Assembly (NCBI GenBank): GCA_013368315.1
Contig: JAACJM010000006.1
Coordinates: 124,001-188,000, forward strand
Length of the DNA: 64,000 bases
Source: Tetrapyrgos nigripes
Taxonomy: Eukaryota > Basidiomycota > Agaricomycetes > Agaricales > Campanellaceae
Direction: 5' to 3'
The notes beneath the pieces are model-generated. The model worked only from the letters and a program-made list of their open reading frames with translations. It searched no databases and was not told the DNA's origin. Below, one piece after another: positions 1-64,000 of the stretch; the stretch's first letter is position 1; the number at the start of each line of letters is the position of its first letter. The position numbers and the translations under genes are program-made.

Positions 1-540
1 ACCGAGGTGCTCACAAAGCGTCTCCAGAAGACTGTAAGTAGTCTTGAACTGGAACTTGTTCTGGCGAAAGGCACAAAAGTTATGGTGACCCGAAAGCTTT
101 CTGCATTCACGTTTTCTATGGCTCACTTTTTGTTTTCTACAGGTCTTGTGAATGGCACTATTGAGACTGTCGTCGACATGTCACGTCGTCTGGAAGCCAA
201 TGGTTGTGCCTGATCAGATCTTCCCCTTGCTCAGGTTGCTGTCCTCGTCGAGATCCCGACGTACTTACGCGTGGCAGGACCTACGCTCGGCGATCCATAC
301 CCCATGAGGGCTTTCCTGAAGGCGTATCTATCGTTCCCATTGCCGTGTATAAGCATGTTTTTGACTTGAAGGGCCAACCATGCAGCCGGTTACAAATACC
401 TTTACGACTCGTAAGCTGTCGCTGTTCAAAAATCTCAGGCTCTTATGATAAAGAAAGCGCAGGTTGGGCTCGGAAGGAAAAAATTCTACGCGTTTGACGT
501 TGTTGTGTTGTCGAGAGTCACTGATATTAAACGGTCTGAT
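1..540 (+). pseudogene. PIF1-like helicase C-terminal remnant
   Basis: Decayed 3' end of a PIF1/Helitron-type DNA helicase, truncated by the window start. Seen in order across different frames: LVLAKGTKVMVT (about 55-95), GLVNGTIETVVDM (about 142-180), VAVLVEIPTY with GPTLGDPY (about 230-300), VPIAVYKHVF with CSRLQIPLRL (about 335-415), and KKAQVGLGRKKFY with VVVLSRV (about 447-520). These match, in the same order, the family's C-terminal blocks (AKG.RVM.T.N, GLVNG..G.+, CSR.Q.PLRLA, LGKKEF...+.+ALSRV). The block around 95-142 may be an intron ending CTACAG. Reading-frame changes between blocks show it is not functional. Whether it came from a Helitron or a host PIF1-like gene cannot be told; no Helitron end was seen. 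Confidence 0.6.
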
Positions 541-554
541 GGTTGTGGACAAAT

Positions 555-674
555 GGTTCAACTACTCCTGGGTTTGGCGGTGCTACTTGGAATGAGCGAA
601 GAGTATATTTCATTGGTTCAACTACTCCCGGGTTCAGCGGTACTACTTGGAATGAGCGAAGAGTATATTTCATT
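555..674. repeat. 60-bp tandem duplication (two copies)
   Basis: Two head-to-tail 60-bp units (555-614 and 615-674), each starting GGTTCAACTACTCC and ending GAGTATATTTCATT, differ at only a few positions. They lie just downstream of the helicase remnant. No function is evident. Confidence 0.9.
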
Positions 675-979
675 AGACACTACAATGTATCTCTTTGAAT
701 GAATGTCGCAAGACTTCTACTACTTTGATTGAAGAGTGAACCCTTGCTGCTCGGATTTGAAAGTGAGCAGCCCAGGTACCGTGCCACGGTGCCATATACA
801 TTTTACATTGGTTGAAATACGATGGAACAACTTGCAGACTAGTATGTTTCCAAAGAATCGCTTTACGCAGTGTGGATAGACGTCAAACCGTAGGGATAAG
901 GGCACCATCAGTAGCCTCGATGACATTAACAGAGACTCGGACGTTGTCATCGGGGACATGTGGATGCTCATTCTTGGCC

Positions 980-1089
980 CATTCAGTGCGTTCAACGAGC
1001 GGATACACGTCTAATACAATTCAGACAGTGACTAACCAGACTATTCCACAGAGCATTTTTCAGCGGTGATAGAGGACCTCCTTGTTTAG
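980..1089. repeat. Dispersed repeat copy 1 (partner at 6198-6284)
   Basis: Shares two blocks with 6198-6284: a CATTCAGTG...ACGAGC.GATACAC block and a TTCAG.G.TGAT..AGGA.CTCCTTGTTTAG block, in the same order and strand. The material between the blocks differs in length. Likely a small non-autonomous element or the remains of a segmental duplication; no coding potential. Confidence 0.6.
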
Positions 1090-1141
1090 AGGAATGAACC
1101 AAGAACCACGAGAATGGGTGCACACCGTGCTCACTGCTGTC

Positions 1142-1177
1142 ACGCGTCATCCTGCCTAGGTGTCACGCGTGACGCGT
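1142..1177. promoter_or_regulatory. Cluster of three ACGCGT palindromes upstream of EH1
   Basis: ACGCGT occurs at 1142, 1165 and 1172, the last two forming a GTCACGCGTGAC palindrome, 155-190 bp before the EH1 ATG. ACGCGT is the MCB element bound by MBF-type factors in yeasts. A single GACGCGTCAT also lies about 230 bp upstream of EH3 (63770). Use as a regulatory site is inference only. Confidence 0.3.
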
Positions 1178-1282
1178 CATTCTCAGTGAACGCTTGGCAA
1201 AAACACTTGGTCGAAACTCTATCTATTCATCTATCTATCTACATACAGTGTACGACCTCGTATCACTGCAAACCTAGTGTGG

Positions 1283-1290
1283 TATAAAAG
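1283..1290 (+). promoter_or_regulatory. TATA box of EH1
   Basis: TATAAAAG lies 49 bp before the EH1 ATG. The two paralogs EH2 and EH3 have TATAAAAAGG and TATAAAAGG at exactly the same 49-bp distance, and the intervening leader (CCTACATACTCAAGTATG type) is conserved, so this is probably the real core promoter. Confidence 0.75.
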
Positions 1291-1331
1291 GTGGGCCTCA
1301 AAATCATCATACGGCACTTACATACCCAAGT

Positions 1332-2678
1332 ATGCTCTTCCAGGTCTTATCCTCTCTACTCCTCGCCTTGACTGTGGGTGCATCCTCAGCATTACTTCCG
1401 CGGGTCGACGTCCCAGCGCCGTTCAATTCCTCCTTGTTCGAGGACTTCAATGTTTCTAGAGGCCTAAATTATCATTACTACGCAGTTCCAGCGGATACTG
1501 GAAAACCCACCCTCCTCTTTCTCCATGGCTTCCCTTCCACTTCGTATGACTGGCGTCACCAGGTTGCCTTTTTCCAAGAAAAAGGATACGGTCTCCTCGT
1601 ACCTGATATGTTGGGTTATGGAGGCACCTCGAAACCGTTGGACCCTCAGCTTTACGTTTCCAGTTTGATTACGAAGGACATCATTGATATCCTGGATGCT
1701 GAGAGTATCGAGCAGGTAGTTGTGATAGGCCATGATTGGTGAGATTTTTTTTTTGAGCATTGCCCAAGCTTATTACTGACTCGCGGTTTGCAGGGGCTCA
1801 AAAATTGCCAGTCGTCTTGCCAATTATTTCCCGGAGCGGTTCCTTGCCTACGCTTTTCTGGTCGTGGGATACACCACTCCTGATTTCTTCGCAACCCCCT
1901 TTGAAGAGAAACTCAGGCTGGTGAGTAGTCATATAATCTTCTCAGTGGCCCTCAGTTTTTATATCCTTCCATTGATACCCATACGTTTAGGACAAGTTAG
2001 TACTCGGCTATCAGAGATTTGCATACTGGGATTTCATGGCCTCTGAAGGCGCAGATCAGTTCATTTTGGCCCATTTGGATTCCTTTTTCAACGTAACTTA
2101 CACGAAGGACACCACTCATTCGATATCGGCTGATCCATTGGCAGTCTTGGCGGCGTTCAACAGTACCGAGGTTACACCAGCAGACTATGTTACACCCGAG
2201 GTGAGTTTTCAGTGTAATGGTTCCGCTTACTAGTACTAACTGCGACTTCTACTTCTACGTAGGAACGAGCTATTCAAATGGAAGCCATCCGCCAAGGTGG
2301 TATAGCCGCTCCTCTTAATTGGTACAAGATTGCGCGTGGTACTCTTGAAATGCAGGACGATAAAGGTACGAATTCCTCTCTGATTTTTCTGTTACAATGA
2401 CATGAAGATGGTAATCCTTTTTTGCAGGTATTCCCCGAGAAAATGCACTTATTCGCAGTCCAATTTTCTTTGGTGCTGCCTTGCGAGACTACATTACAGG
2501 CAGTGCTCCAATCTTTTTGGCAGGAGCTCTTGTGGCGAGTAACAGCACGGCGACTATCCGGGAGTATAATTCGGATCACTGGCTGCAACAGGCGCTCCCG
2601 GATCAGGTCAATGGCGATCTGCTCGAGTGGATTGAGGGTTTGGATCTGGATCTGGGAGGTGATTATCAATACCATTAG
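1332..2678 (+). CDS. Epoxide hydrolase paralog 1 (EH1), secreted alpha/beta hydrolase
   Basis: Soluble epoxide hydrolase family: opens an epoxide to a vicinal diol through an Asp-ester intermediate. Five exons: 1332-1738, 1794-1920, 1991-2200, 2263-2365, 2428-2678 (1,098 nt, 365 aa), all with GT-AG borders. Residues 1-20 form a signal peptide and N-glycosylation sequons follow (N32, N40), so export is expected. HGFP at 65-68 is the HGxP oxyanion motif, and GHDWG around D135 holds the nucleophile, split by intron 1. FAYWDF, then LNWYK, belong to the cap and supply candidate cap tyrosines. The SDHW motif near residue 333 supplies the catalytic His. The start was chosen because all three paralogs begin MLFQVLSSLLL. 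Intact. Substrate unknown: detoxification or a secondary metabolite are both possible. Confidence 0.88.
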
Positions 2679-2999
2679 TTGTCTGCGTTTTTGACGCGTT
2701 TCATACACCCATTGCAAGCGCTGCTGCAACCTTACGAAACGGCCTCCCGGTCTGACCGCCCCTTGCAGGCCTTCGTTGCTCACCTCTTCCTCAGTTTAGA
2801 AAAGTACTTTTTACGAGTCTGTATTGTGTAAATTTTGTATATCTTATAATCTCTTCCCTTGCAAGTCCTCAGAATGAAAAATGATCAATTAACGAAGGGA
2901 GAGAGTACACACACTTGTATATCGATAGAGGGAAAATCATTATTTTTTCCATAATTGATATTGAGAGTACTTGGTGAACGCAAAAAGACCAGAAGACGC

Positions 3000-3260
3000 G
3001 TCAAGTTCAGGAAATTTCCGGTTCTTCCAACTCTCTTCTGTCATTGTCCACGTCTTTATCCCCTTGACATCCTCCCGCAAGCAACGCTACCATCAAAATG
3101 CAAAACTGGATCTCAGACAAACGTTTGACCCGGGGAGACCGTAGCAGAGGTGTGGAACGGGCATGATCATATGTTTTGAGGGACTGGCAAGAAGATATGG
3201 TCTTACACCGTCTCTGTCGCAAAAAGCTGCAGTGCGAGGACGGATTTGAGTCCAGCGTCT
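3000..3260 (-). repeat. Dispersed repeat family R1, copy D
   Basis: Minus-strand relative of the repeats at 39120-39560 and 57170-57560. The reverse complement contains the shared blocks CTCGCACTGCAGCTTTTTGCGACAG, here cut to its core GCACTGCAGCTTTTTGCG, and GACAATGA.AGAAGAGAG...GGAAATTTCC. The centre has diverged. No coding function. Confidence 0.5.
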
Positions 3261-4060
3261 CGTACGGAAACCATAGCAGAGATTGAGAATGGCAGGGCTG
3301 GGTGTTTTTAGGGACTGGCCAGGATGCAGATTAGGTGTGATTTTCTTCAAAATGTGATGAGGCGCTCCTCTGACTGTCAGTGCCTTTCAGATCTTGATCT
3401 CTAGAGACTTGGATACACAAATACATATATTCGCGTTCTCGTCCTGCATGATCTCCAAGTCCAGCTTCGAGTCAGGAACACTGCGTAGTGTCTTATTTGC
3501 GTCAAACTGACGATTACTTATTACCTAGAGACGAGTACGTCGTTAGGACTTTCCTCTGGCAGGTACTCATTACGAGGCCCTTTAGGCCGAGTTTTAACTT
3601 ATGTCGAACCCCCAATTGAGTACCAAACTTTCTCACGGGTTCTAACTTTTACACGCCACCTCAGCGCTCCGAAGTGCCTGAACACTGCCATTTCAGCTGA
3701 CGCTCAACTGACACGTCATTCCTGCCTTCCCTCCGTCGCTGTCGATGCACCAGGCCCACCAACCAGCACGATGCTTCAGACGCGTTTACCTTCCCTCAAC
3801 AGCCGTCGAAAGTCATCAAGAGCCGCTCTCTGAGACTCTGAATCACTATGGATACCTCTAATCCAAGGTCATTTAAAGGCGCCGTTACATTAAAATGGTA
3901 CAGTATTAGGCTCTGACTAATTAAAAGAATTTTTTGCTCAGCAGCATACGAAACCGTTTTACTTAAACGGGCCTCGTAATTTGCCATGCGAAGCAGTGGC
4001 AAGTGCTAATACAATGCTATGATTCAGTGCAGTACCAACGATTCCGTCTCCATTCAACAG
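3260..4060. other. No gene recognised
   Basis: About 800 bp without a convincing open frame, splice pattern or RNA gene. Composition is mixed, with no strong tandem repeat. Confidence 0.5.
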
Positions 4061-4275
4061 ATACTTGTATGGTTCACATTGCAACCTTCATTTCGACACC
4101 GCCAACGCTGAGAGCCTGCAAGCAGCTTCCAACAGTCTTTGAGTACAATGACTGCGCAAAGTCTGGAGAGTCCAAAAAGTAATGCCTCGAGTTCAGGAAA
4201 TCCCATTACCCATGACATTACCCAGCTCTCTTCTCGGGCTGCCCTCTTCATTGTCGACATCTATGTCTTTACTTT
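4060..4275 (-). repeat. Dispersed repeat family R1, copy C
   Basis: Minus-strand copy of the end of family R1. The reverse complement carries GATGTCGACAATGAA, GGATTTCCTGAACTCGAGG, ATTACTTTTTGGACTC and CATTGTACTCAAAGACTG, matching 39370-39500 and 57365-57500. It abuts the truncated dehydrogenase and may have caused the loss of its first exons. Confidence 0.65.
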
Positions 4276-4279
4276 TCGT

Positions 4280-4866
4280 TTCCTTGATTTTCCTCTCCGA
4301 CGTCCGTTTCGACCTGCAATTCGGGACCAATATCGTTGGCCACTTTCTACTCATCCGTCTTCTACTTCAACCCTGTTTGATCAAGGGCGCGTCGTTTTTC
4401 CAGGATTATACATACCTCTTCTTCTGCTCAGTTGTTCGTTGATACGATCGACTTCAATACTCTGCGTGATGGACCAGCAAGAAAGAAAATGGGATCCGGG
4501 AAATTGTACATGCAAAGCAAGTTATTACGTTCTCTTCGTCGTGAAGCCGAGCTTAACACTGATTTGCTTTCTCGTGAAGGCCAACATGGCTCTGTCCAAC
4601 GAATTCGCGCGCCGCTTTGGCGATCAAGGAATTTGTTCACACAGCCTAAATCCAGGGAATCTCAAAACCGACCTTCAACGTACTACTCCTGGTGTATTTA
4701 TGGTGTTCACCGTGTTCTTCGTATGTCTAGCGGTCTATCAGGTCTATTATGCTTGAAACTAACTACGATTGGTAGGGATGGCTCTTTTCGCCTGCACCCA
4801 CGGGAGCTCTTACACCGTTGTACGCTGGAGTTTCACCCGAAACCAAAGAAGCAAATGGAAAAGTGA
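4280..4866 (+). pseudogene. Short-chain dehydrogenase/reductase, N-terminally truncated
   Basis: Remnant of an SDR of the fungal retinol-dehydrogenase-like group (NAD(P)-dependent oxidoreductases). Blocks in order: FGTNIVGHFLLIRLLLQP (about 4320-4375), [16 protein letters not shown] with KLYMQSK (about 4447-4520, covering the Y..K catalytic pair), [12 protein letters not shown] with [13 protein letters not shown] (about 4590-4680), and [15 protein letters not shown] (about 4797-4840). The blocks are separated by GT...AG stretches that look like introns (about 4521-4580, 4690-4770). The Rossmann glycine motif and the catalytic Ser segment are absent: the 5' side runs straight into repeat R1. 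A continuation after 4866 (GTGAGT donor) is unclear. Non-functional. Confidence 0.7.
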
Positions 4867-4869
4867 GTC

Positions 4870-6580
4870 TCGATGTCATGAATTGTCCTGGTACGTGATC
4901 TCGAGACCAGCGCTCGGAAATACACAGGGTTTTATCATCTACTGCGGTTATGGAGTAGATAGACTCGAATATTTGATTGTATATCCGTCATCTTTGTAAT
5001 ATTCGAGATCAAGCCTGTGATATCCTGTTCGGAGTGGCAGGCTAGCAAACTTTTTGTGGAAGTGTTACTATTGGCTCAGGAAATTTACCCAGAACGGTAC
5101 AGAAGTCACGAACCCAACACATCTCGAGCCATGGTAATGTTGGCTTCCAACGCAACTGCAAGTCTCACGTATTTATGGGATGGCAGGGAAATTAGTAGGG
5201 AGCACACCAAGTTCAGTGAATAAGACTGCTTTGACGGAGTGAGAGGACAAGCATAGTAGCCTGAGCAAGAATACCAATTGGACAGGAGGTGCAGGGATTT
5301 CTGACAAGTGTCAAATTCTTGAACTACTTAACATTGTCTTTTTTGGACCGATTATTTGCTGCTGCTTGCCTGCACCCTCTTCCTCTGCCGCCTTCCCGGC
5401 TGCTAGGAAGCCGGAGCGAGACGACGGCCGCCTCGCTTGTCAACTATAACTAAGTTTCGCAGCCGTGGATGAGATGACAGCACAATACCGACATGTCACA
5501 TCAGGGAGAAATTCTTTTCTTCCCAATGTGGGATTCAATTCCAAATAGGCGATGGTTGAAACTCGAGTTTGACTCGCTTTCCATAACCCGTTTGTAGTGG
5601 GATTGAAATAGACTGGGAAACGGACAGAAGTCAATTCCGACATAGCGATGCACCAGAAAGATGGGAGATCGGGAGACCGCTGGAGTAGGGGTTTCGGGGC
5701 GGCGTAGGCCCTGTAGTGACACGTGATCGCGTAGGATACTGCCAGCGTGTACGCCATAGTTAGTTCTTGACTTCAATCCACTGCGTTTGGCTCTGGCGTA
5801 GCGATAGCCAGCCCTCGGCCTACTCCACCGCTCAGGGTGAACAAGAGAGTCGCGTTGTGTAGATATAGAAAGAATTGACGCCAGAGCCAATTCACCCTTC
5901 GACTCTTCGATTCTGGTCCGATTCTGAAAAAGTGAATCGAAAGTCGAATCGTTGAACTCTGACACCTATTACATAGGATGGAAGAGCGCGCTGTTGTATT
6001 TTAATGGGCAGACCTGTAACGCTAGTGTCAGTCATTTAAGAGTGTGCTTACAGGACTGTCAGTTGACCGAGTCAAGACCGAACGTTGGGTTACGAGTTTC
6101 GCATATTCTCGACATATTCTCAGTTTTTACTTCAGGGCTGACTCGTACTGCAGCGACTCGGGCACTGAATCGGCTTCCTGAGTCTCCGGACACCCTGCAT
6201 TCAGTGTGATCGACGAGCAGATACACAGTCGACCCGGATCATCACGTAGGAAATCATTCAGTGATGGAGGATCTCCTTGTTTAGTAACACCGGAAACTGT
6301 GAACGAGTCAGAGAAACCAAACTCAGTCTAGATGCGGTATGGAACGCCTGTCTGAACTGAAGTGTCCATTGCGATCAGGGAGTCAGACTATATGCTCAAA
6401 TTGCATCATAAAATCCATATCTTCAAGGATTTTTTCAAGTCCCTTTCTCAATCTAATCTGGAGACAATACTGATGAGAATGATTACACCACAGGTCATTT
6501 GAAGTTAGTTCGTTTTGCATGATGCGCCGGCATCCCCCTCGCATCTCCGAAGGTGACGGTGTGGCGTTTCACTGTTAGCT
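4870..6580. other. No gene recognised (contains repeat copy 6198-6284)
   Basis: Only short unrelated frames. A possible last SDR segment around 5010-5100 is too diverged to assert. The 6198-6284 block repeats sequence found at 980-1089. Confidence 0.5.
6198..6284. repeat. Dispersed repeat copy 2 (partner at 980-1089)
   Basis: Same two blocks as at 980-1089: CATTCAGTGTGATCGACGAG and GTGATGGAGGATCTCCTTG. Direct orientation relative to the first copy. Confidence 0.6.
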
Positions 6581-7670
6581 GATACTACTGCACATTGACT
6601 CTACTACTGCGGTTATGCAAATACTTGGCAAATACAGTGGCGGCCGTTGAGGCAACCCGCGACCTGCAACGAATATCGCCAAAATGGCTTGACTGGGGAA
6701 TGTCTATCGACTGCCTATGTCGATGCCCAACAAGGCGATGGTGTACCAATATCTGTATATCAGTGGACAAAAGCCAGGACCCACATCCGTATATTCATGG
6801 ACTGGGGCCAGGCTGGTGACACGCCGGCGATGTAGGTATATGGCCAGGCCATTCCACCACCTGGAAGCGGGACGTCTCGGCATGACTCCTCCTATTGGGC
6901 AGCGGGCGATTAATCGAAATGGGATCCCGATGGGGCGGGAGATCAGGTGGAGCTATTTGATGGGATCTCATTCCGGACATAAGACCCCGCGCTTGATATA
7001 TAGTCTTGAGGTCGCGAGACCATCCGGGGTTGGCAGGCGTTGGTCTGCAGGCATGCTGATATATGTATCTCAGCTCATTAGGCCGTGTACACTGTATAGT
7101 TGTCAGCATATATGTACTGTCTCGAACGTTTGATAAGGAGGCACAAACTTCGCAGCTTACGGTCTCAGAACCCATACGCGATTCTGGAAATCATATATGT
7201 ATGCGGGGATGACAGATATACTTCGGAAGGGGACAATGGTATGGACGTGGGGCCCTTTAGGTACATATAGGTCTGTAGTAGATGTGGTGTTTCATGCCTA
7301 TATGTTTCTGTGTTGACCAAACTGGATGTGGTATGGTGGTATCATGCACGGTATATGTATGTTTCCCAATATATATATACCTCGGATATAGGTACCCAGA
7401 ATGGCTAATTGCCCTACAGACTACCTGAAGCTGTTGACCCGTATGTCCGTGGTATATGTACACGGGATGAGATAGGTTGGTATTTTGTGTATGTATGTGT
7501 CTCGTCTGTACGTACAGATTTACAGCTGCATGGCATGTTCCTCGATTCATCCAACTCCTTGCCTGCAACTGTGGATATTCACCAGTATATGTGTACTGAA
7601 CATATACACATATCATGCCTGATTAAGGGCAGGCCTATATTTATGTATGTACGGTGTATTGCATAGGTGC
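6580..7670. other. Noncoding stretch rich in TATGTAC/ATATGTAT words
   Basis: About 1.1 kb dominated by short purine-pyrimidine words (GTATATG, CATATATGTA, TGTACATA) recurring on both strands, many nearly palindromic. No open frame resembles a protein. Terminal repeats or target duplications that would define an element were not found. Confidence 0.45.
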
Positions 7671-8074
7671 TAAGTGTGGCATTAGGGAGTATTAGCAACA
7701 CGTCAGAAAACGTTTTTTTTTCAGCAAAACCTTGGCTAGGTTCTGACACCCGGTTCACACTCGGCTAAATTCTGACTGCGTGAAAATGTTCCCACCACCG
7801 TAGTGGTTTCCTCTTATCCTCATCGTTGTGTTGTCGCCTCCCGCATTGGTCCCACTCGTCCATTCCACTCTGTGTGCTGTGCCCAACACCTGGCATAATG
7901 ACCCTGACACTAATTCAAGTCTCCACTCGACTATTTTTGTTTGAGGTCCCTCCATTTTCGCCCACTCCACTACCCCTCCATACGATCCTTAAAGCTAAAG
8001 TCATCCCTGTCGCCTTGTGCACCCTCTTTGCACCTCATGTCTGATTCTGGAACGTGAAGAGTTGACCCACTGGA

Positions 8075-8588
8075 GTGTTTAAAAGGTTCGTGGTTGTACA
8101 TCCTAAAATCCATTTTCCTCCTTGTATTTATATGCTCCCTAGTTACGCCAGGTCATCTTTACCTGCGTGTCCTTACTCTCCAGTCTGTCCTTCCCTTGAC
8201 GACACTTCTTCTGACGGTGGCCTTACCCCTCCACCTCAACGACCACTCAACAAAACCGACGCCTTGTTCGAGGGACTCGACCGATCCATCGACGAACTCG
8301 ACCGATCCATTGACAAACTTGACCGATCCATCAACAAACTCGACTGATCCATCAAGGAAGTTGATCAGATCTTTGCCGACATCAAGGCTCAGGACAGACG
8401 TTACAAACTTCGTAAATTGATTCACGATCTCGGCGAGATGGATCAGTCCAACATTACGCATCAGCCCAATGTTACGCATCCACTTCTTCGTACTTATACC
8501 CTCCGATCTCCAATCACAACACTTCTGCCAATCCATACCATGATGGCCGTTCCTGAACCCCCTGAAACTGATTGCCCCCAATCGCATC
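8075..8588 (+). pseudogene. Relic ORF with four 21-bp LDRSI(D/N) repeats
   Basis: The frame contains four tandem 21-bp units (about 8268-8350) coding LDRSIDE-type heptads. In the fourth unit the CGA (Arg) of the other three has become TGA (8345-8347), after which the frame continues with KEVDQIFADIKAQDRR and further to 8588. The repeat suggests a short amphipathic coiled coil. It may be the upstream part of the transposon-linked gene that follows. Family not recognised. Confidence 0.4.
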
Positions 8589-8589
8589 A

Positions 8590-9774
8590 ATGATACCCTC
8601 TGCACCTGCACCTGCCTCTGCACTGTCCGTTCCTGCTCCTACACTCACAGTCACATTGCCAGGAGTCTCAGCACTTCTTTCCTCTGTTCCACCTGCAGCA
8701 CCACCTGGTCCACGCTCTGGTCCACTCTCCTCTACCAACAATGCCAATATAGCCATGACCGGGGCTGCAAATGACTCGACGACTTCCACTTCCACTAAAC
8801 TGAGTACTAAGAGGCCAGCTCCAGGTACAAAGAAGTTTGACATGCAGGCTCTGATTGCTCTTGCACGAGCATTGGTGACTGTGCAGCTGTGGTATGTGAA
8901 ACATGGTCACAAGGCTGACACCTGGAAACAAGTGTTGAGCGCTGCAGGAAAAGAGAGATTGAAGGCAGAGACAACCCCTGACACCATTCAGCAGAAGGCA
9001 GAGGCTCTCGTTGATTACAAAAAGGTTCGTCTCCCATTCTGTCCAGTTTTGGCATAACTCATTGATACTTTAGGACCCGGAGAGTAAAAGCAAAGCTGTC
9101 AGAGCAATAGCCACCGCACTGTGTACACAGCAGAATCAAATTGCAATTGCATCTTTGTTGGAAAGGATCGAGAAAGATTACGACGATGCAATCAAGAAAT
9201 CAGACAACGAGAAGGAGACTGCAAAGAAAGTGAGTCTTGTTATACTCTCATTTCATCTCTTTGTTTATCTCTCTTTGTCATTAGAAATGAGACGATGAAC
9301 GTGAGCAAGGAGAGCTCATTCATGAGCTCTCAATGCAGTCTCACCCAATGAAGAACGTGAAGGCCAGGATGAAGACGAAGACGAAATCGAAGACTTCCTC
9401 AGACCCAGCTGACACATCCTCTTCCTCTGCCTCTTCCTCTGCTGCCGCATCCTCTTCTCCACCTTCCACTCCAACACACGACAATGATGAGCCTGCTGAG
9501 CCCCCACATAAGCATCAATGCTTGCAGCTAGACTCTGCTGAAGCCCTTGATGCAATCCATGAGGGTCAACAGTCTCGCCGAGAACATAACAATGTCGTTG
9601 CAGACTTCCTCACTCAGCAAGGTGAACGCACTGAATGACAGCTAGATCTCCAGGCTCAACAACTGCAGCTGCAGTCTCGACAGCTTGATGTCCTTGCTGC
9701 ATTCATCCAACAGGGTCAAGCTCGCCATGATGATCAAACTTCCATTCCTTACATTGATATACATTGCCTTTGAT
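8590..9774 (+). pseudogene. Transposon-linked SANT-like/charged protein, disrupted
   Basis: Three exons can be read: about 8590-9024 (Pro/Ala/Ser-rich, then a helical block with LARALVTVQLWYVKHGHK and AAGKERLKAETTPDTIQQK), 9075-9230 and 9285-9774 (Ser-rich, then Gln-rich LDLQAQQLQLQSRQLDVL). The helical block resembles the Myb/SANT-like DNA-binding partner genes of PIF/Harbinger transposons, which would fit the DDE_4 transposase remnant that converges on it from 10.7 kb. Two in-frame TGA codons (9288-9290, 9636-9638) sit where CGA would keep the frame (K-R-D-D and E-R-Q-L). SANT assignment is tentative; the linkage to the transposase is inference. Confidence 0.45.
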
Positions 9775-9983
9775 GACTTCAATGACCTGCTCCATACTTT
9801 CCTACTCTGATGTTCATGACCGTTCATGACCGTTAATGTCATTTTATGACAACTTATGACTGCTCTGAGGACTGTACTCTACTTATCTGTGCATACATAT
9901 ATTCTTTAGTCATCGTATAGTCTTGTTACTTCAGTCTATTCCAGTATCATAGTCTTTTATTAGTTACATAGTACACAATAGAT

Positions 9984-10720
9984 CTACTCATCATCATCTA
10001 CAACGTAAAAGTATTGTTCTAAAGCTGGTGGCTGGCACTTGAATGACTGAGCTGTCTGATTTGGCATCAGGCAGCTGTGTGCGTTGGTCAACAGGACTGC
10101 AACCCTAGAGTACCTTCCAATAGGGCTCTCGAAAAGCTTATGCTTCCACCATGCATTGATAAACAGCCAAAGCTGAGTGACCTGGGCAAAACCATGCTCT
10201 ACTTCCATCCATACTGATGACATGGCTGTATTCCATTCTTGCTGTGCTACTGTGTGCTGAGCAGCACCTGAAAACAGACTGAGAAGGACAGGGCTGAGTC
10301 CATAAGCTGGATCACCAAATATCTGGAAATGGTGTTCGTGTTGAGGAGCATCTGCTGGAATGTTTGGGTGGAGGGCATATGCATTCAGGTTCTCGAGTAG
10401 GCCTGAGTCGGATAGAAGGTAATTATCATTTTGTCAGCCCTCTACTGGTCTGTGAAGATGTCCAATGAGCCCGTTGGGGAGTTTAAGAGCCTGGTACTTC
10501 AGCGCATGCTTCTTTTTATACCTGTTGTACATGGCCTGCTGAAATCTGAAACCAGGGGAACAAATGTGCCTGATCGTGCAATCAAGGAATCCAAAGCGTC
10601 GACTTTCATGCAACAGACTCTCACATTAAGTGGTGTGTAAACAGTAAGATTAGCCTGATACTCTGAAAACCACTTGAATGCAATATTAATACTATAACAT
10701 GGACCGCCCAAGAAATGGTT
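9984..10720 (-). pseudogene. PIF/Harbinger-like DDE_4 transposase remnant
   Basis: Minus-strand blocks: GFLDCTIRHICSPG (the first catalytic Asp in the family's G..DGT), QQAMYNRYKKKHALKYQALK, LPNGLIGHLHRPVEG, QNDNYLLSDSGLLENLNAY, IFGDPAYGLSP (second Asp), then VWMEVEHGFAQV (third acidic residue, Glu) and the C-terminus ending near 9984. This is the fixed DDE_Tnp_4 order. It is broken by a frameshift near 10610 and a TGA at 10434-10436, where EG-R-QND would be expected (CGA to TGA). Cut-and-paste transposition was the ancestral role; this copy is dead. Its N-terminal part is not recognisable. Confidence 0.75.
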
Positions 10721-11049
10721 TCATAGTGAAGAGATAATATTGCGGCCTTGCACGTTGCTTGTGCACCAGGTTGAGACTTGGGAAGTGTGTGGAGCCTCAG
10801 TATACGATAAGATGAAAAATAGATCAAGGATTAACCAATGAGGGAAATGTGGGCCATCGCCGGCATGATACTTAACGAGGCCCAAAATGTGTGAAGAAAC
10901 GGCATACCAGCATGATGGGAGCTTGCCGACTGAATAGAGGACTTAATGAGCACAGCCACACAGGAATGTCAGATTATAAGAAAGAACAAGAGGGCCTCGT
11001 AACTACACTACAAACAAAGCATAACAGACCAGAGTGCTCAGTCACAGTA

Positions 11050-11517
11050 CTGTCACCAGGTTACAAATTTGAAGCACCCTTCCATCATCGCCAATTTGTA
11101 TGGCAGTCCTCTTGCTCTCCAACTTCGTGAGCCAAATGTATGAAGCCAAGAGCTTTGAAGCTTGTAGGTTTCAACTAGTTCCCAATCATGTTTTTTAACC
11201 AATATTTCATATTGAGCCAATTGAGCATTATATGTTCATATGGTTTGGTTATAAGATGTTTGTAGGGGTGTAGATAAAGCATTAAAAGCCCCATCAGAAA
11301 GGTGTTGAAATCCTACAGGATAAGAAGGTGCATTACCTGTTTCAGTGGTACTAGTGTTCACATAACACTTCTGAGTGCCTTGAGCAATTCTGCTGAGTCC
11401 TTTGGCTTCAAGGAGGCGAGTGATAGCATAGCTCCATTGCTCATAATTGGTGGTATTGAGCATGGGAACATTGAAGATGCTATCAGCAGAGTTGTTGTTA
11501 GTGTTGTTGGAAGACAT
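11050..11517 (-). pseudogene. Ty1/Copia gag N-terminal fragment
   Basis: ATG at 11517 on the minus strand opens a frame with PMLNTTNYEQWSYAITRLLE, the Copia gag signature (L.G.NY..W...M...L). A TGA ends it at 11236, after NQTI, and gag-like sequence (TYNAQLAQYEILV) continues beyond. Neither LTRs nor a TGGTATCAGAGC-type primer site were found next to it, so this is an isolated fragment. Confidence 0.6.
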
Positions 11518-11529
11518 GTTGATATATGA

Positions 11530-12578
11530 AGCATCAATCAGTAAAGATGTGCATTCAATAGCTCACAAGTACCAAGGAACATTGAAGGGTCTAATACAAC
11601 CACAGTGTATAGGATGATCACAATAATTCCTTCTCCTTTCTAGCAAACGCCCCAGAAAAGGAATGTACATAATACATTTGCATTAATCAACTATATGCCA
11701 GTAGAAAACTGTTCATAGGTACATGTGCATAATGGAATCCTATATTAACTCCTTCATCAGTGCTTCTCGATCAATTTCACACTGTCAGAGACCATACTCT
11801 TGACAGAGAGCACATGATTACTCTAGAAGTCACAATATTGACTGTAGTGGCACAGTACCTCCTAATGGGTGTAGAGATGCCTTAAAGCATATAGGGGAAC
11901 ACTATTTAACTACTGTTTTTCTATAGATCTAGATTGGCGACTTTTATAAATGCCCCTGGCTCATCCAAATGACTATGGAGTTTTGCCTGAGTGCAAAAAA
12001 CAGTCCCACACTAGAGTGGAGGCTGCAAAGCATGCCAGTCACTCTGCATACAACAATCTGTAGATCCATAAGGGTTTCACAAATAATTGCTACAGGTATA
12101 AAGTGACTTATCTAGATTTATAACTAAACCAGCAAAGAGTGCCTAATGCGAATCTAAACTGAACCCTGGTTATATATTTTACCAGGCAATATAGATGAAG
12201 GAGATAAAGTGAAACATCAATCCACCAACTGCACAACATAAAGTCCGACAGCTTACTCAGTGATAAGCTTTACTGTTGACCTCGACAATGCAATCCATCT
12301 TGACAACAGCAATTGTATGGGACAAGACCAATGTCAATGGCCCTCAGGGCCCATAACCTAATGAAGCAGCAACTAATCAGCATAGGGTGACCAGTCAATG
12401 GAGCTCACCAAGTAGAATGTTGAGGAGAAAGCTTGTAGAGCTTAGATGCAAATTGCTTAAAGAGCAGATAGAACTAGATATTGTTCTGTAGTAAATACAA
12501 CTTTACAGAGAGCTTTTCTACTAGATAAAGAGCATGTAATTACTAATATCTACATCGTCCATGGACATACCTAGAGAC
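11530..12578. other. No gene recognised
   Basis: AT-rich, only very short frames. It may contain a Copia LTR belonging to the gag fragment, but no TG...CA pair with a second copy is present in the window. Confidence 0.5.
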
Positions 12579-12586
12579 TAAGAGAA

Positions 12587-13207
12587 TAGGGCTCCTAGCG
12601 GATTGGATGATCCGGCGCCATCTGAGCAATTGCTGCTTCGGATTCGGATGCGGATGGTGCTCCTCCTCCTCCTCCATCCGACAGATAGCATCCGACCAAT
12701 CCGACGGTAATCTGTGGATGGAAAGCCCAAGACTGGAAGTTTCAGAAATACTATATAGTACTACTACCAAGTAGAGAAATACACAAAAATAAATAACGGC
12801 CGCAACCAGTAGTATGTGTGGCTTCAACAGACAGCATTAATCCTTCATAATGCTGACTGGTTTGAGTGTTTCGCGAACGCTGGCGCTCTGATATTGAAGG
12901 TGCGGTGTCGGGTCTGAAACCTAGACACATACTTTTCTATTCTTTAATTTATTATCTTTTCTCTCCAGATCATATCCTTGGTTTATTTTCCGTTACTCTT
13001 TTGCATTCCTTGGCCGCCACCATGTTGTTTATCTTATCTGTATGTCATGTGATCATAGATATACTATATAAGGGAAGCAGAACTCATCCGGCGATCATCC
13101 GTCGGATGCTCAGATACCATCTGGCGGATGCGGATTGGGATTTGCAGACCACCCATCCGAGCGGATGGCATCCGAATCCGACACAATCCAATCCGATAGG
13201 AGCCCTA
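12587..13207. mobile_element. Non-autonomous hAT element, copy 1 (621 bp)
   Basis: Begins TAGGGCTCCTAGCGGATTGG and ends in the inverted form, ATCCGATAGGAGCCCTA, and is flanked by a perfect 8-bp duplication TAAGAGAA (12579-12586 and 13208-13215). An 8-bp duplication and TAGGG termini define the hAT superfamily. Inside are many scattered GGATG/CATCC words near both ends. No transposase is encoded. A same-length, nearly identical copy is at 40001-40621. It must be mobilised in trans; the 2.8-kb hAT at 40986-43826 shares the TAGGGCTCC terminus. Confidence 0.92.
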
Positions 13208-13252
13208 TAAGAGAACACTGCCATTGGCCATATTGCTATCTACAGAGATATC

Positions 13253-13862
13253 TGTTAAGTCCGGGCGGATCCTAGCGTTAGGAAACATGTCGGACCCGAG
13301 CAGAAGTCTTATTTGGGTTTTGGGAAAGGATAAAGACGAATCTGGGTGGAACCAGTAGTCTCTGAGATCAAAGTATAAGGAAGACACAGAATGGAATCCA
13401 TTAGGACGGTACTATGTTGTCTGAAGTCGGATGAAGTTAGGAGACCAGCTAATTCGATTTTAGACTTAAGCTATCTACTACAAAGTTGCTAGCTTAAGTA
13501 CTACTTCAGAAACTATTGGAATGAAGAGGAGTAAGATAGGAATGGTTCAGAAATAAAGGAAAAGCACATGGTGCTATTGGAGATGGATGGAGTACTGCGG
13601 AACGAAGTGGAACGGATTGGAGATGAAGTGGAGTAAGTTTTGGAGATTAGATACGAGCTATCCAGTAGTTATCCGAAATGAATCACGGGTTCCTGGATGG
13701 GATCCGTATGTGGAGATTAATAGTGGAGCTTGGATATGAATTGGAAATGAATGATCGGAAAGTGTTCGGGATGAAAGGGAATGAAGTTTGAAATAAAAGA
13801 AAAAGAAGTTCGGAAGAGGATCGGATACAATCAGAAAAATGTACGGAAGCATAGATATTACA
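13253..13862 (-). repeat. 3' LTR (610 bp)
   Basis: Plus-strand reading TGTTAAGTCC...GATATTACA. It has a single AAGTGGAAC-type 11-bp unit near 13605, whereas the 5' LTR has five. A polypurine tract lies directly beside its inner edge. Confidence 0.95.
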
Positions 13863-13877
13863 GTATCCCCCTCTTAG
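13863..13877 (-). promoter_or_regulatory. Polypurine tract
   Basis: On the minus strand, AAGAGGGGGATAC runs directly into the TGTAATATC start of the 3' LTR. A purine-rich stretch in this position primes plus-strand DNA synthesis and confirms the minus-strand direction of the element. Confidence 0.75.
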
Positions 13878-14101
13878 GCCTTGAGCCCTCGAGAGGCATG
13901 GAAACGAATAGTAATCCGTCAGAATGAAGTTGAAAAGACAATAGAAGAAAAAATAGAAAAGGGGTGGACCCCGGAAAATGAACAATGGAATCGGAAACAA
14001 ATGGAAGCAATCAGGATTGTGAATGGTTTCTAAATTAAGTAATTGGTAACGAAATGAGCAGGAAACAATAAGGATGGTCTGTGCGCGTATTCGAAAACGT
14101 A

Positions 14102-14108
14102 TAAAAGG
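14102..14108 (+). promoter_or_regulatory. TATA box of the antisense zinc-cluster gene
   Basis: TATAAAAGGG begins at about 14100, 53 bp before the ATG at 14153, on the strand opposite to gag-pol. It supports independent transcription of the antisense gene. Confidence 0.6.
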
Positions 14109-14152
14109 GAGAAATCCTCAGAAGCAGAGCAAAACCAACTTCACCATTATCA

Positions 14153-15162
14153 ATGTCTTCCACCACCTCCTACGTTCCCCTTGACGTTTCCATGCTCCTG
14201 ACGGAGTATATGACTGAATGGACAACGTCCAACGCGAAACCTCTGGCTCCTGTGCATCCCGAACCTTTGGTGGAGAAAGTGATTGATGATAGTATGAGGG
14301 TGACAGAAAAGCGTCGGGTCCGTCAGGAAAATGAAAATGGTGCGTGATCTTTTTTTTTTTGAATTGGGTTTTCCACAGATGCTAACGGAATCGGCTTTAG
14401 CTCGACAAGCACATGAAGCTCTGATGGAGGAATACGAGGCTGCAGAGGAGTTGATGGAGTTGTGGTTGGAGCAGCGGAAAGACGCGGAAAAGGCAAAGAA
14501 GGAGGAGAGGAAGCGGCTGGAGGAATGGGTAAGGAAAGAGAAAGAACGGACGGAACGGGGCACGGAGATGGAAGTGGAGCATTCTGATGCGGGTCCATCA
14601 GAAAAGGCGAGAGGAAAGAGGAAAGCGAATCCTGGACCGAGTAGTCCTCGTGCAGCTCGGAGGCGACGTAGGGACGAGGGATCTGGGGATGAAGACTCGG
14701 AGAGCGAGGAAGAGGTTGAGGTGGAGAAGGGAGAGGCATATCCTGAGGTACGTTTGCTTTTCTGTTTTTCTACCTTCAGATTTTGACCTTGATTTTGTGT
14801 AGCGGTGTTCCCGGTGTACCTGGCTCGGTTTGGAGTGCACGTCCCAAGGCGACGGGAAACGTGCTTGCGAGTCCTGTGCAGCATCACGCGTGGGTTGTAG
14901 TTTCACCGGTCGGAAGGCCATCATTCCCGATGTCTCGACCCTTTGTGCCATACAGTTGGCCCAACTCCATCGTCTCATCCATATGGGGAATGTGATAGAG
15001 GTGATCGTGGCAGCGTCGGATATCACACTTCCCAGAATGGAGGATGAGGAATGGACAGGAATGGAGGCAAGATTGTTGGACATGCCGGAATCGCTCGGAA
15101 AGCCGAAGAAGAAGGGAAAGGGGAAGAAACCAAGATCAAAGGCAGTGGTAGAGGAAGATTGA
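14153..15162 (+). CDS. Retrotransposon-borne antisense gene, coiled coil plus Zn2Cys6-like cluster
   Basis: Three exons: 14153-14339, 14401-14747, 14803-15162 (894 nt, 297 aa), in frame with consensus GT-AG borders; intron 1 has a GCTAAC branch site 20 bp before its end. Order: residues 1-62 N-terminal region, about 63-115 a highly charged helix (EALMEEYEAAEELMELW, then KE-rich), then an acidic and basic linker, then C-SR-C-TWLGLE-C, nine residues, C-ES-C-AASRVG-C. This CX2CX6C-X9-CX2CX6C spacing fits the fungal Zn(II)2Cys6 binuclear cluster, but here it is C-terminal to a coiled coil and not at the N-terminus. The C-terminus is Lys-rich. The gene faces the chromodomain end of pol (stop at 15388) and has its own TATA box. 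No stop or frameshift, in contrast to gag-pol. A role as transcriptional regulator or nuclear nucleic-acid-binding protein is inference. Confidence 0.75.
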
Positions 15163-15387
15163 GGAAAGGGATGGATGCATGCCGGACACAATGGACACGA
15201 ACATTTGTACATAGATTTTTTGTAATGGATACTCGACCGGACCCAGATGGGCAAAAAACTTTCTTGGAACAATTTTCGAGTGAAGTTAAGATGCGATCGG
15301 AGTAAAAGGAAACAATGAGAAAAAATAGAATAAATCGAAATTAGTGAAGAGCGCTGGAAGGGACGGAAAACGTCGGAAAGATAAGGA

Positions 15388-15834
15388 TTAAGATGAAATT
15401 GGAAGAGGACCAGGTTTGTTCGGATTTTTCTGATGGTACTTGTTTATAGCTTCTTCGGCTGTAAGCTCATCCGTGGGAAGCCAGGAAAATTCTTTGTCGG
15501 TGCCTTCGTAACCAGACCACTGTACCAAATATAGTAGAGGACATTTCCGACGGCGCCAATCGATTTTTGAGTCTAAGATTTCGGTGATTTCATATTCAAG
15601 TTCACCTTCAATTTCGACTGGAGCGGGCAGATCTGGAATACGATTCGGAATCGTGTTGGGAACAGCGGGTTCGAGTTGGGACACATGGAAAACAGGGTGG
15701 ATCCCACGGAGATAGTCAGGGAGCTTTATGGCATAAGAAAGAGAGCTCGGATGAGAGATAACTTTGAATGGACCAAGGAATTTCTCGGAGAACTTCGGAG
15801 GGGGTCTTGTAGTTTTTATGTGTTTGGCAGACAC
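15388..15834 (-). pseudogene. Integrase C-terminus and chromodomain of chromovirus
   Basis: Minus strand. GPFKVISHPSSLSYAIKLP and HPVFHVSQLEPAVPN are the GPY/F module of integrase. EYEITEILDSKI, YLVQWSGYEGTDKEFSWLP, then AINKYHQKNP form a complete chromodomain with the three aromatic-cage positions plausible. Terminates near 15388. This piece is itself open but is cut off from the rest of pol by a TGA at 15970-15972 and by the nested LTR. Confidence 0.9.
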
Positions 15835-17700
15835 AAAAACTTCGGAACCGATAGGGATTTCTTGTAAATCCAGACGGCGTTTGTCAGCCTGTACCTTGTA
15901 ACGTTTCTGAGCTTCTCGAATCTCATCCCGAAGGAAACCATGAAGTTCCTCGAGATTGACAACGAAATGTCAGGCACGCTTGGAAGCGAGATTGTAGTCG
16001 GGATGAACCATTAAGTTTGGGTGAAACCCTTTATTTGCGAAGAAGGGTGTGATTCCGGTGGAAGCGTTCTGTAATATCTATGCTTCTGTATATCTTTCCA
16101 ATCGTATCCAATTATTTTCTGAACTTCTTTTCCTTTTATTTCGAACTTCATTTCCTTTCATCCCAAACACTTTCCGATCATTCATTTACGATTTCATATC
16201 CGAGCTCCACTATTAATCTCCACACACAGATCTCATGCGGGAACTCGTAATTCATTTCGGATAACTACTGGATAGCTCGTATCTAATCTCCAAAGCTACT
16301 CCACCTCATCTCCAATCCGTTCCACTTTGTTTCCACTTTGTTTCCACTTTGTTCCGCAGCACTCCATCCATCTCCAATAGCACCATATGCTTTTCCTTCA
16401 TTTCTGAACCATTCCTATCTTACTCCTATTCATTCCGATAGTTTCCGAAGTAGTACTTAAGCTAGCAACTTTGTAGTAGATAGCTTAAGTCTAAAATCAA
16501 ATTAGCTGGTCTCTTAACTTCATTCAACTTCAGACAACAAAGTACCATCCTAACGGATTTCATTCCGTGTCTTCCCTATACTTCATTCTCAGAGACTACC
16601 GGTTCCACCCGGGTCCGTCTTCATCCTTTCCTAAAACTCCAATAAGACTTCCACTCGGGTCCGACGTGTTTCCTAACGCTAGGATCCACCTGGACTTAAC
16701 ACGTTCGGAGCATTATTGTAAGTGAACTCAGCGATGGGAAGTAGGGAAGACCAATTATCCTGTTGGTAAGAACAATAGATCCGGATGTACTGCTCGAGTG
16801 TCTGATTGGTGCGCTCTGTCTGTCCGTCAGCTTCCAGGTGATAACCCGAAGTGAAGTGAAGTTCCATATTCAAAGCTTTTCCTAAGGATCGGAAAAATGG
16901 GAAACGAATTCAGAACCACGGTCGGAAGTGACATGGTTAGGAACACCATGCTTAGAGAAAACATGAAGAACAAATAATTCCGCGAGCTGTTCCAATGTAA
17001 TGGTATCATGAGTTGGAATGAAGATTCCCTGTTTGGATACGCGGTCCACAATTACCAGGATTGCTGTGTATCCGTTGGAATCCGGTAGTTGTTCGATAAA
17101 ATCCATGGAAATTGAATCCCACAGATGGACCGGTATGGGAAGTGGTTTTAGGAGACCATAAGGACAGTGTCGACGAGGCTTGTTACGACCACAAACCGTA
17201 CAGGAAGCAACATAATCCCGAACGAATTCTAGGACCTTTGGCCAGGTATAGTGGCGTCGGATAAGGTCAAGCGTCCAGTTTTGTCTGAAGTGTCCTGCTA
17301 GAGAATGGTCGTGGTGCTGTCGCAAAACTTGAAGTCTAAGGTCAGAAGCACCAGGAACGAATATCCTATTGTCCAAGCGTAGTAACCTGGATTCATCGAG
17401 TTTCCATCGGGATGATGAGGAATCCTTAGCTAGTTTGAGACCGGCTTGTGATTCCAGATTGGAAGCATAGGATTCTCGGATTGTGGAATGGAGTTTCTCG
17501 ATATCCATGATAATGGATGCACAGAGTGCGGGTCCTTCGAGGAAAGAGGCTCAGAGCGATTCGGAAAGTTGTTCTTGGGTGAAGACTGGGCGGAAATTCT
17601 GCGGATTAACCTTGGCGTAGTCACTATCCCCCTCTTTTGGGTAGACATCCCATCATCTAGTGAGTGAGTCGGGTTTTGCACCTAGTTTACCCGGTCGGAA
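15835..17700 (-). pseudogene. Integrase core of chromovirus, interrupted
   Basis: Minus strand. Zinc-binding H-x(n)-H and C-TV-C (HDHSLAGH, then SCTVCGRNK), then the catalytic core: DSISMDFIEQLP (first Asp), TSDRGSEF (second Asp), [12 protein letters not shown] (Glu). Broken by TGA at 17653-17655, 17551-17553 and 15970-15972, all at expected Arg CGA codons, by a one-base shift in a T run near 16873-16890, and by the 632-bp solo LTR at 16070-16701. Confidence 0.9.
16065..16706 (+). mobile_element. Solo LTR nested in integrase (16070-16701) with CGTTC duplication
   Basis: A 632-bp LTR of the same family in the opposite orientation to its host element, TGTAATATC...GACTTAACA on the plus strand, bounded by a perfect 5-bp duplication CGTTC (16065-16069, 16702-16706). 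It must derive from a full insertion that later lost its body by LTR recombination. It has three 11-bp CTTTGTTTCCA-type units. Confidence 0.95.
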
Positions 17701-17739
17701 CTGGATAATGAGACTGAAAGCGGAAAGATACTCGGACCA

Positions 17740-19308
17740 TCAGACTTGTCGTCGTGTTAGAATTTTGGTGGTCGAAAAATATTCCAAATTCTTGTGATCG
17801 GTAACAACATCAATAGGGGATCCGGAGCCTTCCAAGTAGTGTCGCCAGATTCGGAAAGCTTCAAAAATGGCAAGCAATTCCTTATCGTGAACGTCATAAT
17901 TGAGTTCAGCAGATTGTAAGGTGCGTGAATGAAATGCGATGGGATGAATCTCTCTGGAATCGTACTGGAGAGAGAGGATTGCAGCGATAGCGTAATCGGA
18001 AGCGTCGGTTTCGACGATGATCTTCTGGTTCAGAACCCAATGACCAAGGATCGGAGCAGAAGTAAAAGCATGCTTAAGGTAATCGAAAGATTCCTGGCAT
18101 GCCTGCGTCCATTTCCATGGGATAGCTTTTCGGGTGAGACGGGTTAGGGATACGACGATATCCGAATAATTGAAGATGAAGCGTCTGTAAAAATTACAGA
18201 AGCCTAGGAAAGATTGTATATCCCGGACCTTCCAAGGAACGGGCCATTCTAGGATAGTTCGGATTTTAGAAGGATCCATCGTTAACCCTTCGGGGGAGAG
18301 AATGTAGCCTAGATACTCCACGGTATCAACGGAAAAGAAGCATTTTTCGGGATTAACGAAGAGTCCGTGCTCTCAGAGCCGACGGAATACTTCGCAAACA
18401 TGCTTCTGATGGTCCTCCTCATTGTCAGAATAGATCAGGACGTCGTCAAGATAGACGATGACAGTGACGTCGAGGAGATCCTTGAGGATGTCGTTGATAA
18501 ATCGCTGAAAAGCGGCAGGAGCATTACTGAGACCAAAAGGCATCACTTTCCATTCGAAGGATCCGTAGCAGGTCCGGAAAGCGTTTTTCCATTCATCCCC
18601 TTCAGCGATGCGGACCAAGTGGTAAGCGTGACGGAGATCCAACTTGGTATAGATTTTCGTGCGCTGGGGAGTGTCTAAAAGCTCGGAAATAAGCGGAAGC
18701 GGATACCTATCCTTCTTCGTGATGGCATTGAGGCCACAGAAGTCAACGCAAAGCCAAAGCTCTCCGCTTTTCTTCTTCACAAAGAGGACCGGAGCTGCGA
18801 AGGGCGAGGATGAAGGTTTGATAAAACCTATAGTCAGATGTCTGTCGATAAATTTCCGTAATTCTCCTAATTCCCTGTCGGATACCAGATAAATCTGGGC
18901 AATCGGCAGAGACACGCCCTCGACAAGATCAATCTTGAGGTCGTAGGGGCGATGCGGAACCAGTTTATCTGAAAGTCCTTTGTCAAATACATTGGAATAG
19001 TCAGCTAAGTATTCGGGAGCCTTTGGAGAAGGTGGGGTTTCCGAATTTGAGGCTTTCGCATGAACCTCAGCATCCGGGGTTAACCGGAGTGCCATTGGTT
19101 CAAGCTGATCCTGTTTGCAACAGCGAAGGAAAGCTGCTGCTCCGATGATGCTAATGCGGGTGTCGTCAACGGAAGACGCCATTTGCAAGACGGAGGGATA
19201 GGAATAGATGGGTTCGTACAGCCATGATGATTTAGAACGAATGGGTGGCATTGCAGCTGGAAGTGGTGTGGAAACTGGAGGACCCAGGTCAGCCTCAGAG
19301 GGCGACAC
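17740..19308 (-). pseudogene. Reverse transcriptase and RNase H of chromovirus
   Basis: Minus strand. RT: PYDLKIDLVEG, LPLISELLD, TKLDLRHAYHLVRIAEGDEW, MPFGLSNAPAAFQRFIND, then YLDDVLIYSD with the catalytic YLDD. After a TGA at 18373-18375 (VFRRL-stop-EHGLF, expected CGA) comes the thumb/connection EYLGYILSPEGL, FLGFCNFYRRFI. RNase H: DASDYAIAAILS, DKELLAIFEAF, TDHKNLEYF. The next stop is TGA at 17740-17742 (TRRQV-stop-WSEYL), again at an expected Arg. Confidence 0.95.
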
Positions 19309-19640
19309 ACAGGGTTCAGAGCTCGGGGTGACAGCAACCAGTTCGGGGTCATGGAATTCGATGTTTCCTTTTTTACCCAGTCAACCAACGGGTTGTAGCG
19401 GGAAAGGAAACTATATCCGAGGACTCCCTTACAAGTTGAGTCGAGATTAGTGACATAAAAGTCAAGAGGAATTCGTTCCCCCTTCAGAAAGTAAACGGAA
19501 AAACAGCATACTTTATTCAGGGTGCAGGGTACGGAACCATCAAGTAAGCGTAGACGAACGGGAGGAATGGAAAGGGTAGGTAGGGAATGTTCAGAAATGT
19601 AAGTAGAGTCGATAAAACAATCTGAAGAACCAGAATCCAA
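19300..19640 (-). pseudogene. Aspartic protease of chromovirus
   Basis: Minus strand. DSGSSDCFIDSTY holds the active-site D-S-G, and GVLGYSFLSRYNPLVDW is the conserved second half of retropepsins (ILG.+FL..+NP.+DW). After VDWVKK the frame shifts in an A6 run near 19370 and reading continues into the RT frame. Confidence 0.85.
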
Positions 19641-19807
19641 AAGCGACGGAAAAGAAATGGAAAGTTCAGGTTTAGTATATGAGGGAATAGAAAGTGGAAG
19701 GACTAAGGATTTAATGGAAAGAGCAGCGGCGTTGAGAGTAACCTCCTGATTGGCACGATCCCGGTCAACGCAACTCCGACCTCGTGCCGAGGCTTCAGAG
19801 TCGCTGA

Positions 19808-21317
19808 CTATTTTGGGGACTGCGTGGAAGCAGTGCCAGTCACGGAAGTACTACTGGACAAGGTGCTTTCCGTGTTTGCAGCTCGGCTGCGAGCTTCGTT
19901 CGCCGCCTTCCACTTGTTACAGTCATCCGTCGAATGCTTCCCGCCACAGAACATACAGAGATTGTTCTTCTTGCGGCGGTCCCTTTCGTCCTGGGATAAC
20001 TTTCTGTCCTTCCCGAGCTTGTTAGCCCAGGGTTTCTTCTGGCTGGAAGGGAACGAAGACGACGAGGATGAATTATAGTTGGAATTGGAGGAATTGGAGG
20101 AATATCCGGATTTCCCACCTTTACCAGAGTTTGAGGACTTTCCGGAGCTGGAACCGGAACTATTACCTCCCGAACCTTTCCCCCCAGAATTCCCTTTTCT
20201 CCTGCTCCCTTCTTCCCGTTTCTTCTCAGTTTGGCGACGCCAGTAACGGGAATTGATTCGGAGAACCTGGGATTTGAGACGAGGAAGGTTCTGCTCCTCG
20301 TAGACTAGGGCAAGGGTGTCCTTGATTCGCAGAGCCAAACCCTTTCGGAAAAAGATGTCGCAGGGAATTCTCATCCCAAGTGACCTGCGAAGCAAGTTGT
20401 TGGAACTTGATGCAGTACTTCGTGGCCCGATCGGAATCCTTCATGAATAGGGCCTCCAATTGGTCCTCAGCATCCCCGACCTCATCAAAAACCCTGAAGT
20501 TGTCCTTCAGCTCCTTGACGAAAATACCAAAGTCAAGGGTCCACGGAGCGGGTTCCTCGGGATCCGGGTTGAGGATTTCCGGTTCAAAGAATTTGAGTGC
20601 GGTGCCGGAGAGATAGGAAAGAGTGAAACTGATTTTTGCAGCATCAGTCGCGTATGCCTTGGGACGGTTCTGGAGATTAATCTGGATCTGGATCAGGAAC
20701 GGACGGAGCTTCTTCGGATCCGACCCATCGAAAACGTCGGGTTTCTTCACTTCCGTCTTTTCACTGTGACCAGGTGTAACTTTTCCGATGATCTCGTTGA
20801 AACTTTGGAGGGCGGTAATGAACTGCCTCCTTTCGTCAGAACCGTCGGAACCATCTTCTCCTCCCAGAGGCCCATCATCTGGTGGTCCTCTGCCACCATC
20901 ATCAGATCTGCCTCCTCCACCACCCTGAGGTTGTTCATTGTCGTCCCCGTCATTTCCCTGACCATAATGCTGGCTCGGTGGAGAACCACGGCCGTCATCG
21001 GGATTGGCGGGAGTACGCGAGGGTCCTGCTCGAGAGGATCCTTGAGTTTGCTGTTGGACGTATGAATGGCTTTGGGTTTGTGTAAGGGTTGTGGAGTCTC
21101 CTGGCTCCGGGCCATCCCAGCTATCGAGGAATTCCTTAAACGGACTCGTGCGGGGTTTGGTTGGGCTCGGGTGTGCGAAAATGCTGCCGGAGCATCTGTG
21201 TTGGCAAATTTGAACGTTACGGAAGAGGTTGGAATAATAAGCGTTTTTGAATGGAGTTACCGGAACTGTAAGGTTCAGTGTCGGGGAAGGAGTTCGTGGT
21301 TGAGAACGTTGGGACAT
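19808..21317 (-). pseudogene. Gag of chromovirus
   Basis: Minus strand, ATG at 21317 (MSQRSQPRTPS). Acidic, Gly-rich linker, then the retrotransposon gag core (KPDVFDGSDPKKLRPFLIQ, YLSGTALKFFEPE, DEVGDAEDQLEAL). The frame shifts by one base in a T run near 20350 (RHLFPK versus DIFFRK). The second part has RRQTEKKREE, a Ser/Gly tract, and a C-MF-C-GGK-H-STDD-C zinc knuckle, one residue shorter between C and H than the canonical CX2CX4HX4C. Ends near 19808. Confidence 0.88.
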
Positions 21318-21347
21318 TGTAGACAACAAGAGAGAAGTCTAAAATAC

Positions 21348-22001
21348 TGTTAAGTCCGGGCGGATCCTAGCGTTAGGAAACACGTCAGACCCGAGTGGAA
21401 GTCTTATTTGGGTTTTGGGAAAGGATAAAGACGAATCCGGGCGGAACCGGTAGTCTCTGAGATCGAAGTATAAGGAAGACACAGAATGGAATCCGTTAGG
21501 ACGGTACTATGTTGTCTGAAGTCAGATGAAGTTAGGAGACCAGCTAATTCGATTTTAGACTTAAGCTATCTACTACAAAGTTGCTAGCTTAAGTACTACT
21601 TCGGAAACTATCAGAATGAAGAGGAGTAAGATAGGAATGGTTCGGAAATAAAGGAAAAGCACATGGTGCTATTGGAGATGGATGGAGTACTGCGGAACAA
21701 AGTGGAAACAAAGTGGAAACAAAGTGGAAACAAAGTGGAAACAAAGTGGAACGGATTGGAGATGAAGTGGAGTAAGTTTTGGAGATTAGATATGAGCTAT
21801 CCAGTAGTTATCCGAAATGAATCACGGGTTCCCAGATGGGATCTGTATGTGGAGATTAATAGTGGAGCTCGGATATGAATCGGAAATGAATGATCAGAAA
21901 GTGTTCGGGATGAAAGGGAATGAAGTTTGAAATAAAAGAAAAAGAAGTTCGGAAGAGGATCGGATACAATCAGAAAAATGTACGGAAGCATAGATATTAC
22001 A
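21348..22001 (-). repeat. 5' LTR (654 bp)
   Basis: Same boundaries as the 3' LTR but with five 11-bp units (AAACAAAGTGG, 21695-21750), giving exactly 44 bp more than the one-unit 3' LTR. Just inside it on the coding strand the sequence is GTATTTTAGACTTCTC, without the TGG expected of a tRNA primer site. Confidence 0.95.
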
Positions 22002-22145
22002 ATATCACTATATACTAAGAGATAAGAGTAATGTCTGGAGAATGTCCTGGAGGACTAGCCATACTTATAGCTACATAGAAGTTTCATAATAACTCCATAT
22101 AGAATCATAATTACTATACATGGAAGGTATATATTTCAACACATT

Positions 22146-22990
22146 CTGACGTCCCTACCACTACCAAAAGGTCCAAGGAATACCAAGCTACAAAGAGCAG
22201 TGCTAAAACAGCCTCCAACTCGACAGTTAACGACATCTCTGATCATTCTGACGTGCCTACCACTACCAAATCCACAACCACAGTCACAGATGACAAGCCA
22301 GCCGAGACTAGTAAATGGAAGTGCATAAAGACTGGCCCAGGGAAACTGAAGGATCCAAAAGCGTCGAAATGTCCCGCATCTTGCTTCATCGTAAAGAACT
22401 GAAGGACAAACATCCCAGCCTCTCTCCCACGGATTTCAGCAAAATCGTAGCAGAGGAATGGGCCAAGATGACTCCTGAGCAGAAGGAGGTGTGTTTGTTT
22501 AAAGTTGTCTGTTCATTGATGCATCCTTGATGCGTTAAATTCTGGTTTAGTCCTACATCAAGCAAGCCAACAACACAAGACAGACCTACTCGGAAGCCAA
22601 GGCTGCTTATGATGCACAATTGCTAGATGAGGCTGCTGTTGTAAACACTGCCGCCAACGACTCTGCTGCTGCTGTAAGTTCTCCAACACTTCATTTACTT
22701 GATCTTTCATTTATTGTTTCTATAGTTCAAGAAGCCTTGCCAGTCTAAACTGGGGCCCATCTCCATTAAAAAGCCCATCCAATCCCCTCCATCTGCGTCT
22801 GGGGAGGAGTCAGACAATTAATCCAACGATGAGAAGAAACTGTCAGATGAAGACGAGGAAGAAGAGGAAGAAGCTCCTCCACCCAAAAAAGCCAAGCACT
22901 CCTCTTCCAAAGAGAAGGAGAAGGAGAGAGAGAGGAAAAAGAAGAAAAATCGGAATTGTGCAGTCTGTCTTGTGATGAGAGCATTCTGAG
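22146..22990 (+). pseudogene. HMG-box protein, frameshifted
   Basis: The plus-strand frame has a Thr/Ser-rich start with an internal repeat (SDVPTTTK twice), then an HMG box in two frames: KDPKASKCPASCFIVK shifts by one frame near 22385 to RKELKDKHPSLSPTDFSKIV, AEEWAKMTPEQKE. A GTGTGT...TAG intron (about 22489-22551) follows, then SYIKQANNTRQTYSEAKAAY. This is the canonical box order (KDPNAPKRP..., LS..+.+.+G..W, Y...A...+..Y). A second intron follows (about 22673-22725), then a TAA at 22819 and an acidic then Lys-rich tail (DEDEEEEEEAPPP, KEKEKERERKKKK). Non-sequence-specific DNA bending would be the ancestral role. Confidence 0.65.
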
Positions 22991-25900
22991 CATCATGATT
23001 TGCCTGACCTATTTTCCCTTTCCTCTCCCGGTCTTTCACTTATCACTCCCTCATTCTCACCATTCACACATCTCAGCACTACAGTTCATTCGGTCTAATT
23101 ATCTTGTTATTTATCATTCATGTTGTTTGTTGTGACTCGTGAGGTCACCATTAGCTGTGTCGTTTCGTCGTTTCCTTTGATCAAGTGGTTTTTAGCCTCG
23201 TTGGCTTGGCGTGCTTCACTACATGGTGCAGAAATTCTGCAGCATTTACGGTAGTTAGCGCTGTGCCTGTCTGCAGAATCTACGGTAGTTACCAGGGCCT
23301 CCAAAGCATAGACTCCCCTGTATAGTGTACTGAATATTATGCTGCATCTCTCTCAGGCCATTACCACCAGTGTACTCCACATTGAACACAATGAGCATGC
23401 TCATGCACACAATGATGAGCATAGGCCTTGGTCACCGTCCCTTTGGATTCAATGTCCTCAAGGCAGGATTTCCTTTGAACTTGAAAATCCCATAGAATCT
23501 AGGATCAATCCATTTCTTCGGATGCAGGATATTTTTCTGAGGAGGGTTGGTTTCGGATCAATCCCAACTTTCCGCTTTGCCTTACTTGTTATTACTTCAT
23601 CTTATTTATTGTATACTTCCAAATTCACATTTTCCAAACCTCAAACATGTGCTCAAACATAAAACATAGATAAGTAGAGGGTTTATTCAATGTAAGCTGC
23701 GAGGACATTAATTAGTATCAGTACCATTCAAGCTTCTACAAGTAATTAAATTGTATACTATGATACATTTTTATTGAACACTCAACTCGGACAGCCTTTT
23801 TCCTGAAGCCATCTGGAAAGGAACACTTTCTCATAAAACAAAAAAAAAAAAAGGAGACTTCCCAGACACCCATTCCTGCAATCCAGCCATATGCATAGTG
23901 CAATTCAATGGCAGATACAGCATGGTATCTAGCAAGGATATCAGCTCTGCTGGACAATTGGTCTCCTTTGCTGGATTTGTCCTGATTCCTGTTTTGGGTC
24001 TGAATATCCAGCAATGGTATTTGGTTTGCTGGATGATAAATTGCAGTTAGACCGCAATGATGACGCACTGTCATCGGAATTTCAATTGTGTCAAATTACG
24101 ATCTAATTACGGTCGTTTCGGTCTTACAGACTTTTGGATCTTGCAGACTTTTTCGGTCTTAGACTTTTTGATCTTACAGACTTTTGATCTTACAGCGCTC
24201 GACCGTTGTTGTACCATGCACACTCCTGTGCTCGGTCCACTATTCAAAGTTGATGCAGTTCTTGATACACTGTTTGAGGTAAAGTATCACTCCCAGAAGC
24301 CTCTCTAAAGCCCAAATGTTCAAAGAGAATGAAAATCGAATAAAAGTCGTACACCTCACGATAAGATTCCCACGCATTTTGTGGGCGCTTAGCGCACCAT
24401 CTCGGTCTTTGTGACGACTCGTGGTTGCATCAACAAAACATTTTCGACCTCGGAGAAGTTCGGTAAAGTCTTCAGATATGTATCAGTATACTTTTAATAT
24501 TTCTTGGGGTGTTATACTTCATTTTGCGAGAGATATTTGCCCGTTGACACAAAACTCTCGGAAAATGGTCAATCTGGGACGTTCGTCTTGGATTCGAGGT
24601 ACCATTTGGTTCTTTAAAATTCATCAAAAAATGCAAAATTGTTCTTAGTAACATATTAAATAGTGATTCAAGGTTATCCAGATGATTCTACTACTAGTCA
24701 GAACTCATAGACTCACGAAAGCACTTGTGATCCATAAACTTCAAAAAAGTGCTTCACCCAAATACTCAAACATATACATCACTTGCTAGACTCCTCGGAG
24801 TATATTGAAACTTCGCACATAGATGGAGAGTTGAGTTCATTTTCATATCCAGCTCTTATTTTTGGGCTCCGGCAGTGATCTTAGTAGTTCAAGCCAGATC
24901 ATAGTATTGAGAAAGCGTGCGAATGTTGAATCAACAACGAGCACTATAGATGCAGCAGGTTGGCGCTACTTATCTTCATCCAAAGTTTAGCCAAAAGACA
25001 GTTTTACCCAGGGTAAATATGCCTACCGCTGGGCGGAAAATGTCATACACGTTCTAGAATTAATAACACATCCTCGCCACTTTCAGTCACAATGGCTGCT
25101 GATTCACTGCAAATTGTCATTTGGTACCCAAAAAGTCATTCCGAATTTGGACGAGGGATTCTTATTCTCTTTATAACACTCGCAACGACTGAATACATCA
25201 CTTGTATTCTTGCATATACACCAGACGGCATCAAGCGGGAAGAATGGCTAGAGAATGGCGCTGCAAGCTCAACCTGCCCAATCGGTTTTGATGTAATAAT
25301 TTGTGTAATTTGGGATCAACCATGGCATAATGTTTATGCAAGCATATGCATCCGTTTGAACGAATACGAACGGATGCATAAGAGGCGACGCAGCCCAAAA
25401 CGGCTGTGCCCGGCCGCGAATTCCGATTGATGCGACGCGATGGCATTTTCCGAAGACCGACGCAAGCTATTACCCATGCTGGAGATGGGCAAGTTGCGGT
25501 CCCTGAGGGAAATGTAAACCTCATGCTACTTATCGTAGGCATGGAATCGTATTTTCATAAAAGCGTACCATATGGCCACATGAGGAAGCCAAAAATTGGA
25601 AGCAGCGCGGCGCACCGCTGCATGGCAAAAAGTCGGCTGATCCTAGATCCCGGGATGCAGAATCCTAACCGACGTCCAGTAAAATTAGAAACGCCGACTA
25701 ACGATGAGCGCATGTTATTCTTCAACAAAGGGCACAGCTGAGTGAGGCATTAATCGACAGAATGATTAGCTGAACAAGGCTGGATATCGTACTGCATACC
25801 ACTGGAAAGCATTCTGGTTGAAGCAGATCTAGCACTCTGCCTATAATATCCAGCATTTAGCACTCCTGGTCTCACTGGTGATTACCGCAAATTCTGCAGA

Positions 25901-26178
25901 CAGGCACAACGGTAATTACCAGGAGTAAAGTCTAGAAAATCTACATGGTGGACTCCGTGCTCGTGACCATAGCCCATACATGTCGTTGTGATGTTTTGGG
26001 CATATTTGCTAGGGACCTCCTTTGTCTTGGTACTAGTTGTTCTGTTCTGACTCTGAGTTTCGCTCAGTCGGCTGCCCGGAGTAAGAGGCGTGAGAGTCCC
26101 ATTCGCCGGTTCAATTGGCAAGTCTGTTGAGTTTTGATTCACAGCGTTTGTCCTCTTCCTCCTCCAATCATTTCAACA
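22990..26178. other. No gene recognised
   Basis: 3.2 kb with no convincing protein. It contains short direct repeats of GATCTTACAGACTTTT (24115-24200), a shared TCTGCAGA...ACGGTAGTTACCAG motif near 23270 and 25890 (inverted), and a perfect 12-bp hairpin at 25345-25380. Possibly several decayed elements. Confidence 0.45.
25345..25380. repeat. 12-bp perfect inverted repeat (hairpin)
   Basis: TATGCATCCGTT (25345-25356) and AACGGATGCATA (25369-25380) flank a 12-base loop. Function unknown; it resembles neither a tRNA nor a known terminator. Confidence 0.7.
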
Positions 26179-27949
26179 ATGGATCCTCTGAATACGCATT
26201 CCGTCTTGGTAAAAGCGTTGTCGGACTCTCAGTCCCGTGTACAGGAGCTCGAAGAGGTGCGCAGTTCAGCCTACTGGAGTCAGTTCAACTTAAAGTTTGC
26301 TCATTGGTGGTGGTCTTCTTTTATAGCTTCTTCGAGAAAGGGAAACGAGCATGTCTGAGATGGATAGCTTGAAGGTTAAGCTGAGACAATCGAAGGAGCT
26401 AAATGAAGCTTTTCGAGCAGAGCTGGCATCCCTACGCACCGCACAGAATGTGAAGAAGGTACGACTCTAGCGATTACTAGCTGTCACTAGTCTTTGATTC
26501 TGGGTTTGGATTTCGCTGTTCAGGAAGACTCCATTAATGTGTTTGAAGAGAGCAAGCTGTATCAACAGGTACGCGTATCCTCATTATGGTTTGATTTCAT
26601 GGTCTATTGATCAATCGCTTGCAGATGTCTGCCCAGCTGGAAGCTTCGAATAAAGAACGAGACGAAGCGGTATGACGCATACATGATCTGAAATCTTCCA
26701 AATCTAATCGATTTCTTTCTTATCATTGTAGACTGCTCAAGTGGAGGCAAATACGCAAATGTTCATCGAAAAGACCGACCGATTCCGCACGAAGAAGAGG
26801 AACTACAAGGAGGTGCCACGAGTCCCTCAACATTTTTTACTTTTGCTCACAAATTTTGATACACCCCTTCCCCTGGTAATACTAGAAAATCAAACAGCTT
26901 GAAGAGCAGCTCAAATCACAGGATCCTTCGAGTCCTCCGAGTCCGGCAAACGATACCGAGGTATTTCATGTGCATTTTCCAGTAATATGGGAGCGTTCAA
27001 CTAATAAGGATGTGTCAAAGAATTCACACTATTCGCCTGTGCCCTCACCTGAGCCTGAGCTCTTGCAACAGCCTCAAATCAACTTGGTGATCAGAGAGTA
27101 CTTGTCAGGTCTTCCTGCTGTTGTTGCTCCAGCGATGTATGATAAATCGCGGGTCCCTGTTGCAGCCCATATGAATCGCAATCAACTGATACAGCTGCTG
27201 CAATTCACAGTGAGTCAGCTCACTGTTCCAAAAGTACTGTTCCTTAATCTATATCGCTGTGGTTCAGATTTCTGAGCGTTACTGGTGAGTTTTATCACCC
27301 AGTGTCAGCAAATTGTGATGATAATGGAGCTTACACCAAACGCGATCCAAGGTCCCCTGCAGATATCTTCTTCTTCCCAGGACGCACGTACAGAGCAAGT
27401 CCTCAACAGCATGTAATGGCTTTCACTGTTGCCACGCAGATGATACCAAATTCAGACCATCGTATTACTTCTAACTTTGAAAGGCTGCGGGGGGAAACTG
27501 GTGAACTTTTTATTGCAGAGAACAATAACATATTCTATGCTGGGAGATGTAAAGCTATTGATCTTGCTCATTTGGCTCCTGCGGGATGCAAGTTGTTCAG
27601 AGCTTTGGTGTGTATCTCTGCATATATCACCGTTATCACGTACGAACTCGCTGATCATGTTCGTCAATAGTCGCTCCGGAAACTAGTCGACTCGGCATAC
27701 CCTCCCGGCGATATACCACACGACTATCCTTCTCGGGACGCCCTAAGTGGCATGATCAAGGCTGGACAACTTTCCCTAGATGTCATAGGCCTTCAGTGCA
27801 TTGGCTTTGATAGCAGTGTGTACCAGAAGCTATCGGACCACTACAACAACGAACGGAATATTAAATTTCAACTTAATAAACGAAAATCGGTGGAAGCTGC
27901 TAGTGAAGCTTCAGCATCAAGTCATAAGTCTAAGCGGTTCAAAGTATGA
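26179..27949 (+). CDS. Coiled-coil protein with a conserved fungal C-terminal domain (gene A)
   Basis: Ten exons: 26179-26256, 26327-26458, 26524-26568, 26625-26669, 26732-26812, 26886-26960, 27009-27209, 27268-27284, 27352-27607, 27671-27949 (1,209 nt, 402 aa). All borders are GT-AG and the frame closes exactly. Residues 1-150 are a long coiled coil (VLVKALSDSQSRVQELEE onward), then a Pro-rich linker. The C-terminal domain starts ISERYWSPADIFFFPGRTY and contains GELFIAENNNIFYAGRC; the tail KRKS...HKSKRFKV is a likely nuclear signal. The same domain recurs in the convergent gene B (IFLFPKRT, RELFVVDKAYIKYAGLY). It may belong to the fungal DUF6697 type, but I am not sure. Function unknown; a nuclear scaffold or DNA-associated role is a guess. 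Confidence 0.8.
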
Positions 27950-28618
27950 CAAGAGACATTGAGTGTTGCACATTTCTGGTTTCTGCAGTAGAGGTATGAT
28001 CGTTGCGCTTTTTGGTCGTATCATGGTACTAATGAGGCACAGATAGTACGTAGTTTACAGATTTATGAACAGCAAATTTTATGAATATCCCGTCGAATTT
28101 GGGCAGAGGTTTACATATGACAGGGTTCCGATTCTCGAGTCACAGTATGTTGAAGCGGTATTATCCAGTGCAAAAGTCATATATATGCAATCAACAGCGT
28201 TCTAAAAGTATCACAGAGTACGAAACTACTTGACTTCCAAGGCTTGTGTATTGCTACAGCGAGGAGCTTGTTTTTTATGCACTGATTGTGGTGTAGAGGA
28301 CAAGGGGTAATCGTGAGAATCCGATTGACCGTTGACTTCCGACAACTTCCGAGAGCTCAGTAGTATTGCCCTTCGCTTCGCTTCAGAACCCTTTATACAA
28401 GAACGTGTACAAAAGTCCAAAATTACTCGCTAAATACACGGTGCAAATCCCAAAACAGCTCCTATATAAGTCTCCCGAAGAAAATACCATTTTACCGCCG
28501 CCATCAACAATCAAGCCTCCCAATGCCCATTGCAAGTCCCCGTCCTATTGTTTGTTCTAGAACACTTCTATCTGACTCTTGTTCCTGCATCGGCCTCCTA
28601 AAGCTAGCTTGTGATGAC

Positions 28619-28660
28619 CTGGAGGAGGAGGAGGAGGAGGAGGAGGAGGAGGAGGAGGAG
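28619..28660. repeat. (GGA)n microsatellite
   Basis: About 14 GGA/GAG trinucleotides immediately downstream of the stop codon of gene B (TCC repeats on its transcript), so likely in its 3' UTR. Confidence 0.95.
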
Positions 28661-28664
28661 TGTA

Positions 28665-30982
28665 TTACCAAGTAAGCCGCACTACTTGATTCGCCCAGAC
28701 TGGCGGATAGAACTTGGGTTTTGGCTCAGTGTTGGGCGTCCCACGAAGAGTTGGTGCTAGGGAGATTGGACTCTTTAGACGAGGCGGCACTGGTACAGTG
28801 CGAGTCCGACCAGTGGAGAATCCAACAACTTGGAGGATAACGGGGTCCACTTTGAGTTGGCCTCTGGTGGATGGAAAGGTAGCGCTGGGGAATTCGGGGA
28901 CTGTTTGAGAGACGATAGTAGTGCCGATGCACTGGTGACAGAAAGATTTCAGTGAGTTGATCAAGGCAAACATTAATGCAACACACTCACCAACATATCC
29001 CAATGATCCATCAGAGTAATACCATTCGGTGCAATATGTTCGGTGCTCCTGAGTCGATACAGTCCAGCGTACTTGATGTAGGCCTTATCAACCACGAAGA
29101 GTTCCCGCGCTTCACCGTAGATGGACTGGAATTCGCCCTTGCTTATCGACTGCTCTTGATCACCAGTGAGAGCAAGATTACCGGGAGTGGGCGTAAATGC
29201 ATCCGAGGTAGGAAGTACAAATTGCTGGCGTGCACCCAACACGATATAGTGCGGCAGGAACTCGGACGACTGGCGTGTTCGTTTCGGAAAGAGGAATATC
29301 GAGTTTGAAGGCTTACTTGGCTCGTCAGTCTCAAAGGATTTTTCAAGACAAGTTGGATTTTACTCACCAATGATATGCAGGTGCCTTGAGGAAACGAACA
29401 TGGATATCAATGTCATGTTCGCATATAACGAAGCCGAGGGAGACTCACTGCTTTTTTCAGGTATCCCAATACATCCCCCACCTTGATTCCATTCCTTTCT
29501 GGCAATCGGAAGTAAATCATCGGGACGTCCGGTAGAGATAACCGTGAGGCTCTTAGCATAGGATGAAATTTTCGAGAACAGGGATTGGTTTGAGCGCTGC
29601 ACCCTTTCGAACTGACGACAGCAATGACGGATCAGACTGACGGCAACTTCGCAGAAAGATTCAGAACTCACAGGTTGGATAGATGCTGGTCAGGATTTTT
29701 CCCTTTGCTTGGAAATATGATCATCTTGATCTTGAGAGGTATTCTGAAGTAGACGCGGCATGATAATAGATCAAGATATGCGAGAAAGGATTACACCCAC
29801 ACGTTCTTTCTCCTTCCTCTTCCCCTCTGTCTTTGAAGATCCTGCGATACGGACGACCGAAGAGCTTTCTACTGTTCCGCTATCGTTTACAGAAGCAAGT
29901 GAAGCCGGCGTATCTGTCTTGTTCTGCGAAGATTTCCGGCGCAAAATTTCTATGATGGCTGCTCTGATGGCCTCTTTTCGTGAAGGAGAGGCGTCGTCTC
30001 AGGTTTGGTGTTTCGTCTGTAGGCGAGAATTTTACGGTCAAAGGCTGTGGATATGGGGGCTGGCATAGCTATACTGTCGTCTGGACTAGAAGTCCTCGAC
30101 GATTGCGATGGAAAGGATGCGAGGGGCACAAATTGCTGGAATGGAGGATATCAGTGAGATTGCTCGATGATAACAGATGAGCTACGTACCTCTGAGGAAT
30201 TATCAGAGTCCCAGAGATCTTCACGATCATCTCGATGGTCATCTTCCTTGAGTCCTGCAGAGGCTGATTTTCTCGGTATACTTGACGACTGACTGGAGTC
30301 TTCAGAAGCTTGATGGCTTTGGGGCAAGAGCAATTCTTCAGCGACTAGTTGGGAGGCTTGATATCTATCTTCTTTGGGTTCAGGGTATTGGGGCTTGAAG
30401 TGAAGTCAGATATCGTATAGAATCTAGGTCGATTATCTGTAAGAATTGAACGTACCTCAAGTGTATCTATTGAATCTTCCTCCTCCGACGTAGACTCGGC
30501 TCTCGTACTGTCGCCGGTATCCTCTTTGTTCAGATCTAGAGTTGCTTTCCACAGCTTGAATGCATTGACGATATTCTGTGCTTCAGTGTGATCTTGGATA
30601 CTGGACATTAGACTCCTGAAGGCCCTCTCGTGTTCGGCAGGTGGATCCGATTGGCTGTACTGTGGATAAAAGCATCGAAAGAGCCACCATTCAATGTCGA
30701 ATTGCAGCAATACAAGTAATTACTCACAGGTGGCCTGGGATCATCGCTCGTTAGAGATCTCACTTCAAACTCACTGTCTTCTGTCTCGTGGAGATTGCTG
30801 ATCTCCAGAATCTGCTCCTTTGAAAAAAAAGAGACGGAATAAGTACGTCAGGACTCTCTTCCTTAGATCTCTCTGTAAAAGGCATTACTACATACTATTC
30901 TCTGAATTTCATCACTGACACGTTTCTTCAATCCATGAAGGCATTGCAGAATATTCTTCAAGGACGATCTTTGAGCCTCCAT
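28665..30982 (-). CDS. Fungal protein sharing the gene A domain (gene B)
   Basis: Minus strand, ATG at 30982 (MEAQRSSLKNILQ). Clear exons: 30982-30896, 30817-30728, 30659-30456, 30393-30190, then one starting 30135, several internal exons I could not place with certainty, one ending 28989, and the last 28931-28665. The N-terminus is helical (LHGLKKRVSDEIQRI), then acidic Ser-rich sequence. A block HPMLRASRLSLPDVPMIYF with GIKVGDVLGYLKKA follows, then the domain shared with gene A: SIFLFPKRTRQSSEFLPHY ... GEARELFVVDKAYIKYAGLY. A Pro-rich tail ends VWANQVVRLTW. Gene A converges on it, 715 bp away. Function unknown. The region 29400-30000 needs transcript support; a frameshift there cannot be excluded. 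Confidence 0.65.
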
Positions 30983-31447
30983 GGACACCTATTCGAGGAC
31001 CAAAAGGAAGGTAAAGGAGGAGAACGAAGGAGAGTTACGAAAGTTATGTCAGGTCGGCAGAGCTTCAAACTCAGATCAATAGCCTCTTGCTTATGTCGTA
31101 AATACGATTTTTCACCTGGAGATTACTATCCATGGATCACGATTACAGAGAAAGACTTCAGGTTCTCATTCTCCACGTGCATCAACACTGCTGGCGAGGA
31201 CAACATATCCTTCGAATTTGCCAGGCCTCAAACTTCGTTCAAAGTGAAGGATTTCCAGAACATTCGTAATGCCTAGTCCGCGGGGATGACCAGGAACCGT
31301 TGGTAAGAATACGCGACGGAAGTCTGGTATGATAGGCGACGTCGCGACGGAGATTGGACTCGTCATTCGTCGGCCAAAAATCCCTTCAATTCAATTAACT
31401 CTTTAGCTGCTCACCCATCTACTTTTCCCTCTTGGCTTAGCCCTTCC

Positions 31448-34400
31448 ATGCCAGTCAAAACGCGCGGAGAAAAGAAGCGTGCGGATGGAGAAATCGAGGA
31501 AGCAAAGCCCTGTCCAGGCGAGCCAATTGATTACCTCGTATTCCACGGAGGACGTAGATTCAAGACACTGAAGGATGGCCAGTCCTCAACGACGGGAGGT
31601 GGGACGAAGGCTTTGTTTGGGTGGCTGGATAGATTCAGACTGTCTATTATTGCGGCTTCGTATTTCGGATTCCGCTGCATGCTCACTATGGAGGGTGGAA
31701 TTCGCAATAAAGACCTTAACTTCGTTCATTTCCTTCCCAAGACCACAAATCCTTGGATTGTAAGTCCACGAAGCTCTCAGTATTCATTAAAAATCTTACT
31801 TTCCATTCATAGCTACAAGCTCTTGAGTACGCCTGGGGACTTTATCCCGGCCAGATGAATGCGGACTCGTTCATGAATTTGGCTATCAGTGAGTTTATGT
31901 GTTGTATCAAGTCTCACACAATAGTCTCATTACTATCTGCAGTGAAAATGGATCTGCATCATAGCTTCGATGCGGCGGTGTTCTTATTCATCCCGTCTAT
32001 GATCTCGCTGAAGAAAATCCTGGAGTTTGTCCAAGAAAATGCGAAGGAGGTCAAAACGGCAGATAAAAGAATGTTTCTTGATGTGCGTCCTGTGCTGCCT
32101 CGGTCCCTAATGAATTATGCTCAATCATTTCTTGTCCAGGTTTTCACGGACAAGATGTGGACTTACAAGTTCTTCTCGATCTCGTTCGACCCAGGACGAG
32201 CAATCCATCGCAAGATCGCTGACTCGCCTTTACACTCCGGTCATGAGATAGACAACTGCAACGACTACGTCTCGTTCAAGTTTCCATTCGACGATCCACA
32301 ATTACAGAGTCTCCAAAGCCACGTACACCCTTTCTTCGTGGTCTACAACGCATACACCCTCCTGTTATCCCTCCCGAACGACAAGCGAATGTCTCTTTTG
32401 AAGGAAAGCAAGGAAAAGAGGAGCCTACAGATCATCATGCAAATCGGAGACCTATGGTTTCAGAAGCCACACGAGATTTTCACAAAGACGGGGAAAGGCC
32501 GACCAAACGAGCAACCTCTCAACAGGAGACATTCTCCGTTGGCTGACCTTTCGGAGTTCGGGCAAAAATTCTCCAGGCTGGCTCCACTCTATAGCAAGCT
32601 AAAGGAACACCACGAGGTTGAGCGGAAGAAGCCACGAATTTTTGTTGAGAACAAGCCGGAGGACGCAATCGGAGTCGAGGAGGGTATTACCAGTCAATCA
32701 GCCAGCTCGAAATCAAAGTCACAGGGAAAGGCGAAGGCGAAGGACAAGGACAAGGACAAGGACAAGGAGGAGGAGGAGGAGAAGAATGGAAGAGGGAAGA
32801 GAAAAAGGGATATGGACGATGAGGATGATGAGACCATTGAGGACTTGGATACAAAGCGACGGAAATCAAGGAGATCTACACGCTTGGGTTCAAAAGCAGA
32901 CAAACCTGCTACCACACCTACTCCAAAATCTAGCTTTCTGATCCATAACACCAGTTCATACCCTGACTCACGATCCCTTCCGGCGGAACAGGAACTACTC
33001 GGAGATTTGACCTCTGATCTTTCTGCCTTCTCTCATTCGCCCTCTATTGATGAGGTGATCGACGCAGTTGGCGAGCTCCTGCAAGAGACAGCCAGCGTTT
33101 TCAAGAGCAAGGCGGTGAAGCGAAACCGAATGATGACGAAAGATGATCTTTCGAAAATGAACCAGGAGATCAAGGATCTCACGAGTTCGGTGTCCTCTTG
33201 GAAGAACTCCAAATCGTCATCCTCTACCTCCAAATCTGCCACCCTCATCAAACCATCAACAAGGTCACAAAGCCGACCACCCACTCCGAGTCGAACGAGA
33301 TCCCGCCTTTCAGTGGCGGCGGCGGCGCAAAACCGTAACTCGAAAGACTCATTGAAGACGTCAGCTGTAGCTGCGAGAGCTGACACTAGACGTTCCCCTT
33401 CGAAATCACGATCTCAGCTTGTCTTTGATTATGTGGAGATCCCCACACTATCTACAGCTTGTTCGCATTCCGAGGCATCTACAGATATTCTTAATATCCT
33501 CGCTACACCCCCTGCTTCTCAAAGGGACCATCGTCGTGCAAAGTTCGATACTCCTCCGAAGGGTATGGTTGCTCCAGAATCGTTCACGACTACGGCCGTT
33601 CCTGCAGACATGGTGAAGATGAACCCAATCATTGCCTCAATGCAAGGTGCGACAAGATGGTCTGCCAATGACGCACTTGCTGGATTTTCAGAGGAGGACA
33701 GACTGAGGGTCATTGAGGCAGGAAAATCGGCTATGATCAATGACATGTCGAGAAGGTATGATATGGGAAAACGGGGAGTTGGGACGTTGCTTGAGATGAC
33801 CAAAAGCATAGGAAGTCTGGAGGGGCTTCTGATAGATTTGAAGAAGGACGAAGATTTGGAATCGAGTTCCGACTTGGAGGAACGTCCAGCGCGGAAGAGA
33901 AGGAAGATAGAGGAGAGTGGTCAAAACAGTTGGAAAGCTTCAACACCTGGGCCTTCCAATGACCTAAGAGCCACCCCAATGCCCACACTGAATGATATCG
34001 TCGCATCTCATGCCCAAGCTCGTCGACAAACTCGTAGCCAATCTGTTGGTCCTCCGCGTCGAACGAACAAATTGATCATCAAGAGGTTTGTGACTCCTGA
34101 ACCGGACAGAGGGGTTTACCAACCGCTTGCTGGAACAAGGGCAGCTGCATTTCTTGCTGAGAAGGCAAGGGAAAAGGAAAGGGCGCAGTCACTAGCACCT
34201 GAGACTCCGCCTCTACCTGGACTGAAACCACACATATCCTTCTCGCTTCCTTCTCCCGCTCCAATGCCGTCGAAAAAGAGAACGAGGCAGTCTGATCGTG
34301 GATCCTCTTCCGTTCCATTCTCAGCTACAACCCCACCGAAAAAGAGATTGAGGGAGTCGGATGCCCAACAGTCTTCGTCTTCGTCTTTTAAACTCCATGC

Positions 34401-34458
34401 ACCTCCTCTGACCCCGAGTCCATCAAGTTCTCGAGTTGCGAAGCGAAGCCGTCATTGA
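31448..34458 (+). CDS. HNH-nuclease-like domain protein with long charged tail (gene C)
   Basis: Three exons: 31448-31759, 31813-31888, 31943-34458 (2,904 nt, 967 aa). The N-terminal 200 residues follow the pattern of fungal HNH_2-type domains: RCMLTMEGG..., LNFVHFLPKTTN, LEYAWGLYPGQMNADS.MNLAI, MDLHHSFD. In bacterial and fungal relatives this scaffold is C...H-LP...LN..SR.N...L..D.H..FD. The expected second half (aromatic blocks, WTYKFFSISFDPGRAIH) follows. From about residue 380 on the protein is low-complexity: KDKDKDKDKEEEEEK, bipartite basic signals (KRRKSRRSTR, RKRRKIEE), Ser/Pro-rich stretches and a basic C-terminus (AKRSRH). Probably nuclear. Whether it cleaves DNA is unknown: several HNH metal ligands are not obvious. 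Confidence 0.7.
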
Positions 34459-37036
34459 TACCTTACAACGAACATAGACACATTGCATCATAGTAATCGC
34501 TGAAAACGTATCGTATTTTATAATATTCTGATCTGTACAGAGGCATAATGAGTAGCATAGAGAATTGTGTATAATCCGACCTATTTGTTCATAATACACC
34601 TGGACATCGAAGATGGGCCAAAAAATCCCTCTCCATCATGCAGTCTGGCAGGGAACTTGGGGGTACTGCAAGGTGAACCAATACGTGGAACCAACCCCGC
34701 CGCTCTGACTCAGAGTCAGAAGAAACAAGCGGAAGGTAAAGAAGTAGTAAAAAAAGTACCTTTTTTAAAAGCTGCCAAGATGCCAAACGAGATAGCCCGA
34801 GTATCTCCTGGTGAGTCGTAGAAAAAAGTTAAAGTCACAGTGCATTGTCCACAGAGGATGTCAAGAGGATGTCGTCGTCGCGTGACCAATACCCGCTTAC
34901 CCGGCTACCACCAGCTCCCTCCAGCTCCTCCCTTCACCGACTGCTACTGAAGCCTTGCTGGATACCAATGACAATTGGGAAATTCTCTGAGAAGAGACAA
35001 GTCTGAATACATCCAAGTATCGCAATACCAACTTCGAAATTTGAAGGAGTCATGATTCTTGGAAGAGCTGTCCGAGTCATGATATGAGGTCTGGCTATAG
35101 TATTAGATGGTGCCGACGAGAACTAGGTATGTCTTCTCCATGTCTTCTCGCTATCTACTAACTCAGGCCCTTCAGAAATAGCAACATTTTTGCAATGACG
35201 ACTCATTGCAAGCAGCGTTCCAATCTGTCAAATCTCAAGACAAGAACGATGCTCTGCAATGTGTCTCTGATACGTATTGCTGCCATTCTCTCTTCGCCGC
35301 TCGGTGAGTCATATCTGTAGAGTTGTCCCTATAAGGCTCATCGATATATCTAGGGCCTTTGACTGGGACTCGTAGCATCGTAACTCATATCTTTTCGGAC
35401 ATATGTCACGGTTGTCTATGGCCCAGTCATTGCGTTTCTAGGGCCTTTGACTGAGACTCGTAGCATTGGATAGCTCATATCTTTTCGGACATATATTGCT
35501 GTCTATGGCCCAGTCATTGCGAGAAATTGTAACGTCTTTCCATAATCGATAGAAGGTGAGTCATGTCTGTGAGCTTTTGTGAGAATACACACTCATAGGT
35601 CACTCTCAGGCTACTTGTAATTTTGGAAGTGCTGGGTGTGCCGACGCATCAATCCCCAGAAAACGGCTTCTGGACCCGCACTCCAGTATCATGTTACTCG
35701 CTCCGAACACGAGCAAGGTATCTCTATCTCTCTTCTCCTTCTTGCATCGTCATTGACAGTCTTTTCCTTGTCAATGAAGCTCTTTCGCAACCGTCTATGG
35801 CTTATTATGGATTCCTGCAGCCTTACTCGCCTACTACTTCTCAAACCTACTCGTACCATGTGCCGCATCGGGCTTCTTCGACTCTATGCGTTGTAGTCCG
35901 CAATATTGGACCCGGACGCCTCTATAAATATCTAATGATTTCCGTTGAAGAATCATACACGATGCGGGTTTGGGAAGCTTCATTTGGGGGTGGGGATTTT
36001 TGATGGTGAGGATGTGGTAAATGACTGCGGGTAAGTTATCTCCGCCTATTTTTTTTTTTTTGCAGCACAGCTCATAGACGTTGATAACACTATAGGGCAC
36101 TTTGCTAGACCAATCTTGGGGCATTCAAGCCTTTTCCCGTCGTCTCATCGTTCATGAAAACTGTCGCTCCCACTTCAACTCCTCGTCCAAATCAACTTCT
36201 TGTGTACGAAATACTTCACCGAGGTCAGCTAAGCCAATCTCTACATACGTCTCATAAGCCTCGCTGACGCCGTATTGTAGTACATGGTTGGCTGAAGATT
36301 CTAAAGTGGATGCTACCTCATATCCATCTAGTGTCATTTCTCCATTGTGGAGGCCATAGTGATATGTCGGCGTATGACTGCCAGCCCTCACCCAATGTTG
36401 CCAAGGCTCGGAACGTCCCAATCAATCATACATGAGAGATGGACGATCACCAAGAACACTTTGGCTACCACCGTGATGACAGGGGCCAGTCCAGAGATGG
36501 AGACGGAGGCGAGAATGGATATTTGGTCTGTCTTGGACTCTAGGAAGGCCTTAGGGCTAGACATGCGCTGGGTTTTCTTGTCATGATGAGGGAACCGGTG
36601 TTGCCTTTGTGAGTTGGCTAATCACTTCGATGGGGATTTTTAGTCTAATGTGACTTTTTATGTCTCAGGCATGCGGTGTCCAGTCTTCATCTTGGTGCCC
36701 AAGCTCCGGCACCTCGCACTCAGTACTGGCGACGAAAACTCGATTTTCACTCGGACCTCTAATTGGAGCGATCAAATCTTGTTGCGGTAGGCCAGCGCGC
36801 GTAGTACCCCTCGAAAATAGACTATTGTCTCCAACTATACTGGGATCACCGGTCTCGCCGGTTAATACTTCAGAATCATAGCGTGAAATCTTATCGCAAT
36901 TGTTGTGTCCCGTTACGAAAGACAAAGGAGAACGCTCAATTTGAGTATGTGCTCGGGATTAAGCCTCCTGCTAGTGCCACGTGCAGGCACTCTGCTTTCT
37001 TTCTTTCATCCATCCCCAGTGGCCACATTTTCTTTC
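34459..37036. other. Mostly noncoding; one doubtful minus-strand small gene
   Basis: No confident gene. A tandem 86-bp duplication lies at 35352-35522. On the minus strand near 36556-36152, MSSPKAFLESKTDQISILA is followed by a hydrophobic helix (LAPVITVVAKVFLVIVHL) and, in another frame, ETYVEIGLADLGEVF with an acidic tail; these could be exons of a small membrane protein but the splice path is unclear. Confidence 0.4.
35352..35522. repeat. Tandem duplication, about 86 bp, two copies
   Basis: Units 35352-35437 and 35438-35522 both start TCTAGGGCCTTTGACTG and end TATGGCCCAGTCATTGCG. Within each unit GGGCCTTTGACTG and a diverged complement, CAGTCATTGCG/TGGCCCAGTC, could pair. No coding potential. 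Confidence 0.8.
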
Positions 37037-38999
37037 ATGCCTGATGCGATATCTTTCGACGTAAGTAGGATTCCCCGACATATCCTATGGCATCCTCAAA
37101 GTTGCTTACTGCTTTCATTATCAGGACCTGAAAGCCAACCCGAAGATTGCAACTCCACGGACTCTCGAAAACTTGGCCAATGCTGCTGGTGCCTGCGAAG
37201 ATGCTTTCTTTCAAGCCATTCCCATCTACATGAACTATCTTCCAGCCAGGTTACCGCTACATCCCGGAAATCGTTCACAGATTAACCATGTACTGACGTC
37301 GCATATCCTGGCTAGAAACTCTTTGTCTGGCATTGCCACTGGTGCCAAACAGGACAAACTCGTCTCTACGGATATTCAGGAATTGCTTCGTCAATATTGG
37401 CCGCGGATGTGGGCGTGGATATCCTTCTTCATTCGTAGTTATGTCAAGACTTTGGTCTGTAATGGGGAAGTAGCGCAGTTCCGGGATTCATTCCTATCCC
37501 TCGCCTCTTCCTTGATATACTCCCTTGCATTTCCCGGGAGGATTGTTGACAATCTCATTCGTTCTCCGGGAATTATCTCTTTCGTTGTGGATCAATTCTT
37601 CCGGAATGTGCAGGCACATAGTTTCGACGCCCAGGCGACAAAGAACTGGTATCTTACCATCCGGAGCCTTTCCAGAAGCATCCATTGGCACACCTATGGC
37701 TCCATCGTGAAAGATGCCTTTGACGAAGTAGACCCCAAGTTCTACTCAACGGTGATCGAACGCATTGTTTCTGTTTCCCAATCCCCAGCCAATATCACGA
37801 AACTGAATTCTGTCGTTGGAACTCTTACCCTGGTGTTCACGTACGCTCCTCGAAACCAACGCGTTCTTCGGGGAACTTTAGAACCAGTCATACTTGTTTT
37901 TCGAAAGGCCGTGACTGCTGCAGATTCGGGCGCTTCAGAGGATACGGTGTTCTGCCTTTGGGAGTGCCTGTCGTTCCTCCGGGCAGCAGTTCGAAGTAGA
38001 GGACATGTAGTCTTGGTTGATGCACTTGAAAACCGACTACTTCCCTTCCTGGTGCGCGCAATGCTCCTCCTCTCTGGGGGGTGCTCTGGGCCAGGATACA
38101 TTAATGTATGGGTCGGTGCAGTCTGTGTAACTCAGAAAACCTATGAAGATATCCTCGAGGCGATTGGTGCCCAATCAACTAGTTTGGCTATCTTGAAGGT
38201 TTTGGTGAAATCTTTGGGGACAATCAAGCAGAAGGGGTACGATGAAGGATATCCGGAGCCTTTTAAGGCAAAACGGGATGTATTCAAAAGTGTGGTGGAA
38301 GATCGAATTGCGTACAGAGATCTTTGGAGGCAAGCGGGAACTATAATGGTAGGCGCTATCAATCACCGTATGTATTCCTAACTGATGTGTCGTTCGTTTT
38401 TATTTTTCAGTGTTTGGGGTATCCCACTACTTCCAGCCTCTATCGGTGTTCGCGGTGTCAATACACCTATTTCTGTAGCAAGGAATGTCAGAAATCCAGC
38501 TGGAGGAGCCATCGGCTGGAGTGTCAGAGAGTATATTGAGAACGAATTGGTCAGTGAGATTTCTCAGTTTACTATGCCACGTAGGTTGACCGCTTTCATG
38601 GCTCCTAGAGGGCAGAATGTCTCCCCTGGACGCTCTTGATATAGATTATCGGAGGTTTCTGGTCGTGGACACCATTCGTCGTTATCAGGAGGATACTGTA
38701 TCCGAGGATCAGGCATATCGCTCAGCCAACCCTTCGTACCCAACCGACAAACCTCTGATCCATGTTCATTATTACGACCGCATTCCATTTCGGCGTGAAG
38801 TGATGTCAATGGATGATGTACTTAAGCTATTGCGAGATGGAAGCTCTTTTGGGAACATCTTCATACTCAAGGGAAATTTGTGTACATAGCAGTCGTTTGC
38901 CCTATGGGTCAGGCAAGGTCGCAGTATCTTCTGTCATCTGTGCCCCCATTCCAGGACCCTGCGACGACCAATGTTCTCGGACTTGAAGTGGTGGACTAG
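37037..38999 (+). CDS. MYND-type zinc finger protein (gene D)
   Basis: Exons 37037-37060 (MPDAISFD), 37125-38348, 38411-38530, then a downstream coding part from about 38611. A 400-residue helical region (NLANAAGACEDAFFQAIPIY onward) typical of basidiomycete MYND proteins precedes the finger C-LGYPTTSSLYR-C-SR-C-QYTYF-C-SKE-C-QKSSWRS-H-RLE-C. The usual first CxxC has only one Cys, so the first zinc site may be altered. Beyond it, LSP..D-like MSPLDALDIDYRRFLVVDTI and KPLIHVHYYDRIPF match the family's C-terminal part. The final stretch GKFVYIAVVCPMGQARSQY to VLGLEVVD (stop 38999) lies in another frame. An unplaced intron or a one-base shift is needed near 38850. Likely a protein-interaction or transcription cofactor. 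Confidence 0.65.
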
Positions 39000-39119
39000 A
39001 TATTGCTAGAGAATTGTATTTTATGACGGCCGTCTGGGTCTCAAGTCTAAAAAGTAGACATATTATATATTATTTGCCTTTGTCAAACTCGCTGTGTCTT
39101 TCATTGGTATACCACCAGC

Positions 39120-39560
39120 TCAGACGTCCTCCTTCCAGTCAAAAGACTGCCCATCCTCCAAATGTATATCTAGCGCGTCAGTGTTGGATTTGGTCCTCGC
39201 ACTGCAGCTTTTTTGCGGCAGCAACCGTATGCTCTCGAGACTTGCCAGCTCCGAGTCAAACCATACGACCATTCCCAAATCAAAAGGTTGTTCCATACTT
39301 TGATGCCAGTGATAGCATTCCTTGTAGGAGCTGGAAGAGGAAGAGAAGAAAATCAAGGAAAAGAGGACGAAGACGTCGACGTCGACAACGAAGCGGAGAG
39401 CACCGAGTAATGGGATTTCCCGAACTCGAGGGGTTACTTTTCGGACTCCCTCCAAATTTTGCGCTGCCATTGTACTCAAAGGCTGCTAAAAGCTTCTCAA
39501 CGTCATATATGTCTAATGGAATTTCCAGGATTTTTAGTGAGGTTACTTTAAATGGATCTA
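39120..39560 (+). repeat. Dispersed repeat family R1, copy A
   Basis: Longest copy of family R1. Shared with 57170-57560: CCTCGCACTGCAGCTTTTTTGCG, cut here to its core GCACTGCAGCTTT, then CAAAAGGTTGTTCC, GTAGGAGCTGGAAG, GACTCCCTCCAAATTTTGCG, AATGGAATTTCC. The other copies are 3000-3260 and 4060-4275 (both minus). No long frame is conserved between copies, so it is probably a non-autonomous element or processed repeat. Ends are not defined. Confidence 0.75.
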
Positions 39561-40000
39561 CTCATGCAGACTCAGACCGACTCGGAGAACTTGAATGTAA
39601 AAAGGCATTTCATTTTGAAGTGTGTGAAGGTCGTGAAGTACTAAGATACAAAAATTCCATTAAAAAATATAGATGGTCGGTAACGGTGTCAGATACTACT
39701 AATCATTGAAGACTCTGGGCTCGCATCAGGATGAAATTGACATGAGAGTGGACTTCTTTTCATCAAAGGTAAGAAGAAACGCGTGGAGACAATGTAAGTG
39801 ACTAGTACTTATAGAAATTGAGGTACTTGAAGCTCACCTTCAGTCGATTATTTTGTCTTGCGAAGCTTCGGTGGCGCCGGTGCGTCCGATTCCTCCTCGT
39901 CGTCAGCATCAGAGTCTGCTGCCAACGGCCTCTTCGGGCGGCTTGACCTAGTACTACGCATCGGTGTTGGACTGACCGGCAGGGATCGCCGAGAAGTGCG

Positions 40001-40621
40001 TAGGGCTCCTAGCGGATCGGATGATCCGGCGCCATCCGAGCGATTGCTGCTTCGGATTCGGATGCGGATGGTGCTCCTCCTCCTCCTCCATCCGACAGAT
40101 AGCATCCGACCAATCCGACGGTAATCTGCGGATGGAAAGCCCAAGACTGGAAGTTTCAGAAATACTATATAGTACTACTACCGAGTAGAGAAATACACAA
40201 AAATAAATAACGGCCGCAACCAGTAGTATGTGTGGCTTCAACAGACAGCATTAATCCTTCATAACGCTGACTGGTTTGAGTGTTTCGCGAACACTGGCGC
40301 TCCGATATTGAAGGCGCGGTGTCGGGTCTGAAACCTAGACACATACTTTTCTATTCTTTAATTTATTATCTTTTCTCTCCAGATCATATCCTTGGTTTAT
40401 TTTCTGTTACTCTTTTGCATTCCTTGGCCGCCACCATGTTGTTTATCTTATCTGTATGTCATGTGATCGTAGATATACTATATAAGGGAAGCAGAACTCA
40501 TCCGGCGATCATCCGTCGGATGCTCGGATACCATCCGGCGGATGCGGATTGGGATTTGCAGACCACCCATCCGAGCGGATGGCATCCGAATCCGACACAA
40601 TCCGATCCGATAGGAGCCCTA
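40001..40621. mobile_element. Non-autonomous hAT element, copy 2 (621 bp)
   Basis: Same length and termini as the copy at 12587-13207 (TAGGGCTCCTAGCGGATCGG and the inverted end). Flanked by a perfect 8-bp duplication GAAGTGCG (39993-40000, 40622-40629). Inserted in the 3' part of pseudogene E. The two copies are near-identical with scattered C/T and G/A differences, so they are recent. Confidence 0.94.
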
Positions 40622-41069
40622 GAAGTGCGAGGAGGTTTGTATGTTGAGTGTGGTGGGCTAGGTTTGGGCTATTCAAGCTTAAGCAACTCCTGTTCCCGGC
40701 GTTCAGCAATTACGGGATCGTCGTCAACGTCTTGTGCAGGGATCTGACTTCCATGAAATCTATACCAATCGCGAAGATCCTTTTCCTTTGAAAAAGGGGG
40801 AAAGAGAATCATCATTAATATACTTGACTCAGAACAGACTGAAAGAGTCAACTCACCAAGAATGATTTGAGTTCCTCAAGTTTCTCGTCCTCCCCCTCGC
40901 AGTTTATCTCCCCACTGTTCTCCACAGTTGCAAATCTCAAGCTTTCAGATAACGGTTGCAGTTCGTAGCTATGCGCATTTGGCACTAGGGCTCCAACCTG
41001 TTAATTACTTGTTACAATTCTCGAGGTAACTAATAAGTAACAGGTATACTATGTTATAACATGTTATAA

Positions 41070-42200
41070 CTAGTTACTAACAGATTTTTCTGACAACCAG
41101 ATTTTGCATGAAATAAGCTTATGGGAGTGAAATTCAAAGAGTCCCTCCTTCAACCAGACCTTTGCGTACATCGCTTGAGTGGTGGTCTCGGCTTTCATAG
41201 ATGAGTGCACATCAGAGCAAAGGTGACGCAATTTTGAGAATAGCCGTTCAATGGATACACTTGTTCCTGGAATGGCCAAAAAGTCGCGGGCTAGACTCGT
41301 AACCAGCTGTCCTGTGGAAAGTTTGATGACAGTCGATCAAGCTTCACCGACGGACTGATCGACTGTCATCAGTACTCTTGCAAAAGACTGGTAATGAGTC
41401 TAGTTGCGGGCTATGTGTGATATGATTGGAAATCCACGTTGATCTTCAGTGGTCTTGCAGTGGATCTATGGGAAAACATGAATAGGATTCAACACAGACA
41501 CAAAAACCTAGAATACCTTCCACCATTGCAAGGACTTTTTCATTTCACCTTGCCCTCCCTCTCCAGAAAAATATCACTCTAATTCATCTGATGTTTGGCT
41601 AGAGCTACCCTGTATATCAGACAAGCTCTCGTCTTCTGAATCAGATGGCATTTCGTTCCACAGAGACTCAAAGAGTTTGTCATTGCTGGATGTCTTCTTT
41701 GGCTCTCTCGGAGAGACGCCGTTCAAGCCCACAGGCACAGCCGAGAATAGGACTCGTAGACATGCTCAAAAAGGGCCTTCGCCTGCTGATACTCATTCAA
41801 ATGACGCGGAATGTTGGATGGTATACTGGAAAAAATTGTTGTTCAATGCATAGACATCCGGAAAGCATTGCCTGATACTCACCAGGGTAATATATCACTG
41901 TAAGTGCATAATATGCGTAAGAAACAAGTAAGAAATGATAACCTTACCAGTGTCTAAGTACTTCTTATGAGTAATGACTTCCATAGTCCTGTGTGCAGCT
42001 TCAAAGATTCTAGGGTGGTCCACGTTGATGGTCAAGAATTTAAGCGAGCTTGTCACATCAGCAAAATACCAGGTCCTTCTATAGCTTCTAGTACTAGACG
42101 TATAGAAGGAATAGACATATAGAAACTGTTCTATGGCTAGAGGTACATGACTATCAAATAGATGTCCTTCTATTCCAATAGACACTATTCTATTCATATC
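41070..42200 (-). pseudogene. hAT transposase remnant
   Basis: Minus strand: SSLKFLTINVDHPRIFEAAHR with TMEVITHKKYLDT (about 42060-41940), NEYQQAKALFEHVYESYS (about 41815-41755), and MAIPGTSVSIERLFSKLRHL, CSDVHSSMKAETTTQAMYAK (41279-41070). The last is the hAT C-terminal dimerisation region (PGTSVSVERLFS...+..R..M). Stops and frame changes separate the blocks; the N-terminal BED finger and first catalytic Asp are not visible. Confidence 0.75.
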
Positions 42201-43418
42201 TACTGACTCGTCTATACATGTCTATACAGATTCTATCAACAACTAAAAGATGTCGCTCACCAGCAAATCCAATAATGGGATCCAATCTGTCCACCACAAC
42301 GAAGACCCCATTCTGCATGCGACGGCACAGCAGACGGTAGCTTTCCAATGAATCTGAAGAACGTGTTTGTTAGGAAGAGTCATAACAAGGAGTATGTGAC
42401 TAAACGAACCATTATATGTGGGGTGCCGCTATCACAATGATAACGACACTGACTACATACACACCATGCGTAGTGCTAAATTACCTGGATGTGAACAGAA
42501 CCGCTTGGTCACCCGGCATGGCCAATAAGTCAGAAAAGGACTCACCAATTACTTCAATATTTCCCTACATAGGCCACACTCTATTTGCGTGAACTGTTCC
42601 TGCAATTGTCTGAGTATACTATATGAATGAAACAAAATAAACAACTCACCCAGGGCTATACTTCAATTCACCAATCCACCACCTTCAGGGCTATACTGTG
42701 TAAAAAATATTGAGTTTTATAACAAGCAGATGAAGCGAGCCTTTTGAAGACAGCGAGCATTGAGGTAGGGAATTACTTGCTAAACAAATGGGACAGAGTA
42801 GCACGTTGAAGCAGATTTCACAGTTTGTTGAAGTAGTTGAAGACTAGAAAGAACCTGTGTCGAACGGGGCGGGGAGCTGAAGACGTTGTGGTTTGTTGAA
42901 AAGTCAACCATGCGAACGTGACCATTGTACTTAGTCAAGTTCCGACACGATTGCACCATTTTGTGGAATCACGCCATTCTTAAAATTTGCGATGAGCCGT
43001 CCGTGTGCACCCACTGCACCCACTGCACTGAGCACTCAGCACTCAGGAATCAGGATCACTCATGTATACCATCCGGCCAGTATGTACATATGTACTTACT
43101 CACTCAACGAATATGTACATGTTGCAAACTTTGGACTACCGGGAAAAAGACTGTAACAACGACTCTTGCTTAGTATTGTACTCGATAAGCACCGAGATGT
43201 TACATGTGTATATGTAGGTCTAAAGGTCTAATTAGTAATAGAATCAAGGCATCTAGCATAGACAAGCGGTTGCATAGACACAGATGCCTTTCAAATAGAA
43301 ATAGACAGAAATAGACGGAGCGGAAATAGAATTAGACGTGGAAAAATAGATGATAGCCGGAATAGATGCGGATAGACCAACCTGGTATTTTGCTGATGCA
43401 TTGGCATCCACTAGTGCA

Positions 43419-43641
43419 AAAGAGGGAAGGCGGCGGTATGGTTGTTGGGGAAAAGATTTTGTGCAGGACTCTGATGTTCGGGTCTGGCTCAACCTCACAG
43501 ATGGTTTCGCGACATTATACAGTGCTCATTGATTCATACATGCTCTGCCCAAAGCTAGCGCAAAAGAGGAAAGGTGGCAGTATGGCTGTCAGGGAAAAGA
43601 TTTTGTGCAGGAATCTGATGTTCGGGTCCGACTCAACTTCA
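43419..43641. repeat. Direct repeat, about 84 bp, inside the hAT element
   Basis: GCAAAAGAGG.AAGG.GGC.GTATGG to GATGTTCGGGTC appears at 43419-43502 and again at 43559-43641, about 88 percent alike. Lies in the subterminal part of the 2.8-kb hAT element. Confidence 0.8.
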
Positions 43642-44817
43642 CACAGCAATTGATGGACCGTCATTGACGTGATGTCATTCTTCAGAAATTGCTGGCATGT
43701 GGCTACCAGTTACTAACAGGTTATAACAGTTAATACCTGTTACTGGGCTCAGGTATAACTTGTTATTATTTTAAACTGTTATTAACCAGTTATAACAGTA
43801 TTTAATAGTATTCAGTTGGAGCCCTATTTGGCGCAACCTCGACAATGATTTCTCGAAATGTGTCTAGGTACGCCTCCTCAAAACCTGTGATCTTTCCTTG
43901 TGCATTGAAAGTGAACATGTTGACCAATGGCACTATGAACGTGGGCTGGAAACCAGCTGCAGCGCGAACACCATCAAGGATGACCTCGTGCGGGAACAAC
44001 TTGACCAGCTTTTCTGCTGAAAGCTTTCCATCTTTGTCCAGATCTTCATAGCTGAACAGAATAGATGGTGGCCGATTGAAAAGCAGTACAATAAGATACC
44101 AGCCGCAGTAGAACTTGATACGTACCGATTCCTTGTCTGGAAAAGAATGGAAGACGAACAAGGCCTGAGTAAAAAGCTGTGTGAAGCTTTTCCTCAGCAT
44201 CTTGCTAACCGCAGTAGTAGCATCAGGGCTATGCCATAATGCCATAGACATCGTCGCCGTGACGATGGATTCAGCTGTTTCTTCGTCGATGGATGGGAGG
44301 GGTGAGCTGGAGGCTGCATTATCTTCGGAAGAAGATTCCGCATCAGACCCGTTGTCAGTGCCGTCATTTTTGGGGGAATGCTGCTTGGCTTTCGAAGGCT
44401 TGATATCAAGGGGTTTGACCTCGATTATGTCTTTGAGATCTGCACATTGTCTGCACACAAGGAGGTGAGAAACCGGGTCATAAAATCCGGGAATGATTCA
44501 ATCTTCTTCTTTCCATTGGCATCGATATACCAAGCCTCAAGACTTTCCTGGGTGAGGAGTGTGTAGGAGCCCTCTTTCTCGACGAAATTATGTCCGAATC
44601 TGGATAGATGGGTGCCGAGCAGAGTGTAAAGCCGCCGCTCAGTCCTGCGTTTCGAATAAGCTCGTTCAGTCAGGAGGCTGAGCTCGTTCAATATTGCGGC
44701 TTTCTTCTGTTCATAATTACCTGAGTATGTTCTGAAAAAATCAGAGGAAGGGTAGGAGGTTGGTCGGAGAGGTTAGGAGGATGAGGAGGATGACGGAGGC
44801 CGTTGAGACTGGGACAA

Positions 44818-44859
44818 TCATCAGTAAAACGGCAAACCCCCTTTTCCCGACTTTTCGGC
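44818..44859 (+). repeat. Left terminal inverted repeat of the Plavaka-type element
   Basis: 42 bp, matches 52325-52366 in inverted orientation at 40 of 42 positions. Confidence 0.92.
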
Positions 44860-45192
44860 AACTTTTTCCGATAAGCGATCAGGTTTCAAAACATAGGCTC
44901 CATCGCTTTTCAAAGTAACTCCCCCTGGGCCAAAGCGACTAGAAAAGTTCCAAAAAGTTACAGGATAAAGTAGTCGTAGCAGAAAGAAAAAGCTGTATTA
45001 CACTGGCAGGAAGCGGCAGACTGGACTGCCCTTTTTAGAAACAAATGATCATACGATAATTCTAATAATTTTTACCCTTGGTCTTCGTCGCGTCCTCCGC
45101 ATCCTCCGCATCCTCTTCAGACCCTCCGAGCTCAGCAGCATACCCCTGAGTCATGGAAGCGCCAATTAGTACTCAAAACTGGTAACAATTGT

Positions 45193-47863
45193 TCAAATCT
45201 CACTCTTATTACCGGTACCATTGACGGCGTCATCTGCATCTTCAAGTTCTTCATCCGACTTCTCGCTGCTCTCAGTCAACTCATCGTTTCCATCGTCATC
45301 GTCATCGTCATCGTCATCATTTCCCTCGTCGTCATCGTCGTCACCGGCCTCGTCACCACCAGCTTCTTCCACTTGACGGCTACTATCCTCCTTGCCCGCT
45401 GCCTCTCGCATCTTGATCCTTGCTAAAAATTGTTCCGGATCCTCGTCGGGCATCTCCCAGTCCTCGTCGACGTCATTAGCTTGTGGGGTGGTGATTAATG
45501 GAACGACACTGGTCTTCTCGGATACGCGCTTGCTAGTGTGTGTTTGGGCTGTCGTGAGGATCCTCTCCCATTGCACGTCGCTGACTCGTGGACAATTCTT
45601 GACCTTGTTAAACCCGAAAAGATCGTGGACACTTGATGTAGTCTTGTACTTCTTTGATTGACCTTCGATGTTGACGACCTTGTCTCCCCAAACCTTCTGC
45701 GAGAAATGACTCTGAGCACCTCGCATCACCTTCTCTCCAGTGGAGTAGAGTGTCAGAGCACGCTGCACCTACATATTTTGGGTAGAGTTAGATCTAATAC
45801 TATGTCTTAAGGAAACAGTACTCACAGCAAGAATTGAGAGGACGAGAGCACCAACAGGCTTGTCCGGTATGCGATCCTCATCCGAAATAGACTTCGTGGC
45901 CTTCAAGTGCTCAGCAAATGTTCTTGCGATAATCTCGGATTGAAAAGGGCCCTAGGCGTATGAAGAGTTGAGGGTTCAGAAGCACGGAGAGAATTACAAT
46001 AACACGTACCGCCCTCTCAGTCTTGCCATCGACAACAGCAGTATGGAGAAAATAGAAATTCTTTGTCTTCTGGTCACCTTCTAATTGTCGTTCAACATAT
46101 GCTTGACGTGTTTCCGCAGTGACGACTCCTTCCCGCCTGAAGATTTCTTCTAGTACAGTAATCGCGGTGGTGCCAAATTTGTTTCGCCAGGAAGTAATTT
46201 TATCGTTCGCCTGTGTATTGCTTGAGATATTAGTCGTAAAAACCATGCAGATAATTGATTCCACGCACCAAGGCCTCGAGAAGGGCATGTGGACCATTCA
46301 GCTTCTCCCAACCCTGATGTACATCATCGGGTGTGCAACTCATCCAGAGGTTGGCCATCTCACCACTTTCTGGACTGGTCCAAGCCTTGATACAGCCCAC
46401 GAATTCAAGAAGTGCTGGCGCAAAGTAGTCAGAGAAGGCTTTGCGGACATTGGATGGAAAGTCGCCCAGAACAACCGTGGTTTTGCTCTTGTCAGGTGAG
46501 ACAAACTCGGGGACAGAAGTAGTAGCCTCAACCTTGACAATGACTGGAGCCTGTATTTGAAACATCAGAGAATAGTAGACGAGAAAACATTCCTGAGAGC
46601 CTAAGACGTACCGAAACGATGGTAGCGACTGCCTGCTGTTTTCGAAGGGGAAGAGGCTTGTTGGTACTTTTCGCTATCATGTCTTTTTCATCGGCATCGT
46701 CTTCATCGTCTTCTCCAAATCCTCCAGCATCATACTTCGCCTCCTCCCGGTTATTGTCTGTACCTTCAGCATGCTTTGCCAAGTCGTCTGAGTGGCCTTC
46801 AATGGCACTTGTCACCTTCATTGCTGGCTCTGCAATTCCATTCTTCGGGTTGACATTGCGAAAACCTTCCACCAAGTACTTGGCCTTCTTTGAAGGAGGT
46901 TGAGAGGAGGGTATCCTATAGGGGTTACATATTGAGAAGGAGACGAGAGCGATGAGAGTTGGGAAAATGTGGATATGAATTATTGGTTACCAAATCTAGA
47001 AGGAACGTACACGATGTCAGCCGTCGGAGGGTCTTGACGCTTCTGATGGATCTGCTGACGCAGCTCATCTTTCTTCTTCGCTTTCTTCACCTGGCGTGGA
47101 GTGTCTTCATCAGAATCGTCGAGAACAGCTTCAACTTCGCCACTGTCATCAACGTAGTCGGGATCAGCTTTGCTCGCCTCGTTGACATCGGGGGTAGTTG
47201 TCCCTTTCCCTGGTACTCGTAAGCTTACACCGTCTTTTCTACAAAGCTAAACTGGTCTCACCGCCTTTTCTTTGCCTTTTGCGTTTAGTCGGTTCTGAGG
47301 TATTGATATCTGAGGCACTGGGTGGACTTCGTTCCAAGGTGATAACCTCTGGTGGTCCAGCAGCTGCTATTTGGTACAGGTATGTTACTTGTCTTTTGTA
47401 AAAATCAACGACAAAAAACTCACTCGCAGGACCCACAGCTGGCTTTGCTCGCTTCTTCTTTTTAGTGGCATCAAGCTTCACAGGTGGATGATTTGCAGAT
47501 TTCGCTGCTTGGATGTCGTCCCGGAGCATCTTGTCCTCAAGTTGGGCTGTTTTTTTCAATGGTCGCTTCCTTTAGGGCTTGCCCCGCTGCCTTTTGCTCA
47601 GCTTTCTCCTTTTTCTGAGCTTGGACAACCTCAGTGGAGCGTCGAGTGGCCGGTAGATCTGGAGTAGCAGGGTGTAGATCACGAACTGGACGCAGTGACA
47701 TACCATTGCGGACCACAGGAGGTACTGCTGCCGTTGCTTTTGTCTGGGTGGTTTTGGGAGTAGAAGAGGATATATCTTGGGCTGTGGTGTCAGGCTGTAT
47801 GTTGTTGGTGACTCGGCGTCGTGGGCGCTGCGTGTTTGGACGGGTTTCGGTGTCGTCAGCCAT
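45193..47863 (-). CDS. Plavaka-linked accessory protein (one frameshift)
   Basis: Eight exons on the minus strand: 47863-47424, 47366-47262, 47215-47011, 46915-46612, 46550-46269, 46210-46010, 45951-45826, 45768-45193. The lengths sum to 2,239 nt, one more than a multiple of three. The extra base is in an A7 run at about 47548-47554 in exon 1 (IEK then TAQLEDKM); with six A the protein would be 745 aa. Residues 1-300 are disordered, Lys/Asp-rich. The conserved core runs ANLWMSCTPDDVHQGWEKLN, ITSWRNKFGTTAITVLEEIF, NFYFLHTAVVDGKTERAGPF, VGALVLSILAVQRALTLYSTG. The tail is a long Asp/Glu tract. Cores of this kind are frequent in Agaricomycete genomes; I do not know a named function. Divergent placement suggests a partner of the transposase. 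Confidence 0.7.
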
Positions 47864-47969
47864 GGTAAAGGTATGTTTGAAAATTTGACTTTGAAATTTT
47901 CCGTTGTCTGATCCTGCTTATCTTATCCAAGCCAATCGCACACACCACACCACAACAAACTCTCTCGCA
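47864..47969. promoter_or_regulatory. 106-bp divergent promoter region of the Plavaka-type element
   Basis: The two start codons (accessory at 47863 minus, transposase at 47970 plus) are only 106 bp apart. The stretch includes an inverted TTTGAAAATTT/AAATTTTC pair near 47876-47900 and CACACCACACCACAAC just before the transposase ATG. Shared control of both genes is likely by position. Confidence 0.6.
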
Positions 47970-50900
47970 ATGGATGAAGACGGCCTCTTTCCCTGTGGAC
48001 AGTGCCCGAAGAGATTTACAACTCAAAGAGGCTGGAAACAGCATCAGAATTATAAACATCGACCAGCAGCAGACACACCCCGTTTCCCTACACCTAATTT
48101 TCGGACTCCTTCACCTGCACCATTGTCTGGACCGTCGTCGCCAATTTTTTCATCTCGTCGATCACCAAGGCGTAGACAAAACGGCTCACCTGTCCGTTTG
48201 ACTTGGGCAGCGGCTCCATTGGAATTGCAGAGATATGGAACTCAGGTTACAGAACATCCGATACTCGACGGTTGGTGTTTTCCTTTGCGGGTATGAACCA
48301 CATTGCTAACCTCAAATTCTATCTAGGCACACCTTGCGATATCTATGGCGATGACCTCCCAGAGGATACCCCACCCCCCGCTCTAGAACCTCGAGATCCT
48401 GAAGACTACACTCCGTTTGGCAGTGCTGACGAGTTTGAGTTGGCCGAACTACTCTATGAGCGGGTTCAGATGTCAGCCTCAAATATCGACAGACTCTCAC
48501 AGCTGATCGCCAATCTCTTGGGACCTGACAAAGACGCTCCGTTTCTAAACCACGAAGAGTTATACAAAACGATTGACAGAATTAAACAAGGCGACATACA
48601 ATGGGACAGCTTCACAGTCAAATACAACGGAGAGCTTCCCGATGATCTATCCACTGCTCCAGCATGGAAGTTGCAGGAATATGAAGTCTGGTTTCGTGAT
48701 CCACTATCTATCCTTGAGGGGATGCTCGCAAACCCAAGCTTCAAGAACGAGCTTGATGTCGCACCCAAAAGATTGGTCAAAAACGGTAAACGGCTGTATC
48801 GGGACTTGATGACTGGAAACTGGGCTTGGTTTGAATGCGTGCGTGTGTGTGCTGTTCTTTGTCAAAGATATACTCACTTTCTTCTCTCCAGGATAAGATA
48901 TCTGAGGACGAGAACACTCACGGTGCCATGTTTGCACCCGTCATTCTCGGTAGCGACAAGACCACGGTATCTGTCGCTACTGGTCAAAATGATTATTATC
49001 CCCTCTACATCTCCCTTGGAAATGTGCATTCATCTGTTCGACGTGCTCACCGCAATGCAGTTGCTTTGCTCGGGTTCCTTGCAATTCCCAAAAGTATGTC
49101 AAGTTTAATATAATTCTTTTACTACCTCACTGACTTGTACTTGTCCCTCCAGCCTCTAAGGACTATGCAGGTAGTGCAGAATTTCGGAAATTTCGACGTC
49201 AACTTTTCCATACCTCTCTCGAGCACGTTCTTTCAAGCCTCAAGCCTTTCATGGAAAAACCCCGAGTAACCCGTTGTCCAGACGGACATTACCGTCGTGT
49301 AATATATGGTCTTGGCCCATACATCGCAGACTATCCGGAGCAGGCTCTGCTAGCATGCATAGTCCAGAATTGGTGTCCTCGGTGGGTACTATTACCATCC
49401 ATAAACCATTTTCTTATTGTTGACTGTTTCAATGATTGTAGCTGTACCGCAAGACCCGAGAATCTAGACAGACCAGCTGGACGTCGAAGTCATGAGCACA
49501 CCGACACTGTTTCAGAAGGTTGTAGCCTCAAAGAAGTTTGGGATAACTATGGTATCGTTGCAGATTTGAAGGTATGTTTCTATTGTTGTATCATACCTTC
49601 ATGTATTAAAGACTTCTTCCAGCCGTTCACCGCCGGGTTTCCTCGAGCTGATATCCATGAGCTATTGGCACCAGATCTGCTACACCAGCTTGTGAAGGGT
49701 ACTTTTAAGGACCATCTCGTCGACTGGGTTGTGGAGTATATCAACCTGACATATGACAAGAGTGAAGCGGAGAGGAGGCTTGCAGATATTGATCGGAGGT
49801 ACCTATTTTTTCTTCCAATTCTTGCACCGATGCCCACTAACCACTACAACACAGGATTATGGTCACAACTCCTTTTCCTGGCTTACGCCATTTTCACGAG
49901 GGACGAGGCTTCAAGCAGTGGACTGGTGCTGACTCAAAGGGTCTCATGAAGGCAAGTTCTTTTGTTAGTTTGTATTAATCAATACTAATACTCTTCTCTA
50001 GGTATTTCTACCGGCGATTGCGGGTCATGTACCTGTGCAGATGGTACAAGCTGTTTCGGACTTTCTGGAATTCTGCTATTTGGTCCGGCGCAACGTCATC
50101 GATGAAGATAATCTGGACGCAATTGACGCAGCTATTGCACGCTTTCACCAGAACCGCGAAATTTTCCGAGAGACTGGTGTACGGCCTGATGGGTTTTCTC
50201 CCCTCCCACGTCAGCACTCTATGGTTCATTACCGTCACCTCATCCAACAATTCGGCGCTCCGAATGGCCTTTGCTCTTCCATCACCGAGTCAAAACATAT
50301 CAAGGCCGTGAAGCGACCTTGGAGACGTTCCAGCAGAAACCAACCCCTAGGGCAGATGTTGGTCACTAATCAACGTCTTGACAAGCTCGCCGCTTATCGC
50401 GTAGATCTTGAATGTCAATGTATGCTCGATCCCGTCAAGGACAGGTCCAATCTGCCGCCGCCGCCACCACCACCACCACCGCAAGAGGAGGATGACGAGG
50501 ACACTGAAGAATCTGGAGATAGTGATGAGCCTTACTCACAAGGGGATGTTAAGTTGTCTACTAAAGCTGGTGAGTATTATATTTGTGCGGTTTTTATCAG
50601 TAAGGCTAATCAACATTTATTGCCCAGCTCGTGGAGTCCCTCGCGATATCAACACCCTTGCAGCATACATCAATCAGCCCACCCTTCCCATCCTTCTCCG
50701 ACAATTTCTCTACACCCAACAACATCTCGCAAATGGTCCACAGGGCTGTAACGTACCTCTGGCGTCTTGCCCGGAGCTGGAGAGGAATCAGAAGGTCTTC
50801 CTCCACAATTCGGCAAAGGCAACTTTTTTCGCTCCAAGTGACATGTCCGGCTTGGGTGGGATGCGTCATGAACGCATACGCTCAACGACGTCATGGCGGC

Positions 50901-51298
50901 GAGGACCATCTCGATATGACTGTGTATTTATGGAGGGCGACCAGCAGGAGGATGGTTTTGGTGGCCTCCTTGTTGGTAGAGTGTTTGCTTTCCTTCGTTT
51001 TACACATGAAGGCCGTCGCTACCCATGTGCTCTGATACATTGGTTTTCAACAGTTGGAAATACTCCTTGCGAGCAGACCGGCCTGTGGCGGGTGGTGCCT
51101 GATTTCGACAGGAATGGTGATCCGGTTTTGGAGGTCGTGCATTTAGACTGTCTGTATCGAGGTGCGCATTTAATAGGGGTGACTGGAAGCCGCTTTATTC
51201 CAGACAAGGACTTTACTTCTGCAAATTCTCTGGATATGTATCAGGGTTTCTATGTAAATAAATATGTAGACTACCATGCCCACGAAATCGCCTTTTAG
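47970..51298 (+). CDS. Plavaka-type transposase with N-terminal C2H2 finger, intact
   Basis: Nine exons: 47970-48270, 48327-48838, 48892-49093, 49153-49381, 49442-49571, 49623-49798, 49855-49951, 50002-50569, 50628-51298 (2,886 nt, 961 aa, no stop). Intron 7 has a GC donor (GCAAGT at 49952). N-terminal C2H2 finger FPC-GQ-C-PKRFTTQRGWKQ-H-QNYK-H. RNase H-fold core: PVILGSDKTTVS (first Asp, about 293), IHELLAPDLLHQLVKGTFKDH (second Asp, about 476), CSSITESKHIKAVKRPWRR (Glu, about 645). Other hallmark blocks: FPGLRHFHEGRGFKQWTG, LPAIAGHVPVQM, LPRQHSMVHYRHLI, LGQMLVTNQRLDKLAA. After a Pro/acidic spacer comes a C-terminal domain (FAFLRFTHEGRRYPCALIHW) like those reading surface or DNA targets. Cuts and joins the element's ends in the nucleus. 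Confidence 0.88.
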
Positions 51299-51361
51299 AT
51301 AGTCAAAAAAATTAATCGATGACGGCCAAGCTCTAATTGGAAATACTTTTCTTCTCGTTCC

Positions 51362-52153
51362 ATGATCATGACACTCACTGGCCTCAAACGGTCCCCGTCA
51401 CCATCTGGCATTGAAGAGATAGCGAAGAGGCTGAAGACGCCCGCTAAGTATTCATGGTTTTCAGTCTTTTCTTTCCCTGTAGCTGACACAAACTACCAGG
51501 GTTCCTTCACTGGCTTTAATTCCTTCCTCGCAGTCTCCCTCACCCCTCAGACCCCCAAAAAGTACCCTGATGACCACACCGTGCGTATTTCACTGATCAG
51601 AATGCCAGTTACTGACGGTTTTATGTAGAAACCCTGCAGGGAAGCCCAATGAAGAATCGGACTCGGAGACTGAGTCAGACGCTAGCCCGATGCGTCTTCC
51701 TGTCATGCGCATGAAAATCACACAGGAGTATGACAAGGCCCAAATACAACAGAGTTTGGATCGTGATCGAGAGTGGTGGAATGAGCCAGGGTTGATAAAG
51801 GGTACCTATGCATTTCCATCGGGTGCGTAATCCTTAACTGCTTGATTCAATTTTATAATTCATGTCTTGTCTCTTCAGTACATACAAGGAAAGCACCGGT
51901 TGAGTATGAAAAGGCACTTCAAGAGTCATGGATGCGTGTCGAAATCTTAGAACAAAATATCAAGACATCCTCCTTATCATTACAACATGCAGAAGAAAAA
52001 CTGGAAGCAGCTGAGGAAAAAATAGCGAAGTTACATACAGAGAAAGCCGACCTCCAATCCGAGCTCTCCTGCATGCGAGAGAGACTGGGGCAAGTTGTAG
52101 GAGAATTAGTTCAAATTTCGCATGGTAATACATATGGTACACGGAACTTCTAG
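51362..52153 (+). CDS. Third gene of the Plavaka-type element, coiled-coil protein
   Basis: Starts MIMTLTGLKRSPSPSGIEE (51362), 64 bp after the transposase stop. Later exons are clear: about 51629-51824 (NPAGKPNEESDSETESDAS, MRLPVMRMKITQEYDKAQI, DREWWNEPGLIKGTYAFPSG) and about 51878-52153 (EYEKALQESWMRVEILEQNI, AEEKLEAAEEKIAKLHTEK, ending SHGNTYGTRNF). The middle, 51450-51628, includes one or two small exons and GT-AG introns I cannot fix. The C-terminal 80 residues are a long coiled coil. It lies inside the inverted repeats, so it belongs to the element or is a captured gene. Function unknown. Confidence 0.55.
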
Positions 52154-52159
52154 GGACTG

Positions 52160-52366
52160 TAATTAACTACCCAAGAAAAGTGGCTCCAAAAGCTGGTGTA
52201 AAGCTATCACCCGGTATAAAAAGTGAAAGGCGATAAAAGCTGAGTGGAAAAAAGCGAAAGGCTGAAAAAAGTTCCGGGAGAAAAGCCGATCGAAAGTGAT
52301 GCTCGGAAAAAGGGACCAAAAGGACCGAAAAGTCGGGAAAAGCGGATTTGCCGTTTTACTGATGAT
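52160..52366 (-). repeat. Right subterminal GAAAAG-rich region and terminal inverted repeat
   Basis: More than a dozen GAAAAG/GAAAAAG/CGAAAG words between 52218 and 52345 precede the 42-bp inverted repeat (52325-52366). The left side has CTTTTC/CTTTTT words in the same inward sense. Subterminal repeats of this kind are transposase-binding sites in CACTA-like elements; that role is inferred here. Confidence 0.6.
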
Positions 52367-52597
52367 GTTCAGTGAGAAATAAGAACGGTGAGAAAAGCCT
52401 TTTTAAAAAGCGCTAAACAATAAAGTCATTCTTATATGTCTTGGACAGTCACAATGCCTATTCGAGAATAAGGTGTTGGGAAAAAAAGGCCGCTGAAAGT
52501 GGCGAACAATAAGTAAACGGGCACGTGCTGATATCAATAAACAGTAACAATGAACATGCCGGCGCGTCTTCAACTCACTCTTCAACCATCATGCATC

Positions 52598-53221
52598 ATG
52601 TCCACAGTCACCATATCAGAACTAGAACACCCAATGTCCCAACTCTCCATCGCCCATAAGTCATCCAAAGACGTAGAACCGGTTCATGCTGATGTCCCCA
52701 GTACCATTTTCAGAGTCTAACTTACTTCGCAGTACCGGGATATCGAATGGATTCGACAAAACGAACCATGGAATGTTTACGAATTTCCGGAGGAATTAAT
52801 GCCCTGGTTTGGACCCGAGTACTTGCCTCCACATATGCTACTAGGTGCAATAGTCACCGTGCAGGACTTGGTCAAATATGCGCGACATGTCGGGCAATTG
52901 CAAGTAACCGATGCCGACCTGCAGAAACCCTATTGGCTAGCCAACATTGCTCATTACCTCGCCAAACAATGTCGTTTGGAGGAATATCATGGCAATTGCG
53001 TAGAAGGGAGGTGCCTGTCTCTCCTGGATATCTGGACGAAGGGACCGAAGAAGTATATGCTCACTGTTTGCTCAAATTACACCTATGGCGATGAATTTCC
53101 AATTACCCAGTGTGAACTGTTGTTGGCTGAGCTGAAGAAGGCGGGTATAAAGACGAAGCTGAGGTGGTGCCTTTCGAGTCAATGGTACACGGAAAAAATA
53201 TGGCGACGACGAAGAAAGTGA
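52598..53221 (+). CDS. Hypothetical fungal protein (gene F), 190 aa
   Basis: Two exons: 52598-52681 (MSTVTISELEHPMSQLSIAH) and 52733-53221. The 51-bp intron has a CTAAC branch site and the joined frame gives 190 aa. The body has many aromatic residues: YRDIEWIRQNEPWNVYEFPE, MPWFGPEYLPPHMLLGAIVT, KPYWLANIAHYLAKQ, LDIWTKGPKKYMLTVCSNY. A basic C-terminus ends KIWRRRRK. Cytosolic or nuclear, no signal peptide. The start directly after the transposon's right end suggests its promoter lies within 230 bp or inside the element. Family not recognised. Confidence 0.6.
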
Positions 53222-53639
53222 TTAGTTCTTGGTGAGTCTTTTTCAAATCATTGAGTTAAACGCGAAAGGCTGACGAACCTTCAGACTTTTGGTTTTCGAG
53301 ATTTGTAATATCTGTATCATAATTTCTTTAATCGTATCGCAATTGCCCCTCATTAAACCGGTATGATTTGAGCTTCTTATACGCTATCTGACTCACCAAA
53401 GTCTTGTTGATCTTTCCCGACAATCATCGGTACACCGTCGGCGCCACGTCGGACTTTCCCTTCTAGACTGTTGCATACGACCGTCGCAAACACGTTCTCT
53501 TTCCCTTGACATCTTCAAGACGCCTTCATCGAGGCTTCAACTTCTCAACTTTCTCATCCAGACTGCCCATCGCTTTACCCAAACTCCTGCCAGTCCTTTC
53601 AAGCATACACTCTGAGTCGCTCTCTGCTATGCTCCTCTG

Positions 53640-54459
53640 TATCAAATCTTTGGCTACGATGCAGTCTCGCCCTGGCTCTGTTTGCGACAGAAGCCGAGAG
53701 GACTTCTCTCACGTCTCTCGTCTTCCAATAGCAATTTATCGCAGTCTTATTCTGTCCAACCCGAGAGCACGATAGCAAGGAAACCTCGACCACAGAGATA
53801 TTATTTCTCCTTGGCTACGGCAGGTTCGTTTGTCTTTCCGAATATGTATATTGCTACCTGGCTCATTATCAGGAGTCTTAGTGATGGCGTCTTAGGGAAT
53901 GGAATTTGTTCGCTATTATGGATAGAGTGGGTAGAGGGAGAAGATGTGACGTTGGCGGACGAGGCTGGTACGGCTCACGGATGGGGTGAAGTCGTGAGTT
54001 TTCTTACCTTTCCCTTTTCCCCCCTTTTTTGTCCTCTTTTTTTCCTTCTTTCTCTCATGGTGGTTTCTTCCGCTTCCCCGTGTGTAATCAAGAAAAAACA
54101 ACGCTGACATGTACTAGGCGCTAGCATCAATTCCAATGTTGGTATTGTCAGATCCACGTCCTCTGCATCTGGGTATTACCGTTACGGCCTATGAACAGCA
54201 CCCACTCCAAAGCCAGCGAGGTTTTCCGATGTGCGTTTAAACCGTTCTTTCTTTTCTTTCTGTTGCTGACCGTGCTTCTAGTTAGTCATGCGGTCAATGC
54301 ACGCCTTGCAGAGAAGTTGAGAAATCCACCGCTGGCGTTGCATTCAAGAGCCTGCGCAAGCGAGATGTAGGACAAGAAGATGACGTTGGTGTCTCAAACT
54401 TCCAGATAGCGGAGATGCATGTCCGCAACCGAGTTCTTCCTCAACCACCACCTACCTAG
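53640..54459 (+). CDS. Hypothetical protein, uncertain model (gene G)
   Basis: Coding signal over three segments: up to 53993 (LCYAPLYQIFGYDAVSPWLC, SFVFPNMYIATWLIIRSLSD, ADEAGTAHGWGEV), an intron 53994-54117, 54118-54230 (LASIPMLVLSDPRPLHLGIT), and a third part to 54459 (QCTPCREVEKSTAGVAFKSL, VSNFQIAEMHVRNRVLPQPP) whose frame does not join the second part in an obvious way. The first segment has a hydrophobic helix. The start is not settled: an upstream TGA closes the frame at about 53615, and an overlapping frame begins MTSSRRLHRGFNFSTFSSRL, resembling a mitochondrial presequence. May be a pseudogene. Not recognised. Confidence 0.4.
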
Positions 54460-55001
54460 CGACTGGTCGTAGCTGTCGACTTAAGCGTCTTGTGTAGAGG
54501 ACCTTGAAGTCCAGCTATCTTAGCGACTGGAAGTGAAGTGGCAATACATGGATACGATATGCATGTATGCACGTGTTTCCAGTAATCTTCGAGTCCTTTC
54601 TTGCTGAAATCCCTTATCTGTGACTCTAGTGTTATGGTCTTAGTCTAGATGCAAAATATGTAGGATGGGCGTCTAGTTGTGCAACAAAGAAGAAAGAGAA
54701 TGGATAGATATTCGTCTTCTCAGTGCGTTGAGCGTAAGGAATCATTAAGACCCAAGTCGTGTACCTCTCATGGGACTCCGGCAAGACCGCTAGGACAGCG
54801 ATCACTCTTTCTATATGGCTTTGGGATAGTATCTGGCTTTAGGTTCAGGATAAACTGAGGCCTATAACGATGTGATAGCATTATTCTGGAACGGTACAAG
54901 TATGTAAGGAATAATCAAAAGCGTTCGCTGAAACATAGGTGTATGATATAAGTATTAAAGTATAACCACTGCGGCTTTCCGCACCCCAGAAATTGGCCGC
55001 A
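54460..55001. other. No gene recognised
   Basis: Intergenic between gene G and the 3' end of gene H. Nothing notable. Confidence 0.6.
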
Positions 55002-56566
55002 TCAAGTGTCTTTGGGCTTGTCCGAAGTCCACCAGAATTTGAAGACGTCGTCCATCTTTGCCCATTTTTCCCTGAATTCTTCCAAGTCTTCCTCCTTCTC
55101 CTTCACGTTCCACCGCAGCATAATTATCTTGTCCGATTGTACAGCTGCCGCAGTTTGAAGTTCCGATATCTTGCTTTCCATCCGTTGCTTGTCCGCCGTA
55201 ACCTCATCCAACTGCTTCTGAACGACTTCCAACTGCTTCTCCTGCTCATTGACCTTGTTGGTGGCCACTTGGAACTTATTAAAGAGCAACGTGGATCGTC
55301 CCCGAGCTTGTTTTTCGAGCTTCTGATAATGCTCGACATCTTGTTTCTCCTTCGCCAACTTTGCCTCCACTGCATTCGTCTTCTCCTTTTGCAGTTCCAG
55401 TCTGGCTTCCAGCAACGTCACCTTGGCCGTAGCCGTCTTTTCTGCCTCTTTCAGGCGCAAGAATCGCTCCATACACTTCTCGTGTCCGCACTTCGCCTGT
55501 GTCCTCTCCTCGCTCCTTTGACGGTCCTCATCATTTGCCTTCGCCAGCTGCGTCCTTAGCTGGAGAATGGTTGGGTCAACTCCAATAGCAGAAAGTATGG
55601 GAGCGAGAGAAGGAGCGAAAGAGAAATGAGTTGCGTAAGTTGCATGAGCTACTGCGTCCGAACCGGAACCGATTGGCACAACGGGCACGAGTTCAACGGA
55701 TTGAATAGGGAGACTCTCGGAGGTTGAAATGGGCGGAGGAGAACCTGAGTGAGGCTCGTTGTCTTCTTTGGTACTGGAGGAGCACGAGTCTAGCCAGACG
55801 TGGGTCATGCTCATGTCCACATCACTCGGTACCCTCGGTGATGACGGCCAACTTGATGACAGAAATGAAGACCATGGGGAGGCGGAAGGAGTGGTGGAAG
55901 AGGTAGAGGTGAAGGTGTTGGTACTGGTACTGGAAGGATTGACGTCCGGCTCAGGATGGTTGTTCAAGTTAAGCAAAAGTTCCTGTGGAAAGTTTATATG
56001 TTAGATTTGACAATCAAACGATCAAAGTTGATTTACGCACCCGAACCTGCCCGAGGCTAGTGATTAGGATAGAAGCCGGATCGTTGGGATTAGACTGTAT
56101 CTCTGTACAAACGCTGGTCAAGCCTACGCGGTCCTCATCCTGATGAAGTCATGAAAAAGATGAGAAGTTTGAAACGAACACTGATAGGAGAGGAATAGAA
56201 GCGTACCTTTGCTTTACTCTCGTCATCTGAGCCTCCACATCGTACTATGATTGCAGGACCGGCCTTTTGAGAAGTCTTCTGATCAAGTGTAGACTGAGAA
56301 AGAATACGGAGGAAAGGTAAAAACGAGAATGTACGATGAGACAAAGAATGACTGACCTTCATGCTACAGTCGCCATAACCCTCGCCAAATTCGCAAGAGA
56401 AAAATAGACCAGAATCCGAGCACGGCGAAACAAGGTCATGCCGCTCGGTACTGACACCATCAAGGATACCAGCAATCTTTGCCTCAACGGCCCACTGACT
56501 TGAGCCATCGCCGACGATGTTGCAATGAGTATAACGGACAGCCTGGAGGCGGAAGTTGAGATGCAT
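55002..56566 (-). CDS. Coiled-coil protein (gene H), 458 aa
   Basis: Four exons on the minus strand: 56566-56357, 56293-56207, 56139-56041, 55982-55002 (1,377 nt, 458 aa), all GT-AG, frame closed. Starts MHLNFRLQAVRYTHCNIVGD. Residues 1-130 form a possible small globular domain (AGPAIIVRCGGSDDESKAK, LTSVCTEIQSNPNDPASILI), followed by a Ser/Thr-rich linker. From about residue 270 to 440 there is a continuous coiled coil (QLRTQLAKANDEDRQRSEER, LEARLELQKEKTNAVEAKLA, KQLEVVQKQLDEVTADKQRM). Ends FKFWWTSDKPKDT. Likely a structural or scaffold protein; family not recognised. Confidence 0.75.
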
Positions 56567-56569
56567 AAT

Positions 56570-57165
56570 TGCAGGTCGTATGTATTGAGGTTTTGAGGCA
56601 ACCAAGGGGCAACGTCAAAGTTTGGGCAAAGTCAAGCACTTTATACGGGTCGGTGGCATGGGCCCGTACCATCTCCAGATCACCATGACCAGAAAGGGAG
56701 TCTAAAGAACAAAGGGAGGGTCCAGGAACGGCCAAAGGGGACAAAGGCAATGCGCAGTAGCCAGGAGGAAGGAAGGAACCGGGCTCGAAAGAGCGACAGA
56801 GGCTTCGACAAACGAGGTTTTGGGCGCTGTAGTATATCAGAATGAGGTCAATTCTCAAGGGAAAGCACAAACACTTGCTGTAGGATTCATCTCTTGCTTT
56901 CTTTCACATGCTTTTCCAAGAGGATGACATGTCGCATTACGTTGATTATTTGCAGTGCCTCAGTGCTTTAACGATGAGATCGGCTTGGGGTATGGACGGA
57001 ATGAAACATTGATGACAACCGTATACGGGCCCTTTGAGACCAAAGACAGAAAGCAATTAGACGTATTTCCCCGAGAGTTGAGAAAACTGTACCAGATAAT
57101 CTGCGACGTTCCACCATCCCGTATCCTTGTCAGCCCCTCGAAGCCTACAATCCTGCCATACTAGC
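56570..57165. other. No confident gene
   Basis: Contains the upstream region of gene H and a short plus-strand frame (56955-57164, 69 aa, MPQCFNDEIGLGYGRNETLM). That frame has a TLMTTVYGPFETKDRK stretch slightly like exosome RNase PH subunits, but is too short to call. Confidence 0.4.
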
Positions 57166-57169
57166 TCTC

Positions 57170-57560
57170 TTCCGTACCGAGTGCTGGTCTCCAATCCATT
57201 CTCACACTGCAGCTTTCTGCGACAGATCTAAACTGTGTGCTCTTGAGATTTGCCAGAACCATGCGATCAAACCATCCCCAAGCCAAAAGGTTGTTCCGCA
57301 CTTTGATGTCAACATTTCGTGCAGGAGCTGGAAGAGGAGGAGAGGAAATCAAGGAAAGAGTAAAGATGTCGACGCCGACAATGAAAAGAAGAGAGCCGGG
57401 TAATAGAATTTCCGGAACTCGGGGCGTTACTTTTTGGACTCCCTCCAAATTTTGCGCTCTCATGAGCCCCATCGTACTCAAGGACTGCTGGAAGCTGCTC
57501 AATATCAAGTATGCCTAATGGAACTTGTGGAATTTCTAGTGAGGTTACTTTTCCGATCCT
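57170..57560 (+). repeat. Dispersed repeat family R1, copy B
   Basis: Matches 39120-39560 along most of its length (CACTGCAGCTTTCTGCGACA, AAAAGGTTGTTCCGCACTTT, GACTCCCTCCAAATTTTGCG). Ends just before the 3' end of EH2. Confidence 0.75.
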
Positions 57561-57631
57561 AATCTATGACAAGTACTATCGAGGAATACCATACTCTCTA
57601 ATGGGACTTGAAGTCATATAACACTGCCTCA

Positions 57632-58988
57632 TCACGCACCCAGCCCCAAACCTTCAATCCAGTGGAGTAGATCACTGTTGACCTCATCTGGGAGGGCCAT
57701 CTGTACCCAATGTCCCGAATTATACTCGTGGACAGTCACCGTGCTATTACTCGACACAAGAGCTCCTGCCAAAAAGATCGGAGCACTGACTGAGATGTAG
57801 TCTCGCAAGGCAGCACCAAAGAAGACTGGACTATGAATGAGTGCGTTTTCTTGTGGAATACCTAGTAAAACCAAGATAGAAGTCTCCATTATTTTTTTTT
57901 GTTAAAACAGAGGATTTAAAGGAAAATTTGTACCTTGATCATCCTGCCCTTCGAGGGTACCACGCACAATCTTGTACCAATTAAGAGGAGCGGCTAAACC
58001 ACCTTTGCGGATGGCTTCCATTTGGATGGCTCGTTCCTATGTAGATGTCACAATTAGTACTAGTATCTACAATGAAAATTTTCTAGGCTCACCTCAGGTG
58101 TAACATAGTCTACTGGCGGAATCCTGGTGTCATTCGTGATAAACGCCTCCAAGGCTCCCAACGGAGACCAGTCCGTGATTGTCTTGACGGTGTCGTTCGG
58201 GTAGAGTATGTCCCAAAATGAATCGAAATGGTCCAGAACGGTTTGATCTGCGCCTTCAGAGGAAAAGAAATCCCAATATCCAAAATTCTCATAGCCAAGT
58301 ACTGCTTTGCTCTAGAGTAAACATCGTGTCGATTCATCACAATTAAGAACTGGAAGCCACTGGTAGGGTTGAATAACTGCTCACCAGGTTGAGGTTCTCT
58401 TCGTAGGGAGTTGCGAAGAAAGTAGGAGTCATGTATCCTACAGCCAGAAACGCATAGGAAAGAAACCGCTCCGGAAAATAATTCGCAAGACGACTGGCAG
58501 TTTGTGAGCCCCTGTCAACGCAAGAGTAACCCAACCGTCATCAGTAACGAGATCAGATAACAGTGCCTCAAGAAAACTCACCAATCATGGGCAACCACAA
58601 CTGCCTGCTCAATGCCCTCAGCGTCCAAGATATCAATGATATCCCTCGTAACCAGACTGGCAACGTAAAGCTGAGGGTCCAACGGTTTCGAGGTGCCGCC
58701 ATAGCCCAACATATCAGGTACGAGGAGACCGTATCCTTTATCCTGGAAAAAGGCAACCTGGTGACGCCAGTCATACGAAGTGGAAGGGAAGCCATGGAGA
58801 AAGAGAAGGGTGGGTTTGCCGGTGTCCGCTGGGACTGCGTAATAGTGGTAATTCAAGCCTCTAGAGACATTGAGGTCCTTGAATAAGGAGGAATTGAATG
58901 GCGCTGGGGCGTCGACTCGAGGAACGAGTGCTGGCGATGCACACGCGGCCAAGGCAAGGAGTAGAGAGGATAAGACCTGGAAGAGCAT
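57632..58988 (-). CDS. Epoxide hydrolase paralog 2 (EH2)
   Basis: Five exons on the minus strand: 58988-58582, 58511-58385, 58311-58093, 58036-57934, 57861-57632 (1,086 nt, 361 aa). Exons 1, 2 and 4 have exactly the EH1 lengths (407, 127, 103). Signal peptide MLFQVLSSLLLALAACASPA; HGFP oxyanion motif; VAHDWG nucleophile; YENFGYWDF and LNWYK in the cap; NSGHW for the catalytic His. The C-terminus is shorter than in EH1 (ends WIEGLGLGA). An upstream in-frame ATG (59009, MQPTYSS) exists, but homology favours 58988. Intact. Closest to EH3, with which it shares exon 3 length and upstream sequence (about 59040-59110). Confidence 0.87.
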
Positions 58989-59027
58989 ACTTGAGTATGT
59001 AGGTTGCATATTCTGCTTTGAGACTGA

Positions 59028-59037
59028 CCTTTTTATA
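59028..59037 (-). promoter_or_regulatory. TATA box of EH2
   Basis: TATAAAAAGG on the minus strand, its first base 49 bp before the ATG, as in EH1 and EH3. Confidence 0.75.
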
Positions 59038-59109
59038 CTGAGCTAAGTCCGCACTATTACAAACCAGTTGCTCTGTCATCCAAAACGACCCTCATATTAT
59101 CAAGCAAAA

Positions 59110-62100
59110 GCATGATACATGGGCTGATGCTTAACATGATTAACATCTGGTAGAGTCGCTCAATCGCCCCTTTTATCAAGCAGCCTCGGCGAGAAAATCC
59201 CAACAATTTGGGGGCAAAGCCGTTGTCTGAGGGCTTTGAGTCATAATTTGAAGAGGAGCGAGAGGTGATTTACGTACCGGTACCGTCACACTCGAATTAG
59301 CATTAGTCTACTATCAGGTTCAGTAAGTCTCGCTTTGGGTTTCTGGAGTAGAACAGCATAAGCACCACCCGACGGATAATATTGAGCAGAGAACTAACGT
59401 AGAGTCGCAGCGTAACGTAAATCTGGAGTAAATTATTGCTGATAGAACATGCCAGGCCAATGTAACACAGTTCCTGACGATCGGTAAATCCACTGAGCGA
59501 ACGCCTAACGAGAACCAACAGTCGCCTGTAGAAAGTTGTCGAGTAGCGGACTCATGGACAAGGGGAGATGACGGAGAGTTTGGCACGGCGTAGTATTATT
59601 AGAGATCAGAGCATTCCTCGTCCAATCTCGATTTTTGCGATGCCAAGACGGCGAAGGGTCTACCTGATAAAAGTGTGAATGTGACATACAGCAAGAAATA
59701 GCTCAGCGACGAACCCGTCAAACGTATCCTTCCTGACCACTTTATCTCCCTGGGTCCCATTACCTGACGCAGCAGAAAGTATGCTTTGATTTGAGAAAGC
59801 ACTTTCTCGCCGCGGTTCCGCTTCAATATTTCCTTACTATACCAGCAGACAAAATAGCAGGGTACATGGTCGTTTCGCCGAAGTACCGAAGCCATAGGTA
59901 GCCAGCGAGATATCGGTGGTCCTGATGCGAGAAAACAGAGCAGAGGGTTCTTGACCCCTGCTGGGGATATCTAGGATGTCGATATAAGAAGGCAGGAATC
60001 TAGCATGACCAAAGTTAAGACCAAGTTGACGTGATAACATGGACGAGAGCAGACCAAAGGACGCACCATGATACGTATCATCTGCGCATGTTTCTGACTT
60101 CCCTCTGACTATTGTCAACCAATGCTTTGAAGTCGACTTCGGCTGGTAGGAGTGTGCAACACGCATACAGCCCGACCTTTCCATGTATGTCTCATTTCAC
60201 TCCTTCCACTTCAGACACGGTTATCCATCCCAGATGCGACTAGCCGGGAGACGCCCTCGTCACGACCGGGCGCTTCGCACAAAACACCAAACCAGTCCTT
60301 CTCCCTACTGGAATCTCGCTGAAAACTGAGTATTGCCCTCGGCTCGGACACAAAACACAGCTGGTGTGGAAAATGACAAGGTTTCGAAATGCAGAGTGGT
60401 TGGTTCAGGCAATTGTACAACATGTTCGTGGGCAGGATGGCTTTTCTGTGGGATGTTGCGTCTATTGGGTCCAGACATCATTGACGGCAAAAGCTGGACC
60501 ATAATATTAATGCAGTAAATAGCGCTAGGTGACCCTACTTGAAAAACGGCAAGAAGTCAGATGAAGGTTTGAAAATATGCCGTCTGACGAAAACACCTCC
60601 TTGCTGCTGTCAGAGGTAGCGAGCATAGCCTGTCGCAATGATGAGGATTGAGCGAGAGAAAAGGGTAACAGTAACTGACAATAATTCAAGTTAAAGGGTT
60701 TCCCTGAAAATCTTGTTCTTCTTCAACTTCTCGTTCCTCCTCACAGGACCTTAATGGAAGGTGAAAATAGCATTATGAATGATGCAGCATCCCCTGAACC
60801 ATGACGAGGAGGACTAGCAGAGAGTCAGACAGTTGGCAATGGGTTCGGGCAAGATTCGGGAGCCCGGAAAAGAGCGGAAAAGAGGGTACTGCACGTGACG
60901 CAACACCCGTTTTCTCCGGTCAAGTCCAACGACGACAACGATGATGGCAAAGCACTACAGACACGAAAATTGCACGAAACGGTCACCTTTCTACTCCTAC
61001 GGTCTTGAAATTCTCTCTGAAAAGTGTGTCTGCGGGCCAATCTTCCGTTATATGGCTCGATTTCTCTCAGCTCACTTATGGTCTCGGAAGTTTAGCTTTG
61101 ATACCTCAGTCGAATAGATCTAGACACAAGCTCCGATACAAAAATCAAACTGTATCTGGCGATTTTCCTAGTGGCCGCTGTATCAATGCAGTTGGCAATT
61201 GATGTATCGCTTGCAGGGCTTAGGCGGATGAACTTGCCTGTTGAGGACTTGGAATGACTGTTTGAATGTAGCAAGCTCTTTAGCTCTTTCCTTGCTTGTA
61301 TATTATTCCATTGCAACTTTACGGGTCTCTAGGTTTTTATATTAGTGCAGCAAGATATCGTCCGACATCAAAGACTGATCCATTGCCTCAGGACCAAGTC
61401 CGCCTGCCATCCTCCGAGTCTCCGCTCTTTGGCAACTGGGATCGTGTTCAGATGTTTTCCGGCATGTCAGCTCTCTGTCAAGCCCATTGGGCCATTCGTT
61501 GTGAATCCACCGGCAACCTTCACACAGAGAACAAGCTCTGAACATATTCCACCCAGAGCTCTCGTTATTTCGTCCATTGGAGTCATCTTCAGTATCTGGG
61601 CTATGACTTTTCGGGTTGGATGTAAAGCTGAGCTGTAGGAACCACGATTTCATGCGTTTGTGGTGTCCATTGTCTGACGACTCATCCTATTGTGCGAAGG
61701 TGTATATGAGCTTGGAACTTATCCCATGTCTCTTTTCTCTTTTTCGAGTTTCCGTATAATGCTGACTTGGTGCTGACGACGTCTTTGATTCTTGTGTAGG
61801 CGTTTCACAGGAGAGAGCGGTGTATTCTTTATTCATCAGTCTCTTGTTTTACGGAGCTAATAACCCCTCCAAACTCAGCAAGTTCTTCATCTTCTCCTCG
61901 GACTTTTCCTTTCAGGTTGTTGGTTCTCAAAATTCTGGTTCTCCTCGACCATTCAAGTTCTCAATAGTTTCCTTCATCGTCACTCCAATCTTGACGTTCT
62001 GTTGTGTCAAGGCTTTGGTGTCTACCTCAGACATTGATTTGTGTTCGCCTCGCGCGCTCGGTGTCAATTATGAAAATGTGTACCGAGCTAATTGACGCTT

Positions 62101-62180
62101 GTTGAAAAATTTCTCGATATTCTAATCTATGTACCTAAGTACTTTGAGGAAATACAATGCTTTTCTGATTGTACACCTAC
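59110..62180. other. 3 kb without a recognised gene between EH2 and EH3
   Basis: Minus-strand frames at 59895-59303 are hydrophobic in places (YFLLRQVMG, LSYFLLYVTFTLL, ISNNLLQIYVTLRLYV) and could be pieces of a decayed membrane protein, but no family pattern is present. The rest shows nothing. Confidence 0.45.
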
Positions 62181-62182
62181 AA

Positions 62183-63539
62183 CTAATAGAATTTGTGAAC
62201 CCCTTGATCCAGACCCAAACCTTCAATCCACTGGAGCAGATCACCGTTGACCTCATCTGGGAAAGCCATCTGGACCCAGTGCCCCGAATTATACTCGCGG
62301 ACAGTCACCGTGCTATTACTCGACACAAGAGCTCCTGCCAAAAAGGTCGGAGCACTGACTGAGACGTAGTCTCGTAAGGCAACACCAAAGAAGACCGGGC
62401 TATGAATGAGTGCGTTTTCTTGTGGAATACCTAATAGACGTCTCCATTATTTTTTTAGAACAGAGTATTTAAGGGGAAATTCGTACCTTTATCGTCCTGA
62501 CCTTCGAGGGTACCACGCACAATCTTGTACCAATTGAGAGGAGCGGCTAAACCGCCTTGGCGGATGGCTTCCATTTGAATGGCTCGTTCCTATGTAGAAG
62601 TCGCAGTTAGTTCTAGTATCTACAATGGAAATTTTCTAGGCTCACCTCCGGTGTAACATAATCTACTGGCGGAATCCTAGTGTCATTAGTGATAAACGCC
62701 TCGTAGGCTCCTAATGGAGAAAAGTCCGTGATCGTCTTAGTGGTGTCGTTCGTGTAGAACAGATCCCAGAAGGAATCGAAATGGTCCAGAATGGTTTGAT
62801 CTGCGCCTTCAGAGGAAAAGAAATCCCAATATCCAAAATTCTCATAGCCAAGTACTGCTTTGCTCTAGAGTAAACCAATTCAACACGATTAAGAACCTGA
62901 GGCCACTGGTAGGGCTAGATAACTACTCACCAGGTTGAGGTTCTCTTCGTAGGGAGTTGCGAAGGAAGTAGGAGTGAAGTATCCCACAGCCAGAAATGCA
63001 TAGGAAAGGAACCGCTCCGGGAAATAATTCGCAAGACGACTGGCAGTTTGTGAGCCCCTGTCAAGTGACGCGAGAGTAACCCAGTCGTCATCAGTAATGG
63101 GCTCAGGTAACAGTGTTTTCGAGAAAACTCACCAATCATGGGCTACTATAACTGCCTGCTCAATGCTCTCAGCGTCCAAAATATCGATAATATCTCTCGT
63201 AACCAGACTGGAAACGTAAAGCTGAGGATCCAACGGTTTCGAGGTGCCTCCATATCCCAACATATCGGGTACGAGGAGACCATATCCTTTATCCTGGAAA
63301 AAGGCTACCTGGTGACGCCAATCATACGAAGTGGAAGGGAAGCCATGGAGAAAGAGAAGGGTGGGTTTTCCAGTATCCGCAGGGACTGCGTAATAGTGGT
63401 AGTTCAGGCCTCTAGAGACATTGAGGTCCTTGAATAAGGAGGAATTGAACGGTGCAGGGGTGTCGACTCGGGGAAGTAGTGCTGAGGACGCACCCGCAGT
63501 CAAGGTGAGGAGTAGAGATGATAAGACTTGGAAGAGCAT
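62183..63539 (-). CDS. Epoxide hydrolase paralog 3 (EH3)
   Basis: Five exons on the minus strand: 63539-63133, 63057-62931, 62864-62646, 62589-62487, 62430-62183 (1,104 nt, 367 aa). Same intron positions and phases as EH1 and EH2. Signal peptide MLFQVLSSLLLTLTAGASSA, HGFP, VAHDWG nucleophile, YWDFFSSEGADQT and LNWYK cap blocks, NSGHW catalytic His; C-terminus LDQGVHKFY. Intact. A tandem duplicate of EH2 on the same strand, 3.2 kb away. Confidence 0.87.
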
Positions 63540-63579
63540 ACTTGAGTATGTAGGTGCAGTATTCTGGTTTTGAGACCCA

Positions 63580-63588
63580 CCTTTTATA
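63580..63588 (-). promoter_or_regulatory. TATA box of EH3
   Basis: TATAAAAGG on the minus strand, its first base 49 bp before the ATG. The promoter shares about 100 bp with EH2, including CAAACCAGTTGCTCTGTCAT. Confidence 0.75.
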
Positions 63589-63649
63589 CTGAGCTAGGTC
63601 TGCACTCTTACAAACCAGTTGCTCTGTCATCCAAACCAATGGCTCTCAT

Positions 63650-64000
63650 ATGCATATTATCAAGCAACTTGAAAGTGAAAAACTCCAGTGAAAACGGACT
63701 CTGAGCAAATCCAAATCCGCACAACAGTGATGATAAAAATCTGACGAAATCTAAGTTTCAGTTTTGACAGCGACGCGTCATCCACGTCCGAGTCCGCGAA
63801 GTAGGGACACCAAAGTCTATGGACTGAAAGCTCTGGAATTTGGATGGTACTGCAGGGCAGGGTCAATCCAGTTTGAGAGCGAGTTTTCATGGCCGTCGCT
63901 CAAGTGATAGGAATCTAGATGTAAAATCAGGGCCCTAGTCCTACTATGAAGAGCAACCTCAAATGCGCACCGTAAGACACATTATCTGGGGAAACACTTT
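63650..64000. other. Upstream region of EH3, no gene recognised
   Basis: Holds one GACGCGTCAT site near 63770. No coding pattern up to the window end. Confidence 0.5.

Follow-up and report, generated by a model that had tools for sequence, protein, structure and literature searches.

Accessory ORFs that run antisense in retrotransposons have long been on record, and no function has been assigned to them (PMC7264820). In Botrytis cinerea, the Ty3 element Boty/BcGypsy1 carries a chromodomain and an antisense gene, brtn, between pol and the 3′ LTR (PMC7264820), and brtn is described likewise in passages of three further papers (PMC8365987, PMC4227169, PMC5987419). Compared by description, the locus reported here resembles Boty/BcGypsy1 in that a fungal chromodomain Ty3 element has an extra antisense gene between pol and the 3′ LTR. 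It differs in that the host of Boty/BcGypsy1 is an ascomycete. The antisense gene here is also spliced and encodes a Zn2Cys6-like cluster, neither of which is mentioned for brtn in the passages of these papers. The locus lies in a 64,000-nt stretch of a contig of the basidiomycete Tetrapyrgos nigripes, which we call the window and to which all positions refer. We find that the gene is not a passenger but belongs, as an accessory gene, to a clade of fungal Ty3/Gypsy chromoviruses, and it is almost certainly a protein-coding gene encoded by the element and maintained for the element.

A spliced antisense gene in a decayed chromovirus

The minus strand of the window carries a Ty3 chromovirus with both LTRs, a 5-bp target site duplication (TSD; ATATC) and a broken gag-pol. 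LTR comparison and the TSD place the 5′ LTR at 21349–22000 and the 3′ LTR at about 13254–13863, with a polypurine tract just inside the latter (13864–13885; on the element strand, ...AAGAGGGGGATA), and the LTRs are of the TG..CA type with a short TSD, as in Ty3/Gypsy chromoviruses. Between them, all on the minus strand, lie a gag capsid piece (20226–21329; weak Ty3_capsid/Retrotrans_gag matches under the Pfam cut-off), a gag C-terminal piece with a zinc knuckle CX2CX3HX4C (19808–20395), the reverse transcriptase (RT; 18373–19308) and RNase H (17740–18321) pieces identified by Pfam, an integrase piece (16882–17508; Integrase_H2C2, with rve slightly under the cut-off) and the 3′ end of pol, in which Pfam finds SH3_Tf2-1 and a chromodomain (15388–15834). 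The Pfam order along the element is RVT_1, RT_RNaseH_2, Integrase_H2C2, SH3_Tf2-1, Chromo, the chromodomain being C-terminal. Nested at 16069–16703 on the plus strand is a solo LTR that belongs to this family but has the opposite orientation (TSD CGTTC).

The state of gag-pol agrees with the sequence-only reading, made before any database search, which had described at least five stops and several frameshifts. With the nested solo LTR excluded, the main pol frame contains seven stops (at 18375, 17742, 17655, 17553, 16884, 16872 and 15972), some of which may lie downstream of frameshifts, and further signs of decay are a change of frame from the gag piece to the pol pieces, and the nested solo LTR itself. 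Across 609 compared sites, the two LTRs of the element show 22 differences, all of them transitions; 187 of the 199 differences in 12 further LTR pairs are likewise transitions, and around the antisense gene the CpG-transition type accounts for 267 of 564 variable columns. The near-exclusive transitions in LTRs, together with the many CpG-type columns, indicate that a methylation- or RIP-like process is behind the decay of these copies. The window also contains a MITE-like element of about 620 bp at 12586–13208, some 45 bp away from the 3′ LTR, whose 23-bp terminal inverted repeats are 96% complementary. At 48203–49949 lie two open pieces, which resemble transposases of the Plavaka family with E 2.6e-27 and 1.1e-40.

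The antisense gene lies on the plus strand and fits entirely into the interval from the pol stop (15388) to the 3′ LTR, which is the position of aORF-3R ORFs, and runs tail-to-tail with pol across a 225-nt gap. Its spliced coding sequence of 894 nt joins 14153–14339, 14401–14747 and 14803–15162 and encodes 297 aa plus the stop. A TATA box (TATAAAAGG) at 14100–14108 lies 53 nt upstream of the ATG, and TATAAAA is conserved in all 20 copies of the gene displayed. Exon 1 (14153–14339) encodes aa 1–62 and the first base of codon 63, so that intron 1 (14340–14400; GTGCGT..TTTAG, with a GCTAAC branch-like motif) is in phase 1. Reading of the sequence shows that a closer AG at 14378 would keep the frame closed, and the acceptor at 14400 opens it. 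Exon 2 (14401–14747) encodes a charged helix with acidic and basic stretches and is followed by intron 2 (14748–14802; GTACGT..GTAG), and exon 3 (14803–15162) encodes the Zn2Cys6-like cluster (14806–14898), a helix with an IQLAQL core and a basic tail. The single CX2CX6CX9CX2CX6C cluster occupies aa 180–210, and the six frames of the whole window contain no other Zn2Cys6-type match. The gene is thus real, and its three-exon structure, TATA box, coordinates, strand, product and cysteine spacing are as they had first been read.

Both introns have GT-AG borders in 25 of 25 copies that have all three exons, the intron 2 donor of one copy (L031) being displaced by a deletion. Among the same 25 copies the gene is intact in 14, a count that includes L031 and both L048 and L049, which perhaps represent one insertion. 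Indeed, L048 and L049 (C67:343297 and C310:80612) have a common flank; they may be two haplotypes or one duplicated insertion, and the assembly may contain both nuclei of a dikaryon.

Distribution and conservation of the gene

A tblastn search of the genome from which the window comes (98.5 Mb, 587 contigs) gave 173 matches to the antisense-gene protein, and the rows used from the listed part of these and from a second search merge into 74 gene loci. By coordinates, an opposite-strand chromodomain lies downstream within 3.5 kb at 66 of these 74 loci, at a distance of at most 900 nt in 65 and of 213–245 nt in 36, and none of the 74 has a same-strand chromodomain within 4.5 kb or an opposite-strand chromodomain upstream within 3.5 kb. 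In 20 of 20 close copies fetched, which were selected via the antisense gene itself, the gene lies antisense between a chromodomain and 3′ LTR sequence, so that the homologs are linked to the element, as the first reading had proposed, rather than confined to unlinked host loci. The eight loci that have no chromodomain include three that appear split by insertions (C53, C86, C143), one at a contig end (C212), one with RT 2 kb away (C24; this check used part of 129 RT matches) and three that have no explanation (C113, C248, C304). TSDs were judged by eye in 16 other copies displayed, of which 12 have an exact 5-bp repeat, one has a repeat with a mismatch, one has none (L048) and two are unjudgeable.

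The converse comparison starts from chromodomains, 150 of 929 candidates being listed. The gene stands beside 66 of the 73 listed chromodomains that are at least 57% identical, and hence in most copies of the family, as is the case for aORF-3R ORFs, and beside none of the 77 listed with less than 50% identity (50 + 27), which are part of the other chromoviruses. Three of the seven related chromodomains that stand apart from the gene (C24:614519, C185 and C57) have a weak match in the right place and on the right strand (E 0.018, 0.057 and 0.54), and four (C381, C302, C11:562687 and C59) have no trace of it. Among matches that fall neither at the 74 loci nor at the chromodomain relatives, E is 0.11 or higher, except for one at C39:477509–477871 (E 1.1e-5, 31% identity). 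As far as seen, the antisense gene is therefore a marker of one chromovirus clade in its own genome, and it is found in the pol–3′ LTR interval of most detected clade members.

The gene is common to copies that are only 37–48% identical, which argues against the earlier suggestion that it might be younger than the element. Five distant copies (family B, L051–L055; 38–42% identical to those of family A) retain the six cysteines and the order of parts; all five have the cluster and the IQLAQL helix and lack intron 2, and intron 1 is at the same place and phase in four, the donor being gone in L053. Each of the 31 exon-3 sequences aligned has all six cysteines; for this alignment, family A copies were picked for an open frame and four family B copies by a pattern that included three of the cysteines; L054 lies outside this alignment (A2), and its six cysteines are visible in the sequence. 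In family C (C22:364856–365398, C22:573127–573684 and C35:301039–301593), judged by coordinates only, the match continues through the intron 1 site, with length differences of +12, −6 and +12 nt against the family B query and of +45, +27 and −12 nt against the family A query (the −12 from a shorter match), and 78–82 nt separate the matches at the intron 2 site, with 4–7 query residues unmatched. At the intron 1 site of C113 and of the family D copy C10, 52 and 47 nt lie between matches, again by coordinates only. Apparently, then, the intron sets differ, with introns 1 and 2 in A, intron 1 only in B and intron 2 only in C. If the letters agree, this mosaic entails at least one precise intron loss, barring parallel gains. 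Loss through reverse-transcribed spliced antisense mRNA, a route that the mosaic would fit, is a lead and not a result.

Selection on a protein and the rival explanations

Of 28 aligned copies, 21 entered the dN/dS analysis (pooled Nei-Gojobori, from pairs of related copies), the other seven being excluded for frameshifts or missing exons; a 20-copy set also omits L048, which has a flank in common with L049. In the spliced frame, dN/dS is 0.255 for 21 copies and 0.258 for 20 copies, with a codon bootstrap interval of 0.193–0.340 that is approximate because the pooled pairwise values come from related copies. The two shifted antisense frames give 0.94 and 1.26 (21 copies), and the three sense frames, taken over the whole gene with introns included, give 0.81, 0.57 and 0.81. 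The low value is thus confined to the spliced frame and, together with the retention of the six cysteines, indicates selection on a protein; the first reading had named values near 1 as part of what would tell against the gene, and the purifying selection found bears out its proposal of a spliced gene carried by a retroelement. The chromodomain piece of pol gives 0.202 (0.128–0.299), so that conservation of the antisense gene is comparable to that of another element protein, as in aORF-3R ORFs, and since the constraint is nearly as strong as for this piece, the element probably needs the antisense-encoded protein. When CpG-type codons are masked, the gene falls to 0.171 (0.108–0.256) and the pol piece to 0.084 (0.036–0.170), which places the latter under tighter constraint, and one sense frame, at 0.48, is the lowest among the controls.

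The sequence-only reading had also raised the possibility that selection acts on the gene independently of the element. For transitions private to a single copy, normalised N/S is 0.70 in the gene and 0.76 in the pol piece; for those found in more than one copy it is 0.42 and 0.41, respectively, all from small counts. Gene and pol piece being alike in this respect, the gene was selected during multiplication of the element and relaxed once inserted; selection apparently works through the element, and the suggestion is not upheld. The same reading had set the absence of stops in the gene against the decay of gag-pol. The window copy is indeed intact, but intact copies make up 14 of the 25 with all exons, and if the gene were disabled as often as the gag-pol pieces are, with 4.16 hits per 1000 codons, about 1.2 would be expected in 297 codons, so that finding none is unsurprising and intactness counts for little. 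In 19 copies, the antisense gene has 6 stops in 5682 codons and the gag-pol pieces have 100 in 24033, a contrast that we do not take as extra evidence of selection because pieces vary widely (0.36 per 1000 in the chromodomain, 6.8 in gag) and tblastn treats frameshifts crudely. Gap lengths, which are multiples of three in 7 of 9 cases in exons and in 0 of 14 in introns, were not used as evidence either, because frameshifted copies had already been removed.

These data bear on several other explanations. An open frame might be a mechanical shadow of constraint or codon bias on the sense strand, and two long minus-strand ORFs (245 and 224 codons) do overlap the gene, one sense frame having a dN/dS as low as 0.57. 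However, neither ORF has a domain above the cut-off, pol stops short of the gene, and values of 0.57–0.81 in sense frames and 0.94–1.26 in shifted antisense frames contrast with 0.26 in the spliced frame; with the constraint specific to that frame and the splice sites conserved, we reject this explanation, the probability of which is negligible. The functional product might instead be an antisense RNA that, by pairing with the genomic RNA, contributes to silencing or to the control of copy number. An RNA role has been discussed for plant antisense ORFs (PMC7264820), and the conserved TATA box of a gene that converges on pol would suit it. Such a role, if it were the only one, predicts neither a low dN/dS limited to the spliced frame, with shifted antisense frames near 1, nor the retention of six cysteines across families about 40% identical; as sole product, RNA is ruled out by the frame-specific constraint, and we regard it as very unlikely that RNA, and not the protein, is the functional product. 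It is likewise scarcely credible that this insertion captured, or lies over, a host gene, possibly exapted and selected for the host: the intact window copy within a broken gag-pol would fit, but the 74 loci genome-wide track the element rather than host loci, 14 of 25 all-exon copies are intact and private changes are relaxed as in pol, on which grounds host capture is rejected for the window locus.

A further alternative accepts an element-encoded protein and moves its place of action from transcription to the particle or the pre-integration complex, with a part in chaperoning, nuclear import or integration targeting. The basic tail and zinc module would suit binding of nucleic acids, and the chromodomain partner indicates chromatin-directed biology. 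On the other hand, a separate antisense promoter and a spliced mRNA would be an odd route to a particle protein, and since gag has its own zinc knuckle, there is no need for a nucleocapsid replacement; we consider a particle function unlikely, though far from negligible. An accessory gene of the clade that encodes a nuclear accessory or regulatory protein, with function read broadly, is the likely explanation.

The zinc cluster, possible function and relation to known systems

The consensus spacing of Zn2Cys6 clusters is CX2CX6CX5-12CX2CX6-8C, to which the cluster of the antisense product conforms. Pfam Zn_clus (PF00172) scores 12.1 bits (E 0.22) against a cut-off of 21 and so does not reach the gathering score, and it is weak in 6 of 8 family members tested (best E 0.092). 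An AlphaFold model has a mean pLDDT of 63.9, and of about 50 over the cluster, and comparison of this weak model with pdb_via alone gave a weak match to PUT3; a search of solved structures with alignments A1 and A2 returned chance-level matches only. In a collection of 5.8 billion proteins, none of 2110 candidates matched the spliced product at E ≤ 1e-3, and none of 7997 scored candidates matched alignment A1 at E ≤ 1. As a control in the same collection, the RT piece matched 6936 of 7974 scored candidates (best 62% identical), with relatives in Lentinula and Trametes and one labelled frog, so that the collection does contain fungal Ty3 proteins, apparently none close to this clade. The blank protein search can be explained by fast divergence, three-exon genes and a word-based search.

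The product resembles fungal zinc-cluster regulators, and the regulation of LTR or host transcription, as first proposed, is plausible. From the anatomy of the gene, we infer transcription from its own promoter and splicing of the mRNA by the host. The antisense orientation accounts for the survival of the introns, because the reverse-transcribed sense genomic RNA carries their splice sites only as the reverse complement. The product would presumably be nuclear on account of its basic C-terminal tail, the Zn2Cys6-like module and the following helix may bind DNA or chromatin, and the protein could thereby adjust transcription of the element itself or some nuclear step in its cycle, a role of the kind suggested for Grande GENE23 and Retand TRP28. 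Binding to DNA and control of the LTRs are inferred, and a DNA-binding LTR regulator is a tentative reading that we hold possible without favouring it. CGG triplets in the LTRs exceed expectation (23 against 10.2, and 17 against 9.3), but the density of CGGAA/TTCCG is 6.6–10.7 per kb whether in the LTRs, in gag, in pol or in the antisense gene, against 0.9–2.0 per kb in the flanks tested; being high over the whole element, it does not single out the LTRs as a target, and the site enrichment is equivocal. The boldest form of the proposal, in which the whole clade would encode an antisense, spliceosome-dependent zinc-cluster transcription factor that controls the LTRs, and introns would come and go via reverse-transcribed spliced antisense mRNA, is speculative and rather doubtful.

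With this clade, the antisense ORFs gain a fungal example that shows selection at the codon level, contains introns and encodes a recognisable metal-binding motif. Among the papers listed in a literature search of titles and abstract starts, most subscription journals lying outside it, none described a fungal retrotransposon with a spliced or Zn2Cys6-like antisense ORF, and the combination appears new among known retrotransposon antisense ORFs. Should the protein bind the LTR, fungal retrotransposons would be shown to have dedicated regulators of transcription, built on the type of zinc module that their hosts' own regulators use.

Maize Grande gene23 and rice RIRE2 aORF-3R differ from the gene described here in belonging to plant elements, and a review describes no Zn2Cys6-type cluster for them. 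The antisense ORFs of Retand, a plant non-chromovirus, encode a TRP28 domain (PF04195), for which the proteins of our element have no match at E ≤ 1, and introns go unmentioned in the main text of that report. In comparison with fungal Zn2Cys6 factors of the PUT3 and GAL4 type (PF00172), the cluster lies at aa 180–210 of 297 rather than at the N terminus, the match is under the Pfam cut-off, basic residues are few in the first loop, and Pfam finds no fungal_trans domain in the product. HBZ of HTLV is a leucine-zipper type protein, to which the antisense product is unrelated. As an analogy only, the two are alike as nuclear regulators encoded antisense in a retroelement, the present one putatively so, in as far as HBZ is described in the part of PMC11963269 considered here. 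On the LTR-controlling reading, the antisense product would be a retroelement counterpart of Tat/HBZ-type regulators, built on a fungal Zn2Cys6 module.
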